From positions 1,178,001 through 1,242,000 of the forward strand of contig NZ_BMXT01000001.1 of NCBI RefSeq assembly GCF_014651895.1: a stretch of 64,000 nucleotides of DNA, in the 5' to 3' direction. Below the pieces are notes generated by a model. It had not been told where the DNA came from and did not search any database. It saw only the letters and a list, made by a program, of their open reading frames with translations. The stretch comes from Rhodanobacter panaciterrae. GTDB taxonomy: Bacteria > Pseudomonadota > Gammaproteobacteria > Xanthomonadales > Rhodanobacteraceae. The first letter of the stretch is position 1; each line of letters starts with the position of its first letter. Both the position numbers and the translations under genes were made by a program. Below are positions 1 through 64,000 of this stretch, piece after piece.

Positions 1-2122
<2,122 letters not shown>

Positions 2123-2123
<1 letters not shown>

Positions 2124-3079
2124 TGGATACGAATCGGATCGCTCCGCTGCAGCTGCGTGCGCGGCTCTACGCGCTGATTCGGGCGTTCTTCGCCGACCGT
2201 CACGTACTGGAAGTGGAGACGCCGATCCTGTCTGCGGCAGGCAACACCGAGCCGAACATCGAGAGCTTCAGCACGACATTCAGCGGTCACGTCGATGCCG
2301 GTGCGCGCGAACGCTGGCTACGTACCTCGCCGGAGTTTCCGCTGAAGCGTCTGCTCGCCGCCGGCATTGGCGATTGCTACGAGCTGGGCCGGGTGTTCCG
2401 TAATGGCGAAGCCGGTGGTCGGCACAATCCCGAGTTCAGCATGCTGGAGTGGTATCGCGTCGACTGGGATCATCGTCGTTTGATGGGAGAAACCATCGAG
2501 CTGGTCGAGGTGGCGCTGGCAATGGTCGGGCGACGCGCCGAGGTGCTGATCGAAAGCTACCGGCAACTGTTCCTGGACGAGCTGGGCATCGATCCGCTGC
2601 ATGCGCCGATCGACGAACTGCGCGCGCCGCTGGCCGAATACAACATCGATCCGGATGGCTTGGTACGCGATGACTGGCTCGACCTGCTGATCACGCACAA
2701 GCTGCAGCCGGCATTCCCGCGCGACCGCATCACGGTGGTCCACGACTATCCGGCCACCCAGTGTGCACTGGCCAGAGTCCGCCCCGGCGAGCCGCCGCTG
2801 GCTGAGCGCTTCGAGCTGTACCTCGGATGTTACGAACTGGCCAACGGCTATCACGAGTTGAACGACGCGGCGGAGCAGCGCGGACGTTTCGAACGCGACA
2901 ACGCCGTGCGTCGTGCGCGCGGTCTGCGCGAAGTCCCGATCGATGAACGTCTGCTCGGTGTGCTCGGCGCGCTACCCGATTGCGCCGGCGTGGCGCTCGG
3001 CGTGGAACGGTTATTGATGTGTCTGGCCGGCACTGACGCGATCGCCGACGTGCTCGCGTTCCCGTTCAACCAGGCATGA
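2123..3079 (+). CDS. epmA: EF-P beta-lysylation ligase EpmA (PoxA/GenX)
   Basis: A truncated lysyl-tRNA synthetase paralogue that attaches (R)-beta-lysine to a lysine of elongation factor P, helping ribosomes through polyproline stretches. The 318 residues form only a class II synthetase catalytic core without an anticodon-binding domain, close to E. coli EpmA in length. Class II motif 2 is seen around RVFRNGEAGGRHNPEFSMLE and motif 3 around GVALGVERLLM near the C-terminus. The ATG at 2123 is chosen because it overlaps the ligA stop (ATGA), implying translational coupling; a TTG three bases upstream is less likely. The partners efp and epmB are not in the window. Confidence 0.95.
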
Positions 3080-3086
3080 GGCGATC

Positions 3087-3485
3087 ATGAGCAAGCCATT
3101 GCTGGGTGCCATCCACCATGTTGCGCTGATCTGCTCGGACTATCCGCGTTCGCGAGCGTTCTACAGCGAAACACTGGGGTTGCCGATCGTGCATGAGGTC
3201 TATCGCGAGGCACGCGATTCCTGGAAATGCGATCTGCTGGTCAGCCCCGGTGTGCAGCTGGAGCTGTTTTCGTTTCCCGATCCACCGCCGCGGCCGTCGC
3301 GGCCGGAAGCGCAAGGTCTGCGTCATCTGGCTTTTTCGGTGCCTGATGTGGATGCAGTGGTCGCCGTACTGGGCGAGCGCGGAGTGAGTTGCGAGCCGAT
3401 CCGGGTCGACGAATACACCGGCAGACGCTTCACTTTTTTTGCTGATCCCGATGATTTGCCGATCGAGCTTTACGAGGCGGTTTGA
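3087..3485 (+). CDS. VOC/glyoxalase-fold protein, YaeR (GloA2)-like
   Basis: A small metal-binding enzyme of the vicinal oxygen chelate superfamily, 132 residues. It closely follows remembered E. coli YaeR, sharing the blocks VYREARDSWK, GLRHLAFSV and RRFTFF. Likely metal ligands are a histidine of HHVAL (residues 10-11), His80 and Glu127. The substrate is unknown; a methylglyoxal-type role is inferred from the fold only. It starts 7 bp after epmA, so the two are probably cotranscribed, and it is followed by a strong hairpin before the convergent aquaporin gene. Confidence 0.85.
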   Translation: MSKPLLGAIHHVALICSDYPRSRAFYSETLGLPIVHEVYREARDSWKCDLLVSPGVQLELFSFPDPPPRPSRPEAQGLRHLAFSVPDVDAVVAVLGERGVSCEPIRVDEYTGRRFTFFADPDDLPIELYEAV

Positions 3486-3496
3486 GCCAGCCTGAA

Positions 3497-3518
3497 CCCC
3501 GCCCGTTGCCGGGCGGGG
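3497..3518. terminator. GC-rich hairpin between convergent genes
   Basis: A perfect 8-bp stem (CCCCGCCC/GGGCGGGG) with a 6-base loop lies 11 bp after the VOC gene and 9 bp before the aquaporin stop. There is no T-run on either strand, so intrinsic termination is plausible but not proven. Confidence 0.5.
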
Positions 3519-3527
3519 CAGGTGACA

Positions 3528-4232
3528 TCAAGCGTCGTTGCTTTCCAGAAGGTGGCGGTAAATCAGGCCGCCGATCGCGCCGCCGATCAGCGGCACCAGC
3601 CAGAAGAACCACAACTGCTCGACCGCCCAGCCACCCTGGAACAGCGCCACGCCGGTCGAGCGCGCCGGGTTCACCGAGGTGTTGGTGACCGGAATGCTGA
3701 TCAGGTGGATCAGGGTGAGCGTGAGGCCGATCGCGATGCCGGCGAAGCCGGCCGGCGCGCGTTTGTCGGTGGCGCCATGGATCACGATCAGGAAGAACGC
3801 GGTCATCACCAGTTCGCACACCAGCGCCGCCGTCATCGAGAAGCCGCCCGGCGAATGCGCGCCGTAGCCGTTCGAGGCGAAGCCGCTGGCGCTGGCGTCG
3901 AAGCCGGCCTTGCCGCTGGCGATCACATACAGCACCGCCGCTGCCGCAATGGCGGCGATCACCTGCGCCACGATGTACGGAATCACGTCCTTCGCCGGGA
4001 AACGGCCGCCGGCGCAGAGCCCCACAGTCACCGCTGGATTGAAATGGCCACCAGAGATATGCCCGACCGCGTACACCATGGTCAGCACGGTGAGGCCGAA
4101 GGCGAGCGCGACGCCCGCGAAACCGATCCCGAGTTCGGGAAAGCCTGCTGCCAGTACGGCACTGCCACAACCACCGATCACCAGCCAGAACGTGCCGAAG
4201 AATTCGGCAGCCAAACGTTTGCTCATGCTCAT
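3528..4232 (-). CDS. aqpZ: Aquaporin Z family water channel
   Basis: An integral inner-membrane MIP-family channel of 234 residues with six membrane spans. Both pore motifs are intact: [11 protein letters not shown] and a second one in SVNPARSTG, the Arg after the second NPA being the selectivity-filter arginine. A longer upstream frame exists, but ATG 4232 is chosen because AAGGAG sits 7 bp upstream (4240-4245); another in-frame ATG follows at 4226. The sequence fits water-specific AqpZ better than a glycerol facilitator, by overall resemblance. It is convergent with the VOC gene and divergent from the MFS gene. Confidence 0.93.
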
Positions 4233-4491
4233 CAGGAAACTCCTTGTCGATTGAATGCAGGCGCGCGCGGATACCACGAGCGCTACTCGTCACAACATGC
4301 GAAGACGTTTTCCCCAGAACCCGCTGCGGTTGCCGCAACGCGTGTCGATGGACGTGCGCTGCCACCCCCGACTTCATTCACCCGATATCCCTGCCGGTCA
4401 CGCGCAGCATAAGCGAAGCCGGAGTCCGCTACGAGTGTGGCGATGCGCTATGTTGCGCAGGTCCTTGCCCGAGCGATCCGTGGAACTGCCG
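4233..4491. other. Intergenic region between divergent aqpZ and MFS genes
   Basis: This 259-bp stretch holds the aqpZ ribosome-binding site at 4240-4245. The MFS frame stays open through much of it, but with no family-like sequence. I see no convincing promoter pair, repeat or RNA element. Confidence 0.5.
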
Positions 4492-5802
4492 ATGATTGAT
4501 GCCGCCATTTTGCCCCCGTCGAATGCTTCCGCAGCTTCGCGGGCACTTGGCCGCCGCGATCTGCGCACGCTGAGCCTGGCCGCGCTGGGTGGCGCGCTGG
4601 AGTTCTACGATTTCGTGGTGTTCGTGTTCTTCGCGATTCCGTTGAGCCAGCTGTTCTTCCCGCATGACACCGCGCCGTGGCTGGCCCAGCTGCAGGTGTA
4701 CGGCATCTTCGCCGCCGGCTATCTGGCGCGCCCGCTTGGCGGCATCGTGATGGCGCACTACGGCGACAAGCTGGGGCGCAAGAAAATGTTCACGCTCAGC
4801 GTGTTCCTGATGGCAGTGCCGACCCTGGGTATCGGCCTGCTGCCGGTGTATGCGCAGATCGGCATGCTGGCGCCGCTGTTGTTGCTGTTGCTGCGGGTGG
4901 TGCAGGGCATTGCGGTGGGCGGCGAGGTGCCGGGCGCGTGGGTGTTCGTGGCCGAGCATGTGCCGGCGCAGCGTGTCGGTTTTGCCTGCGCCAGCCTTAC
5001 CTCGGGCCTTACCGTGGGCATCCTGATCGGCTCGCTGGTGGCGGCGCTGATCAACCGCGAGCTGACCCCGGCAGCGGTGCTCGACTATGGCTGGCGGTTG
5101 CCGTTCCTGGCCGGCGGCGTGTTCGGCTTCTTCGCGGTATGGCTGCGCCGCTGGCTCAGCGAGACACCGGTATTCGAAGCGATGCACGCACGCAAGGAGC
5201 TGGCCAGCGGCTTGCCGCTGAAACAGGTGTTCGAACGGCATCTGCCGAGCGTGCTGCTGTCGATGCTGGTGACCTGGATGCTCACGGCCGCGATCGTGGT
5301 GATGATCCTGATGACGCCGTCACTGGTGCAGTCGGTATTCCACATCGAACCGGCGCGGGCGTTCCTCGGCAACAACGTGGCCTCGTTCGCGCTGGCGCTG
5401 GGTTGCCTGTTTTACGGCTGGCTCACCGATCGCATCGGCTATGCGCGTGCGCTGCTGTTCGGTGCGATCGGATTATTGATATGCAGCTATGCGCTGTATC
5501 TCGACCTGCAGGCCGGTACGGCACATTTTGTTGTGTTGTATGCGCTGGCCGGTTTCGCGGTCGGTGTAGTTGGCGTGGTGCCGGCGCTGATGGTGGTGGC
5601 GTTTCCGCCGGCGGTGCGTTTCTCCGGCCTGTCGTTCTCGTACAACATCGCCTATGCCTTGTTCGGCGGGCTCACGCCGCCGTTGATCGGCATGCTGGTG
5701 AAGCGTTATGGCGTGCTGGCGCCGGCCCATTACGTGGCGTTTACGGCGCTGGTGGGTGTGGGCGTGGGGACGTGGTTGCTGGCTGCGAAGCGGAGCGGAT
5801 AG
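4492..5802 (+). CDS. MFS transporter, metabolite:H+ symporter (MHS) type
   Basis: A 436-residue inner-membrane permease with twelve predicted spans. The loop 2-3 signature is present as HYGDKLGRKKMF, and the segment around DYGWRLPFLAGG followed by WLSETPVF is typical of MHS-family members such as ProP, KgtP and ShiA. The substrate cannot be assigned, although organic acids or osmolytes are the usual ones. The frame continues upstream to 4255, but ATG 4492 is preferred because family-like sequence begins with RDLRTLSLAALGGALEFYDF shortly after it. The gene appears monocistronic. Confidence 0.88.
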   Translation: MIDAAILPPSNASAASRALGRRDLRTLSLAALGGALEFYDFVVFVFFAIPLSQLFFPHDTAPWLAQLQVYGIFAAGYLARPLGGIVMAHYGDKLGRKKMFTLSVFLMAVPTLGIGLLPVYAQIGMLAPLLLLLLRVVQGIAVGGEVPGAWVFVAEHVPAQRVGFACASLTSGLTVGILIGSLVAALINRELTPAAVLDYGWRLPFLAGGVFGFFAVWLRRWLSETPVFEAMHARKELASGLPLKQVFERHLPSVLLSMLVTWMLTAAIVVMILMTPSLVQSVFHIEPARAFLGNNVASFALALGCLFYGWLTDRIGYARALLFGAIGLLICSYALYLDLQAGTAHFVVLYALAGFAVGVVGVVPALMVVAFPPAVRFSGLSFSYNIAYALFGGLTPPLIGMLVKRYGVLAPAHYVAFTALVGVGVGTWLLAAKRSG

Positions 5803-5896
5803 ACATCCATCGCACTTGCGGACAGGAGACGTCTCATTCGTCGTGGGCAAGCTTGATGGCGTCCTCGACGTCTTGTTGCGAATAGGTGCGGCCGGC

Positions 5897-6631
5897 TTAC
5901 TCATTGCCTTTCAGCATAGGGAGACTGATTGGTGCTGGCGTGGAGAACTTCGCGTCGGGACGGTACATCGGTGCGTGCACGCTGAACGCTTGCGTCGCCG
6001 GCAGCGCGCCGAAAAGCTGCCGGTACAGCAGCACGGATTCCAGCAGCACTAGGTCGGGTCCGGGATGCATGTCATCTGCGTAGAGCCATGACTTTTTCGG
6101 AGATGTGGTCAGCCCGCGCTGGAGCCGATCGGATACCGCGACATAGGGCACGGTCACAGTACGCGCCGCTTGGGATTCCTCGTTCACAAGGACGGCGGAT
6201 ACCTCGGGCATAGTCTGGTACGTCCCGAGCAGCAACGGTACGGCCTTGGCATTGCGCGCAATACGGACCAATGCCATGGTGGAACCCTTGGCATCACGAC
6301 ACTTCGACGGCACGAAGCCGCAAAGGAAATCGCCGCCGCGTTCCTGCAACACCACGAAGTCATAGTGCCGTTGGGCGAGTGCGCGCGCGACGGAGCCGTC
6401 GCCGAAGTGCTCCGTCAGTGTCGCGCCGCCCTTCACGATCATGTCCGCCTGCAGCGACCGACCGTTCGCCGCAGCCAGCGCGCTGAGCGCAGCCGGCAGG
6501 TTGTTGACATAGGTCAGGCTGTTGCCCACGAACAGTACCTGCGTGGTAGGTCGCCGACTGCAGCCGATTTGCAAGAAGGCTAATACGGCAAGGGCCAGCA
6601 CGAACAGACGCAGCACGTGACGCCCCGTCAA
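5897..6631 (-). CDS. SGNH/GDSL hydrolase-like lipoprotein
   Basis: A putative exported hydrolase of 244 residues. The N-terminus has a hydrophobic stretch (LFVLALAVLAFLQIGC) ending in a cysteine, so lipidation is likely although the -3 residue is unusual for a lipobox. Block I reads FVGNSLTYVNNLP, a GNSL version of GDSL carrying the nucleophile serine. The C-terminal Asp/His pair is seen in YADDMHPGPD. The start is taken as TTG 6631, which overlaps the stop of the upstream DUF2461 gene (TTGA) and has AGGAG 8 bp before it; GTG 6616 is an alternative. The substrate is unknown. Confidence 0.78.
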   Translation of the reverse strand: MTGRHVLRLFVLALAVLAFLQIGCSRRPTTQVLFVGNSLTYVNNLPAALSALAAANGRSLQADMIVKGGATLTEHFGDGSVARALAQRHYDFVVLQERGGDFLCGFVPSKCRDAKGSTMALVRIARNAKAVPLLLGTYQTMPEVSAVLVNEESQAARTVTVPYVAVSDRLQRGLTTSPKKSWLYADDMHPGPDLVLLESVLLYRQLFGALPATQAFSVHAPMYRPDAKFSTPAPISLPMLKGNE

Positions 6632-7314
6632 AATTCCAGCTCCTGTGCTGCGCACAGGTAATCGACTAGCGGTGCTGCACGTTTGAACGTCGCCAACGTC
6701 CATGGCAACAATTCGGTGGAGCAGGCCAGTGCTTCGTCGAAGTTTTCGCCGACCGCGAAATCCTTGCGCTTCAGGTCATCGATCAGCTCGTGCGCGGCAT
6801 CGAAGCCACGTGGCGGCCGGCTCAGCGATTCGCCCCAGAACGTGAGGTGTTCGCGGAACGGCTTGCTTTGCGTGGCCTTCTTCCAGGTAGCCGGGTTGTC
6901 GACGATGAAATCGCGGATGCGCTTCAGCGCGTCCGGTTCCGGATGCCACATGCCGCCGCCGGCGAAGCAGTCGCCGGGCTGGATATGCATGTAGAACGAC
7001 GGCGCGGGAATCTCGTGCCGTCGTTCGTGAAAGAAGCGCGATCCCTGCCACGGCTTGTACGGCAGCTTGTTGTTGGAAAAGCGCGTGTCGCGAAAGATGC
7101 GAAACAGCGAGCCGCCGTTCTTGCGCGGGTCGGCGCGGTAATGCGGGCTGATCTTTGCCAGTGGCGCCTGCAGGTCGGTGATCAGTTCGAGAAATGGCTC
7201 GCGCACGTGGCGCTCGTAGTCGTCCTTGTGTGCAGCAAACCAGTCACGACTGTTGTTCTTGTCGAGGGCGCGCAGGAAACGGAAGGTGGCGGGAGTGAAG
7301 TAGCTCTTGGACAT
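6628..7314 (-). CDS. DUF2461 domain protein
   Basis: A 228-residue cytoplasmic protein matching the conserved bacterial DUF2461 (TIGR02453) family, recognised by the N-terminal TFRFLRALDKNNSRDWF block, the RIFRDTRFSNNKLPYKPW block and the YMHIQPGDCFAGGGMW block. No biochemical function is established for the family to my knowledge. The start ATG is at 7314. The stop overlaps the TTG of the SGNH lipoprotein gene, so the two are probably translated together, an association that may hint at a shared process. It lies 27 bp downstream of sbcB on the same strand. Confidence 0.88.
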   Translation of the reverse strand: MSKSYFTPATFRFLRALDKNNSRDWFAAHKDDYERHVREPFLELITDLQAPLAKISPHYRADPRKNGGSLFRIFRDTRFSNNKLPYKPWQGSRFFHERRHEIPAPSFYMHIQPGDCFAGGGMWHPEPDALKRIRDFIVDNPATWKKATQSKPFREHLTFWGESLSRPPRGFDAAHELIDDLKRKDFAVGENFDEALACSTELLPWTLATFKRAAPLVDYLCAAQELEF

Positions 7315-7341
7315 GGTGATCGGCGGGTTTGATGGAGTGGT

Positions 7342-8781
7342 TCAGTCGATGCTGGCGGCGAGCTGTTCGCCCCAGGCCTGCAATTGGTCAAGCAGGGGCA
7401 GCCTGTCCTGCGCGGCCGGATCGTTGCGTAGTTCGCCGAGCCGGGCGAAGTAGTCGTCGAGAGTGAGACCGGTCAAGGCCGTGTGCCGGGTCAGTCGCGC
7501 CTGACGGAAGTGCTCCCAGCGCGTGCGTTCGTCGGCGTCCAGCGTCTGCGGCCAGTTGCGCGCACGGTAGCGGAACAGCAGCTCCGGATAACGCGTGTCG
7601 CGGAATGGAAACGCGCGTTCGCCCAGTTGTGCCGGCGGTGTGGCGCGCACCTGGGCGAGCAGGCGCTTGTCGGCGTCGGGCAGGAAGCCGCCGCCGTACA
7701 GCGCCAGCTCGGGGTCTTCCGGTGGCGGCAGTTCGGCCGACCGTTGGAATACCCGCCGCAGTTTTTCGGCCAGCCCGTCGACGGCACGCAGTACGTCGCG
7801 ATGCGCCATACAACGATCGAGGTCGAGTTGCAGGCGCTGTTGATCCACGCCTTGCAGTACCGACAGAGGAGCCAATGCCGGCGCGTGGTTCGCGCGAACG
7901 GTACGCAGCGGGATACGTTCGATGCCTTCCGGCAGGTCGGCGCGGGCGGTGAAGATGCGGTCGGCAATCTCGTCCTCGTCCAGCGCCAGCCATTCGGCCG
8001 GGTCGGTCGCCAGGTCGTACACGATCACTTCGCCGGCGCGGCTGGGATGCGGCGCCAGCGGCGCGATCACGGCGAGGCAATGGCGGCTGGCCGGATAGCG
8101 TGACGAGACGTGAACCAGCGGCGTCATGTTCACCACATCGAGCAGTTCGAACACCTTCTGCTTGCGGCGCAGGCCGTAGTACCAGTCCCACAACCGTGGC
8201 TGGCGCACACGGATCAGTCGGGCCAGGTCGATCAGCGCGTAGACGTCGGACAGCGCATCGTGGGCGCGCTCCTGCTTGAGCTGGTTGGCGCGGGCCAGAT
8301 GTTCCAGCTTGAAGCTCGGTGTGCCGTCCTCGCGGGTCGGCCAGACGATGCCTTCCGGGCGCAGCGCCTGGCACAGGCGCACCAGGTCGATCAGGTCCCA
8401 GCGCGAATTGCCGTTCTCCCACTCGCGGCCGTACGGCTCGTAGAAGTTGCGGTACAGCATCTGCCGGGTGAATTCGTCATCGAAGCGCAACGAGTTGTAG
8501 CCGACACCGCAGGTGCTCGGCGTTGCCAGCTGCTCGTGCACGCGGGCGGCGAAATCAGCCTCGTTGACGCCTTCGCGCTCGGCCAGCTGGGGCGTGATGC
8601 CGGTGATCATGCAGGCATCCGGATGCGGCGGCATCTCCAGCGACGGTTTGCCGTAGAACATCACGGGTTCACCGACGACCTCCAGCTCCAGGGTGGTGCG
8701 GATGCCGGCGAACTGCAGCGGCCGGTCGCGCCGCGGGTCGGCGCCGGAGGTCTCGTAGTCGTGCCAGAAGAAAGTCTGCAT
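7342..8781 (-). CDS. sbcB: Exodeoxyribonuclease I (SbcB)
   Basis: A 3'-5' single-strand DNA exonuclease acting in recombination and mismatch repair. The 479-residue protein has the DEDDh catalytic set: Asp8 and Glu10 in [10 protein letters not shown], the second Asp in [11 protein letters not shown], and His/Asp in [12 protein letters not shown]. The SH3-like and C-terminal domains of the ExoI family follow. The start is set at ATG 8781, giving an N-terminus like known SbcB proteins; ATG 8793, four codons upstream, is possible and neither has a clear Shine-Dalgarno. It is divergent from orn, placing two DEDD exonucleases back to back. Confidence 0.93.
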
Positions 8782-8837
8782 GGGCTGAATCATCGCATGC
8801 GGGTAACGCTGATAAACTCCCGCCACAAGGAGAGCTC

Positions 8838-9404
8838 ATGAGCCAAGCCCACGAAGACAACCTGATCTGGATCGATCTGGAGATGACCGGCCTCGACACC
8901 GACAACGACTCGATTCTCGAGATCGCAACGGTAGTCACCGACAAGAATCTGAATGTACTGGCCGACGGCCCGGTATTCGCGATACGTCACGAGATCGACC
9001 GGCTGGAGTCGATGGACAGCTGGAATACCAACCAGCACCACAAGTCGGGTCTGTGGCGGCAGGTGCTGATCTCGGAAACCGATCATGCGATGGCCGAGCA
9101 GGCGACGGTGGATTTCCTGCGCGCGTGGGTGCCACCGGGCAAATCGCCGATGTGCGGCAATTCGATCTGCCAGGACCGTCGCTTCATGCATCGGCAGATG
9201 CCGCGGCTGGAACGCTATTTCCATTACCGCAACCTGGACGTGTCCACGCTCAAGGAGCTGGCACGGCGCTGGGCACCTGAGATCGCCAAGAGTGTCGGCA
9301 AGGAATCGGCGCATACGGCTTTGTCGGACATTCGCGACTCCATCGCCGAGCTGCGCCATTACCGCCGTTTCATGGGCGAGCTGGGCGGCAAGGTCGAGGC
9401 CTGA
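8838..9404 (+). CDS. orn: Oligoribonuclease
   Basis: An essential 3'-5' exoribonuclease that finishes RNA decay by degrading 2-5-mers, including pGpG from cyclic-di-GMP breakdown. At 188 residues it has the family's usual length. Catalytic Asp13 and Glu15 lie in [10 protein letters not shown], and the HxAxxD motif is in [18 protein letters not shown] lies just upstream of the ATG. It is divergent from sbcB and followed 53 bp later by folP. In this window it complements RNase E, which makes the fragments that Orn ultimately removes. Confidence 0.97.
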
Positions 9405-9457
9405 GTGCGCCACCGGTTGCCGGCCCCAGCAAGGTAATCACCAGTGAGGTAATCAGC

Positions 9458-10369
9458 ATGTCGAACGATCTGTTTGCAACGGTACTGGATTGTGCCGGGC
9501 GTCCGTTGCGGCTGGATCGTGCGCGGGTAGTCGGCATCCTCAATGTCACGCCTGACTCGTTCTCCGACGGAGGTGCGCATGCCAGCGTGGAAGCCGCCGT
9601 GGCGCATGGTTTGCGCATGGTGGAGGAGGGTGCCGACATGCTCGATGTCGGCGGCGAATCCACCCGGCCCGGCGCGGCTGAGGTATCCGTCGAGGAAGAA
9701 CTGCGCCGCGTCCTGCCGGTGATCGAGCAGTTGATCGCACGCACCACGCTGCCGATCGCGATCGACACTTCCAAGCCCGAAGTGATGCGCGCCGCAGTGG
9801 CGGCTGGCGCCGGCATGGTGAACGACGTCTATGCCTTGCGCCGCGACGGTGCGATGGATGCGGTCGCCGAACTGGGCGTACCGGTGTGCCTGATGCACAT
9901 GCAGGGCGAGCCGCGCAGCATGCAGGCCGAGCCGCATTACGCCGACGTGGTCGGCGAAGTACATCGTTTTTTGACCGACCGGCTGTTCGCCTGCGAACTT
10001 GCCGGGATCGACCGGCGCAAGGTGCTGGTCGACGTCGGTTTCGGTTTCGGCAAGACGCTGGAACACAACCTGGCGCTGCTGTGCGCACTGGAGCGCTTCA
10101 GCAATCTGGGCAGCGGCGTGTATGCCGGACTGTCGCGCAAGTCGATGATCGGCACGCTGACTGGCCGAATCGAACCGGCCGACCGTGCGGCGGGTTCCGT
10201 CGCCGCCGCGCTGATCGCCGTCCAGCGCGGGGCGCGCATGGTACGTGTGCATGACGTGCCCGCCACGGTCGATGCGCTAGCCGTTTGGCAGGCCGTGCAC
10301 GCGGCCGACGTGGTGCCGCGGCGCGATGACAAAAAGGCTGCGATGCCACGCTGGCCCGACGACGATTGA
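9458..10369 (+). CDS. folP: Dihydropteroate synthase
   Basis: Condenses p-aminobenzoate with 6-hydroxymethyl-dihydropterin diphosphate in folate synthesis, and is the sulfonamide target. The 303-residue TIM barrel has both signatures: ILNVTPDSFSDGG near the N-terminus and DVGGESTRPGA, plus the C-terminal GLSRKSMIG block. The C-terminus has a charged extension of about 20 residues. folP-glmM order is common in gammaproteobacteria; here glmM follows after 75 bp. The usual upstream ftsH is not present, orn occupying that position instead. Confidence 0.97.
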   Translation: MSNDLFATVLDCAGRPLRLDRARVVGILNVTPDSFSDGGAHASVEAAVAHGLRMVEEGADMLDVGGESTRPGAAEVSVEEELRRVLPVIEQLIARTTLPIAIDTSKPEVMRAAVAAGAGMVNDVYALRRDGAMDAVAELGVPVCLMHMQGEPRSMQAEPHYADVVGEVHRFLTDRLFACELAGIDRRKVLVDVGFGFGKTLEHNLALLCALERFSNLGSGVYAGLSRKSMIGTLTGRIEPADRAAGSVAAALIAVQRGARMVRVHDVPATVDALAVWQAVHAADVVPRRDDKKAAMPRWPDDD

Positions 10370-10444
10370 GAGCTGTGGCGAGGACAGGGCGGCGCTATGC
10401 TGCCGCAGCAGGGACAGGGAAACCCCCATGGGACAATGGACACG

Positions 10445-11797
10445 ATGAATCAACGAAAATATTTCGGTACCGATGGCATCCGCGGACTGGTCGGGCAGTG
10501 GCCGATCAGCGCGGATTTCATGCTGCGGCTCGGTCGTGCCGTTGGCAGCGTGCTGGCGCGCGAGGGCAAGGAACGGCCTCAGGTACTGATCGGCAAGGAC
10601 ACCCGCATCTCCGGTTACATGTTCGAGGCAGCGCTGGAAGCCGGTCTGGTGGCGGCCGGCGCGGATGTGGGCCTGCTCGGTCCGATGCCGACGCCAGCGG
10701 TGGCGTTCCTGACCCGCTCGATGCGTGCCCAAACCGGCGTCGTGATCAGCGCTTCGCACAACCCGCATCATGACAACGGCATCAAGTTCTTCTCCGCGAA
10801 TGGCGAGAAGCTGTCCGATGCGGTCGAACTGGCGATCGAGCAGGAAGTCGACGCCGACTTCGTCACCGTGGCGTCCGAGCGGCTGGGCAAGGCCATCCGG
10901 GTCAGCGATGCGGTGGCGCGCTATGCCGAATTCTGCAAGGCCACGGTGGCAGAGGATTTCAGCCTGCGTGGTCTCAAGATCGTGCTGGACTGCGCGCATG
11001 GCGCGACCTACCAGGTCGCCCCCAAGGTATTTGCCGAACTGGGCGCCGAGGTGCTGGCGATCGGCGACAAGCCGGACGGTTTCAATATCAATCACAACGT
11101 CGGTTCGACCCATCCGCAGGCCTTGCAGCAGGCGGTGCTGGCGCACGGCGCCGACATCGGCATCGCGTTCGACGGTGACGGCGACCGGGTAATGCTGGTC
11201 GACCGCCATGGCATGCTGGCTGATGGCGACGACATTCTCTACGTGCTGGCGCGCAGCCTGCATGCGCAAGGGCGGCTCAAGGGGCCGGTGGTCGGCACCT
11301 TGATGAGCAACTACGGTCTGCAGTTGGCGTTGGCGGAACTCGACGTGCCGTTGATTCGCGCCAACGTGGGCGATCGCTATGTGATGCAGCAACTGAAGCA
11401 GCACGACGGCATGCTCGGTGGCGAAACTTCCGGCCATATCCTGAGCCTGGACAGGGCGACCACCGGCGACGGCATCGTTGCCGCGCTGGCGGTGCTGGAG
11501 GCATTGACTTCATCTGGCCAGGATCTGGCCATGGCCCGCCAGGGCCTGAAGAAGTTGCCGCAGGTCATGCTCAACGTACGCGCCGCCGGTGCGCGCGAGG
11601 CGCTGTCCAGCAGCGAAGTGCAGCAGGCGCTGGCCGAGGTGGAGCAGACCCTGCACGGTCGTGGTCGGGTCGTGCTGCGTGCCTCCGGCACCGAGCCGCT
11701 GGTGCGCGTCACCATCGAGGGCGCCGATGCGGTGGAAGTGCAGCAGTTGGCAGAAAGACTCGCGGGGATTGTAAAATCCGCAGCCGAACGCTCGTGA
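10445..11797 (+). CDS. glmM: Phosphoglucosamine mutase
   Basis: Converts glucosamine-6-phosphate to glucosamine-1-phosphate for UDP-GlcNAc, feeding peptidoglycan and lipopolysaccharide. The 450 residues are typical. The active-site phosphoserine loop is [12 protein letters not shown] (Ser about residue 104), the metal loop is [11 protein letters not shown], the sugar-binding loop is GGETSGH, and the phosphate-binding loop is [14 protein letters not shown] 10445 is chosen because the conserved [14 protein letters not shown] starts there; ATG 10436 is three codons upstream and in frame. It follows folP on the same strand. Confidence 0.96.
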
Positions 11798-11895
11798 ACC
11801 TGTAGCAGTACTAGGTCGCCATGGATTGGCCCGACGTGCCCCGCTTTTGCGGTCGCGGATGAAATGACCGCACGTCAACCTTGTGGACTACAGCC

Positions 11896-12828
11896 ATGAA
11901 GCATGTTCCAACCCTCGATATCCGCCGTTACGACACCGACCGCGATGCGTTTGTCGCCGAGCTCGGCGCGGCCTACCGTGAATTCGGTTTTTGCTGCATC
12001 AGCGGCCACGGCATCCCGCGCGAGCTGATCGACAGCTCCTACGATGTGTTCCAGCGTTTTTTCGCGCTGCCGACCGAAACCAAGATGAAGTACCACATCG
12101 CCGGCAGCGGTGGTGCACGGGGCTATACGCCGTTCAAGGTGGAGACCGCCAAGGACAGCCAGTACGCCGACCTGAAGGAGTTCTGGCATATCGGTCGCGA
12201 GATCCCGCGCGACTCGAAGTTCGCCGACGTGATGCCGCCGAACCTCTGGCCAGTCGAAGTGCCGGACTTCAAGCAGTACGGCTACGGCCTGTTCGAGGCG
12301 CTGGACCAGCTCGGCACGCGCGTGTTGCGCGCACTGGCGCTGCATATCGATCAGCCGGCAAACTTCTTCGAGGACAAGACGGACGTCGGCAATTCGATCC
12401 TGCGCCCGATCCACTACCCGCCGATCACCCAGGACAATATTCCGAACGTACGCGCCGGCGCGCACGAGGACATCAACTTCATCACCCTGCTGGTCGGTGC
12501 CAGCGCCGAGGGGTTGGAAGTGCTGAGCGACGGTGAGTGGTTGCCGATCACCACCGAGGGCGATGCGATCGTGGTGAACATCGGCGACATGCTGCAGCGA
12601 TTGAGCAATCACGTGTATCCGTCCACCTCGCATCGGGTGGTCAACCCGCAGAACGAGAATGCGCGCAAGCCGCGTTACTCGGTGCCGTTCTTCCTGCATC
12701 CGAACCCGGACGTGATGCTGGACCCGCTTGATTCGTGCATCACGCCGGACAATCCGCGCCGCTACGACACCTCGATCAGCTCGCACGAATACCTGATGCA
12801 GCGGCTGCGCGAGATCAAGCTGATCTAG
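11896..12828 (+). CDS. 2OG-Fe(II) oxygenase, isopenicillin N synthase-like family
   Basis: A 310-residue non-haem iron oxygenase. It has the plant/bacterial N-terminal region (GFCCISGHGIP) and the double-stranded beta-helix core with iron ligands in AGAHEDIN (HxD) and in TSTSHRVVNP, and the 2-oxoglutarate-binding Arg-x-Ser in KPRYSVPFF. The family spans many reactions (hydroxylation, ring closure, ethylene formation), so no substrate is assigned; bacterial homologues of this length are usually generic. No biosynthetic cluster surrounds it. It is convergent with the DUF6445 gene, with a 5-bp gap. Confidence 0.85.
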   Translation: MKHVPTLDIRRYDTDRDAFVAELGAAYREFGFCCISGHGIPRELIDSSYDVFQRFFALPTETKMKYHIAGSGGARGYTPFKVETAKDSQYADLKEFWHIGREIPRDSKFADVMPPNLWPVEVPDFKQYGYGLFEALDQLGTRVLRALALHIDQPANFFEDKTDVGNSILRPIHYPPITQDNIPNVRAGAHEDINFITLLVGASAEGLEVLSDGEWLPITTEGDAIVVNIGDMLQRLSNHVYPSTSHRVVNPQNENARKPRYSVPFFLHPNPDVMLDPLDSCITPDNPRRYDTSISSHEYLMQRLREIKLI

Positions 12829-12833
12829 GGGCT

Positions 12834-13505
12834 TCAGGCCATCCAGAAGAATACGGCGGTCATTCGTTTGGTCGCCGTTTCCTGTCCCCAGTAGGCGGTG
12901 GCGCTGTGGATCAGATTGGCTTTGTAGATCAGCAAGCGGTTGAAGCGATGCGCCACGCGCACATCCTCGACAAACGCATTCGGCTGCACGAAACGATTGC
13001 CCAGCGCCTCGACCAGGTTATGGTGCGGCGGCATCACGATGTTGCCGCCAAGCTGGCCACCAGGCATGCGCTGGCGGAAGAAGCTGGTGCCGCACTGCTC
13101 CGGTACGTCGGGATTGAGATACAGCACGGCGGCGTAGCGGCACAGATTCGTTGAGTCGGTATGCGGCTTGGCGGCGCCTTCGAGGGAGCCGACCACTTGC
13201 ACGCAATTGTGGTTGAGCTTGGTGCCGGCCTCGGTCTGCTCGACCCAGAGCCTCTTCGCGCCGGTCAGCTGACATACCTTCGCGTCCAAGGCCGCCAGTT
13301 CGTCGTCCAGCAAGGCAGGGATGGCACGCATGCCGGGCCATACCTCGCCGGTGTAGGGGTGGCCCAACTCCCAGTCGGTCTTGGCCAGGCAACGCGCGCG
13401 TATTTCATCGGCGTTTGGCAGTGCGTCGTCCACCACCCAGTAATCGCGACCTTCGGCGGGTTTGCGATAAGGCAACGGACGCATCTGGGTGGGAAACAGG
13501 GACAT
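12834..13505 (-). CDS. DUF6445-like protein, probable Fe(II)/2OG oxygenase fold
   Basis: A 223-residue protein resembling the DUF6445 family. An HxD in KPHTDSTN, a distal His in NLIHSATAYWG and an Arg in TKRMTAVFFW follow the ligand order of Fe(II)/2-oxoglutarate oxygenases, so an oxygenase fold is inferred. The function is unknown. The start is set at ATG 13505 (MSLFPTQMRPLPY) although an upstream ATG at 13538 is in frame; there is no clear Shine-Dalgarno for either. It is tail-to-tail with another oxygenase gene. Confidence 0.7.
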   Translation of the reverse strand: MSLFPTQMRPLPYRKPAEGRDYWVVDDALPNADEIRARCLAKTDWELGHPYTGEVWPGMRAIPALLDDELAALDAKVCQLTGAKRLWVEQTEAGTKLNHNCVQVVGSLEGAAKPHTDSTNLCRYAAVLYLNPDVPEQCGTSFFRQRMPGGQLGGNIVMPPHHNLVEALGNRFVQPNAFVEDVRVAHRFNRLLIYKANLIHSATAYWGQETATKRMTAVFFWMA

Positions 13506-13569
13506 GCAGGTGAATGCCGGTGGTGAGTGAGCGGGCAACAGTAGCCGATGCGGCTATGCAAATTCGCAC

Positions 13570-14379
13570 CTATGCGCTGGTATTGCGATAGCGCTTCGAT
13601 TCGCGTGCGGAAAGCCACATGGCCAGCCGATCCGGCATCAATTGCACGACGGTCTTGATCGTCCGATTGACCCGGCCCGGGATGTACACGGCCTGGCCAC
13701 GCTCGACCGCTGCAATACCCTGATGCACCACGTCTTCCGCACTCAGCCACATGAAGCCGGGCATCTTGTTCATCTTGTCGCGAGTGCGGGTGATGTCGTG
13801 GAACTCCGACCAGGTGAAGCCCGGGCACAATGCGCAAACGTTCACTCCAGCCGTGTGGTTCTCCAGCGCCAGCGACTGCGAGAACTTGATCAGGTACGCC
13901 TTGGTCGCGGCGTACAGCGTATGTCCGGCAGGACCGGGTACATGTCCGGCGAGCGAGGCGACGTTGATGATGCGACCGTAGCCACGCTGGCGCATGCCCG
14001 GCAGCAGTCGCCAGGCCAGCTCGGTCGGCGCGGTCAGCAAGACCTGCAGAAAGTCGGCGTGGGCCGTCCAGTCGTTGGCGTCGAAGCTGCCAGGCAGGCC
14101 GTAACCGGCGTTGTTGATCAGCCAGTCCACCTGCAGGCCATGCTGATCCAGTGCGTCCGCCAGCTCCTGTGGCGCGGCTGGATTGGCGAGGTCATGCGGC
14201 AGCACGGTTACCTTGGTGTCGTGCTGGCCGAACAGTTCGGCGGCCAGCGTTTCCAGTCGATCGGCGCGGCGTGCGGTCAGCACCAGATCGTGGCCTAGTG
14301 CGGCGAGTTGCCGGGCAAACGCGGCACCAATGCCGGACGAAGCGCCAGTGATCAGGCTGAGTGGACGGGATGGTGTCAT
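13570..14379 (-). CDS. Short-chain dehydrogenase/reductase
   Basis: An NAD(P)-dependent oxidoreductase of about 269 residues with a Rossmann fold. Hallmarks are TGASSGIG (cofactor loop), NNAGYG, the catalytic serine in INVASLAG and YxxxK in LYAATKAYL. The Arg-Arg after the second strand (LTARRADRL) suggests a preference for NADP(H). The substrate is unknown; it resembles DltE/YbbO-type SDRs acting on lipids or aldehydes. The ATG at 14379 has GGA 6 bp upstream; ATG 14385 is also in frame. It is divergent from tpiA. Confidence 0.88.
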   Translation of the reverse strand: MTPSRPLSLITGASSGIGAAFARQLAALGHDLVLTARRADRLETLAAELFGQHDTKVTVLPHDLANPAAPQELADALDQHGLQVDWLINNAGYGLPGSFDANDWTAHADFLQVLLTAPTELAWRLLPGMRQRGYGRIINVASLAGHVPGPAGHTLYAATKAYLIKFSQSLALENHTAGVNVCALCPGFTWSEFHDITRTRDKMNKMPGFMWLSAEDVVHQGIAAVERGQAVYIPGRVNRTIKTVVQLMPDRLAMWLSARESKRYRNTSA

Positions 14380-14504
14380 GGTCATTCCAGGTGACGGATC
14401 GTCATTCTTGACCGCGCCGGTCGGTCGACGCCAGCTGCTCGACCGGTTTGCCGATACTCCGACCCATCGGTAAGCTTGCGGTTTGATTGCAGCGGAAGCA
14501 GACC

Positions 14505-15272
14505 ATGCGCAAGAAATTTGTCGCCGGCAACTGGAAAATGCACGGCAGCCGTTCGATGGCCACGGCGCTGGTCAACGACATCGTCGCGGCCAAGCCGGAT
14601 TCCATTGATGTCGCCGTGTTTCCGCCGTTTCCGTATCTTGCCGAGCTGGCCTCGCAGCACGCCAGCTCAGGGCTTGGCGTCGGTGCACAGGATGTCAGCG
14701 AGCATGAAGGGCAGGGTGCCTACACCGGCGAAGTGTCCGCGGCCATGCTGACGGATGTCGGTGCACGGTGGGTGTTGGTCGGCCATTCCGAACGTCGCCA
14801 GTATCACGCTGAGAGCAATGAACTGGTCGCGCGCAAGTTTGCCGCGGCGCGCGCCGGTGGCCTCACGCCGATCCTGTGTATCGGCGAGACGCTGGAGCAG
14901 CGCGAAGCTGGCGAAACCGAGGCAGTCATTGCGCATCAGCTGAAGGCCGTGCTGGCCGTCAACGGCATCGCCAGCTTCGATACGGCGGTGATCGCCTATG
15001 AACCGGTGTGGGCCATCGGCACCGGTCGCACCGCCAGTCCGGAGCAGGCGCAGCAAGTGCACGCCTTCATTCGTAGCCAACTGGAAAAAGAAGATGTTAT
15101 GATTGCCCGTCTGACCCGACTGCTTTACGGCGGCAGCGTCAAAGCGGCCAATGCCGCGGAATTGTTCGCGCAGGCGGACGTGGATGGTGGGCTGATCGGC
15201 GGTGCTGCTTTGACCGTATCCGACTTCCTTGGAATCTGCGCCGCGGCGCATCAGGCGCTACAGGCTCAATAG
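14505..15272 (+). CDS. tpiA: Triosephosphate isomerase
   Basis: Interconverts dihydroxyacetone phosphate and glyceraldehyde-3-phosphate. The 255 residues include the substrate lysine in AGNWKMHG, catalytic His in VGHSERR, catalytic Glu in AYEPVWAIGTG, and the phosphate loops LLYGGSVK and GLIGGAAL. ATG 14505 is used because family sequence begins at MRKKFVAGNWK and GGAAG precedes it; an ATG six codons upstream adds unrelated residues. tpiA-secG-tRNA-Leu is a conserved arrangement, and the secG start lies 7 bp after the tpiA stop. Confidence 0.97.
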   Translation: MRKKFVAGNWKMHGSRSMATALVNDIVAAKPDSIDVAVFPPFPYLAELASQHASSGLGVGAQDVSEHEGQGAYTGEVSAAMLTDVGARWVLVGHSERRQYHAESNELVARKFAAARAGGLTPILCIGETLEQREAGETEAVIAHQLKAVLAVNGIASFDTAVIAYEPVWAIGTGRTASPEQAQQVHAFIRSQLEKEDVMIARLTRLLYGGSVKAANAAELFAQADVDGGLIGGAALTVSDFLGICAAAHQALQAQ

Positions 15273-15279
15273 AAACCTT

Positions 15280-15738
15280 ATGTTCGTCATTTTCAGCGTG
15301 TTTTACATTCTGATCGCTGCGGCGATGATCGTGCTGATCCTGCTGCAGAACGGCGCAGGCGCCGAGGCCGGTTCCGGTTTCGGTGGTGGCGCGTCGGCTA
15401 CAGTGTTCGGTGCGCGTGGTTCATCCACGTTCCTGACCCGTGCCACGGGCACTCTGGCGGGGTTGTTCTTCCTGCTGAGCCTAGGCATGGGCGTCTACCT
15501 GCACGCCAACGGTGCGCCGCATAGCAATGCCACTGATCTTGGTGTCATGGCTGCGCTTGCCGACAAACCGGCTGCGGAGAAGGCAGCGCCTGCCGCGCCA
15601 GCTGGCTCGGAAGTGCCATCTGCAGTCCCTGCTGCAACCAACAACGCCGTACCGGCTGCACCGCCGGCGGCAACCCCCGCCCCGACCCAGAGTCAGGGTG
15701 AGGTGCCGGCAGCTACGAAGCCGCCGGCCAAGCACTAA
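15280..15738 (+). CDS. secG: Preprotein translocase subunit SecG
   Basis: An inner-membrane partner of SecYE that aids protein export. The first 75 residues hold two membrane helices separated by the conserved LLQNGAGAEAGSGFGGG and SSTFLTRATG segments. The C-terminal half (about residues 85-152) is a low-complexity Ala/Pro-rich tail, making the protein 152 residues, longer than E. coli SecG (110). Such tails are common in Xanthomonadales as far as I recall. It starts 7 bp after tpiA and ends 11 bp before tRNA-Leu, suggesting one transcript. Confidence 0.95.
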   Translation: MFVIFSVFYILIAAAMIVLILLQNGAGAEAGSGFGGGASATVFGARGSSTFLTRATGTLAGLFFLLSLGMGVYLHANGAPHSNATDLGVMAALADKPAAEKAAPAAPAGSEVPSAVPAATNNAVPAAPPAATPAPTQSQGEVPAATKPPAKH

Positions 15739-15749
15739 GCAACACACCT

Positions 15750-15834
15750 GCCCAGGTGGCGGAACTGGTAGACGCACTACCTTGAGGTGGTAGCGACGTA
15801 AGTCGTAGGGGTTCGAGTCCCCTCTTGGGCACCA
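15750..15834 (+). tRNA. tRNA-Leu(GAG)
   Basis: The acceptor stem GCCCAGG pairs with CTTGGGC (one G-U), followed by an encoded ACCA. The anticodon stem CTACC/GGTAG encloses loop TTGAGGT with anticodon GAG at 15784-15786. A long variable arm, typical of class II tRNA-Leu, and the T-loop GTTCGAGTC are clear. The GAG anticodon reads CUC/CUU leucine codons. It lies directly downstream of secG. Confidence 0.97.
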
Positions 15835-15878
15835 ATGAAGGGTTTCAGTGAATATCACTGGGACTCGATGAAACAAAG

Positions 15879-15903
15879 AAACCGCCTTCTGGCGGTTTTT
15901 TTG
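15879..15903 (+). terminator. Intrinsic terminator after tRNA-Leu
   Basis: An 8-bp stem AAACCGCC/GGCGGTTT with TTCT loop is followed by a run of T (15896-15902). It ends the tpiA-secG-tRNA-Leu transcript about 45 bp after the tRNA. Confidence 0.9.
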
Positions 15904-15955
15904 TTTGTGGACATGTGTCGAGTCTATCCGTGCTGGCGTATGCCAAGTCGCGTGA

Positions 15956-15978
15956 TGGTGCCAAGAGGGGACTCGAAC
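15956..15978 (-). repeat. Inverted partial copy of the tRNA-Leu 3' end
   Basis: These 23 bases equal the reverse complement of the tRNA-Leu 3' end (15811-15834, T-arm through CCA) except for one missing C in the run before AAGAGG. The copy lies about 120 bp downstream in opposite orientation. tRNA 3' ends are common integration sites, so this may be the scar of an old integration or rearrangement. No integrase gene is nearby. Confidence 0.75.
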
Positions 15979-16150
15979 TTGGGGGCGTTGAAGTAGGGAA
16001 AGTACGCCGTGATTGCCGCACATAGCCTGTAGGCGCTGGCCGACATATCAGCTGTTTTCGGCATGGCACATTGCGCTCCATTGATGAAGCTTGTCGCGGG
16101 CATCTGCGCGTCAGGCCGTTGCGGTTTTCATCGCTGAATGGAGAACTGGC

Positions 16151-16396
16151 ATGGTGACGATTTCACTTAATCAATCGGCTGCAGGAAGTTGGCATGTCTG
16201 TCGTTGCCAGATCGCACTGTTCAGTGATCTGCAGCTGGGGCCAGCGATCAAACTGGCCAGGGAAGTGGCGCGTGATGAACATCAGCGTCTGGGGCATCAG
16301 GTGTGTGTGAAAATGCCGGGCCCTAGTTCCATGATCGTGCTGGCGCGTTACGTGGGGAGTGATGACGTAGGTGCGGCCGACACGATGGCGGCCTGA
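16151..16396 (+). CDS. Small hypothetical protein (81 aa)
   Basis: Not recognised with confidence. GGAGA sits 7 bp before ATG 16151, a good ribosome-binding site that supports a real gene. The protein has a Trp-His-Val near residue 15, an alpha-helical centre (GPAIKLAREVARDEHQRLG) and a beta-like MIVLARYV. This layout loosely recalls small DUF2188-type proteins, in which an aromatic-Val strand precedes an Ala-rich helix. It has no signal peptide or membrane span. It is an orphan between the tRNA-Leu terminator and the response regulator gene. Confidence 0.5.
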   Translation: MVTISLNQSAAGSWHVCRCQIALFSDLQLGPAIKLAREVARDEHQRLGHQVCVKMPGPSSMIVLARYVGSDDVGAADTMAA

Positions 16397-16557
16397 GTCT
16401 GCTGACTGCGCCGCAGCAAGATGCGTATACGGTCGGTAGCTGTGGACGATGTTGCGCGATAACTAACCGTGTCGTGTTGCACATGTGGGCTGCGAGTTGC
16501 TTGCAATAGGGTGCTATGCAGCCTAATTTCAGGAAGCCCAACCAAGGAGGGCGTCAA

Positions 16558-17211
16558 GTGATCAATGTTGTCCTGGTGGACGATCACGAGCTGGTTCGCA
16601 CCGGCTTTCGGATGATTCTGCAGCAGCAGTCGGATATCAATATCAGTGGTGAGGCGGGCACGGCGGAGGAAGGCCTGCGCTTGATCCGCACGCTGACACC
16701 GGACATTGCGCTGGTCGATGTGCACATGCCTGGCATGAGTGGCATCGAACTCACCGAGCGTGTGTCCCGCTCGAAACTATCCACGCATATCGTCATCGTG
16801 ACGGTGGTCGACGATGCGCGCTTTCCCAAGCGGCTGCTTGATGCCGGTGCGCTGGGCTACCTGACCAAGGGCTGCAGTGCCGATGAACTGGTGTCTGCCG
16901 TGCGGCAAGTGGCCGGCGGCCGGCGTTACCTTGCTCCGGCAGTTGCGCAGCAACTTGCATTGGCCACCCTCGACGGGAGCACTTCGCCGTTCGACGTGCT
17001 ATCCAGCCGCGAGCTGGAGGTGGCGATGATGCTGGTACGCGGCAAGCCGTTGACGATCATCGGCGAACAACTCAACCTGAGCCCGAAAACCGTATCCACC
17101 TACAAGCAACGTCTGATGGAAAAGCTGCATGTGGATCATGTGCTCAGCCTGGCGCATCTGATGACGGTGCATGGGCTGATCGATACGCCGAACCATCACG
17201 TGGGTAACTGA
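16558..17211 (+). CDS. UvrY/GacA-like response regulator
   Basis: A two-component regulator of 217 residues: a receiver domain (acidic pocket VDDHE, phospho-acceptor Asp54 in ALVDVHMPG, Lys in YLTKG) and a C-terminal LuxR-type helix-turn-helix (LSSRELEVAMMLVRG to NLSPKTVSTYKQRLMEKL). It resembles E. coli UvrY and Pseudomonas GacA along its length, including the shared start MINVVLVDDHELVR. The start is GTG 16558 because AAGGAGG lies 7 bp upstream (16544-16550); an ATG further up at 16516 lacks this. No uvrC or pgsA follows, unlike the usual uvrY-uvrC order, and its sensor kinase is not adjacent. Confidence 0.85.
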   Translation: MINVVLVDDHELVRTGFRMILQQQSDINISGEAGTAEEGLRLIRTLTPDIALVDVHMPGMSGIELTERVSRSKLSTHIVIVTVVDDARFPKRLLDAGALGYLTKGCSADELVSAVRQVAGGRRYLAPAVAQQLALATLDGSTSPFDVLSSRELEVAMMLVRGKPLTIIGEQLNLSPKTVSTYKQRLMEKLHVDHVLSLAHLMTVHGLIDTPNHHVGN

Positions 17212-17260
17212 CTTCGCGAGGGTTGCAGCGACCCTTGGTTGCGACATGAGCTGGGGCAAT

Positions 17261-17288
17261 AAAAAACCGGACTTGCGTCCGGTTTTTT
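17261..17288. terminator. Bidirectional intrinsic terminator
   Basis: A 12-bp perfect stem (AAAAAACCGGAC/GTCCGGTTTTTT) with loop TTGC lies between the convergent response-regulator gene and rne. T-runs are present on both strands, so it can stop both. Confidence 0.92.
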
Positions 17289-17315
17289 ATTGCATGAATC
17301 ACACGGAGCGATGAC

Positions 17316-20300
17316 TCAGTCGTGCGAGTCGCTCCGGTGTTCTCTGTTCGCGTCATCGGGCAGAGCAATTACCGGTTTGCTTTCTTCATGGCTCGGTACA
17401 GCCGGTTTTACCGGATGGATCGGCTGGGCCAGCAGGTCTCCCTGTTTCGGCAAAGGTAGCGAAGCGACTGGACTGGTGTAGGCCGGCTTTTCAGACATGC
17501 TGACGGACGTGGCCGGAGTCACGACGCTGGTGGACTTGCTGGCCTGATCGATGACTGAAGCTACCGGGGGTGCCGCAACCGGAATCGGCTGAGCAACCGA
17601 TTTGGCAGGGATCGCTTCTTCGATGTCATGAGCCGGCTGGTTGATCGGCATGGTTGCCGGCGCCACTGCAGGCATGACAACCACGGGCGCAGGAGCGATG
17701 GCATCTGCTTTTGCGTCAGCATGATCATGATTGGCGACTGCTGCGGGGACTGCCTGCGGCTGGTTGCTGACCGGAGCGGGAGCAGCGGTGACCTTGACGA
17801 TGTCCGACCCTTCGTCGGCATTTGCCGCTGCCGACTTCGCCTGATCGGGGATCGGCGGGAGTGTGGGTAGATTGAAAGCCGTCATGCTAGGCACAGCAGC
17901 GTTGACTGTGACCGCGACTGGTGCAGCGGTTGGTTTCGGCTGGTTGTCCACCGAGGCGGCAGTCACGCTGATAGCGGCAACCTTTCCGGCCGGCTGAGAA
18001 GTCACTGGTTGATGAACTTCGGCTGCCGATGCGGGCGTACCGTTGTCTGTCGCGCTGACTACAGTCGCAGCAGCCGCACCGGCGGCGAAAGACTCACGCG
18101 GCGATTCGCTGCGGGTGGCTGGCTTGGTTGCCGAAGGAGTGCCGGTGGCTTCATCACGATCCTCGTCATCGAGTGCGCGTGCCTGCGCGGTGTCGAGTTC
18201 CGTACCGTTGGGAGCGGTTTCGTCATGGCGGCGCCGACGACGACCACCGCGACGACCGCGACGGCGACGTGACTGACTGCCATCGGCGTCGAGAGCGTCG
18301 TCGGCGGACTCCGGTGCCGGCGATGCGATCAGCGGTGTGAGCAGCTCGGCTTCCTTGGCTGCCTCGTCCAGTGGCGCGGCGAGCGGACGTTCACTGGCGG
18401 GGGCGCGCGGCTGACGTTCCGTCTTCGGCTGCGGCGGATTGGGCTTGCGCTCGTTCCGTGCCTGGTTGTTTTCAGTTGCCACAGGCTTTGGTTGACGTTC
18501 CGCTCTTGCGGTCTGTGCCTGGGCCTGCTGCGGCTGGCGCGGCTGCGCCTCGTTGTTGCGCTGGCGATTGTTCCGGGCTTGCTGCTGCGCGCCGGCTTTC
18601 GACGAATTCTGCTGCGCCGCGTCGCGCCGCGGCTGGCGCGACGAAGATGCATTCGAGGTATTGCCGGTGCGGGCACCGCGCTCGTCACGACGATTGCGGT
18701 TGTCGCGGTCGCCTTCATCGTTACGTTTCGGTGCCGGTGTCGGGGCTGCTGTTTCGGTACTGCGGAACCAGCCAAGCAGGCGCGAAATAACGCCACCGGT
18801 CGGCGCTGTACGTGTCGGTGCAGTTGCAGGCTGACGACGTGCAGCAGGTGCCGCGACGGCGACTGGTGCAGCGACTTCCTCGCGCAGTGGAGCGGGGCTG
18901 GACGGCACGATGCCGCTCACGGCGGGTTGCTCGCCGCTGCCCAGAGCCTGGCCCATCTTGGGCAGCTCGGCAGTTTCCACCGTGGTCAGTCGTTCATAGC
19001 TGGGCTTGCTGTGCTCGCCCATGTCCGCTTCGCGGATACGCTGGATCTCGATATGCGGCGTTTCCAGCTTCTCGTCGGCGACGATCATCACGTGCACCTT
19101 GTGGCGCAGTTCGATCTCGACCACGCTGGCGCGCTTCTCGTTGAGCAGGAAATTGACGACGCTGGACGGCGCCTGCACCAGCACCTGGCCGGTGTTGTCC
19201 TTCATCGCATGTTCTTCGATCAGACGCAGGGTCGACAGCGACAGCGATTCCACGCCACGGATGTGGCCGTGGCCTTCGCAACGCGGGCAGACGATCTGGG
19301 TCGCTTCGCCGAGGCTGGGGCGCAGGCGCTGGCGCGACATCTCGAGCAGACCAAAGCGCGAGATGCGGCCGATCTGCACGCGGGCGCGATCCTGCTTGAG
19401 CGCTTCCTTCAGGCGATCTTCCACTTCGCGCTGGTGCTTCGGGCTGTCCATGTCGATGAAATCGATCACGATCAGGCCGCCGGCATCGCGGATGCGGCAT
19501 TGGCGGGCGATTTCCACCGCTGCCTCGCAATTGGTGTTGAACGCGGTCTCCTCGATGTCGCTGCCCTTGGTGGCTTTGGAGGAGTTGATGTCGATCGCGG
19601 TAAGCGCTTCAGTCTGGTCGATCACGATCGAGCCGCCGGAGGGCAAGCGCACCTGGCGGTCGAACGCGCTCTCGATCTGCGTCTCGATCTGGTAGCGCGT
19701 GAACAGCGGGGTGTCGTCCTTGTACAGCTTGAGCTTGCGCAGCGCGTTTGGCATCACCTGCTGCATGAAGTCGCGCGCGTCGTTGTACAGCGATTCCTCG
19801 TCGATCAGGATCTCGCCGATGTCGCTACGCAGGTAGTCGCGCAGGGCGCGGATGAACAGCTTCGACTCCTGATAGATCAGGAACGGCGCGCGCTGTTTGT
19901 TGGCGGCTTCGGAGATCGACTTCCACAGTTGCAGCAGGTAATCGAGATCCCACTGCAACTCTTCGGCGTCGCGGCCGAGGCCGGCGGTGCGCACAATCAG
20001 GCCGACATCGTCGGGTACGGTGACGTGATCGAGTGCTTCCTTCAGCGCCTGCCGGTCCTCACCCTCGATCCGGCGAGAGACGCCGCCGGCCTTCGGGTTG
20101 TTCGGCATCAGCACCATGTAGCGACCGGCCAGGCTGATGAACGTGGTCAGGGCAGCGCCCTTGTTGCCGCGCTCTTCTTTTTCCACCTGAACAACGACTT
20201 CCTGACCTTCCTTGATCAGTTCGCGGATGCTGGACTTGTGCTGGTCCAGGCCCGGCGTGAAGTACTCGCGGGAGATTTCCTTCAGCGGCAGGAAGCCGTG

Positions 20301-20492
20301 GCGTTCGGCCCCGTACTCGACGAAGCAGGCTTCGAGTGAAGCCTCAACACGGGTGATTCGACCCTTGTAAATATTGGACTTTTTCTGTTCCCGGGAAGGG
20401 ATTTCGATGTCCAGGTCGTACAGGTTCTGGCCATCGACAATGGCCACGCGCAACTCTTCACGCTGAGTCGCGTTGATCAACATACGTTTCAT
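17316..20492 (-). CDS. rne: Ribonuclease E
   Basis: Main endoribonuclease for mRNA decay and rRNA/tRNA processing, and scaffold of the degradosome at the inner membrane. Of 1058 residues, the first 500 or so are the conserved catalytic half: an S1 domain near [20 protein letters not shown], a DNase I-like region with catalytic aspartates in [11 protein letters not shown] and VIDFIDMD, and the Zn-link CPRCEGHG. The C-terminal half is low complexity: an RNA-binding Arg/Asn/Gln-rich stretch, an Arg-rich [18 protein letters not shown] cluster, then a Pro/Ala/Val tail. ATG 20492 has GAGGAT upstream; the longer open frame upstream is not family-like. rne is divergent from rluC, as is usual. Confidence 0.96.
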
Positions 20493-20824
20493 GCTAGTTA
20501 TCCTCGGCTTGCCGCGCGTCGCGTGCCGCGGTGGCGCCTCAATGGCGGCCTGCCGGGGATCGCGCCGCTGCGGTATAAGCGGCAAAAAAACGGCACCGTT
20601 TCCGGTGTCGGGATGATTCGGTCAGCTGCGCCTGCCGCCCCGATACCTCATGGCATCGGACAAACAGCAGCCCAAACCGTTACGATGAAAGGGAGCCGCG
20701 ACCGGCCGCCAAGGCAACCGGCGCAATCCTCGCCGACGTTACGGGCGGGCACTCGACCCGATCCAGACATCGATGGGCAGAATGTAGCGCCCGCCGAGTA
20801 TCCTATTTCAGCAGGTTTTTTTCA
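20493..20824. promoter_or_regulatory. rne-rluC divergent intergenic region
   Basis: This 332-bp region must contain both promoters. In enterobacteria the long rne 5' leader mediates autoregulation by RNase E; a long leader is possible here but no known element is recognised. A -10-like TTATAC occurs on the minus strand near 20570-20580 and a TATCCT on the plus strand just before rluC, neither with a good -35. Confidence 0.4.
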
Positions 20825-21823
20825 ATGCAGACGGTAACTTCCCCCGACGCACCTCACGGTGTACGTCAAGTCGCGATCGGTCCCGAACGGGATGGCCAGC
20901 GCATCGACAACGCGCTGGTGACCCTGCTCAAGGGCGTGCCCAAGAGCATGATCTACCGGCTTTTGCGCACCGGTCAGGTGCGCGTCAACGGCAAGCGGGC
21001 GAAGCCGGATACCCGTCTCGCAGACGGTGATACGTTGCGCATACCCCCCGTGCGGGTAGCTGAACGACCGGAAGGCAACGCTCCCGCCACTGGCCTGGTA
21101 GCCTCGGTGGCCGACGCCATCATTTTTGAAGATAAGCACTTCCTCGTCATCGACAAGCCCTCCGGCGTGGCCAGTCACGGGGGTAGCGGGGTCAGTCATG
21201 GCGCGATCGAGCTGCTGCGCGCGGCCCGGCCACAGGAGCATCTGGAACTGGTGCATCGACTCGATCGCGACACCAGTGGCGTGCTGGTGTTTGCCCGGAC
21301 ACGTGCGGGTCTGACCGGCCTGCAGGCAGCGATCCGCGCTGGCGAAGTCACCAAACAATACCTGTGCCTGATGTTGGGTCACCCGTCCAAGGCGAAATTC
21401 GACGTCAATGCGCCGCTACTGAAATCCGTATTGCAGGGTGGCGAGCGCATGGTGCGGGTGGCCGACAACGGCAAGCCATCGCTCACATTTTTCCGCGAAA
21501 TGGAGCAGTACCCCAGCGCTCGCCTGATGCAGGCGACCTTGGGCACGGGCCGCACTCACCAGATTCGCGTGCATGCGGCGCACATTGGCCATCCGCTGGC
21601 CGGCGATCCGAAATACGGCGATCGCGAGATGAACAAGCGCTACCGCGAGATGGGGCTGAACCGGATGTTCCTGCATGCCGCGCACATGAGCTTCGATCTG
21701 GATGGGCGCTCTTACAGCTTCTCCGCGCCGTTGTCGGATGATCTGAAGGACTTCCTCGACGTGCTTGCCGTCAAGGGCAAGCGGCTGGTCTACACGCGTG
21801 AGAAGTCGCGCACCGACTTCTGA
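20825..21823 (+). CDS. rluC: 23S rRNA pseudouridine synthase, RluC type
   Basis: Isomerises uridines of 23S rRNA (positions 955, 2504 and 2580 in E. coli). The 332-residue protein has an N-terminal S4 RNA-binding domain (RIDNALVTLLKGVPKSMIYR, then GQVRVNGKRAKPDTRL) and the catalytic RluA-type domain with HRLDRDTSG holding the nucleophilic aspartate, followed by GRTHQIRVH. The RluC assignment follows from being head-to-head with rne, as in E. coli. It is convergent with phhB, and the two stop codons abut. Confidence 0.92.
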   Translation: MQTVTSPDAPHGVRQVAIGPERDGQRIDNALVTLLKGVPKSMIYRLLRTGQVRVNGKRAKPDTRLADGDTLRIPPVRVAERPEGNAPATGLVASVADAIIFEDKHFLVIDKPSGVASHGGSGVSHGAIELLRAARPQEHLELVHRLDRDTSGVLVFARTRAGLTGLQAAIRAGEVTKQYLCLMLGHPSKAKFDVNAPLLKSVLQGGERMVRVADNGKPSLTFFREMEQYPSARLMQATLGTGRTHQIRVHAAHIGHPLAGDPKYGDREMNKRYREMGLNRMFLHAAHMSFDLDGRSYSFSAPLSDDLKDFLDVLAVKGKRLVYTREKSRTDF

Positions 21824-22165
21824 TCAATGCGCAAGCAGGGCCTCGACCCGCGCGGCGCAGATGAAGTCGTTCAGCGACAGGCCGCCTACGTCATGGGTTG
21901 ACCACAACAGCTGGCAATGGCCGTAGCCGGCCTCAAGATCCGGGTGATGATCCTCGTGGTTGGCCATGAAGCCCACTGCGTTGATGAAGCCTAGGGTGTG
22001 GTGGAAGTCGGCGAACTTGAAGTCCTTGATGATGGCCATGCCATCGTCGCGCAGCCGCCAGCCCGGCAGTTGCTGCAACAGTTCCGCTACCTGCGTGGCG
22101 TCGAGCGCATGCTCTTTGCCTTTGCGCGGCGAACAATGCTGCGTGGCCAGATCATTGGCGTTCAT
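21824..22165 (-). CDS. phhB: Pterin-4a-carbinolamine dehydratase
   Basis: Recycles the tetrahydrobiopterin-type cofactor of phenylalanine hydroxylase by dehydrating 4a-hydroxy-tetrahydropterin. The 113 residues carry the family signature: LPGWRLRDDG, FKFADFHHTLGFINAVG and the catalytic cluster NHEDHHPDLEAGYG. A partner phenylalanine hydroxylase gene is not in the window, so a metabolic role is inferred from the family only. It is tail-to-tail with rluC. Confidence 0.94.
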   Translation of the reverse strand: MNANDLATQHCSPRKGKEHALDATQVAELLQQLPGWRLRDDGMAIIKDFKFADFHHTLGFINAVGFMANHEDHHPDLEAGYGHCQLLWSTHDVGGLSLNDFICAARVEALLAH

Positions 22166-22318
22166 GTGAATCTCCGTGCAGGCTGAAAGTCAGGGATGCG
22201 AAGGGTCGGAGTTGCGCGCGCAAATGTCAAAGCGCACATCAAACTCGAAACAGGACTAAAATGGTGCTGTTTCGCCGGCGGGGTTCGCCGGCACCCGTTT
22301 GGCGACACTGGAGCAGGC

Positions 22319-22927
22319 ATGATTGATATTTCGGAGCGCGCGCAGCAGCACTTTCTGCGGCTTCTCTCACAGCAGGGCATCGAGGGCTTGAGCATCCGGC
22401 TGCGGGTGACGGCAGCCGGTACGCCAGCGGCCAATTGCGAGCTGGAGTTCTGCGAGCCGGCCGACCTTGCCGGTGGGGAATGGACGATCGAATGTACCGG
22501 CTTCAACTTCCACATCGACGGCGACAGCGCCAGCTGGCTGGATGGCGCGACCATCGATTTCGAACCCAATGCCACCGGTGGACAGCTCAATATCCGTGCG
22601 CCGAAGATCAAGGGTGACGTGCCGGGTGCAGCGGCGGGGTTGATCGAGCGGGTGCGCTATGTGCTTGAGGCCGAGGTGAATCCGAAACTGGCTTCACATG
22701 GCGGCCGGGTTACCTTGCTGGAGATCAGTGCCGACGGTGCGGTGCTGCTGCAGTTTGGCGGCGGTTGCCATGGCTGCGGCATGGTCGATGTGACGCTCAA
22801 GCAGGGCGTCGAAAAGACCTTGCGCGAGCGCGTGCCGGAAATCACGGCGGTGCGCGATGCGACCGATCATGCCGGTGGCGAAAAGCCGTATTACAGCAAG
22901 GCCGAGGGCAAGTCCGCGATCGCCTGA
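22319..22927 (+). CDS. nfuA: Fe-S biogenesis protein NfuA
   Basis: Carries and delivers [4Fe-4S] clusters to apoproteins, especially under stress. The 202 residues consist of an N-terminal degenerate A-type domain (ISERAQQHFLRLLSQQGIEG) and a C-terminal Nfu domain with the cluster-binding CxxC in GGGCHGCGMVDVTLKQGVE. Only two cysteines of the A-type domain remain and not in the canonical pattern, as in E. coli NfuA. ATG 22319 is used because family sequence starts there, though the frame is open further upstream. A 7-bp GC hairpin (22274-22292) lies just before the gene. Confidence 0.95.
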   Translation: MIDISERAQQHFLRLLSQQGIEGLSIRLRVTAAGTPAANCELEFCEPADLAGGEWTIECTGFNFHIDGDSASWLDGATIDFEPNATGGQLNIRAPKIKGDVPGAAAGLIERVRYVLEAEVNPKLASHGGRVTLLEISADGAVLLQFGGGCHGCGMVDVTLKQGVEKTLRERVPEITAVRDATDHAGGEKPYYSKAEGKSAIA

Positions 22928-22954
22928 GTCAACGGCGGCCGTACGCCAGATGCA

Positions 22955-22980
22955 CAAAGGCCCGCCAGAGCGGGCCTTTG
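22955..22980. terminator. Hairpin between nfuA and cytochrome c gene
   Basis: An 11-bp perfect stem (CAAAGGCCCGC/GCGGGCCTTTG) with a 4-base loop lies between the convergent genes. Short T/A tracts flank it on both strands, consistent with a bidirectional terminator. Confidence 0.8.
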
Positions 22981-23005
22981 TTTGCCATGCGACAGGAGAG
23001 CAAAC

Positions 23006-23359
23006 TTACTTGGCGCCCTCGACATGACCTTGCAGGGTATCTAGCTTGGTCGGCAGGCTGGAGAAGTAGGCGGCAACGTCTTCGATATCCTGATCGGACA
23101 GGGTGGCCACCATGCCCTTCATGATCGGATTCTCGCGCTGGCCGTCCTTGTACTCGTGCAGCACGTGTTGCAGATACAGATTGTACTGGCCGGCGAGGCG
23201 CGGGTACTGCGGATCAACCGCATTGCCGTCGACACCATGGCAGGCAAAACAGGTGGCAGCCTTCTGCTTGCCGTTCTCGGCATTGCCGCTGGCCAGCAAC
23301 TGGGTGGAGGCGAACGCCAGCACGGCGCCGAACGAAAGCAGGGTAAGCGCACGTTTCAT
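23006..23359 (-). CDS. Single-haem c-type cytochrome, cytochrome c4-half-like
   Basis: A periplasmic electron carrier of 117 residues. It has a Sec signal peptide (MKRALTLLSFGAVLAFASTQLLA), the haem-binding motif CFACH, and an axial Met candidate in NPIMKGMVATLSDQDIEDVAAYFSSL. The length and motifs match one half of dihaem cytochrome c4. It lies 18 bp downstream of a second, similar gene, so the pair may act together or stem from a split c4. AAGGAC precedes ATG 23359. Likely partners are a terminal oxidase or other respiratory enzyme outside the window. Confidence 0.88.
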   Translation of the reverse strand: MKRALTLLSFGAVLAFASTQLLASGNAENGKQKAATCFACHGVDGNAVDPQYPRLAGQYNLYLQHVLHEYKDGQRENPIMKGMVATLSDQDIEDVAAYFSSLPTKLDTLQGHVEGAK

Positions 23360-23377
23360 GCGGAAAGTCCTTGGCAA

Positions 23378-23701
23378 CTACTTGGCGAGGCTGGAAAGAA
23401 AGGCGGCGACGTTCTGGATGTCCGTATCGGACAAACTCTGCGCCTGTGCACCCATGGTCGGATGCTTGCGATCGCCACTCTGGTAGCCATGCAGTGCATT
23501 GACGATGTACTGCTCGTTCTGTCCGGCAATCTTCGGTACCGGATATTGCGGGTAGGCATTGGTATAGCCGGGTACGCCATGGCAACCGGCACAGGTGTAG
23601 ACCAGTTCACGTCCGGCAGCCTTGTCACCTTCAGCGTGTGCACTGGCAGTGGCGAAAAGGGCTGTGGCTGCGGCCAGGCCAAGCAATTGCAGTCGAGTCA
23701 T
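23378..23701 (-). CDS. Single-haem c-type cytochrome, cytochrome c4-half-like
   Basis: A second periplasmic class I cytochrome c, 107 residues, with signal peptide MTRLQLLGLAAATALFATAS followed by AHA, haem motif CAGCH and likely axial Met in HPTMGAQAQSLSDTDIQNVAAFLSSL. It is first in a two-gene unit with the downstream cytochrome. The start could be ATG 23701 or ATG 23710 (three codons longer); GGGA is better spaced for 23701. No cytochrome c oxidase or maturation gene is nearby. Confidence 0.87.
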   Translation of the reverse strand: MTRLQLLGLAAATALFATASAHAEGDKAAGRELVYTCAGCHGVPGYTNAYPQYPVPKIAGQNEQYIVNALHGYQSGDRKHPTMGAQAQSLSDTDIQNVAAFLSSLAK

Positions 23702-24006
23702 CGAGATCATTCCCACGAGTACGGCGGGTACAGGGTCATATAAGTCGCCAAGTATAGACGTTGCGTCCACGCGTGAACAACACTCCGCTCGGGTGTGGGC
23801 GATGTTTGCGCAAGGCTCACCCAGCACCAACGCATGTTGATTCTCATGGCACGTCGTGACCTCTTCTCGAGCCATACGGAGAGCCTGCAGAGTTTCGTGC
23901 GCTGATTCGCGAATTCTGTCTTGGCCGTGTTGCCCTCAATACATCAGACGACATTGGTGCTTTGGTTCTTGGCCGCATATACTGGCGAGGTCGTATCGTT
24001 TTCCCC
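23702..24006 (+). promoter_or_regulatory. Intergenic region with ssrA promoter
   Basis: These 305 bp hold no supported gene. Just before tmRNA there is a sigma70-type promoter: TTGGTG at 23954-23959, an 18-bp spacer and TATACT at 23978-23983, which would start transcription about 15-20 bases before mature tmRNA. The rest (23702-23950) shows no recognised feature; engB, often near cytochrome c4 genes, is not here. Confidence 0.6.
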
Positions 24007-24361
<355 letters not shown>

Positions 24362-24367
24362 ATAAAC

Positions 24368-24400
24368 AAAAAGCCCTTGATGACCATCAAGGGCTTTTTT
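24368..24400. terminator. Bidirectional terminator between ssrA and smpB
   Basis: A long perfect stem AAAAAGCCCTTGAT/ATCAAGGGCTTTTT with a GACC loop, flanked by T-runs on both strands, serves the converging ssrA and smpB transcripts. Confidence 0.95.
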
Positions 24401-24423
24401 GTTGAGCGCTGCCTAGTGTGGAT

Positions 24424-24915
24424 TCAGGCACTGCGATTGTGCGAGCGCATGGTGCGCTGCTTCTCGATCTGCCAGTCGCGCTGCTTCTCGGTGTCGCGTT
24501 TGTCGTGTTCCTGCTTGCCGCGGGCGAGGCCGATCTCGACTTTCACCTTGTTGCCTTTCCAGTACATCGCGGTGGGCACCAAGGTGTAGCCCTTGCGCTC
24601 GACGGCGCCGACCAGCTGGTCGATTTCCTTGCGATGCAGCAGCAGTTTGCGGGTGCGCCGATCTTCGGCGATGACGTGGGTGGAAGCGCTGATCAGTGGC
24701 GGGATGGAGGTGCCGATCAGGAAGATCTCGTTCTTCAGGACGACCGCGTAGCTGTCGCCGAAGTTGATCCGGCCGGCGCGCAGCGCCTTCAGCTCCCAGC
24801 CCTGCAGGGCGACGCCAGCCTCGAAACGCTGGTCGATGTGGTACTCGAAACGGGAGCGTTTATTGAGCGCGATGGTGCCGCCGCCCTTGTTGTCTTTGTC
24901 CTTCGCCTTGGCCAT
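24424..24915 (-). CDS. smpB: SsrA-binding protein SmpB
   Basis: Binds tmRNA and places it in the ribosomal A site of stalled ribosomes. The 163-residue protein contains the OB-fold core (NKRSRFEYHIDQRFEAGVAL, GWELKALRAGRINFGDSY) and a basic C-terminal tail (KRDTEKQRDWQIEKQRTMR) that folds into the mRNA channel. ATG 24915 is chosen because MAKAKDKDNKGGG is family-like and upstream codons are not. It faces ssrA across a shared terminator and is divergent from ratA. Confidence 0.96.
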   Translation of the reverse strand: MAKAKDKDNKGGGTIALNKRSRFEYHIDQRFEAGVALQGWELKALRAGRINFGDSYAVVLKNEIFLIGTSIPPLISASTHVIAEDRRTRKLLLHRKEIDQLVGAVERKGYTLVPTAMYWKGNKVKVEIGLARGKQEHDKRDTEKQRDWQIEKQRTMRSHNRSA

Positions 24916-24998
24916 GTCCGTTAAACTCGGGCCTTGTTGCCCTGATGCCGATTCCGCCGCATACCGGGCCAAACCAAGCGTGATGTGAAGAGGTTGCC

Positions 24999-25430
24999 GT
25001 GATCGAAATCCGTCGCAGTGCACTGGTGAAGTATTCGCCGATGCAGATGTTCGACCTGGTCAATGAAGTTGAAGCATACCCAAAGCGTTTCCCCTGGTGT
25101 GCCGGTGCCGAAGTGCTTGAGCGTCAGACTGATGTGCTGGTGGCACGGCTGGATCTCAAGTTTGCCGGGTTCCACCAGAGTTTCACCACGCGCAATTCGG
25201 TCGATCCGCCCAGGCGTCTGCAGATGAGTCTGGTCGATGGCCCGTGCCGCAGCCTCGAAGGTGTGTGGGATTTCATCGCTCTGGGTGATGCTGGTTGCAA
25301 AGTCGCGTTTGCGCTGGATTTCGATTATGCGGGGCGGCTCGGCGGGAGTGCGTTGAAGCTTGGCTTCCAAGGATTGGCTGGGCGCATGGTCGACGATTTC
25401 TGTCGAGAAGCCGAGCGTGTCTATGGCTGA
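24999..25430 (+). CDS. ratA: RatA/COQ10-like START-domain protein
   Basis: A 143-residue SRPBCC-fold protein. E. coli RatA was described as a toxin blocking 70S ribosome assembly, while COQ10 homologues bind ubiquinone; the actual role here is open. Recognised by IRRSALVKYSPMQMFDLVNEVEAYPKRFPWC-type sequence (residues 3-33) and the C-terminal FQGLAGRMVDDFCREAERVYG helix. It has a GTG start (24999) with AGAGG upstream. It overlaps rnfH by 8 bp (ATGGCTGA), the usual ratA-ratB (rnfH) pair next to smpB. Confidence 0.9.
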   Translation: MIEIRRSALVKYSPMQMFDLVNEVEAYPKRFPWCAGAEVLERQTDVLVARLDLKFAGFHQSFTTRNSVDPPRRLQMSLVDGPCRSLEGVWDFIALGDAGCKVAFALDFDYAGRLGGSALKLGFQGLAGRMVDDFCREAERVYG

Positions 25431-25701
25431 GCGCACGATCACGGCAGAGGTGGTTTATGCGGCTACCGGACAGCACATCCTGCGCCGGGTCGAGCTGGCC
25501 GAAGGCAGTACGGTAGAGCAGGCGATCGACGCTTCAGGAATAGCCGGGATGCTCCCGGATGGTGCGATTGACGCGCGCCACCTTGGCGTATTCGCGCGCA
25601 AGGTGACGCCGGATCAGGTCGTGCAGAACGGTGATCGGATCGAGATCTACCGGCCGCTCATGCTCGATCCGATGGAGGCGCGCCGGCGACGTGCCCGTTG
25701 A
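25423..25701 (+). CDS. rnfH: RnfH family protein (RatB, UPF0125)
   Basis: A small 92-residue protein with a beta-grasp (ubiquitin-like) fold, recognised by ITAEVVYAATGQHILRRVEL and GDRIEIYRPLMLDPMEARRRR. The family occurs with ratA in proteobacteria or with rnf operons; its biochemical role is unclear. The ATG at 25423 lies inside the end of ratA, so translation is coupled. It is convergent with bamE. Confidence 0.9.
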   Translation: MAERTITAEVVYAATGQHILRRVELAEGSTVEQAIDASGIAGMLPDGAIDARHLGVFARKVTPDQVVQNGDRIEIYRPLMLDPMEARRRRAR

Positions 25702-25745
25702 GTCGGGATCGGGCAGGTCAAGCCCAGCCCGATCCGTAACGGCGA

Positions 25746-26204
25746 TCAATGGCCGTTGTTGTTGCCCTGACCGAAGCCGCCATTGTCTTTGTTGTCGTTC
25801 GGAGACTGGCTCTTGTCACCTTCGGTCTCGTTGACAGGGTAGCCGGCGTTGTACTTCTTGCTTTCCTTGACCAGTTGCTGGGCATCCTGTGCGAAGAAAT
25901 CGCCCTCGGTACGCACCAGTGTGTCGTTGTTGAAGGTCAGCTTGAATGTACGCACCTTGATCGGGCCGCCACGATGCGAAAAGGTGGATACGTAATCCCA
26001 GCGGCTCTGGTCGAACGGCGTGCTGACCGATGGCGTGCCCATCAGCACCAGGACCTGATGCTTGGTCATGCCGGGTTTGAGCTGATCCACCACTTTTTTA
26101 TCGAGCAGATTGCCTTGCTGCACGTCGGGTGTGTAGACGATATGGCAGCCAGCCAAGGAGAGCGCCAGCATGGCGAAAACCAGCAGGGTGATCAGCTTTT
26201 GCAT
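25746..26204 (-). CDS. bamE: Outer membrane assembly lipoprotein BamE
   Basis: A lipoprotein of the BAM complex that folds beta-barrels into the outer membrane (also called SmpA/OmlA). It is 152 residues with a lipoprotein signal ending LSLAGC, the conserved LKPGMTKHQVLVLMGTPSV and DQSRWDYVSTF segments, and a hydrophilic Asn/Gly-rich tail (NDNKDNGGFGQGNNNGH) longer than in E. coli. It is divergent from fur, an arrangement conserved in Xanthomonas and Pseudomonas, and convergent with rnfH. Confidence 0.95.
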   Translation of the reverse strand: MQKLITLLVFAMLALSLAGCHIVYTPDVQQGNLLDKKVVDQLKPGMTKHQVLVLMGTPSVSTPFDQSRWDYVSTFSHRGGPIKVRTFKLTFNNDTLVRTEGDFFAQDAQQLVKESKKYNAGYPVNETEGDKSQSPNDNKDNGGFGQGNNNGH

Positions 26205-26279
26205 GCGTGTTGCGTCCGGATCGTAAAGGTGTCGGATGATACACTACCGGCTTGGATACGCCGTGTGCGGAGAGTGGAT

Positions 26280-26702
26280 ATGGAACAGGAAACCAAAGAG
26301 CTGCGCCGGGTTGGCCTCAAGGTGACCCATCCGCGCATGCGCATCCTGCAAATCTTCGACGAGGAAGGGGTACAGCACCTCACGGCCGAAGACGTCTACA
26401 AGAAACTGCTTGCCCACCAGGAAGATATCGGCCTGGCAACGGTGTATCGCGTGCTGACCCAGTTCGAGGCGGCAGGCATCATCGTCAAGCACAATTTCGA
26501 AGGCGGCCAGGCTGTCTACGAACTTGATCGCGGCAAACATCACGACCACATGATTGATGTGGACAGCGGGAAAGTGATTGAGTTCGTCAGCGAGGAGATC
26601 GAGCGCCTGCAGCACGAGATCGCCGCACGGCATGGCTATGTGATCGAGGATCACAGCTTGGTGCTGTATGTGCGACCGAAGCACCATCCACGCAAAAGCT
26701 GA
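26280..26702 (+). CDS. fur: Ferric uptake regulator Fur
   Basis: An Fe2+-dependent repressor of iron uptake genes. The 140 residues have the winged-helix N-domain (LRRVGLKVTHPRMRILQIF to DIGLATVYRVLTQFEAAGI) and the metal-binding C-domain with KHHDHMIDVDSGKVIEF and a His-rich end (PKHHPRKS). No CxxC pair follows HDHMIDV, so the structural zinc site of E. coli Fur is absent, as in Pseudomonas-type Fur. GGAGAG precedes the ATG. It shares a 75-bp divergent region with bamE. Confidence 0.96.
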   Translation: MEQETKELRRVGLKVTHPRMRILQIFDEEGVQHLTAEDVYKKLLAHQEDIGLATVYRVLTQFEAAGIIVKHNFEGGQAVYELDRGKHHDHMIDVDSGKVIEFVSEEIERLQHEIAARHGYVIEDHSLVLYVRPKHHPRKS

Positions 26703-26713
26703 GTAAGTTCAAG

Positions 26714-26737
26714 AGCGGCAATACCGGTATTGCCGCT
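26714..26737. terminator. 24-bp perfect palindrome after fur
   Basis: AGCGGCAATACC is followed immediately by its exact reverse complement, 11 bp after the fur stop. It would form a 10-bp stem with a tiny loop. There is no T-run, so it could be a Rho-independent-like stop signal for fur or a protein-binding site. Confidence 0.45.
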
Positions 26738-26781
26738 TCGGCTTGGTGTGACGTCTTGAGTGTGGCGTCGAACGGCGCGCA

Positions 26782-26820
26782 TAAAAAAGCCGCGAGGAGG
26801 ACTCCTGTCCGCCCGCGGCT
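26782..26820 (-). terminator. Intrinsic terminator, minus strand
   Basis: A 7-bp outer stem AGCCGCG/CGCGGCT with an inner GGAC/GTCC stem is followed by six T on the minus strand. It ends transcription coming from the sensor-kinase side, either of that mRNA or of the candidate sRNA. Confidence 0.85.
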
Positions 26821-27010
26821 GCTCCCCTACCTGTCCCAGTCGGCGTGCGCGATAGACTCGCGATAGCCTGCACTTGTCGCCAGGTAGCGGCGAAACGGCA
26901 TCCTGCCGTTGTTTCAGAGCCCCCGTCCCCACGGTGACTCTGATCCGCCATCTTGCGATGGCGGCTCCCCCACATCGATGGATTGATCGTAACGAGCCCT
27001 TCACGTTTCC
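26783..27010 (-). ncRNA. Candidate CsrA/RsmA-binding sRNA (RsmZ/CsrB-like)
   Basis: No protein gene fits this segment. On the minus strand it folds into serial hairpins: CCGCCATC/GATGGCGG with a GCAA loop (26945-26964); CAGAG/CTCTG enclosing CCGT-GGGG-ACGG (26915-26942); AACGGCA-GGA-TGCCGTT (26894-26910); a long composite arm closed by CTACCTG/CAGGTAG (26827-26887); and a terminator AGCCGCG/CGCGGCT with inner GGAC-AGGA-GTCC and a T-run (26783-26820). About nine GGA motifs occur, at least two in textbook apical loops. That is the pattern of CsrA/RsmA-titrating RNAs. It could instead be a structured 3' region of the kinase mRNA. The 5' end is not defined. Confidence 0.45.
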
Positions 27011-27026
27011 GGTATCGGAAAAATTC

Positions 27027-28640
27027 CTAGGTCTGCCGGCGGTTGTCTGCGGGTGTGTTGTTGCTCCGCAGCAAAATCCGCAGATGTACGCCGGCATGTT
27101 CGGGGCGCAGGCGGAACTGACCGCCAAGCGAGGTCACCCGGTCGCGCATGCCTTGCAGGCCGCGGCCACCACGGGGCAGTCGGCTGGGCAGGCCGGCCCC
27201 GTCATCGCGCAGGTCGAGTACCGCCAGCGCGATACCCTGACGCTCGCCGATACGCAGGCGCAGTCTGAATTCGCTGGCCTGCGCATGCTTGACGGCGTTG
27301 GTCGCACTTTCCTGTACCAGTCGATAAATCGCGGTGCGCGTGTCGTCGTCGAGCAGGCGCGGGTCACCGTGCAGTTCGGTGTGGTACGTCATGCCGGCGG
27401 TGTTCAACAGGTCACGGATCGGGCCTTCGTCGAGCGCGCGCAGCAGGCCGAACTCGTCGAGCACAGCCGGACGCAGGTCATCCAGCAGGCGGTGCAGGGC
27501 GCGTCGCATGTGCGCCAGGATGGTATTGATCGAGGTGCTGATGTCCTCCATGCCGGCCTGGTGCAAGCGCGCCTGGGCCAGCTTCACGTGGGTCTGGATT
27601 GCGGTGATGTTCTGACCCAGTTCGTCGTGCAGTTCGGCAGCCAGGTGCCGGCGCTGGTTTTCGTCCGCTTGCAGATTGCCGCGGGCGGCATCGCGCAATT
27701 GATGGGCAAGCTGGTCGAGTCGACGATTGACTGCACCCAGATAGACGTTCTGTTCGGCGACCCGCTCGCTGCTTCGGCGCAAGGCATCGGTAGCCGAACC
27801 CAGCATCAAGGCACCGGTGCCGGCGACAGCCAGAAACAGATACGCCGCCGCGGTCGACGGGGCGTGGCCAAGATGTTGATCGACCAGGGTCATGCCGAGA
27901 CTGGTGATGAGCATCGCCAGGCTGGCGCCGCGCCAGCCGTGGCGAAACGCAAAGAAGAGTACCGGTGCCAGTGATAGCACACGGGCAAACTGCGGTTGCG
28001 GCGCAGCGTGTTCGGACAACACCAGCAGAATCGTCATCGAGGGCAACATCACCAGCAGACCATCCATGACCAGGCTGACCAAGGCGCGCTGGTCGAGTCC
28101 GTTGCGCAGCAGCATGATCATCAATGGCACGATCAGCAGGATGCCTAGGTAGTGGCTGAGCAATTCCTCGCCGAGTACGCGCAGCATCAGTTCCGGTGAA
28201 TTGGGTGAATGGATAATGGCCAGCAGGGCAGCGTCCACCGCCGTAGTGGCCGTGACTACCAGCACCACGGAAAGCAGTAATCGGGTCACTTCCTGCGGAC
28301 TGTGAAGGCTGGCGTGCAAGTTGAACTGCCGCAGCAGCCATAGGCTGGCTGCCATCACCAACGGCTCGGGCAATTCACCGATGACGAAACCGGTCCAACC
28401 CAGTGGCAGGCCATGGGCCATGCTGATGCTGGCGGTAGCAGCCAGTTCCGCGCCGAGCAGCCAGCCCCAGTGGCGCATTGGCGTGAGCAGCAAGGCGCCG
28501 AAGCGCAAGCCATACGGCAACATCCAGAACGGTTGCACGGTCGGCCACAGCAGCAGCCATAGCAACAGGTAGCCGGCGCCCAGCAATGGGCCGGAGTTGG
28601 GCAGATGAAATGATTTCAGGCGCATGTATGGATGGTACAT
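27027..28640 (-). CDS. MASE1-type sensor histidine kinase, UhpB-like
   Basis: A membrane sensor kinase of about 537 residues. The N-terminal 300 residues hold eight or so hydrophobic segments resembling the MASE1 sensory domain. A short coiled linker leads to the HisKA_3 domain with the phospho-acceptor His in LAAELHDELGQNITAI, then the HATPase domain: N-box ESATNAVKHAQAS, DDGAGLP and GGRGLQGMRDRV. It is divergent from a UhpA-like regulator, its probable partner. ATG 28640 has GGAT 5 bp upstream; ATG 28625 is an alternative. The signal is unknown. Confidence 0.87.
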   Translation of the reverse strand: MYHPYMRLKSFHLPNSGPLLGAGYLLLWLLLWPTVQPFWMLPYGLRFGALLLTPMRHWGWLLGAELAATASISMAHGLPLGWTGFVIGELPEPLVMAASLWLLRQFNLHASLHSPQEVTRLLLSVVLVVTATTAVDAALLAIIHSPNSPELMLRVLGEELLSHYLGILLIVPLMIMLLRNGLDQRALVSLVMDGLLVMLPSMTILLVLSEHAAPQPQFARVLSLAPVLFFAFRHGWRGASLAMLITSLGMTLVDQHLGHAPSTAAAYLFLAVAGTGALMLGSATDALRRSSERVAEQNVYLGAVNRRLDQLAHQLRDAARGNLQADENQRRHLAAELHDELGQNITAIQTHVKLAQARLHQAGMEDISTSINTILAHMRRALHRLLDDLRPAVLDEFGLLRALDEGPIRDLLNTAGMTYHTELHGDPRLLDDDTRTAIYRLVQESATNAVKHAQASEFRLRLRIGERQGIALAVLDLRDDGAGLPSRLPRGGRGLQGMRDRVTSLGGQFRLRPEHAGVHLRILLRSNNTPADNRRQT

Positions 28641-28720
28641 GTGCGATCCGCATCGATGCGCCAGCACGATTGTTGACGACGGACGCGCATAAGGTCTGGA
28701 TCCATGTGTAAAGTAGCGGG

Positions 28721-29356
28721 ATGTACAGCATTGTTCTGGTCGATGACCACGCCATCGTTCGTGAGGGCTTCAAGCGGCTGATCGAGATGGAGCCGGATCT
28801 TGACGTCGTGGCCGAATGCCGCAGTGCGGATGATGCGGTGGAGGCGGTGGGTCACTGGCGTCCCGATCTGGTGGCGCTGGATTTGTCCCTGCCTGACGGC
28901 AGTGGTCTGCCGTTGATCGAGCACCTGCTCAGCGTGGCCGCCGAGACACGTATCGTGGTGCTGAGCATGCATGACGGCGAGCCGTATGTGTCCGAGGCTC
29001 TGCGTCGTGGCGCCAGCGGCTATGTCACCAAGGGCGTGGCACCGGAAGAGCTGGTGGCTGGCCTGCGCGCGGTGATGCAGGGCGAATGCTTCCTGAGTTC
29101 GGATCTGCGTCAGCGCCGTGCCGACCGGCCGAACGCGGCGCTTGACCCGATCAACCGTCTTACCGCGCGCGAGCGTGAGGTATTCCTGCTGCTGGCGGGC
29201 GGACGTGCACCCAAGCAGGTGGCAGGGGAATTGGGGATTGGTCAGAAAACCGTCTACATCCATCGCGCCAGCCTGATGGGCAAACTGGGCGCGGGTTCGG
29301 AACTGGATCTGTATCGGATGGCGACCGAACGCGGGCTGTTGCCACCGAACAGTTGA
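28721..29356 (+). CDS. UhpA/NarL-type response regulator
   Basis: A 211-residue transcription regulator with receiver domain (VDDHAIVREGF, phospho-acceptor Asp54 in VALDLSLPDG, Lys in GYVTKG) and LuxR-type DNA-binding domain (LTAREREVFLLLAGG to GIGQKTVYIHRASLMGKLG). It is closest in remembered sequence to E. coli UhpA. The partner is the divergent MASE1 kinase 80 bp away. No uhpC or uhpT transporter lies nearby, so a hexose-phosphate role is not supported; the target genes are unknown. It is convergent with recN, 9 bp apart. Confidence 0.88.
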   Translation: MYSIVLVDDHAIVREGFKRLIEMEPDLDVVAECRSADDAVEAVGHWRPDLVALDLSLPDGSGLPLIEHLLSVAAETRIVVLSMHDGEPYVSEALRRGASGYVTKGVAPEELVAGLRAVMQGECFLSSDLRQRRADRPNAALDPINRLTAREREVFLLLAGGRAPKQVAGELGIGQKTVYIHRASLMGKLGAGSELDLYRMATERGLLPPNS

Positions 29357-29365
29357 TCCGGTGGC

Positions 29366-31039
29366 TCAGGCGGTCTGCGCCCGCTCCAGCATCTGCTTGG
29401 CATGCGCCCGCGTTTCACGAGTGATTTCGACGCCACCAAGCATGCGTGCCAGCTCATCACGACGGCCACCGTCATCGAGTTTCTCGATTTGCGTGCGGGT
29501 GGAGTCGCCGTCGCTGTGCTTGCTGACGCGCAGGTGCGCGTGGCCTTGGGCGGCGACCTGTGGCAGATGGGTGACGCACAGCACCTGGCGCTGGGTCCCG
29601 AGCGCGCGCAGTTTCTGTCCGACCACTTCGGCCACGGCGCCGCCAATGCCGCTGTCGACCTCGTCGAAAATCATGCTGCCGACGGTGTCCTTGCCCAAAG
29701 TGGCGACTTCGATCGCCAGGCTGATGCGTGCCAGTTCGCCGCCGGAGGCCACCTTGCGCAAGGGTCGTGGCGGTTGGCCGGGATTGGCGCTGACCAGCAG
29801 GTCGCAGCGTTCCTGACCCTGCGGGTCGGGCTCTTCGCCAGCGACGGCTTCCAGTTCGATGCGCAACAGGCCACCTGCCATGCCCAGTTCGGTCATCAGT
29901 ACGCTGACTTCCTTGCTGAGCCGGGTTGCCGCCGTCGTGCGTGCTTGACTCAGTTGAGCTGCCGCACGCGTGTAATCGTGCTGCAGTTGCTGGCGCTGTG
30001 CAGCCAGTTGTTCCAGCGCATCGCCGGCACCTTCGAGTTCAGCCAGTTCGGTACGCAACGCGGCGAGCTTGTCGTGCAGTTCGGCCACTGGCAGACGATG
30101 TCGACGCGACAGCTCGTGCAGGCGAGACAGATGGCTGTCGACTTCCGTGTAACGTTCCGGATCGAGGTCGACGTCCTGCGCGTAGCGGCCGAGGCCATCG
30201 GCGGCTTCGCCGAGTTCGATGCTGGCGTTGTCGAGCAGTTCCAGCAGCGGAGCCAGCTTGTCGTCGAGCGCGGCCAGTTTGCCGAGTTCAGCGTGGGCGC
30301 GTCCGAGTGCACGGCGCAACGCGAATTCACTCTCGCCATCCAGCAGTTCGACCACGCCGGCGCTGCCTTCGGCCAATCGGCCGGCGTTGGCGAGGCGTCG
30401 GTGGCTTGCCTCGAGCTCGCCCATTTCGGCGGCCGGCAATGCCCATTTTTCCAATTCACCCAGTTCGTGGCGCAGCAGCTCGATGCGTTGATCGCGGTCC
30501 TCGCCACCGCTGAGCTTGCGTATGCGTGCACCGAGTTCGCGCCATTGCAACGCGCCGTCGCGTACTTGCGCCAGCAGGCCATCGTGGCCGGCATAGGCAT
30601 CCAGCAGGGCCAATTGGTGCGAGCGTGACAGCAGCGCCTGATGCTCGTGCTGGCCATGAATCTCGACCAGCAGCGAAGCGAGTTCGCCGAGCTGGCGCGC
30701 GTTGGCAGGGCGGCCGTTGATCCAGGCCTTGGAGCTGCCTTCGGCACGGATGACCCGACGCAGCTGGCAGCCACCGTCTTCGTCCAGTTCCTCGCGCTGC
30801 AGCCAGTCGCGAGCCTCCGGTAGTTCGGCCAGATCGAACTCCGCGGCCAGTTCGGCGCGATCGCTGCCGGCGCGTACCATGCCGCTGTCGGCACGAGCAC
30901 CGGCCAGCAACATCAGTGCGTCGACCAGCAGCGATTTGCCTGCGCCGGTTTCACCGCTGACCACAGTGAGGCCGGGACCGAACGCGATCTCGGCAGCCTC
31001 GACGACAGCAAATTGACGGACGTAGAGCGAAGTGAGCAT
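29366..31039 (-). CDS. recN: DNA repair protein RecN
   Basis: An SMC-like ATPase acting in double-strand break repair. The 557-residue protein has the Walker A GETGAGKS (residues 29-36) after the family start MLTSLYVRQFAVVEAAEIAF, a long helical coiled-coil centre rich in Leu/Glu/Arg, and a C-terminal signature VASGGELARISLA plus Walker B MIFDEVDSGIGG. ATG 31039 starts the family sequence; no clear Shine-Dalgarno is visible. It is divergent from hrcA. No LexA-like box was recognised in the 138 bp between them. Confidence 0.95.
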   Translation of the reverse strand: MLTSLYVRQFAVVEAAEIAFGPGLTVVSGETGAGKSLLVDALMLLAGARADSGMVRAGSDRAELAAEFDLAELPEARDWLQREELDEDGGCQLRRVIRAEGSSKAWINGRPANARQLGELASLLVEIHGQHEHQALLSRSHQLALLDAYAGHDGLLAQVRDGALQWRELGARIRKLSGGEDRDQRIELLRHELGELEKWALPAAEMGELEASHRRLANAGRLAEGSAGVVELLDGESEFALRRALGRAHAELGKLAALDDKLAPLLELLDNASIELGEAADGLGRYAQDVDLDPERYTEVDSHLSRLHELSRRHRLPVAELHDKLAALRTELAELEGAGDALEQLAAQRQQLQHDYTRAAAQLSQARTTAATRLSKEVSVLMTELGMAGGLLRIELEAVAGEEPDPQGQERCDLLVSANPGQPPRPLRKVASGGELARISLAIEVATLGKDTVGSMIFDEVDSGIGGAVAEVVGQKLRALGTQRQVLCVTHLPQVAAQGHAHLRVSKHSDGDSTRTQIEKLDDGGRRDELARMLGGVEITRETRAHAKQMLERAQTA

Positions 31040-31104
31040 GGGCAGGCAGATGATGGAATGGAGGGATTGTAGCGGCAGCCCGGCGGCGCAAAACACCGCC
31101 TCCA

Positions 31105-31133
31105 CTTGCAAGCTGCGCGCGCAGACCTTATTT
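31105..31133 (+). promoter_or_regulatory. Possible sigma32 promoter upstream of hrcA
   Basis: CTTGCAA (31105-31111), a 14-bp spacer and CCTTATTT (31126-31133) resemble the heat-shock consensus CTTGAAA / CCCCATNT, with mismatches mainly in the -10. The position, 45 bp before hrcA, fits a heat-shock operon start. Confidence 0.35.
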
Positions 31134-31177
31134 CTGTCGGGTCTCAAGGACTGCTACACCATGGATCACCTCAGCGC

Positions 31178-32239
31178 ATGATCAACCCGCATGGCCACGA
31201 TCTCGATGCCCGCGCGCGACGCCTGTTGCGCACGTTGATCGCCCAGTACCTGGTCGATGGCGAGCCGGTTGGCTCACGCACGCTGTCGCGTTCGTCCGGG
31301 CTGGATGTGAGTCCAGCGACGATCCGCAACATCATGGCCGACCTCGAAGACGCCGGTCTGGTCGCTTCGCCGCACACCTCGGCGGGCCGCGTGCCGACGC
31401 CGCGCGGACTGCGCCTGTTCGTCGACAGTCTGATCGAACTGCAGCCCTTGCCGCATGCCGAGATGGCGCGCCTGCAGCGGGAACTGCCGCCGGGGCCGAC
31501 CACGACACGCGACCTGCTTGGCAATGTCTCGACCTTGCTGTCGGCGATGACCCACTTTGCCGGTGTGGTCACGGTGCCGCGCCAGGTCGACTTCCCGCTG
31601 CTGCATATCGATTTCGTACCGCTGCCGGATGCGCGGGTGCTGGTGATCCTGGTATTCACCGACAACCAGGTGCAGAACCGCATCGTCCAATTGGCCAAGC
31701 CACTGCATAGCGGCGAGCTGGAACAGGCCGCGAATTACCTCAACAGCCAGTTTGCCGGCCTGCGCGTGGACGACATCCGCATGCATCTGCTGGCCGAATT
31801 GCGCGAAACCGGCAGCGAGCTCAACCGGTTGCTGGCCAGCACGGTGGAGCTGGCCACCGCTTCATTCGCACCACAAGCCGGTGGCAGCGACGTACTGGTC
31901 AGCGGTCAGACCAACCTGATGGCGTATTCGGAACTGTCCGACCTGCCGCGCCTGCGCGAATTGTTCGAGGCGTTCCAGCAGAAGAATGAGTTGTTGCAGC
32001 TGATGGAAGTCTGCGCCAAGGCGCCTGGCGTGCGCCTGTTCATCGGCGAGGAATCCGGCTTCACCGCGCTCGATGGCTGCAGCGTGGTCACCGCCAGTTA
32101 CGGTGCCCAAGGGCGCGTGCTGGGTGCGGTCGGGGTGATCGGGCCGACCCGGATGGCGTACGAGCGAGTGATTCCGGTGGTGCAGGCCACCGCCGGATTG
32201 CTCAGCGACGCCTTGAATCGCGCCGCCACGACCCTATAA
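31178..32239 (+). CDS. hrcA: Heat-inducible transcription repressor HrcA
   Basis: A repressor that binds CIRCE operators of chaperone operons and is kept folded by GroEL. The 353-residue protein has the N-terminal winged helix (LDARARRLLRTLIAQYLVDG, GLDVSPATIRNIMADLE) and the HrcA core, with GEESGFTALDGCSVVTASYG and the end block GPTRMAYERVIPVVQATAGLL. ATG 31178 is selected from the family start; there is no clear Shine-Dalgarno. No CIRCE repeat was found near this cluster, so its operator is likely at groESL elsewhere. It precedes grpE by 79 bp. Confidence 0.95.
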   Translation: MINPHGHDLDARARRLLRTLIAQYLVDGEPVGSRTLSRSSGLDVSPATIRNIMADLEDAGLVASPHTSAGRVPTPRGLRLFVDSLIELQPLPHAEMARLQRELPPGPTTTRDLLGNVSTLLSAMTHFAGVVTVPRQVDFPLLHIDFVPLPDARVLVILVFTDNQVQNRIVQLAKPLHSGELEQAANYLNSQFAGLRVDDIRMHLLAELRETGSELNRLLASTVELATASFAPQAGGSDVLVSGQTNLMAYSELSDLPRLRELFEAFQQKNELLQLMEVCAKAPGVRLFIGEESGFTALDGCSVVTASYGAQGRVLGAVGVIGPTRMAYERVIPVVQATAGLLSDALNRAATTL

Positions 32240-32318
32240 CCGCTGCGGGAGGCGGGACTTCTCGCAAATCTGGAGGGTCGGCATGCGTGCCGGCCATGAC
32301 AATCGTTTGGAGTAATGC

Positions 32319-32852
32319 ATGCAGAACAACGATCCGCAGTCGCACGGCGAGGCCTTCGAGCAGAGTGCGGCAGACGCAGCGGCGGCGGCTGACCTCGCGG
32401 CGCTGCAGGCCCGTGTGGCCGAGCTGGAAGCCAGCAATGCCGAGTTGCTCGAAACCGTGCTGCGCGAAAAGGCCGAGCTGGAGAATCAGCGTCGTCGCCT
32501 GCATCGCGACCTGGAACAGGCCCGCCGTTTCGCCAATGAAAAGCTGCTGAACGAGTTGCTGCCGGTCTACGACGGGCTGGAGAGTGGTTTGGCGGTCGAG
32601 GGCGGTGACCTTGCCTCGATGCGCGAAGGCATCAATCTGACCCTGAAGGCGCTGTTGAAGGTGGCCGAGAACCACGGCATGGCGCAGGTCGATCCGCTGG
32701 GCCAGCCGCTTGATCCGGAACGCCACCACGCAGTGAGCATGGTCGAGGCGCCGGGGCAGGCACCGGGCACCGTGGTCAGCGTGCTGCAGAAAGGTTATGT
32801 GCTGAACGATCGTCTGTTGCGCCCGGCGCTGGTCGCGGTGGCGAAAGACTGA
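32319..32852 (+). CDS. grpE: Nucleotide exchange factor GrpE
   Basis: Releases ADP from DnaK and acts as a thermosensor. The 177 residues comprise a long N-terminal coiled helix (ALQARVAELEASNAELLETVL) and a C-terminal beta domain with NPLG-like MAQVDPLGQPLDPERHHAVSM and the end block LQKGYVLNDRLLRPALVAVAK. GGAG lies upstream of the ATG. It is in the order hrcA-grpE-dnaK-dnaJ, typical of Xanthomonadales. Confidence 0.96.
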   Translation: MQNNDPQSHGEAFEQSAADAAAAADLAALQARVAELEASNAELLETVLREKAELENQRRRLHRDLEQARRFANEKLLNELLPVYDGLESGLAVEGGDLASMREGINLTLKALLKVAENHGMAQVDPLGQPLDPERHHAVSMVEAPGQAPGTVVSVLQKGYVLNDRLLRPALVAVAKD

Positions 32853-32927
32853 CCGGTCCACTTGCCGGCGCCCGCCTGAATGGCGCGCCGGCGAAATAAC
32901 GAAATCGCATTCGGGGCCTTGCCGGCA

Positions 32928-32954
32928 TTGAATCGCCAGAGCAGACCCCCATCT
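32928..32954 (+). promoter_or_regulatory. Sigma32-type promoter upstream of dnaK
   Basis: TTGAAT at 32928-32933 (consensus CTTGAAA) is spaced 13 bp from CCCCATCT at 32947-32954, an exact fit to the sigma32 -10 CCCCATNT. It lies about 50 bp upstream of the dnaK start, so dnaK can be induced separately from hrcA-grpE. Confidence 0.65.
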
Positions 32955-33002
32955 GGAAACCATCGCGGCCGCGGGGGCCGCAAGCAAATTTGGAGAGTAC
33001 AC

Positions 33003-34922
33003 ATGGGCAAGATCATCGGTATCGACCTGGGCACCACCAACTCCTGCGTATCCGTCATGGACGGCAGCACCACCAAGGTCATCGAAAATTCGGAAGGCGA
33101 TCGCACCACGCCGTCCATCGTCGCCTTCAACAAGGACGGCGAAGTGCTGGTGGGCGCTTCGGCCAAGCGCCAGAGCGTGACCAACCCGAAGAACACCTTC
33201 TATGCGGTGAAGCGCCTGATCGGCCGCAAGTTCACCGACGCCGAAGTGCAGAAAGACCTGCACATCGTCCCGTACAAGATTGTCGCGCATGACAATGGCG
33301 ACGCCTGGGTCGAGACCTCCGACGGCAAGAAGATGGCGCCGCAGGAGATCGCCGCGAAGGTGCTGATGAAGATGAAGAAGACCGCCGAGGATTATCTTGG
33401 CGAGACGATCACCGAAGCGGTGATCACTGTGCCGGCTTACTTCAACGACAGCCAGCGCCAGGCGACCAAGGACGCCGGCAAGATTGCCGGCCTCGACGTC
33501 AAGCGCATCATCAACGAGCCGACCGCGGCCGCGCTGGCCTATGGCATGGACAAGAAGGGCGGTGATCGCAAGATCGCGGTGTACGACCTGGGTGGCGGCA
33601 CGTTTGACGTGTCGATCATCGAGATCGCCGAAGTCGACGGCGAGAAGCAGTTCGAAGTGCTGGCGACGAACGGCGATACGTTCCTCGGCGGCGAAGATTT
33701 CGACATGCGCGTCATCGACTACCTCGTCGACGAATTCAACAAGGAGCAGGGCATCGACCTGCGCAAGGATCCGCTGGCGCTGCAGCGTCTGAAGGATGCC
33801 GCCGAGCGCGCCAAGATCGAGCTGTCCTCGAACCATCAGACCGACGTGAACCTGCCGTACGTGACGGCGGACGCCTCCGGTCCGAAGCATCTCAATATCA
33901 AGCTGACCCGCGCCAAGCTCGAAGCATTGGTGGAAGAGCTGATCAAGCGCACCATCGAGCCGTGCCGCACGGCGCTGAATGACGCCGGCCTGCGCGTGTC
34001 CGACATCGACGACGTGATCCTGGTCGGTGGCCAGACCCGCATGCCCAAGGTGCAGGAGTCGGTGAAGGACTTCTTCGGCAAGGAGCCGCGCAAGGACGTC
34101 AACCCGGACGAAGCCGTCGCTGTCGGCGCGGCCATCCAGGGCGGTGTGCTGGGCGGTTCGGTCAAGGACGTGCTGCTGCTGGACGTCACCCCGCTGTCGC
34201 TCGGCATCGAGACGATGGGCGGCGTGATGACCAAGCTCATCGAGAAGAACACCACGGTGCCGACCAAGGCAGCACAGACGTTCTCGACCGCCGACGACAA
34301 CCAGACCGCGGTAACCGTGCACGTGCTGCAGGGCGAGCGCGAGCGCGCCAGCGCGAACAAGTCGCTGGGCAAGTTCGACCTGTCCGGCATCGACGCGGCA
34401 CCGCGCGGTCAGCCGCAGATCGAAGTGACCTTCGACATCGACGCGAACGGCATCCTGCACGTGTCGGCCAAAGACAAGAAGACCGGCAAGGAACAGAAGA
34501 TCGAGATCAAGGCGGGTTCCGGCCTGTCCGAGGACGAGATCGCACGGATGGTGGCCGACGCCGAGGCGAACAAGGAAGAGGACAAGAAGTTCCACGAACT
34601 GGTCGCCACCCGCAACAAGGCCGATCAGCTGGTGCACGCCACCCGCAGCGCGCTGAAGGAACATGGCGGCAAGGTGCCGGCCGATCAGCTCTCCGCGATC
34701 GAGGGTGCGTTGTCCGATCTGGAAAAGGTCAAGGATGGCGAGGACAAGGCTGCGATCGAGTCCAAGGTCGAGAAGCTGGAGCAGGTCGCGCAGGCACTGT
34801 ATGCAGCGGCGCAGGGTGGTCCAGCCGATGCCGGTGCGCAGTCCGCGCCGGGCGGCGGCTCGGCCCAGCCGGACGACGTGGTCGATGCCGAGTTCACCGA
34901 AGTGAAGGACGACAAGAAGTAA
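33003..34922 (+). CDS. dnaK: Molecular chaperone DnaK (Hsp70)
   Basis: An ATP-driven chaperone with DnaJ and GrpE as partners. At 639 residues it has the standard length. The ATPase domain begins with [18 protein letters not shown] and contains [20 protein letters not shown] and [15 protein letters not shown]. The interdomain linker is [21 protein letters not shown], the substrate domain follows, and the C-terminus ends in an acidic [12 protein letters not shown] tail. ATG 33003 has GGAGAG before it. A sigma32-like promoter lies directly upstream. Confidence 0.98.
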
Positions 34923-34952
34923 TCGGCAGCGTTATTTGTATGGTCGATTCGG

Positions 34953-34984
34953 CAGCCCGCGCCCGGAATTCCAGGCGTGGGCTG
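34953..34984 (+). terminator. Hairpin between dnaK and dnaJ
   Basis: CAGCCCGCGCC pairs with GGCGTGGGCTG (one mismatch position), followed by TTTGTTG. It could be a partial terminator or a processing stem that lowers dnaJ expression relative to dnaK. Confidence 0.6.
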
Positions 34985-35056
34985 TTTGTTGAGAGAATGC
35001 AGGACATGGAACGACCAGTTCCGTGCAGGGGAGCGACAAGCAGTGTGGATAGGTGA

Positions 35057-36184
35057 ATGAGCAAGCGTGATTACTACGAAGTGCTGGGCGTCGAGCGCAG
35101 CGTCACCGAGGTCGAGCTGAAGAAATCCTTCCGCCGGCTGGCGATGAAGTTCCACCCGGATCGCTGCCCGGATGATCCGCACGCGCAGGAGAAATTCAAG
35201 GAGGCCAAGGAAGCCTACGAAGTGCTGTCCGATGCGCAGAAGCGCGCGATGTACGACCAGCACGGCCATGCCGCGTTCGAGCACGGCATGGGTGGCCGCG
35301 GCGGTGCCGGGTTCGGCGATGTGGGCGACATTTTCGGCGACATTTTCGGCGACATCTTTGGTCGCAACGGCGGTGGTCGAGGCCGTCCGCGCCGTGGCGC
35401 CGACCTGCGCTACATCATGGAGCTGGATCTGGAGGAGGCCGTGTTCGGCGTCAGCCGGCAGATCGAGGTGCCGAGCCAAGTCAACTGCCATCACTGCAAC
35501 GGCAGTGGCTCCGAGGACGGCAAGGTCAGCAAGTGTAAGACCTGCCACGGCCATGGCCAGGTGCGCATGCAGAACGGCATCTTCTCGATCCAGCAGGCTT
35601 GCCCGCATTGCGGTGGTACCGGCCAGGCGATCGAGAAGCCATGCAAGAAGTGCCATGGCGAGGGCCGCATCGAGGAGACCCGCACGTTGTCGGTGCAGAT
35701 TCCCGAGGGTGTCGACAACGGCGACCGCATCAGACTGACCGGGCAGGGCGAGGCTGGCCCATCCGGTACCCCGGCGGGCGACCTGTACGTGGAAGTGCAT
35801 GTGCGTGAACACGCGATCTTCCAGCGCGAAGGCAACGATCTTTATTGCGAGCTGCCGATCCGCTTCTCGCAGGCCGCGCTGGGTGCCGAGCTGCCGGTGC
35901 CGACGCTGGAAGGTGAAGTGCCGATCAGCATTCCGCCCGAGACGCAGACCGGCACCCAGTTCCGCCTGCGTGGTCGTGGCGTCAAGTCAGTGCGAAGCAG
36001 CCGCCACGGCGATCTGATCTGCCGCGTGGTGGTGGAAACGCCAGTGCGACTGACCAAGCAGCAGCGTGAATTGCTGGAATCGTTGGAGGCCACGTTCGAC
36101 AGCAACGATGCCGGCAAGCACACGCCGCGCGCGAAGGGCTGGGTCGATGGCGTGAAGCAGTTCTGGTCGAAAGTCACCGCGTGA
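35057..36184 (+). CDS. dnaJ: Chaperone protein DnaJ (Hsp40)
   Basis: Delivers substrates to DnaK and stimulates its ATPase. The 375 residues carry a J domain with the HPD motif ([10 protein letters not shown]), a Gly/Phe-rich linker with a direct repeat of FGDI units, four CxxCxGxG zinc repeats ([32 protein letters not shown]), and the C-terminal peptide-binding domain. It follows dnaK after 134 bp and is followed by dapB, a conserved order. Confidence 0.97.
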
Positions 36185-36240
36185 TGCAACGGCACACGCG
36201 GTAGCATGTGCCGACCGACGGTTTTGACTGGAATGTGCCG

Positions 36241-37041
36241 ATGACCCGACCCGTTCGCCTCGCCATCAGTGGCGCCTCCGGCCGCATGGGCCGCGCGTTG
36301 CTGAGCCTGCTCGGCGATGACGCGCGCTTTGAGCTGGTGCATGCGGTAGTGGCGCCGGGTTCGGCCCATGCAGGCCAACCGGTGTTTGCCGGTGATGCGG
36401 ACTCATTGCGTTACGCGGATGACTGGACGCAGGCGCCGGCACTCGATGTCGTCATCGACTTCAGTGGCCCGGCTGGCCTGGCTTTGTCGCTCGATCATTG
36501 CGTGGCGCATGGCATAGCACTGGTGAGTGGCACTACCGGCATTGACGCTGCGCTGGAAGCGCGACTTGCTGATGCCGGCAACAGCATCGCGATTCTGCGA
36601 GCAGCGAATTTCAGCCTCGGCGTTGCGGTACTGACACGGCTGTTGCGTGAGGCTGCTGCGGCGCTGCCGGGTTGGGATCTCGAAATCGTCGAGGCACATC
36701 ACGGCCGCAAACAGGACGCCCCGTCCGGTACGGCGCTGGCACTTGGCCACGCCGCTGCAGCCGCACGTCACACCACACTGGAAGCGGCGGCGGTGTACAG
36801 CCGCGAAGGCCAGACCGGCGCACGCACCGACGGCAGCATCGGTTTCGCCGTGGTGCGTGGCGGCGATATCGTCGGCGAGCACATCGCCATGCTGATCGGA
36901 CAGGGCGAGCGGCTGGAGTTGGGGCATCGCGCCACCGACCGCTCGATTTTCGCGCGTGGCGCCTTGCAGGCAGCGTATTGGCTGGCTGGTCATGAGCGTG
37001 GGCATTGGCAGCTTGACGACGTGATCACCGCGCCGCGCTGA
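36241..37041 (+). CDS. dapB: 4-hydroxy-tetrahydrodipicolinate reductase
   Basis: Second dedicated step of diaminopimelate/lysine synthesis, NAD(P)H dependent. The 266 residues include the nucleotide loop SGASGRMGRALL, GTTGI, the catalytic HH(G)RK block in EAHHGRKQDAPSGTAL and the substrate loop. The start at ATG 36241 has GGAA about 8 bp upstream. dapB follows dnaJ in many gammaproteobacteria, here often before carA, but a riboswitch-exchanger unit and an oxygenase gene intervene before carAB. Confidence 0.96.
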   Translation: MTRPVRLAISGASGRMGRALLSLLGDDARFELVHAVVAPGSAHAGQPVFAGDADSLRYADDWTQAPALDVVIDFSGPAGLALSLDHCVAHGIALVSGTTGIDAALEARLADAGNSIAILRAANFSLGVAVLTRLLREAAAALPGWDLEIVEAHHGRKQDAPSGTALALGHAAAAARHTTLEAAAVYSREGQTGARTDGSIGFAVVRGGDIVGEHIAMLIGQGERLELGHRATDRSIFARGALQAAYWLAGHERGHWQLDDVITAPR

Positions 37042-37104
37042 GTCGCTTCCCACCGGGGTCTCGGCTTGTAACGCATCGCTGCGGCCGTTAGCATCCGCAC
37101 GTTG

Positions 37105-37304
37105 TCATTGGGGAGTAGCCAGCCTCGTCCCCAGAGGCGTTCGCATCAACACACTTGGTCGCGGTTGTTTCCGGCGCCATGGTGCGAACAGCAGCCGTCG
37201 CCGTCAGGTGGCGATCCTGCCCGGCGAGACCTTTGGCCATCGACATGCTTACCCGACCGGGCGAGCGGTGTCGTTGAGCCATCGGTTATTCCGCCCGCCC
37301 GGTC
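37105..37304 (+). promoter_or_regulatory. yybP-ykoY (manganese) riboswitch
   Basis: The leader carries the two conserved strands of this class: TTGGGGAGTAGCC (from 37108) and CGAGACCTTTGGCC (37225-37238). A strong expression-platform hairpin follows: GACCGGGCG (37255-37263) pairs with CGCCCGGTC (37296-37304), whose 3' arm abuts the AGG ribosome-binding site of the downstream gene (start 37316). Mn2+ binding by this family is established; translational control of the CaCA exchanger by masking its start region is inferred. Confidence 0.88.
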
Positions 37305-37315
37305 CAGGTAATCCC

Positions 37316-38323
37316 ATGTTGCTTACCCTGTGTCTGTTTCTCGGTTCCGCCGGCGCGATCTATCTCGCCTGCGAATACTTCGTCAACGGCGTCGAATGGT
37401 TCGGGCAAAAGCTCAAGCTGGGTGCGACAGCGACCGGTACGGTGCTGGCGGCGTTCGGGACGGCGTTGCCGGAAAGCGCGGTGACTTTCGTCGCGGTGAT
37501 GTTCGGCAAGACTCCCGAAGCGCGCGATATCGGTGTGGGTGCGGCGATGGGTGGCCCGCTGGTACTGGCCACGATTGCCTATGCGGTGGTCGGCGTGGCG
37601 ATGTGGAGCAATCGCCATCGGCTGAAGCGGGCTGACCGGATCATCCGGGTCAATCATCGGCGACTGGCGCGCGATCAATCGTGGTTCCTTGCGATCTTTG
37701 TGATCAAGGTCGGCTTGGGGTTGGTCGTGTTTGCGTTCAAGCCGCTGTTGGGCGTGCTGTTTCTTGCCGCCTATGCCGTGTATGTGTGGCGCGAAATGCG
37801 CAGCGACGACAGTGCCCCGGAAGACGAGACGCTCGAGCCGTTGAAGTTTCGCCCGAGCCAGGCCGATCCGGCCATGCGTTGGGTGGTGCTGCAGACTATG
37901 GCTGCGCTGGTGGTGATTGCGGCTGCGTCGCGGGTGTTCGTCAGCCAGCTCGAAGTCATCGGCGTCGCACTTTCGCTACCGCCGCATCTGGTCGCGTTGC
38001 TGCTGAGTCCGGTGGCTACCGAACTGCCGGAAGTCCTTAATGCATTGATCTGGGTGCGTCAGGGCAAGGAGCGCCTGGCGCTGGCGAACATTTCCGGTTC
38101 GATGATGATCCAGGCCACGATTCCCAGCTCGTTGGCGATATTCGCCACGCCATGGCTGTTCGACACGCCGCTGATCGTGGCCGGTGTGCTGACTGCGATC
38201 GCCATTGTGTACCTATGGTGGTTGTTCCACCGTGGTCGGGTCGATGCGCGCTGGCTGTTGCCGGTCGGCCTGCTGTACGGCGTGTTTGCCGCGTTTGTGG
38301 CGTGGCACTTTGCCGGCAGATGA
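37316..38323 (+). CDS. CaCA-family cation exchanger, possible Mn2+/Ca2+ exporter
   Basis: An integral membrane antiporter of 335 residues with about ten spans. The two inverted alpha-repeats are visible: TVLAAFGTALPESAVTFVAV in the first half and LSPVATELPEVLNALIWVRQ in the second, carrying the paired cation-binding acidic residues. The family exchanges Ca2+ or other divalent cations for Na+ or H+. Its position directly behind a yybP-ykoY riboswitch suggests manganese export or detoxification. ATG 37316 is preferred to upstream in-frame starts, which would lie inside the riboswitch. Confidence 0.87.
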   Translation: MLLTLCLFLGSAGAIYLACEYFVNGVEWFGQKLKLGATATGTVLAAFGTALPESAVTFVAVMFGKTPEARDIGVGAAMGGPLVLATIAYAVVGVAMWSNRHRLKRADRIIRVNHRRLARDQSWFLAIFVIKVGLGLVVFAFKPLLGVLFLAAYAVYVWREMRSDDSAPEDETLEPLKFRPSQADPAMRWVVLQTMAALVVIAAASRVFVSQLEVIGVALSLPPHLVALLLSPVATELPEVLNALIWVRQGKERLALANISGSMMIQATIPSSLAIFATPWLFDTPLIVAGVLTAIAIVYLWWLFHRGRVDARWLLPVGLLYGVFAAFVAWHFAGR

Positions 38324-38338
38324 GCCGAGTGAGTCGGC

Positions 38339-39040
38339 TCAGTCAGGGTGCGAGGCGTTGCGGTCGCGCCCCGCGCCCAGCTTGGTGTCGAGGCTGCCGA
38401 ACAGTTTCTTGAACGCGCGCGAGAACTTGCCGCGCTTGGTCTTGCGCAGCTTTTCTTCTTCGCTGGTAAGCCAAGCGACCTGGATCACTCGACGCTCGCC
38501 TTCATAGGGCAGGTGGCCGTGAAAGGAATTTTCGCAGCGCTTGAATACGGCAAACTCGCCATACAACGGGGCCAGTTCGGGCGCCACGATGCTGTCGATA
38601 TCGTCGATCTTGTGCAGAAAGCGCAGGCAGCCGTCGCTGGTGTCGGGCCATTGCGTGTTGAGATAGAGCAGTGCCGTGGCCACCTTCGACTTGCTGTCGG
38701 TATGGATGGTGCCGTGGCGTTTGTTGAGCAGCCGGCACAGCGTCACCAGGGTCGGATACTGGCCGAGGTTGTCGATGCCCAGCCGCTTGCCGACGGCGCT
38801 GGCAAAGGCTGGCGTCGTCATGTTTTCGATCAACGCATTGACGGACGGGCCGCAGTCGCTCGGGTCGTACGGAAAGAAGCCGGCACTGGCATAGCGTGGG
38901 AAATCGCGATCCAGGTCGCTGCGCACTTCGTCCGGCAGCTGGCCATGCGCCACCATGAACGGGAAGGGCTCGTGCTGCACCGTGGTATCCGGGCGATCAA
39001 GTCGGGCGGGATCGAGCAGGACGGCGGCGCTCATGGACAT
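38339..39040 (-). CDS. 2OG-Fe(II) oxygenase-like protein
   Basis: A 233-residue protein with the iron-ligand pattern of the 2OG oxygenases: HxD in TIHTDSKSKV, distal His in SFHGHLPYEG and Arg in ERRVIQVAWL. The N-terminal part is family-specific and the C-terminal 40 residues are basic (KLRKTKRGKFSRAFKKLFG). The substrate is unknown; homologues are often found near polysaccharide or surface genes, but none is adjacent here. GGAG is close to the ATG at 39040; ATG 39034 is also possible. It is convergent with the CaCA gene. Confidence 0.75.
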   Translation of the reverse strand: MSMSAAVLLDPARLDRPDTTVQHEPFPFMVAHGQLPDEVRSDLDRDFPRYASAGFFPYDPSDCGPSVNALIENMTTPAFASAVGKRLGIDNLGQYPTLVTLCRLLNKRHGTIHTDSKSKVATALLYLNTQWPDTSDGCLRFLHKIDDIDSIVAPELAPLYGEFAVFKRCENSFHGHLPYEGERRVIQVAWLTSEEEKLRKTKRGKFSRAFKKLFGSLDTKLGAGRDRNASHPD

Positions 39041-39246
39041 TCAACTCCATTGAAATGGGGCTTAGTGTAGCGCCGACCGATTGGCCGTGATGGGTGCAAA
39101 AGCGCATGATTCAGGCTGCGTAAGGTGGACAGAAACGTCGCCGCCGCCTATCATTTCCACCCGCCCTGATCCTTTCCTTTCCAAGCTCCACAAGCCAGCA
39201 ATCCTGCGGCTTGCGGACTTTGCTGCATCTAAAAGGCGGTTACCGT

Positions 39247-40374
39247 ATGCCTACTCCTGCTCTGCTGGCCCTCGAAGATGGCAGCGTGTTTCATGGTCAT
39301 GCCGTCGGCGCGACCGGTGAAACCGTTGGCGAGGTGGTCTTCAATACCGCGATGACCGGTTACCAGGAGATCCTCACCGATCCCTCGTACTCGCGTCAGA
39401 TCGTCACGCTGACCTATCCCCATATCGGCAATACCGGCGTCAATGCCGAAGATGTCGAATCCACCGCCGTGCATGCTGCCGGCCTGATTGTGCGCGACGT
39501 GCCGCGCCGGGCCAGCAACTGGCGCAGCAACGAAAGCCTGCCCGATTACCTGAAGCGCCACGGCACCGTCGCCATTGCCGGTATCGATACCCGCCGGCTG
39601 ACCCGCATCCTGCGCGACAAGGGCGCGCTGGCCGGCTGCATCATGGCCGGCGAGCAGGTCGACGCCGAGACCGCGCTGGCGAAAGCGCGTGCCTTCCCCG
39701 GCTTGAACGGAATGGATCTGGCCAAGGTGGTCAGCACCACCAAGCCCTATGTGTGGAAGCAGGGCGTGTATGACCTGGACAGCACGACGTTCAATCAGCC
39801 GACGATGCGCTTCAAAGTAGTGGCCTACGACTTCGGCACCAAGCTCAACATCCTGCGCCTGCTGGCCGAACAGGGCTGCGAGGTCACCGTGGTGCCGGCG
39901 CAGACACCTGCTGCCGAGGTGCTGGCGATGAAGCCGGATGGTGTGTTCCTGTCCAATGGGCCGGGTGATCCGGCCGCTTGCGACTACGCGATCACCGCCA
40001 CCCGCGAGCTACTTGACGCGAAGATCCCGCTGTTCGGCATCTGCCTCGGCCATCAGCTGATGGGTCTGGCGCTGGGCGCGAAGACGCTGAAGATGAAATT
40101 CGGCCATCACGGCGCGAACCATCCGGTGAAGGATCACGATGACGGCCGCGTGCTGATCACCTCGCAGAACCACGGCTTTGCGGTCGACCCGGCCACGCTG
40201 CCGGCGAATGTGCGGGTGACCCACAGCTCGCTGTTTGATGGCTCGCTGCAGGGCTTCGCGCTGACCGACCGTCCGGCGTTCTGCTTCCAGGGTCACCCGG
40301 AAGCCAGTCCCGGCCCGCTCGACATCGGCTACCTGTTCAAACGTTTTGCCGCACTGATGCAGGAGGCCCGCTGA
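39247..40374 (+). CDS. carA: Carbamoyl phosphate synthase small subunit
   Basis: The glutaminase subunit giving ammonia to CarB for pyrimidines and arginine. The 375 residues have the N-terminal CarA domain ([20 protein letters not shown]) and the class I amidotransferase with nucleophilic Cys in [15 protein letters not shown] and His/Glu in [18 protein letters not shown] lies upstream of ATG 39247. It heads the carA-carB-greA operon; only 1 bp separates the stop from the carB start. Confidence 0.98.
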
Positions 40375-40375
40375 G

Positions 40376-43599
<3,224 letters not shown>

Positions 43600-43603
<4 letters not shown>

Positions 43604-44076
43604 GTCGTGCTCCCATCACCAAGGCCGGTTCGGAGCGTCTTCGCGCCGAACTGGAGAGGCTGAAGTCGATCGATCGTCCGCGCATCATCGCGGCGATCGC
43701 CGAGGCGCGTGCGCACGGCGACCTCAAGGAAAACGCCGAATACCACGCTGCGCGCGAATTGCAGAGCTTCACCGAAGGTCGCATTGCTCAGCTGGAGGCG
43801 TTGCTGTCGACAGCTGAGGTGATCGATGTCACCCAGCTCAATCCCGGCAACCGGGTGGTATTTGGCGCCATTGTCGATCTGGAAGACGAGGACAGCGGGA
43901 CGGCGGTGACCTACCAGATCGTTGGCGATCTGGAGGCGGACATCAAGCAACGATGGATTGCGGTTTCTTCACCGATTGCGCGTGCGCTGATCGGCAAGAG
44001 TGTAGGTGACAGCTTCGAGTTCACCGCGCCGAATGGCGTCAAACATTACGAAATCACTGGTGTGCGCTATTCCTGA
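43600..44076 (+). CDS. greA: Transcription elongation factor GreA
   Basis: Stimulates transcript cleavage by backtracked RNA polymerase. The 158 residues consist of the N-terminal coiled-coil with the tip acidic residues ([20 protein letters not shown]) and the C-terminal FKBP-like domain ([21 protein letters not shown]). It overlaps the end of carB by 4 bp, so its synthesis follows that of carbamoyl phosphate synthase. The same carAB-greA order occurs in Xanthomonas and Pseudomonas. Confidence 0.97.
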
Positions 44077-44190
44077 AAGTGCGTGTTGAAGGTATGTGCG
44101 GAACGGCTGGCCGCTGAGATGCGGCCGGCCTGGTAACCAGCTGGCGGCGTGGCCGCCTCCGTCGATTGGCACCTGACCATGGACCGCGAC

Positions 44191-45354
44191 ATGCCGCAGC
44201 AGAAGATCCTGTTCCTCAGCGTCTCGGCCGGTGCCGGCCACATGCGTGCGGCGGAGGCGCTGCGCCTCACCGCCGAGGCAAGCCTGCCGCATGTCGAGAC
44301 CAAACACCTGGATGCGATGGACTACGTGCCGTCCGCATTCCGCAAGCTTTACACCGATTTCTATATCACGCTGATCAGCAGCTACCCGACACTGTGGGGC
44401 GTGCTGTACCAACGCAGCTCGGAGGCCGATCCGGATGGCCCGATGCAGAAGCTGCGACGGGCGATCGAGCGGCTGGGTACGGGTGATCTGCGCAAGGCGA
44501 TCAATGCGTTTGCGCCCGACGCCATCGTTTGTACCCACTTCCTGCCCGCCGAAATGCTGATGCATGAGATCCGGCGCGAGCGGTTCACGGTGCCGGTGTG
44601 GGTCCAGGTCACCGATTTCGACCTGCATGGCATGTGGGTGATCCCGCGCATGACGGGCTTCTTCGCCGCCAGCGATGAAATTGCTTTCCGCATGAAGGCG
44701 AACCGCATCGAAGCGGGACGCGTCCATACCACCGGCATCCCGGTGATGCCTGAGTTCACCCAGCCGCAGGACCGACGGGCCTGCGCCGAGCGCTTCGGCC
44801 TCGATCCGACCAAGCAAACCATCATGCTGATGGGTGGTGGTGCCGGCGTCGGCAAGCTCGACGAGGTGGCTGCCGCGCTGATGCGGCTCGAACACGACTT
44901 CCAGTTGATCGTGCTGGCCGGGCGCAACGAGACAGCGCTGGCCAAGCTGAAGACTCATGCAGCGGAATATCCGGGACGGCTGTTTCCGTTTGGCTTCACC
45001 AATGAAGTGGCCCGGCTGATGGCCTGCTCCGACCTGGTGATCACCAAGCCCGGCGGGCTGACCACCTCCGAATGCCTTGCGATGGGCGTGCCGATGGTGG
45101 TGTATGCGCCAGTCCCTGGTCAGGAAGAACGCAACGCGGATTACGTGCTGGAGCAGGGGGCTGCGTTGAAGGCGATCGACCTGATCTCGCTTGAGTACCG
45201 AGTGCGTCAATTGCTGGTCGAGCCACAACGGCTGGCGCGGATGCGTGAATGTGCGCGTCGTCTGGGGCAGCCGCAGGCAGCACAGCGTGTGCTGGAGATC
45301 GTGCAAGCCCAGCTTGCGGGCCAGCTGTCAGTGACTACGGTGGTGAGTCATTGA
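44191..45354 (+). CDS. MGDG synthase/UgtP-type glycosyltransferase (GT28)
   Basis: Resembles processive diacylglycerol glycosyltransferases, which use UDP-sugars to build glycolipids at the cytoplasmic face of the membrane. The 387 residues have the N-terminal MGDG_synth signature ILFLSVSAGAGHMRAAEAL and the C-terminal sugar-nucleotide site TKPGGLTTSECLAMGVPMV. The acceptor is not certain; a diglyceride or hydrophobic lipid is the family norm. ATG 44191 has GGAC 7 bp upstream and gives a family-like start; ATG 44179 and GTG 44149 are possible. The next membrane protein gene overlaps or abuts it. Confidence 0.85.
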   Translation: MPQQKILFLSVSAGAGHMRAAEALRLTAEASLPHVETKHLDAMDYVPSAFRKLYTDFYITLISSYPTLWGVLYQRSSEADPDGPMQKLRRAIERLGTGDLRKAINAFAPDAIVCTHFLPAEMLMHEIRRERFTVPVWVQVTDFDLHGMWVIPRMTGFFAASDEIAFRMKANRIEAGRVHTTGIPVMPEFTQPQDRRACAERFGLDPTKQTIMLMGGGAGVGKLDEVAAALMRLEHDFQLIVLAGRNETALAKLKTHAAEYPGRLFPFGFTNEVARLMACSDLVITKPGGLTTSECLAMGVPMVVYAPVPGQEERNADYVLEQGAALKAIDLISLEYRVRQLLVEPQRLARMRECARRLGQPQAAQRVLEIVQAQLAGQLSVTTVVSH

Positions 45355-45407
45355 GCGTGCGTCAGCTGGACCAACGACTCGTGCCTGCAGGAGAAGCGCC
45401 GATCTCC

Positions 45408-45884
45408 ATGCGACCCCTGGTGCTGGTGCTGACGCTCGCCTGGACCGTCCTGCTGGCTTTTTTCTTTGCCAACGTGGAGATCCAGATCGAGGGTGCTGCC
45501 GGTTGGGCGGCGAACCTGCCGACCTGGCGCATCGAGCATCACTGGCTACTGGATATTTTCTGGGGTAGCCGGCCGATGACCGGTTATCACGCGTGGCTTT
45601 TCCCATGCATGGGATTGTTTTTCCATTTCCCGCTGATCTTCACCGGCCGCTGGAATTGGCGTGCCGAAGCGCGTGTGTTCGCCTGCATCATGTTGTTCTG
45701 GATCACCGAGGATTTTCTGTGGTTCGTGTTCAACCCGGCCTATGGTGTGGCGCATTTCGCACCACGCTACATTCCATGGCACATCCACTGGTGGGGCCCA
45801 GCACCCAGCGACTACTGGGTTTCACTGTCCGTGTCCGGGTTGCTGTTCTGGTTGTCGTGCCGCCCGACACCATGGCGCCGCTAA
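45408..45884 (+). CDS. Predicted multi-span membrane protein, unknown function
   Basis: Not assigned to a named family. The 158 residues contain about four membrane segments: LVLVLTLAWTVLLAFFFANV, AWLFPCMGLFFHFPLIF, ARVFACIMLFWITEDFLWFV and YWVSLSVSGLLFWLS. Trp, Phe and His are abundant (for example YIPWHIHWWGP), perhaps marking a cofactor or lipid site. The start is uncertain: ATG 45408 is used, but TTG 45351, overlapping the glycosyltransferase stop as TTGA, has GGTGG 8 bp upstream and may be the true one. Tight linkage suggests a shared role in lipid metabolism. Confidence 0.65.
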   Translation: MRPLVLVLTLAWTVLLAFFFANVEIQIEGAAGWAANLPTWRIEHHWLLDIFWGSRPMTGYHAWLFPCMGLFFHFPLIFTGRWNWRAEARVFACIMLFWITEDFLWFVFNPAYGVAHFAPRYIPWHIHWWGPAPSDYWVSLSVSGLLFWLSCRPTPWRR

Positions 45885-45911
45885 GCGCCTGCTGCTGAAT
45901 AGCCGGCACAA

Positions 45912-45937
45912 AAAAGGCCGCACATGTGCGGCCTTTT
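45912..45937. terminator. Bidirectional terminator
   Basis: A 26-bp perfect palindrome (AAAAGGCCGCACA and its reverse complement) lies between the convergent membrane-protein gene and rpmJ, with T-runs on both strands. Confidence 0.92.
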
Positions 45938-45957
45938 CATGACTCATTACGCTGGGA

Positions 45958-46083
45958 TCAGCGCTGACGAGCCTTGAAACGGGGATTGCTCTTGCAGATC
46001 ACGAACACCTTGCCGCGACGACGCACAATCTTGCAATCGCGGTGCCGCGCCTTGGCGGACTTCAAAGAGTTAAGCACCTTCAC
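45958..46083 (-). CDS. rpmJ: Ribosomal protein bL36, type B
   Basis: A 41-residue basic protein of the large ribosomal subunit, read as [18 protein letters not shown], then [18 protein letters not shown] and KARQR. Of the zinc-site residues of the classical C+ form (three Cys, one His), only two Cys remain, so this is a type B form probably without a full zinc site. GTG 46083 is the start, with AGGAG 6 bp upstream. A promoter lies about 40 bp upstream. Classical rpmJ is expected in the ribosomal protein cluster elsewhere. Confidence 0.93.
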
Positions 46084-46121
46084 GGCCAGCTCCTGACACT
46101 AAACGAGAAATTAAGCAGGCA

Positions 46122-46150
46122 ATTGTAACGACTTGAATGGCTTATCACAA
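46122..46150 (-). promoter_or_regulatory. Sigma70-type promoter of rpmJ
   Basis: On the minus strand, TTGTGA (46150-46145), a 17-bp spacer and TACAAT (46127-46122) fit the housekeeping consensus. The -35 overlaps the stop codon of the upstream lysR-type gene, so rpmJ can be transcribed independently. No clear Zur-type palindrome was seen. Confidence 0.55.
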
Positions 46151-47056
46151 GCCCGATGCGGCCGCCGACTCAGCTACCGTGGAAAGGAACTGCAGCAGGG
46201 CCGGTGAGTGGTCGTCACTACGGCTGGCTACAGCCAGCAACAGGTAGGCATCAGCGTCTTCCAATGGCACATAGCTCACTCCAGACAGGCGTACTGCACG
46301 CATGCTGGCTGGCACCAGCGCCAAGCCCAGGCCTGCCGCGACGAGTGCCAGCAAGCCGTTGATCTGCTGCGCGTGCTGGGTGATCGATGGCTGGAAGCCT
46401 GCCTTGTCCGCCAGTTTTACCAGCCGGTCGTAAAGTGTGGCGGCCAGTTCGCGTGGCTGCGAGACAAAGGCATCGCCGGCCACCTCAGCGAGGCGCAGGC
46501 TGCTGCGACCGGATAGGGGATGGCCGGAGGGCAGGGCGAGCAGCAGGGGTTCGCGATCGATCACGCTCAAACGCAGGTTACGTGCATCCTGTGCATGAAT
46601 GGGCTCATCGCGGACAAAGCCGACATCAATCTGTCCGGCCAGCAGCGCAGCGAATTGAGGTTCGGTGTACATCTCGCTGAGGTGCATGCGGACATTGGGT
46701 GCGATCTGGCCGTGGCGCAGCAGGGCTTGCGGCAGTGCCGGGTGAAACGAGACCGAGACCGTATACGCCAGCCGCAACTGTCCACTGTAGCCGGCGGCAG
46801 CGGCAACCACCTGGCTGCGTGCCTCGTCGGCTTTGGCCAGAATCTGCCGGGCTTGTTCAAGGAAGATCCGACCTGGCTCGGTCAGCGCCACATTGCGCTT
46901 GTTACGCTCCAGCAGCCGCACGCCAAGATCCTGCTCCAGCGACTGGATCTGCTGGGACAAAGGTGGCTGGGAAAGATGCAGCCGTATGGCCGCACGGGTG
47001 AAGCTCAGCTCCTCGGCGACGGCGACGAAGTAGCGCAGCTGGCGAAAATCAAACAT
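46145..47056 (-). CDS. LysR-family transcription regulator
   Basis: A 303-residue regulator with an N-terminal winged helix-turn-helix (FDFRQLRYFVAVAEELSFTR, LSQPPLSQQIQSLEQDLG) and a periplasmic-binding-like effector domain. It looks like the BenM/CatM-AlsR subgroup (LRLAYTVSVSFHPALPQALL and the closing block GLGLALVPASM). The effector is unknown. The nearest upstream gene on the same strand is fadH, 258 bp away, so regulation of fatty-acid oxidation genes is possible but only by neighbourhood. An 11-bp inverted repeat lies in its upstream region. Confidence 0.9.
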   Translation of the reverse strand: MFDFRQLRYFVAVAEELSFTRAAIRLHLSQPPLSQQIQSLEQDLGVRLLERNKRNVALTEPGRIFLEQARQILAKADEARSQVVAAAAGYSGQLRLAYTVSVSFHPALPQALLRHGQIAPNVRMHLSEMYTEPQFAALLAGQIDVGFVRDEPIHAQDARNLRLSVIDREPLLLALPSGHPLSGRSSLRLAEVAGDAFVSQPRELAATLYDRLVKLADKAGFQPSITQHAQQINGLLALVAAGLGLALVPASMRAVRLSGVSYVPLEDADAYLLLAVASRSDDHSPALLQFLSTVAESAAASGL

Positions 47057-47061
47057 ATAGC

Positions 47062-47197
47062 GATATCGTATTAATGGCTTGCTAAATATATATTGGATAC
47101 TCTATCGCGTCGATCATAAACTCTCTTCCGTCCCGCCACTTCCCCTCCCCCCTTGTGGCGGCGGCCCTCGCCCCGCAGCGACGCTAAATACGATATC
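47062..47197. repeat. Spaced inverted repeat upstream of the lysR-type gene
   Basis: GATATCGTATT (47062-47072) recurs as its exact reverse complement AATACGATATC (47187-47197), 114 bp apart. The first copy is next to an AT-rich stretch and 6 bp from the gene start. Paired regulator sites for autoregulation or looping are one explanation. Confidence 0.5.
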
Positions 47198-47265
47198 TGG
47201 TTCAACTCCCCCCCTGAGCCCATATCGATGCGTCTTCCCTGCGGGGCGCTTTCTTTTGTCTTCCT

Positions 47266-47294
47266 GACGCCGCTGCCTTCCGGGCAGCGGCGTC
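47266..47294 (-). terminator. Strong hairpin after fadH
   Basis: A 12-bp stem GACGCCGCTGCC/GGCAGCGGCGTC is capped on the minus strand by a stable GGAA loop, about 20 bp after the fadH stop. No T-run follows, so termination is probable rather than certain. Confidence 0.6.
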
Positions 47295-47314
47295 GGCGTA
47301 TCTGGCTGTTGGAA

Positions 47315-49348
<2,034 letters not shown>

Positions 49349-49431
49349 TCAAACGATCGTATGAATGTGCCGGTGTTGGGTATCGGAAAGCAAGCGTCGC
49401 GTAGGCGTCGTGGCCAATCCAGGCCTGAAAC

Positions 49432-49689
49432 TTACGTCAGCAGCTGATGCACCAGCGCGATATAGCGCCGCATGGCTTCCTCTTCGGGTACGCCATTCAG
49501 TTGCGCCCACGCCGCGTGCTTGGCGGTGCCGATAAAGTCGAAGAAGCCTGGCTGAACCCGACGCAGATCACCCTCCGAACCTTGCTTGTACAGCGCATAC
49601 AGCTTCAGCAAGGTGTCGTTGTCGGGGCGCGTACCCAATCGCTGGATATCCTCGGCGGCTTGTTCGAATTCGCGGCGAAGATCGGTCAT
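49432..49689 (-). CDS. Acyl-CoA-binding protein (ACBP)
   Basis: Binds long-chain acyl-CoA esters in the cytosol, buffering and carrying them. The 85 residues match the four-helix ACBP family: LRREFEQAAEDIQRLGTRPD, the ligand motif YALYKQGSEGD (canonical YKQATxGD), and AKHAAWAQLNG near the end (canonical KWxAW). ACBPs are widespread in eukaryotes but patchy in bacteria. ATG 49689 gives the family start; no good Shine-Dalgarno is seen. It is probably cotranscribed with fadH downstream and is divergent from cmk. Confidence 0.92.
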   Translation of the reverse strand: MTDLRREFEQAAEDIQRLGTRPDNDTLLKLYALYKQGSEGDLRRVQPGFFDFIGTAKHAAWAQLNGVPEEEAMRRYIALVHQLLT

Positions 49690-49799
49690 AAGGTTGGATC
49701 GGGCTGGCATGTAGGCAAGGAGACCGGCTAGATAGCACGCGTTCCGGGTAGGGTCAACGCGTTAAACTTCCGCTTTCCACCCGCCCGCCAGGAATCGCC

Positions 49800-50480
49800 A
49801 TGAGCCATGCCCCATCCGTACCCGTACTCACCATCGACGGGCCGTCGGGATCGGGCAAGGGCACCATCAGCGCCTTGGTGGCCGAACATCTGGGCTGGCG
49901 GCTGCTCGACTCGGGCGCCTTGTATCGGGCGGTGGGTTATGCCGCCGGCATGGCGGGGCTGGATCTGTCCGATGTGGAGGCGGTAACCCGTTGCGCCCAT
50001 GGCACGAAAATCCAGTTTCGCGCGGTCGCGGATGGCGGTGCGACGCGGGTCATGGTCAACGGCCACGACGCCACCGACGAGCTGCGGACCGAAACCGCCG
50101 GGGCAGCGGCGTCGGCGATTGCCTCGATGCCATCGGTGCGCGAAGCCCTGGTGGCGCTGCAGCTGGGCTTTCGCAAGGCGCCCGGACTGGTCGCCGACGG
50201 GCGCGACATGGGCACGGTGATCTTCCCGGATGCCGCGTTCAAGGTTTTCCTCACCGCCAGCGCCGCCGAACGCGCGAAAAGACGCTATAAGCAGTTGAAG
50301 GAAAAGGGACTCAGCGTTACACTTGGCGGCCTTCAACGCGAAATTGAAGCGCGTGACAGCCGCGATGCATCGCGTGCGGTCGCACCGCTCAAGCCTGCCG
50401 AAGATGCCGTATTGGTGGACACCACCGGGATGGGCATCGACGAGGTCGTCGCGAAAGTACTTGCCGTCGTGCAGCCTTAA
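49800..50480 (+). CDS. cmk: Cytidylate kinase
   Basis: Phosphorylates CMP and dCMP for RNA, DNA and lipid precursors. The 226 residues hold a P-loop [14 protein letters not shown], the NMP-binding region [25 protein letters not shown] and the lid Arg cluster [13 protein letters not shown] plus [18 protein letters not shown] precedes the ATG. The order cmk-rpsA-ihfB is highly conserved in proteobacteria and is present here. Confidence 0.97.
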
Positions 50481-50657
50481 TCGGGTTGCGCGACGGTTTC
50501 TGCGCTCCTGCTGCGGCAGGGGATTTTGGCCAACGGTGACGACGGTCGGTTCTTGAGGAACCACCTGAAGACGCCCTCAACCGGTGGACCGGGAAGTTCG
50601 TGCGCAACACATCAACAAGCGCAACGGGCAACGGTCTTTTCCCACTATGGAATCAAC

Positions 50658-52334
50658 ATGACTGAAAGTTTTGCCGAACTGTTTGAACAGAGCCAACAGG
50701 CTATCTCCAAGCTGAAGCCCGGCGCCATCGTCACCGGCATCGTTGTGGAAATCCGCAATGACGTCGTCGTGATCAATGCTGGCCTGAAGAGCGAAGGCAT
50801 CGTCCCGATCGAGCAGTTCAAGAGCGAGGACGGCGTACTCGAGGTGCAGGTAGGCGACGAGGTGAAGGTTGCCCTCGAAGCTTTGGAAGACGGTTTCGGC
50901 GAGACCAAGCTGTCGCGCGAGAAGGCCAAGCGCTCGATGGTGTGGGACGACCTCGAGCAGGCGTTCGACAAGGAAGAGACCATCGTTGGTCTGATTTCCG
51001 GCAAGGTCAAGGGTGGTTTCACGGTCGACATCAAGGACGTCCGCGCATTCCTGCCGGGCTCGCTGGTCGATGTGCGTCCGGTGCGTGACCCGGTTTTCCT
51101 CGAGGGCAAGGAACTCGAGTTCAAGATCATCAAGCTCGACCGCAAGCGCAACAACGTGGTGGTCAGCCGCCGCGCCGTCGTCGAGACCGAGTTCTCCGCC
51201 GAGCGCGAACAGCTGCTTGAGCGCCTGACCGAAGGCGCCGTGGTCAAGGGCACCGTCAAGAACCTGACCGATTACGGCGCGTTCGTGGATTTGGGCGGCA
51301 TCGACGGCCTGCTGCACATCACCGACATGGCGTGGAAGCGCGTGCGCCATCCGTCCGAAGTGGTCAACGTCGGCGACGAGCTGGACGTGCGCGTGCTGAA
51401 GTACGACAAGGAGCGCAACCGCGTTTCGCTCGGCCTGAAGCAGCTGGGCGACGACCCGTGGGTCGCCATTGCCCGCCGTTACCCGGTCGGCAGCCGTCTG
51501 TTCGGCAAGGTCTCCAACGTCACCGATTACGGCTGCTTCGTCGAGATCGAGCCGGGCGTGGAAGGCCTGGTGCACGTGTCCGAGATGGATTGGACCAACA
51601 AGAACGTCAACCCGGCCAAGGTGGTTCAGGTCGGTGACGAGACCGAAGTCACCGTGCTGGACGTGGATGAGGAGCGTCGCCGCATCTCGCTGGGTATCAA
51701 GCAGACCCGCTCGAACCCGTGGGAAGCCTTCGCAGCGATGCACAAGAAGGGCGACAAGGTTTCCGGCCAGATCAAGTCGATCACCGATTTCGGCGTGTTC
51801 ATCGGCCTGGACGGCGGCATCGATGGTCTGGTGCACCTGTCCGACATCTCCTGGCAGATGTCCGGCGAAGATCTGGTTCGCAACTTCAAGAAGGGTGACG
51901 AGATCGAGGCCGTGGTGCTGGCGGTTGATCCGGAGCGCGAGCGCATCTCGCTCGGCATCAAGCAGATGGAGCAGGATCCGTTCGGCCAGTTCATGGCGGC
52001 GAATCCGCGCGGCACCATCGTCAACGGCACCGTCAAGGAAGTCGATGCGAAGGGCGCCGTGATCGATCTGGGTGAGGGCGTCGAGGGTTACTTGCGTGCC
52101 AACGACATCGCCAAGGAGCGCATCGAGGATGCCACGCTGCATCTGAAGGTGGGCGACAAGGTCGAAGCCAAGTTCACTGGCATGGATCGCAAGGGTCGCC
52201 AGCTGGCGCTCTCGATCCGCGCGAAGGACGAGGAAGATGTGCCGGAAGTGGCGGCTGTCGACTACGCGTCCGCAGCCAGCGGTACGACCAAGCTTGGTGC
52301 GTTGCTCAAAGAGCAGTTCAACAAGGCTGACTGA
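50658..52334 (+). CDS. rpsA: 30S ribosomal protein S1
   Basis: Brings mRNA to the ribosome and unfolds structured leaders. The 558 residues contain six S1 (OB-fold) repeats; the tandem copies GxxDYGxFVDLGGxDGLLH are easily seen, for example around [19 protein letters not shown] and [23 protein letters not shown] 50658 begins the family sequence [14 protein letters not shown]; the frame is open upstream but not conserved. A terminator follows before ihfB. Confidence 0.98.
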
Positions 52335-52352
52335 TCGTTGCGAAAGCCTGAC

Positions 52353-52383
52353 GCGGGGCGGCACATCGCCGCCCCGCTGTTTT
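52353..52383 (+). terminator. Intrinsic terminator after rpsA
   Basis: A 10-bp perfect stem GCGGGGCGGC/GCCGCCCCGC with loop ACATC is followed by TGTTTT. Some read-through to ihfB is likely, as the two genes are usually linked. Confidence 0.88.
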
Positions 52384-52406
52384 GATGTCACGGACATTGG
52401 GGTCCC

Positions 52407-52706
52407 ATGACCAAATCCGAATTGATCGAAGCGCTGGCCATGCGCCAGACACATCTTGCGTTTGCTGACGTCGAGATGGCTGTCAAAAGCGTGATCGAAC
52501 AGATGAGTCATGCGCTGGCTCACGGCGAACGCATCGAGGTGCGTGGGTTCGGCAGCTTCGCGCTGCATTACCGGCCGCCGCGCATGGGTCGCAACCCGAA
52601 GACAGGCGAAGCCGTGGCATTGCCCGGCAAGCATGTCCCACATTTCAAACCAGGCAAGGAATTGCGCGAACGCGTCAATCTGGATCTGGTGCAGGAAGCC
52701 GGTTGA
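52407..52706 (+). CDS. ihfB: Integration host factor subunit beta
   Basis: A DNA-bending heterodimer subunit with IhfA, used in recombination, replication and transcription. It is 99 residues with the helical dimer core ([17 protein letters not shown]) and the DNA-inserting arm, whose tip proline motif is seen in [19 protein letters not shown]. It is in the standard position after rpsA and ends with its own terminator hairpin. Confidence 0.97.
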
Positions 52707-52742
52707 TACGGCAGCAACACGTTGATCGAAAGCAGGTTCATC

Positions 52743-52779
52743 GAAGGCAGGCGACGCAAGTCGATCCTGCCTTCTTTAT
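52743..52779 (+). terminator. Intrinsic terminator after ihfB
   Basis: A 9-bp stem GAAGGCAGG/CCTGCCTTC with a 14-base loop is followed by TTTAT, 37 bp after the ihfB stop. It separates cmk-rpsA-ihfB from lapAB. Confidence 0.8.
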
Positions 52780-52878
52780 GCCTGAAATCCGGGTGATCGG
52801 CATGGCGTCCTGAATCGTTGTCGCATGGATGGATAGAGCTGCCTGTGCCTGTCACGGTCAATCGGGTAAAGTCTCGGC

Positions 52879-53136
52879 ATGCGACTGCTCGCCATCATCA
52901 TCCTGCTCATCTTCATCGCCGCCGGCATCGTGCTGGGTGCGCTCAACGCCGATCTGGTCGGCTACGATCTCGGGTTCGCCCGTGTGCAACTGCCCAAAGG
53001 CGCCGCCTTGCTGGGCGCTGTGGTGATCGGCTGGCTGCTCGGCGGCCTTACCGCGTGGCTTGGCGTCAGCTCACGCCAGCGTCGGCAGCGCCGTCAGCTA
53101 TCGCGCGCGGACAAGAAGTTGCTGGCCAAACCATGA
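52879..53136 (+). CDS. lapA: LapA family inner-membrane protein (DUF1049)
   Basis: A small membrane partner of LapB in control of lipopolysaccharide levels through LpxC turnover. The 85 residues contain two membrane helices (LLAIIILLIFIAAGIVLGAL and LLGAVVIGWLLGGLTAWLGV) around the conserved NADLVGYDLGFARVQLP loop, with a basic cytoplasmic tail. The stop overlaps the lapB ATG, so the two are translationally coupled. Confidence 0.93.
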   Translation: MRLLAIIILLIFIAAGIVLGALNADLVGYDLGFARVQLPKGAALLGAVVIGWLLGGLTAWLGVSSRQRRQRRQLSRADKKLLAKP

Positions 53137-54305
53137 ATCTCCTGTATGTGCTGGCTCTGCTGGTGCCGGTTGCGTTTGTACTGGGCTGGTGGGCCTCCCG
53201 CCAGGTGGGTGCGCGCCGTTCCGGCGCCGAAGTCAGCGAGCTGTCCTCGGACTACTTCCGCGGCCTGAATTACCTGCTCAACGAGGAGCAGGACAAGGCG
53301 ATCGAGGTTTTCCTCAAACTGGCCGAATACAACCGCGACACGGTCGAGACGCATCTGGCGCTGGGCAATCTGTTTCGCCGGCGCGGCGAGGTGGATCGAG
53401 CGATACGGCTGCATCAGCATCTGGTCTCGCGACCGGGCTTATCCGATGCCATGAAGACGGTGGCCTTGCTGGAACTGGGCGAGGATTACATGCGCGCCGG
53501 TCTGCTCGATCGCGCTGAAGCGTTGTTCTCCGACCTGGTCGCGATGGATGCACACGCGCCTTCGGCGTTGCGTCACCTGATTGCGATCTACCAGCATGAA
53601 CGGGATTGGCACAAAGCGATCGAGCACGCGCGTCGGCTGGAGGTGATGACCGGCGAGGACGAGGCGCCGATGATCGCCCAGTTCTATTGCGAGCTGGCCG
53701 ATCGTTCGCGCCAGCACGGCGCCCGCGCCGAAGCCCGCGATTACCTGCAACAGGCGTTCAAGTGCCAGCCTGATTGCGTGCGAGCGTTCATGCTGACCGG
53801 CCGTCTGCAATCGGAGGACGACCATCACGAGGATGCCGTGACGGCGTATGAGGCCGCCGTGGATGCCGACATCGCGTTCACGCCGGAAATCCTGCCGCCG
53901 TTGCTCAACAGTTATGCCCGTTCGCAGCAGATGGAACGTGCAGAAGGATTCCTGCGCAACATGCTGGAGCGTTATCACGGCGTCTCACCGGTGCTGGCGT
54001 TGACCCATCTGTACCGGCAGCGCGATGGCGAGCGGGCGGCGATCGACTTCCTGACAACGCAATTGCGTCTGCGACCGTCGGTGCGTGGTCTGATGGCATT
54101 GATCGACGCGACCATGGACAAGATCGAAGGCGAGGCGCGCGAAAACTTCCTGATCCTGCGCGATCTGACCAGGAAGCTGCTGGAGGGCCAGGCGATGTAC
54201 CGCTGCAGCCGTTGCGGTTTCGGTGCCAAGGCACATCATTGGCAGTGTCCCAGTTGCAAGAGCTGGAGTACGATCCGGCCGATTCACGGCGTCGCCAGCG
54301 AGTGA
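53133..54305 (+). CDS. lapB: LPS assembly protein LapB (YciM)
   Basis: An inner-membrane anchored TPR protein that recruits FtsH to degrade LpxC and so balances lipopolysaccharide and phospholipid synthesis. The 390 residues have one N-terminal membrane helix (MNLLYVLALLVPVAFVLGWW), TPR repeats through the middle (for example YFRGLNYLLNEEQDKAIEVF), and a C-terminal rubredoxin-type metal site with CSRCGF and CPSCKSW. It overlaps lapA by 4 bp and lies just upstream of polysaccharide genes. Confidence 0.95.
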   Translation: MNLLYVLALLVPVAFVLGWWASRQVGARRSGAEVSELSSDYFRGLNYLLNEEQDKAIEVFLKLAEYNRDTVETHLALGNLFRRRGEVDRAIRLHQHLVSRPGLSDAMKTVALLELGEDYMRAGLLDRAEALFSDLVAMDAHAPSALRHLIAIYQHERDWHKAIEHARRLEVMTGEDEAPMIAQFYCELADRSRQHGARAEARDYLQQAFKCQPDCVRAFMLTGRLQSEDDHHEDAVTAYEAAVDADIAFTPEILPPLLNSYARSQQMERAEGFLRNMLERYHGVSPVLALTHLYRQRDGERAAIDFLTTQLRLRPSVRGLMALIDATMDKIEGEARENFLILRDLTRKLLEGQAMYRCSRCGFGAKAHHWQCPSCKSWSTIRPIHGVASE

Positions 54306-54318
54306 GACGAACTTGAGG

Positions 54319-55341
54319 ATGTACACGACCATGGGATGGTTGCTGACCAGTTTGCTGATCACGTTGCTGCTGGCGCGCGGCGCGATTGGGTATGCACATC
54401 GTCGCGGCATGCTCGATCAGCCTGGACAGCGTCGCTCGCATCAGCTGCCTACTCCGCGCGGTGGCGGTATCGGCATCGTCGTGGCGATGTTGATCTGCCT
54501 GCCCGGTGCACTGTTGAGCGCGCCGGCTGCGTTGCCGCCCAATCTGATTGCAGGCCTGCTCATGGCGCTTTTGCTGGTGGCGCTGGCTGGCTGGTGGGAC
54601 GACCATCGCTCACTGCCAATATGGCCACGGCTGGGTGCGCAAATGCTGGCCACCGGAGTGTTCTCTCTTGCCTTGTTGATGACTGATTTGTCGTGGTGGT
54701 GGTTGCCGCTGCTCCTGATCGGCGGGGTATGGAGCATCAACCTGCACAACTTCATGGACGGCATCGACGGTTTGCTCGCGCAACAGGCGATCTTTGTCGG
54801 CGGCGGCTTGGCGTTGCTGGCGTGGGGCACGGCGCAGCCGGCACTGGCACTGGCGGCGGCCACCCTGGCTACAGCCGCGCTGGGTTTCTGGTACTACAAC
54901 CGGCCATTGGCGCGGATTTTCATGGGTGATGTCGGCAGTGGCAGCGTGGGGCTGCTGATCTTTGCGTTCAGCGCGATGCTGTGGCGGCAGAACCATGCCC
55001 TGTTATGGCCAGCGCTGATCCTGTCGTCGGCGTTTGTAGTGGATGCCAGCTTGACCTTGCTGACGCGAATGTGGCGCGGACGGCGCTGGTACACTGCGCA
55101 TCGCGAACACTTGTACCAATGGCTGGTACGCCGTGGTGGGACACATGCACGGATAGATGCGGTTTATCTGTGCTGGAATCTGTTGATTGCGGCACCTTTG
55201 GCTTGGTTGGCCTGGAGTCATCTGCGAATGGCGCTGCCGATTACCATGGTTGCTTATCTGGGAGCGACAGCCGCATGGCTGGCGCTGAAACGTCGTTGTC
55301 TGCGACGCCACCTGCTCAAGGCTCCCCATGTTGCTGCGTAA
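54319..55341 (+). CDS. WecA/WbpL-like polyprenyl-phosphate sugar-1-phosphate transferase
   Basis: Initiates a surface polysaccharide by moving a HexNAc-1-phosphate from a UDP-sugar to undecaprenyl phosphate. The 340 residues form about ten membrane spans. Family motifs are seen: RSHQLPTPRGGGIGI, the DD pair in GWWDDHRSLP, NFMDGIDGLLAQQ, FMGDVGSGSVG, and a C-terminal HREHLYQWL loop. It resembles WbpL/WecA more than MraY. The start is ATG 54319 or ATG 54331. It overlaps the WbpM-like gene by 14 bp, suggesting O-antigen synthesis. Confidence 0.87.
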   Translation: MYTTMGWLLTSLLITLLLARGAIGYAHRRGMLDQPGQRRSHQLPTPRGGGIGIVVAMLICLPGALLSAPAALPPNLIAGLLMALLLVALAGWWDDHRSLPIWPRLGAQMLATGVFSLALLMTDLSWWWLPLLLIGGVWSINLHNFMDGIDGLLAQQAIFVGGGLALLAWGTAQPALALAAATLATAALGFWYYNRPLARIFMGDVGSGSVGLLIFAFSAMLWRQNHALLWPALILSSAFVVDASLTLLTRMWRGRRWYTAHREHLYQWLVRRGGTHARIDAVYLCWNLLIAAPLAWLAWSHLRMALPITMVAYLGATAAWLALKRRCLRRHLLKAPHVAA

Positions 55342-57226
55342 ACTGGTCGGTTTCATTCATCCGCGCATCGCAGTCGTGTTGCACGATCTGGCGATGGCGG
55401 CATTGGCATGGTGGCTCGCCAAACTGCTGCGGTACACATTGAAGCCGGACGAAATCGTCAGCTTCCACATGTTGGAAATTCCGATTGTGCTTCTGGTACA
55501 GGGGCTGATTTTCCGCTGGACGGGGTTGTATCGGAGTGTCTGGCGTTTTGCCAGCCTGCCGGATTTGTGGAACATCCTGCGTGCAGCGGTGTTCGGTGCG
55601 GCGGGGATCTACGCTGCGCTGTTCCTGTACGACCGGCTCGATAGCGTGCCGCGCTCGGTGTTGCTGCTTTATCCGATCCTGCTGGCGGCCATGCTCGGTG
55701 CCCCGAGGCTGCTCTACCGGTACTGGAAGGACAGTCGTAACGATCTGCTACAGAACCAGACGATCAAGCGGGTTCTGATCGTGGGTGCGGATCGGGCTGG
55801 CGAAGTGCTTTCGCGCGATCTGCATCACGACAGTCGATATGACGTGGTTGGTTTCGTCGACGACAAAACCAGTTTGCGTGGTGCCAGCATCAATGGCCAT
55901 CCGGTGCTTGGTCGTTTCGACCAGTTACCCGAGGTAGCACGTGAGGCGGCGGTCGACATGCTGCTGATCGCGCTACCGGGAGCTTCCACTACCGAGATGC
56001 GGCGAGTGGTGTCGTTGTGCGACGAAACCGATCTGCCATATCGGACAGTGCCACGACTGGAAGATGTGGTTGCCGGCCGGGCGCAGTTCAACCAGATCAA
56101 GGAAGTGGCGATCGAGGATCTGCTCGGCCGCGACACCGTGGAGCTGGACTGGACTGCGATCCGTGAAACGTTGAGTGCACGCCGTGTGCTGGTGACTGGC
56201 GGTGGCGGTTCGATCGGCTCGGAGTTGTGCCGGCAGGTTGCGCGGCTCGGTGCACAATCGCTCACCGTGGTCGAGCAAAGCGAATACAACCTGTATCGGA
56301 TCACCCAGGAACTTCGCGCGGATTTCCCCGAGCTGATCCTCGACGGCATCCTGGCCAATTGCGGCGATCATGCGGCGATGCAGAAGGCATTTGCGGATGT
56401 CCAGCCGCAGGTGGTGTTCCACGCAGCGGCCTACAAGCATGTGCCGATGCTTCAGGGGCAATTGCGCGCCGGCTTCAACAACAACGTGCTGGGCACGCGT
56501 ACGGTGGCCGATGCAGCACGTGCGTTCGGGGTCGAATGCTTTGTGCTGATCTCCACCGACAAGGCGGTCAACCCGACCAGCGTGATGGGTGCCTGCAAAC
56601 GCGTCGCCGAGATCTATTGCCAGAACCTCGACGCGCATGCCGACACTCGCTTCATGACGGTGCGTTTCGGCAACGTGCTGGATTCGGCCGGGTCGGTGGT
56701 GCCGCTGTTCCGTGAGCAGATTCGCGTCGGTGGCCCGGTCACCGTGACCCACCCGGAGATTTCGCGCTATTTCATGACGATCCCCGAAGCCTGTCAGCTG
56801 ATCCTGCAGACTGCGAGCATTGGCAAGGGCGGCGAGATCTTCGCGCTGGATATGGGCGAGCCGGTGAAGATCCGCGACCTCGCCGAACAGATGATTCGCC
56901 TCGCGGGCAAGAAGCCGGGCAGCGAAATCCCGATCGTCTACACCGGCTTGCGCGCCGGCGAAAAACTGTTCGAAGAACTGTTCCATCCGCTGGAAAACTA
57001 CAGCGCCACCGAACACGCCAAGATTTTCCTGGCGCAACACCGCGAAGTATCGTGGGAATTGCTGCAGGCACTGTTGAACAAAGCCGTCGAGGCTGTCACC
57101 GTTTTCGATGAAGAAGAACTTCGCCGCTGCGTGTCCAGCCTGCTGCCTTCGTTCCGCTGGAGCGAATCGGCACAGCCGGACAACGTGGTGTCGATTCGCC
57201 GCGCCAACCCGGAGATCAGTGAGTGA
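55328..57226 (+). CDS. WbpM-like UDP-sugar 4,6-dehydratase (membrane-bound)
   Basis: Resembles PglF/WbpM/FlaA1-type enzymes that turn UDP-GlcNAc into the 4-keto-6-deoxy sugar used for QuiNAc, FucNAc and similar sugars. The 632 residues comprise four N-terminal membrane helices, a CoA-binding-like Rossmann region (VLIVGADRAGEVLSRDL) and the catalytic SDR with GGGGSIGSELCRQ, AAYKHVPM and STDKAVNPTSVMGACKR, where Met replaces the usual catalytic Tyr as in this family. It overlaps galU by 4 bp (GTGA). Confidence 0.92.
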   Translation: MLLRKLVGFIHPRIAVVLHDLAMAALAWWLAKLLRYTLKPDEIVSFHMLEIPIVLLVQGLIFRWTGLYRSVWRFASLPDLWNILRAAVFGAAGIYAALFLYDRLDSVPRSVLLLYPILLAAMLGAPRLLYRYWKDSRNDLLQNQTIKRVLIVGADRAGEVLSRDLHHDSRYDVVGFVDDKTSLRGASINGHPVLGRFDQLPEVAREAAVDMLLIALPGASTTEMRRVVSLCDETDLPYRTVPRLEDVVAGRAQFNQIKEVAIEDLLGRDTVELDWTAIRETLSARRVLVTGGGGSIGSELCRQVARLGAQSLTVVEQSEYNLYRITQELRADFPELILDGILANCGDHAAMQKAFADVQPQVVFHAAAYKHVPMLQGQLRAGFNNNVLGTRTVADAARAFGVECFVLISTDKAVNPTSVMGACKRVAEIYCQNLDAHADTRFMTVRFGNVLDSAGSVVPLFREQIRVGGPVTVTHPEISRYFMTIPEACQLILQTASIGKGGEIFALDMGEPVKIRDLAEQMIRLAGKKPGSEIPIVYTGLRAGEKLFEELFHPLENYSATEHAKIFLAQHREVSWELLQALLNKAVEAVTVFDEEELRRCVSSLLPSFRWSESAQPDNVVSIRRANPEISE

Positions 57227-58107
57227 GCAAGCCCCTGCGCAAAGTGGTATTTCCCGTCGCCGGACTCGGCACGCGCTTCCTGCCGGCGACCAAGGTGGTC
57301 GCCAAGGAAATGCTGCCCGTCCTCGACAAGCCACTGATCCAGTACGCCGTCGACGAGGCGGTGGACGCCGGCGCCGACACGCTGATCTTCGTCACCAATC
57401 GCTACAAGCACGCGATTGCCGACTACTTCGACAAGGCCTACGAGCTGGAAGCGAAGCTGCAGGAGAAGGGTAAGGACGAATTGCTTGCTCTGGTGCAGGG
57501 CACGTTGCCGCGGCATGTGCGGGCGATCTTCGTGACCCAGCCCGAGGCACTCGGCCTTGGCCATGCGGTGTTGTGCGCCAAGCCTGTCGTTGGTGATGAA
57601 CCGTTCGGTGTGGTGCTGCCTGATGACCTGATCTGGAACGGCGCCATCGGCAGCGGCAAGGGCGCGCTGCGACAGATGGCTGAGCTGGCCAACGCGCAGC
57701 AGGCTGGCGTGATCGCGGTCGAGGAAGTCCCGCATAACGACACCGACAAGTATGGCATCGTGGACGCCACGCGTATCGATGAACGCAGCGCACAGATCCG
57801 CCATATGGTGGAAAAGCCCAAGCCGGCCGATGCGCCGTCGAATCTGGCTGTGGTCGGTCGTTACGTGCTGCCTGGCCGCATCTTCCAGTTGCTGGAACAG
57901 ACCACGCCAGGTGCCGGCGGCGAGATTCAGCTCACCGACGCGATCGAGGCCTTGCTGAAAGAGCAGGGCAAGGTGCTGGCCTATCGCTTCGAAGGCACCC
58001 GCTTCGATTGTGGCAACAAGGCCGGTCTGGTACGCGCCACCATGCACATGGCGATGCAGGATCCGAAGCTCGCCTCGGTGGTACGCGAATTTGCCGCAGG
58101 CCTCTGA
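57223..58107 (+). CDS. galU: UTP-glucose-1-phosphate uridylyltransferase
   Basis: Makes UDP-glucose for lipopolysaccharide core, glycolipids and exopolysaccharide. The 294 residues contain the nucleotide loop FPVAGLGTRFLPATKVVAKE, the region KPLIQYAVDEAVDAG and the GPD-like VVLPDDLIWN. The start is GTG 57223, overlapping the dehydratase stop. It could supply the MGDG-type glycosyltransferase at 44.2 kb with UDP-glucose. A strong terminator follows. Confidence 0.96.
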   Translation: MSKPLRKVVFPVAGLGTRFLPATKVVAKEMLPVLDKPLIQYAVDEAVDAGADTLIFVTNRYKHAIADYFDKAYELEAKLQEKGKDELLALVQGTLPRHVRAIFVTQPEALGLGHAVLCAKPVVGDEPFGVVLPDDLIWNGAIGSGKGALRQMAELANAQQAGVIAVEEVPHNDTDKYGIVDATRIDERSAQIRHMVEKPKPADAPSNLAVVGRYVLPGRIFQLLEQTTPGAGGEIQLTDAIEALLKEQGKVLAYRFEGTRFDCGNKAGLVRATMHMAMQDPKLASVVREFAAGL

Positions 58108-58157
58108 CCAGGTAGACCAGGTAGCCGGTCAGAAGCGTCACGCGCACTGACCACGAC

Positions 58158-58195
58158 ATGAAGCCGGCGCCCATTGGGTGCCGGCTTCATGTTTT
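58158..58195 (+). terminator. Intrinsic terminator after galU
   Basis: ATGAAGCCGGC pairs with GCCGGCTTCAT (with inner CCC/GGG), followed by GTTTTC. This hairpin, 50 bp after galU, closes the lapA-to-galU block. The remaining 190 bp to the next gene show no recognised element. Confidence 0.85.
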
Positions 58196-58382
58196 CAGAG
58201 TCGGGCTGCTGCAACCATCCGTGGCATGTCAGAATCAACGCCGCGTTTTGCCACGGTCGGCGCGCAGGATGATCTGGGGAAATTTTTCGGCATCGCCAAA
58301 CCTGCGTCATGCAGGGTTGCAGCGAGTCGTACCCGGAACCGGCGTCGTCGGCTCCGTCAATGGATGAAAATCGGGAAGCATC

Positions 58383-61300
58383 ATGGATTTGCTGCGTTTT
58401 CTGCTGATGTTGCCGGTACGTTTGGTGCGTGCCGTGTTTCACTTGCTCGGTTCAATCCTGCGACCCCTCGTTGGCAATATCTCCTGGTCTGCGCCTGGCT
58501 GGGCTCCCGCCACCGGTGCAGCGATCCGTCGTCGCCCGCGTCATTTTGCCGGTGGGCTGCTCGCCGCACTGGTCCTGATCATCGGCGGATGGTTTGGTTG
58601 GCAGTGGTATCAGCATCGGCCCCGACCGGTCGAACCCGAGCGGATTACCTTCGATGTGAAGGCGCCGGCCATCACCGAATACGCTGCACAACCCAACGGC
58701 ATTCCCAAGGTCACCATCCATCCGCTGGAGATCGTCTTTTCCCATTCGGTGGCGCCGATCGAACTGGTCGGCAAAGTCGCCAGCAAGGGCATTGCGATGC
58801 AGCCTGCGCTCAAGGGCGAATGGAGCTGGCTCGACGATCATACGCTACGCTTTGCTCCCGCCGAAGACTGGCCGGTGGGCGTGCACGTCAAGGTGCAGTT
58901 CGATGTGAAGCAGGCCTTTGCGCCGCACGTATTGATGACCGATGACCATCTGGCTTTCGATCTGCCGAAGTTCGCAGCGACATTCGGCAAAGGCGAGTTC
59001 TATCAGGACCCGCAGGATGCGACGGCGAAGAAGACGATCGTCCCGGTCAATTTCAATTACCCGGTGGATGCCGCGCAATTCGAGAAGCGCATCGCGATCG
59101 CGCTGGCCGACAAGGATGGAAAGTTCGGCACACCGCTGAAATTCACGGTCACCTATGACGCGTTCAAGCTCAATGCCTGGGTGCATTCGCAGCCGCTGGA
59201 TCTGCCACGCGATGACGGTGCGGTATTGCTGAAGCTGGCTGATGGCGTACGAAGTTCCCGCGGTGGTGACGGAACGCATGACGAGATACAGACCAGCGTC
59301 CATGTCCCAGGCCTCTACAGCCTGGCGATCCAGGACATCAGTCCGACCCTGGTCGACAACGACAAGTACGAACCCGAGCAGGTGCTCGTGGCGAATGTCA
59401 GCGGCAGCGTACGTGGCAACGAACTGGCTGGGTTGACCAAGGCATGGGTGCTGCCGACGCGCAAGCCGGGTGCAGCGCAGTCCAGCGACGACGCGCCTTA
59501 TCCCTGGGACGTTTCCGAAGTCAGCGAAGCTGTCCTGCGTCAGTCGCAACCGCTGTCGCTTGAACTGGTGCCTACCGAAAACGACTACGCGGAACTGCAG
59601 AGTTTCAAATATCACGCGAAGCCCGGTCAGCAGGTCTACGTGCGTATCGGTGCCGGGCTTAAATCCTTTGGCGGGTATGTACTGGGCAAACCGATTGCGC
59701 AGACCTTCAGCGTGCCGGATTACCCGAAGCTGCTGCGCTTCATGGCCGATGGTTCGCTGTTGTCGCTGAGCGGCAGCAAGCGGATTTCAGTGGCGTCGCG
59801 CAACATGCCAGGCATGCGGCTGGAGATCGGCCGTGTGTTGCCCGACCAACTTCAGCATCTGGTAAGCCTCAACCAGGGCACCTACACCCATCCGGAACTG
59901 GGTTACGGCTTCAGCGAAGACCATATCGTCGAGCGCTTCGTGCAGAAGTCGGCATTTCCCAAGGCCGATCCTGGCAAAGCGCACTATGAGGGTGTCGACC
60001 TTGGCCAGTACCTGAAGGAAGGCAAGCGAGGTGTATTCCTGCTGCATCTTTCCGGTTACGACCCGGTGGCTGAAGCGAAGAAAGCTGCTGCGGCCTCCAA
60101 GGCCAAGGCTAGGGAATTGCAGGGGGCGGCACCGGCTCCAGGCGATGCGCCCGCACGCTCCGGGAGCTCCGCAGGCGTCGCGGTCAACGCATCGACCGCT
60201 GGCGATGACAGCAACGTTGAAAACGGTGACAGCAACGATGGCGACGGCGGGGAATCCGCTGACAGCGCGATGCCCACCGATACGCGCCTGATCGTCGTCA
60301 CCGACCTGGGCATGCTGGTGAAGCGGTCGCTGGATGGCAGCCAGGACGTGTTCGTGCAGTCCATCCATACCGGGCAGCCAGTCGATGGGGCCAGCGTGTC
60401 GGTGCTTGCGGTCAACGGTCAGACGCTCTACACGCAAGCCAGCGGCGCTGACGGCGTGGTGCATTTTCCCGCCTTCAAGGGACTGCAGCGCGAGAAGAAG
60501 CCGGTGATGTACGTGGTGAGGAAGGGTGACGATCTGTCATTCCTGCCGATCGATGGCAGTGATCGCCAGCTCGACTATTCGCGTTTCGACATCGGCGGCG
60601 AGCCCAATGCGGTGAACCAGGGCCAGCTTTCCGGCTATCTGTTTTCCGATCGCGGCATTTATCGCCCGGGCGACCTGTTCCACATCGGGCTGATCGTGCG
60701 TGCGGCCAGTTGGTCGCGCAACGTGGCGGGCATTCCGCTGCAAGCCGAGATCGTCGATCCACGCGGCGTCACGGTGAAACAGCAGGCGCTGACCATGGAT
60801 GCGTCCGGCTTCGGCGAGCTCGATTACACGCCTGCCGAAACCGCGCCTACCGGCAGCTGGACGGTGAATCTCTATATCGTCAAGGACGGCAAGGCCGATG
60901 CACAGATCGGCACCACCACCGTGCAAGTGAAGGAATTCCTGCCTGATCGCATGAAGGTCGAGGCCAGGCTGTCGCAGCAGACACCTGAGGGCTGGGTGAA
61001 GCCGGACCAGCTGAAGGGCGTGGTCGACGTGCAGAACCTGTTTGGCACACCGGCCGCCGATCGCCGCGTCGAGGCTTCGTTGACCCTGCGTCCGGCATGG
61101 CCGGCTTTCCACAGCTGGCCGGACTATCACTTCTATGACGTGCGCCGTGCCAAGGAGGGTTACGAGGAGAACCTGCAGGATGGCAAGACCGACGACAAGG
61201 GGCATGCCGAGTTCGACCTCGATCTGAAAAAGTATGCCGACGCTACCTATCAGCTGTACTTCCTCAGCAAGGCGTACGAGGCCGAAGGCGGCCGCAGTGT

Positions 61301-64000
61301 TGCCGCTGCCGCGCAGACGCTGGTGTCCAGCAATGACTGGCTGGTCGGCTACAAGTCTGTCGACAGTCTCGACTACATCAAGCGCGACAGCCCACGCGCA
61401 GTGCACCTGGTCGCTATCGATCCGCAGGCCAAGGCGTTCGCACTGAGTGGCCTGAAGGCGCAGTTGATCGAGCGCCGGTTTGTCTCGGTGCTGACCAAAC
61501 AGGACTCAGGAGTCTACAAGTACGAATCGAAGCTCAAGGAAACCCCGGTCAGCGAGCAGTCGCTGACGATTCCTGCGGTCGGCATGGATTACACCTTGCC
61601 CACCGACAAACCCGGCAATTACGCGCTGGTGATCCGTCGTGCGAGCGACCAGGTCGAAGTGAACCGCGTGGAATATGCCGTCGCCGGCGCCGCCAATGTC
61701 ACGCGTTCGCTCGACCGCAACGCCGAGCTGCAGCTCAACCTCAGCAAGCAGGACTACGCGCAGGGCGAGCCGGTGGAAATCTCGATCCGTGCGCCTTATG
61801 CCGGCAGTGGCCTGATCACCATCGAGCGCGACAAGGTCTATGCGCACGCGTGGTTCCATGCCGACACCACCAGCTCGGTGCAGCACATCACGGTGCCCGC
61901 GGATTTCGAAGGCAACGGCTACATCAACGTGCAGTACATCCGTGATCCGTCCTCGGACGAGGTTTTCATGAGTCCGCTCAGCTACGGCGTGGTGCCGTTC
62001 TCGGTGAACCTGGATGCACGCCGCAACCCGATCACGGTCGATGCTCCGGCGTTGGTGAAGCCGGGAGAGACGGCGACGTTCAAGCTGCATTCGACCCAGC
62101 CGACCCGGGCGGTGGTGTTCGCGGTGGACGAGGGCATCCTGCAGGTGGCGCGCTACAAGCTGGGCGATCCGCTGAAGTTCTTCTTCCGCAAGCGGATGCT
62201 GGAAGTGGGCACCTCGCAGATTCTCGACCTGATCCTGCCGGACTTCGAGAAGCTGATGGCGATGGCTGCACCCGGCGGTGACGCCGATGGTGCGATCGGT
62301 CGTCAGCTGAATCCGTTCAAGCGCAAGCGCGACAAGCCGGTGGTGTACTGGTCGGGCATCGTCGACGTCGATGGCGAGAAGGATTTCAGCTACGCGGTAC
62401 CTGATTACTTCAACGGCAAGCTGCGCGTGATGGCGGTGTCCGTGTCGCCGGACCGCATCGGCACCTTCGAAAGTTCGACCACCGTGCGCGGCGACTTCGT
62501 GCTGTCGCCAAACGTACCGACCACGCTGGCACCGGGCGACGAGGCCGAGGTCAGCACCGGCGTGGCAAACAACCTGACTGGCCTGAACGGCAAGCAGGTG
62601 CCCGTGTCGGTCACGCTGAAAACCAGCCCGCAACTGCAGGTTGTCGGACCTGCCACGCAGAGTCTGTCACTGGGCGAGATGCGTGAAGGCGTGGCGGTGT
62701 TCCACGTCAAGGCCACCGATGTACTCGGCTCCGGCCATCTGGCCTTCAGCGCGGGCTACGCCGGCAAGTCGGCGAATCAGGGTGTGGATGTTTCGGTGCG
62801 GCCGGCATCAGCCTATCGCACGCAGGTGGACGTGGGCCGTATCGATCCTGGCAACAAGCTCGAGCTGAAGGATCTGCGCAAGATGTACGACGCCTACGTG
62901 TCGCGCGATGCGGCAATTTCGACCTTGCCGGTGGTATTGGCACAGGGCCTCACCGCCTATCTGGTGAACTATCAGAACTACTGCAGCGAGCAACTGGTCA
63001 GCGCGGCGATGCCTCGGCTGGTGGTGGCGAAGTGGCCGGTGGTGCCGGTATTCGCACATGCACTGCAACCGGCCTTCAGCGAAAAGAAGATCAGCAACGA
63101 TGAAGCGCTGGCGAACTTCCTCGACGTGCTGCATTCGCGCCAGAACGGGCAGGGCGGTTTCGGTGTGTGGTCCGCGACACCCGATTCCGAACCGTTCGTG
63201 TCGGCGTACGCGATGCACTTTCTGCTGGAAGCGCGCGATCTCGGCGTCACCGTGCCGAAGGACATGCTCGATGCAGGCAACAAATACCTGCAACAGCTTG
63301 CTGCCGATGAGAGCCTGAATTCGCTCGACGAGCTGCGCCAGCGTGCTTATGCGGTTTACCTGCTGACGCGTCAGGGCAACGTCACCACCAACGATCTAGC
63401 GGCGGTACAGCGGCGGCTGCAGGATGCGTTCCCGAACGACTGGAAGAACGATCTCGCGGCTGCATGGCTGGCTGCGTCGTACGAGCTGCTGAAACAGGAC
63501 AAGGAGGCGAACCAGCTCATCGCGGGTCCGCAGAAGGCATTGGAGCGCAAGCTGTCCAAGGAGACGTACGTCTACAGCTACTACTACGATCCGCTGACCC
63601 GAGATGCCAGCGTGCTGTATCTGCTGTCGAAGTATTTTCCCGGGCGCGCCAAGGCGTTGTCACCGCGCGTGATGGAAAACATCACCTGGCCATTGGCGAA
63701 CAACCAGTTCAACACGCTGTCGTCGTCGATGACGGTGCTCGCGCTGGACGCGTATGCCGCACAAAGTGCGGGTGAACTGGACAAGCTGGGCATTGCCGAA
63801 TTGCATGCCGATGGCAGCGCCAAGTCGATTGCGGCGATCCAGGGCAACCTGGTGCAGGCCGGAACCTGGGGCAACACAGCGACCGGTCTGCGCTTCACCA
63901 ACGGCAGTTCGGTGACAACCTGGCATGTGGCAAGCCAGGGCGGTTATGACCGCGACGCGCCGACCAAGGCGATCAAGGACGGCATCGAGATCGTGCGCGA
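58383..64000 (+). CDS. Alpha-2-macroglobulin family protein (3' truncated)
   Basis: A giant envelope protein that traps and inhibits proteases; bacterial forms usually pair with PBP1C. At least 1872 codons are present and the frame is still open at the right edge. An N-terminal membrane helix (GGLLAALVLIIGGWFGW, near residue 65) anchors it, with no lipobox, unlike E. coli YfhM. Tandem MG domains follow, with an Ala/Gly/Asp/Ser low-complexity insert around residues 565-635. The thioester motif CSEQ is intact (Cys1534, codon 62982), so covalent trapping is expected. ATG 58383 has GGGAAG upstream. Confidence 0.93.
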   Translation, partial: MDLLRFLLMLPVRLVRAVFHLLGSILRPLVGNISWSAPGWAPATGAAIRRRPRHFAGGLLAALVLIIGGWFGWQWYQHRPRPVEPERITFDVKAPAITEYAAQPNGIPKVTIHPLEIVFSHSVAPIELVGKVASKGIAMQPALKGEWSWLDDHTLRFAPAEDWPVGVHVKVQFDVKQAFAPHVLMTDDHLAFDLPKFAATFGKGEFYQDPQDATAKKTIVPVNFNYPVDAAQFEKRIAIALADKDGKFGTPLKFTVTYDAFKLNAWVHSQPLDLPRDDGAVLLKLADGVRSSRGGDGTHDEIQTSVHVPGLYSLAIQDISPTLVDNDKYEPEQVLVANVSGSVRGNELAGLTKAWVLPTRKPGAAQSSDDAPYPWDVSEVSEAVLRQSQPLSLELVPTENDYAELQSFKYHAKPGQQVYVRIGAGLKSFGGYVLGKPIAQTFSVPDYPKLLRFMADGSLLSLSGSKRISVASRNMPGMRLEIGRVLPDQLQHLVSLNQGTYTHPELGYGFSEDHIVERFVQKSAFPKADPGKAHYEGVDLGQYLKEGKRGVFLLHLSGYDPVAEAKKAAAASKAKARELQGAAPAPGDAPARSGSSAGVAVNASTAGDDSNVENGDSNDGDGGESADSAMPTDTRLIVVTDLGMLVKRSLDGSQDVFVQSIHTGQPVDGASVSVLAVNGQTLYTQASGADGVVHFPAFKGLQREKKPVMYVVRKGDDLSFLPIDGSDRQLDYSRFDIGGEPNAVNQGQLSGYLFSDRGIYRPGDLFHIGLIVRAASWSRNVAGIPLQAEIVDPRGVTVKQQALTMDASGFGELDYTPAETAPTGSWTVNLYIVKDGKADAQIGTTTVQVKEFLPDRMKVEARLSQQTPEGWVKPDQLKGVVDVQNLFGTPAADRRVEASLTLRPAWPAFHSWPDYHFYDVRRAKEGYEENLQDGKTDDKGHAEFDLDLKKYADATYQLYFLSKAYEAEGGRSVAAAAQTLVSSNDWLVGYKSVDSLDYIKRDSPRAVHLVAIDPQAKAFALSGLKAQLIERRFVSVLTKQDSGVYKYESKLKETPVSEQSLTIPAVGMDYTLPTDKPGNYALVIRRASDQVEVNRVEYAVAGAANVTRSLDRNAELQLNLSKQDYAQGEPVEISIRAPYAGSGLITIERDKVYAHAWFHADTTSSVQHITVPADFEGNGYINVQYIRDPSSDEVFMSPLSYGVVPFSVNLDARRNPITVDAPALVKPGETATFKLHSTQPTRAVVFAVDEGILQVARYKLGDPLKFFFRKRMLEVGTSQILDLILPDFEKLMAMAAPGGDADGAIGRQLNPFKRKRDKPVVYWSGIVDVDGEKDFSYAVPDYFNGKLRVMAVSVSPDRIGTFESSTTVRGDFVLSPNVPTTLAPGDEAEVSTGVANNLTGLNGKQVPVSVTLKTSPQLQVVGPATQSLSLGEMREGVAVFHVKATDVLGSGHLAFSAGYAGKSANQGVDVSVRPASAYRTQVDVGRIDPGNKLELKDLRKMYDAYVSRDAAISTLPVVLAQGLTAYLVNYQNYCSEQLVSAAMPRLVVAKWPVVPVFAHALQPAFSEKKISNDEALANFLDVLHSRQNGQGGFGVWSATPDSEPFVSAYAMHFLLEARDLGVTVPKDMLDAGNKYLQQLAADESLNSLDELRQRAYAVYLLTRQGNVTTNDLAAVQRRLQDAFPNDWKNDLAAAWLAASYELLKQDKEANQLIAGPQKALERKLSKETYVYSYYYDPLTRDASVLYLLSKYFPGRAKALSPRVMENITWPLANNQFNTLSSSMTVLALDAYAAQSAGELDKLGIAELHADGSAKSIAAIQGNLVQAGTWGNTATGLRFTNGSSVTTWHVASQGGYDRDAPTKAIKDGIEIVR

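Follow-up and report, generated by a model that had tools for sequence, protein, structure and literature searches.

A conserved small RNA gene beside a sensor histidine kinase in Rhodanobacter panaciterrae and its relatives, a candidate CsrA/RsmA sponge

Between a sensor histidine kinase gene (stop codon 27029-27027) and the convergent fur gene, the 64,000-nucleotide stretch of DNA analysed here (the window), from the soil bacterium Rhodanobacter panaciterrae, almost certainly contains a small RNA gene. The predicted non-coding transcript of about 197 nt, read from the minus strand, folds into five hairpins including an intrinsic terminator and carries eight GGA motifs (Table 1). Across 17 aligned genera GGA is held while the stems drift with compensation. 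These features make it very probable that the RNA represents a new sequence family of CsrA/RsmA-titrating sRNAs working like RsmY, RsmZ and CsrB. The genome contains one CsrA gene (90.8 bits compared with a cut-off of 27), the product of which we take to be canonical for the family.

Table 1. Features of the sRNA locus and of a distant GacA-like gene (window positions).
Feature	Position	Strand	Remarks
sRNA gene	26783..26979	-	fold, conservation, covariance
5' single-stranded GGGGGA	26966..26971	-	GGA in register in 34/34 aligned sequences
Hairpin 1	26945..26964	-	GCAA loop without GGA, covarying stem
Hairpin 2	26914..26943	-	apex CGTGGGGACG (26933-26924) invariant in 34/34; strong covariation in lower stem
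Hairpin 3	26894..26910	-	loop AGGAT, putative CsrA site
Variable arm	26828..26886	-	closed by TACCTG/CAGGTA, then GGGGAGC at 26827-26821
Intrinsic terminator	26783..26820	-	hairpin 26819-26789, loop GGAC-AGGA-GTCC, putative CsrA site
-10 box TACGAT	26986..26991	-	TANN(A/C)T hexamer conserved
Palindrome TAGGAATTTTTCC	27017..27029	-	presumed response-regulator site, overlaps kinase stop codon here
Sensor histidine kinase MASE1-HisKA_3-HATPase_c	27027..28667	-	UhpB-like, under UhpB cut-off
NarL/UhpA-type response regulator (receiver and LuxR HTH)	28721..29356	+	divergent from kinase
GacA/UvrY-like response regulator	16516..17211	+	217.6 bits, under 280-bit cut-off; 10 kb from sRNA

A preliminary description of the region had proposed a non-coding segment of successive hairpins ending in a clean intrinsic terminator, and this is borne out by the fold. 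The minimum free energy of the 228-base stretch considered there is -105.5 kcal/mol, compared with -87.0 +/- 4.4 kcal/mol for dinucleotide shuffles (z -4.2; none of 200 as low), and that of the 197-nt RNA is -96.7 kcal/mol, a value reached by none of 1000 shuffles. Six T (26788-26783) directly follow the terminator hairpin. The extent given earlier, 26783 to 27010, is probably too wide. When the -10 box and the conserved ATCGATGTGGGGG at the start are used to place the 5' end, and the T run the 3' end, the RNA would occupy 26783-26979, and 26980-27010 outside it would be the promoter. The count of about nine GGA motifs likewise applies to the 228-base stretch; eight lie in the RNA and the ninth in the promoter. 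A conserved reading frame is absent. Frames opening at a conserved 5' ATG, present in 30 of 34 sequences, stop at 18-50 codons or leave the RNA, and a coding gene was rejected because their fate differs between sequences.

The abundance of GGA is in itself ambiguous. At least eight occur in only 6 of 1316 tiled 197-nt segments of both strands (mean 2.46; segments on the locus counted in). Measured against its own dinucleotide content, the RNA shows no excess, as 159 of 1000 shuffles, which average 5.8 GGAs, have at least eight, nor is there an excess of GGAs in its hairpin loops, since at least two occur in the minimum free energy structures of 85 of 1000 shuffles of the 197-nt RNA. Because shuffled sequences match these counts, the single sequence is no proof of CsrA sites, and conservation decides. 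Of the two loops singled out beforehand, AGGA on a GGAC/GTCC stem in the terminator lies at 26810-26799 as described, and GGC-AGGAT-GCC is present at 26907-26897, one base away from its earlier numbering.

Conservation was assessed by aligning 34 sequences, drawn from 17 genera, with MAFFT. Three sites, namely the 5' tail, the apex of hairpin 2 and the loop of the terminator, have GGA in register in all 34. At hairpin 3 GGA is in register in 28 sequences and missing from this position in six, and 32 of 34 have a GGA anywhere in the loop stretch. The GGGGAGC segment before the terminator is more variable, with GGA in register in 22/34 and in 24/34 when register is not required. The 12 GGA columns at the first four sites have a mean identity of 0.98, and inclusion of the fifth site (15 columns) gives 0.953; for comparison, the mean is 0.789 in the 83 stem columns and 0.674 in the 96 remaining unpaired columns. 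The GGA sites had been picked after inspection of the alignment. For the 42 named base pairs, pairing is intact in 91.1% of cells. Double changes affect 25 of these pairs in 183 cells, compared with 56.7 in shuffles (none of 500 reaching 183) and 21-48 with slid partners, a control in which the tested structure is favoured, as it was drawn by RNAalifold from the same alignment. The GGA loops are thus kept while the stems drift, which is the pattern named beforehand as favouring the proposal. The unpaired sites, namely the 5' GGGGGA, the hairpin-2 apex GUGGGGAC, the terminator loop AGGA and, in most sequences, the hairpin-3 loop AGGA, stay fixed while the stems keep pairing by compensation, and we therefore regard them as putative CsrA sites.

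The RNA is widespread in the family. BLAST detected it in 33 of 60 relatives, comprising 33 of 36 genomes of the same genus; the 24 relatives from other families of the order gave no match. Training on 30 sequences from the genus yielded a covariance model (R1) that matched 144 of 233 family genomes in 17 of 26 genera, with a single copy in 143 of the 144. By hand count, 42 matches belong to the genus itself and 102 to 16 other genera; the latter are the independent part, because the model was trained on the former. The exception to the single copy (G034) has a second match of 25.1 bits, which is a repeat of hairpins with AGG(A) loops at the end of a contig and was not counted. Here, at about 2221-2386 of locus L252, AGGA-type-loop hairpins are repeated, possibly as a repeat element. 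A second model, R2, matched 99 of 398 genomes of the order and added one further genus of the family (genome G065), in which the RNA lies at the expected place; nothing convincing was found outside the family among these 398 genomes. Four matches were not counted, two from genomes outside the family (27.0 and 23.4 bits) and two that are second matches in genomes of the family (32.1 and 24.3 bits); they show a terminator-like end without the GTGGGGAC or 5' GGGGGAG blocks. A search of plasmids for the RNA gave no match.

Among named genomes, a DNA pattern built from the invariant blocks retrieved 106 stretches, of which R2, whose training set includes part of them, confirmed 100 (74/80 and 26/26). 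Besides metagenome-assembled genomes (MAGs), the confirmed names are mostly Rhodanobacter, Dyella, Luteibacter, Frateuria, Fulvimonas, Oleiagrimonas and Pinirhizobacter, in keeping with the Rhodanobacter/Dyella lineage envisaged at the outset. The six unconfirmed stretches are labelled Streptomyces (three), Chloroflexi, Alphaproteobacteria and Dermatophilaceae. Full-length copies of the sRNA also occur on contigs labelled as a Thiobacillaceae MAG (L145, 162.9 bits) and an Eremiobacteraeota MAG (L186, 159.5 bits), which are perhaps mis-binned. In one genus of the family set (g43), a divergent RNA occupies the same place (L220, 5641-5844, 41.8 bits; L224, 4071-4276, 38.1 bits; L254, 1501-1705, 44.2 bits). 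Two genomes of another (g20) have a GGA-rich stretch at the sRNA position (L221, about 5128; L222, about 4980) that the model does not recognise and that is perhaps a strongly diverged homologue.

Known RNA families do not account for the locus. Rfam models of RsmY, RsmZ, CsrB and CsrC gave no match at gathering level, nor any up to E 10 at the locus, which agrees with the earlier suggestion of a possible new member. Another RNA family was rejected, as the locus has only two weak Rfam matches (E 5.2 and 8.1), far under gathering scores. At 11 loci of relatives Rfam reported tmRNA only. In the window itself, a tmRNA with the tag ANDDNYALAA lies at 24007-24361 (+), and a yybP-ykoY manganese riboswitch at 37098-37222 (+; RF00080, 56.4 bits). 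Among the matches listed in a search of the open-access literature, none describes an RNA antagonising CsrA in Rhodanobacter, Dyella or Luteibacter, and the main text of a machine-learning survey (PMC5568370) names neither Xanthomonas, Rhodanobacter, Stenotrophomonas nor Dyella.

The region upstream of the RNA is conserved as well. It was compared at 53 loci, 30 from the genus, 20 from other genera and three more (L223, L225 and L226). The motif GGAAWWWTT precedes the RNA at all 53, and a TANN(A/C)T hexamer lies at a fixed distance from the palindrome at 51 and one base further at two. In R. panaciterrae, TAGGAAWWWTTCC is centred at about -43 relative to the deduced start near 26980. This promoter copy is unique, with no other exact occurrence in the 64-kb window. 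The form TAGGAATTTTTC occurs exactly once in the genome, and three places with one mismatch look, by eye, unlike RNA promoters. The palindrome TAGGAATTTTTCC presumably resembles sites bound by BvgA, LetA and other regulators of the NarL family. Its outer TA is present at 51 of 53 loci and missing solely in two congeneric genomes, G010 and G254, which have apparently lost the kinase-regulator pair and retain the core GGAATTTTTCC and the -10 box. The position of the kinase stop codon was compared with that of the motif in 56 loci. Stop and motif coincide in 28, and in 23 others the stop is found 6 to 182 bases upstream of the motif; three of the remaining five have an artefactual stop (L089, L096, L100) and two no motif by regular expression (L220, L224). 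As the stop codon lies elsewhere in 23 of the 56, it does not by itself explain the conservation of the outer TA. The three g43 loci with a diverged RNA, which are outside the 53, have TAGGAATCTTTC upstream, the site reading TAGGAATCTTTCC at two and TAGGAATCTTTCT at the third, and both g20 genomes have a full palindrome, TAGGAAAAATTCCTA, with the GGA-rich stretch behind it.

The sensor kinase next to the RNA, pointed out in the preliminary description, adjoins it in other genera too: at 20 of 20 such loci, kinase, regulator and fur flank the RNA, and recN was seen at 18. The kinase is most similar to UhpB (184 bits compared with a cut-off of 408), and the divergent regulator reaches the cut-off of none of the 25 NCBIfam models listed. 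A GacA orthologue was rejected for this regulator, which scores 127 bits with the UvrY/SirA/GacA model (cut-off 280) and higher with MctR, UhpA, NarL and MadR.

By hand count, the regulator (E <= 1e-60) occurs in 141 of the 144 RNA-positive genomes; neither RNA nor regulator was found in 71 of 233, and one genome of the genus itself (G022) is without both. Three genomes have the RNA and no regulator. In G014 the contig ends just past the kinase start; G010 and G254 are apparent losses, judged by a search of the whole genome for the regulator (E 1e-60) and of an 8-kb stretch for the kinase. Inspection by eye revealed a kinase-like remnant beside recN in one of these two and a MerR-like frame there in the other. 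Conversely, 18 genomes have the regulator and no R1 match. Contigs end within the kinase in two (G016 and G029), and in G065 the RNA was found by R2. Eleven belong to g43, where R2 found the RNA genome-wide in G200 and G163, only by local search in G153, and not convincingly in the other eight. G060 and G085 have no convincing R2 match at the locus, yet a palindrome and GGA-rich sequence are present there; weak R2 matches of up to 26.4 bits lie elsewhere in these genomes. In G095 and G132 the regulator matches are near the threshold, and an R2 match in G095 (25.3 bits) was rejected as the RNA on inspection of its sequence.

The sequence data suggest, with some preference, that the RNA is activated by the neighbouring regulator and not by GacA. 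That this regulator reads the site receives modest support from the loss of the outer TA in the two genomes without the pair, which represents two events. The same CsrA-titrating RNA might instead be switched by a GacS/GacA-type system, with the adjacent pair as a stable neighbour or modulator, an arrangement we consider possible and the less probable of the two. A GacA-like regulator is encoded in 25 of 26 genomes tested, including G254 and G010 (in the latter with a match to residues 63-217 only), and these two genomes, which have no adjacent pair, still keep the RNA together with the GGAATTTTTCC core and the -10 box, which makes control by GacA conceivable. In R. panaciterrae, this gene adjoins a convergent frame that resembles RNase E by eye. 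Against such control, no canonical GacA box, described in PMC4950607 as the TGTAAG-N6-CTTACA element used by rsmY and rsmZ, lies near the RNA when up to three mismatches are allowed; the window has five such matches, compared with a chance mean of 6.6, and none is near the gene. Moreover, the GacA-like gene occurs also in genera without the RNA, whereas the adjacent regulator tracks the RNA, and the two genomes without the pair are precisely those in which the outer TA was lost, again only two events.

Two further explanations concern the RNA itself. It could be a structured sRNA that pairs its G-rich loops with C-rich mRNA stretches and titrates no CsrA. The invariant or near-invariant blocks ATGTGGGGGAG and CGTGGGGACG exceed the length of a GGA core, as would be expected of pairing seeds. 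We consider this unlikely, since the element common to hairpins 2 and 3, the terminator loop and the 5' tail is GGA, set in contexts that otherwise differ, which is the pattern of CsrA sites; the terminator loop itself is GGACAGGAGTCC. Even less probable, to the point of being barely tenable, is an origin from the 3' end of the kinase mRNA by processing, analogous to the release of RsmU from the comEA mRNA in Xanthomonas, as described in PMC7694677. The RNA does lie directly downstream of the kinase and collinear with it. However, a -10 box and a palindrome at fixed spacing are conserved ahead of it, and RNA and promoter survive in two genomes whose locus is without the kinase.

A CsrA-titrating RNA with its own promoter, the explanation we prefer, can be set beside known systems. 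CsrB and CsrC of enterobacteria are multi-GGA CsrA sponges that are longer and have more sites; their design is shared by the present RNA, which has no match to them in Rfam. Xanthomonas belongs to the same order of bacteria as Rhodanobacter. The RsmY, RsmZ, RsmX and RsmW RNAs of Pseudomonas are, like the RNA presented here, short molecules in which several hairpins are formed and GGA occupies loops and linkers. Of the seven GGAs in RsmW, three are in outer loops, according to PMC4950607. A difference is that rsmY and rsmZ use a GacA box, whereas here TAGGAAWWWTTCC precedes the RNA, a MASE1 kinase adjoins it and Rfam gives no match. The nearest RsmA-binding RNA that we found described, RsmU of Xanthomonas campestris, is of different origin. 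According to PMC7694677, it is a GGA-bearing RNA that binds RsmA and is processed from the comEA 3'-UTR, and both RsmA binding and the overexpression phenotype persisted when all four GGAs were changed. By that description the present RNA stands apart from RsmU, as it has its own promoter, lies between kinase and fur, and has a MASE1 histidine kinase gene rather than comEA upstream. Control of CsrA-relieving RNAs by a two-component system, as proposed here, has a parallel in Legionella, where LetA/LetS acts through RsmY/Z to relieve CsrA (PMC5928044). The present promoter has its own palindrome, TAGGAAWWWTTCC. The LetA box also has a GAA/TTC palindrome.

In the mechanism that we propose, CsrA dimers would bind the GGA sites of the RNA and be withheld from mRNAs, and induction of the RNA would relieve CsrA control. 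With less certainty, the MASE1 kinase may signal to the divergent NarL-type regulator, which would act at TAGGAAWWWTTCC, approximately 43 bases upstream of the start, and turn transcription on. Kinase, regulator and sponge might then form a self-contained module, in which the pair switches the RNA directly through this site, independently of GacS/GacA, and which was inherited with the CsrA sponge as one block between recN and fur across the family. We give this joint reading even chances of being right or wrong.

Through the global regulator CsrA, a sponge encoded next to its own sensor genes probably couples a sensed signal to the control of lifestyle in these bacteria. If this is true, the RNA would represent the CsrA switch of the group, with a covariance model at hand for its annotation, and would provide a simple system to ask which signal reaches CsrA through a non-GacS kinase. 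Because the kinase-regulator pair has been lost naturally in two genomes, this wiring is open to direct testing.
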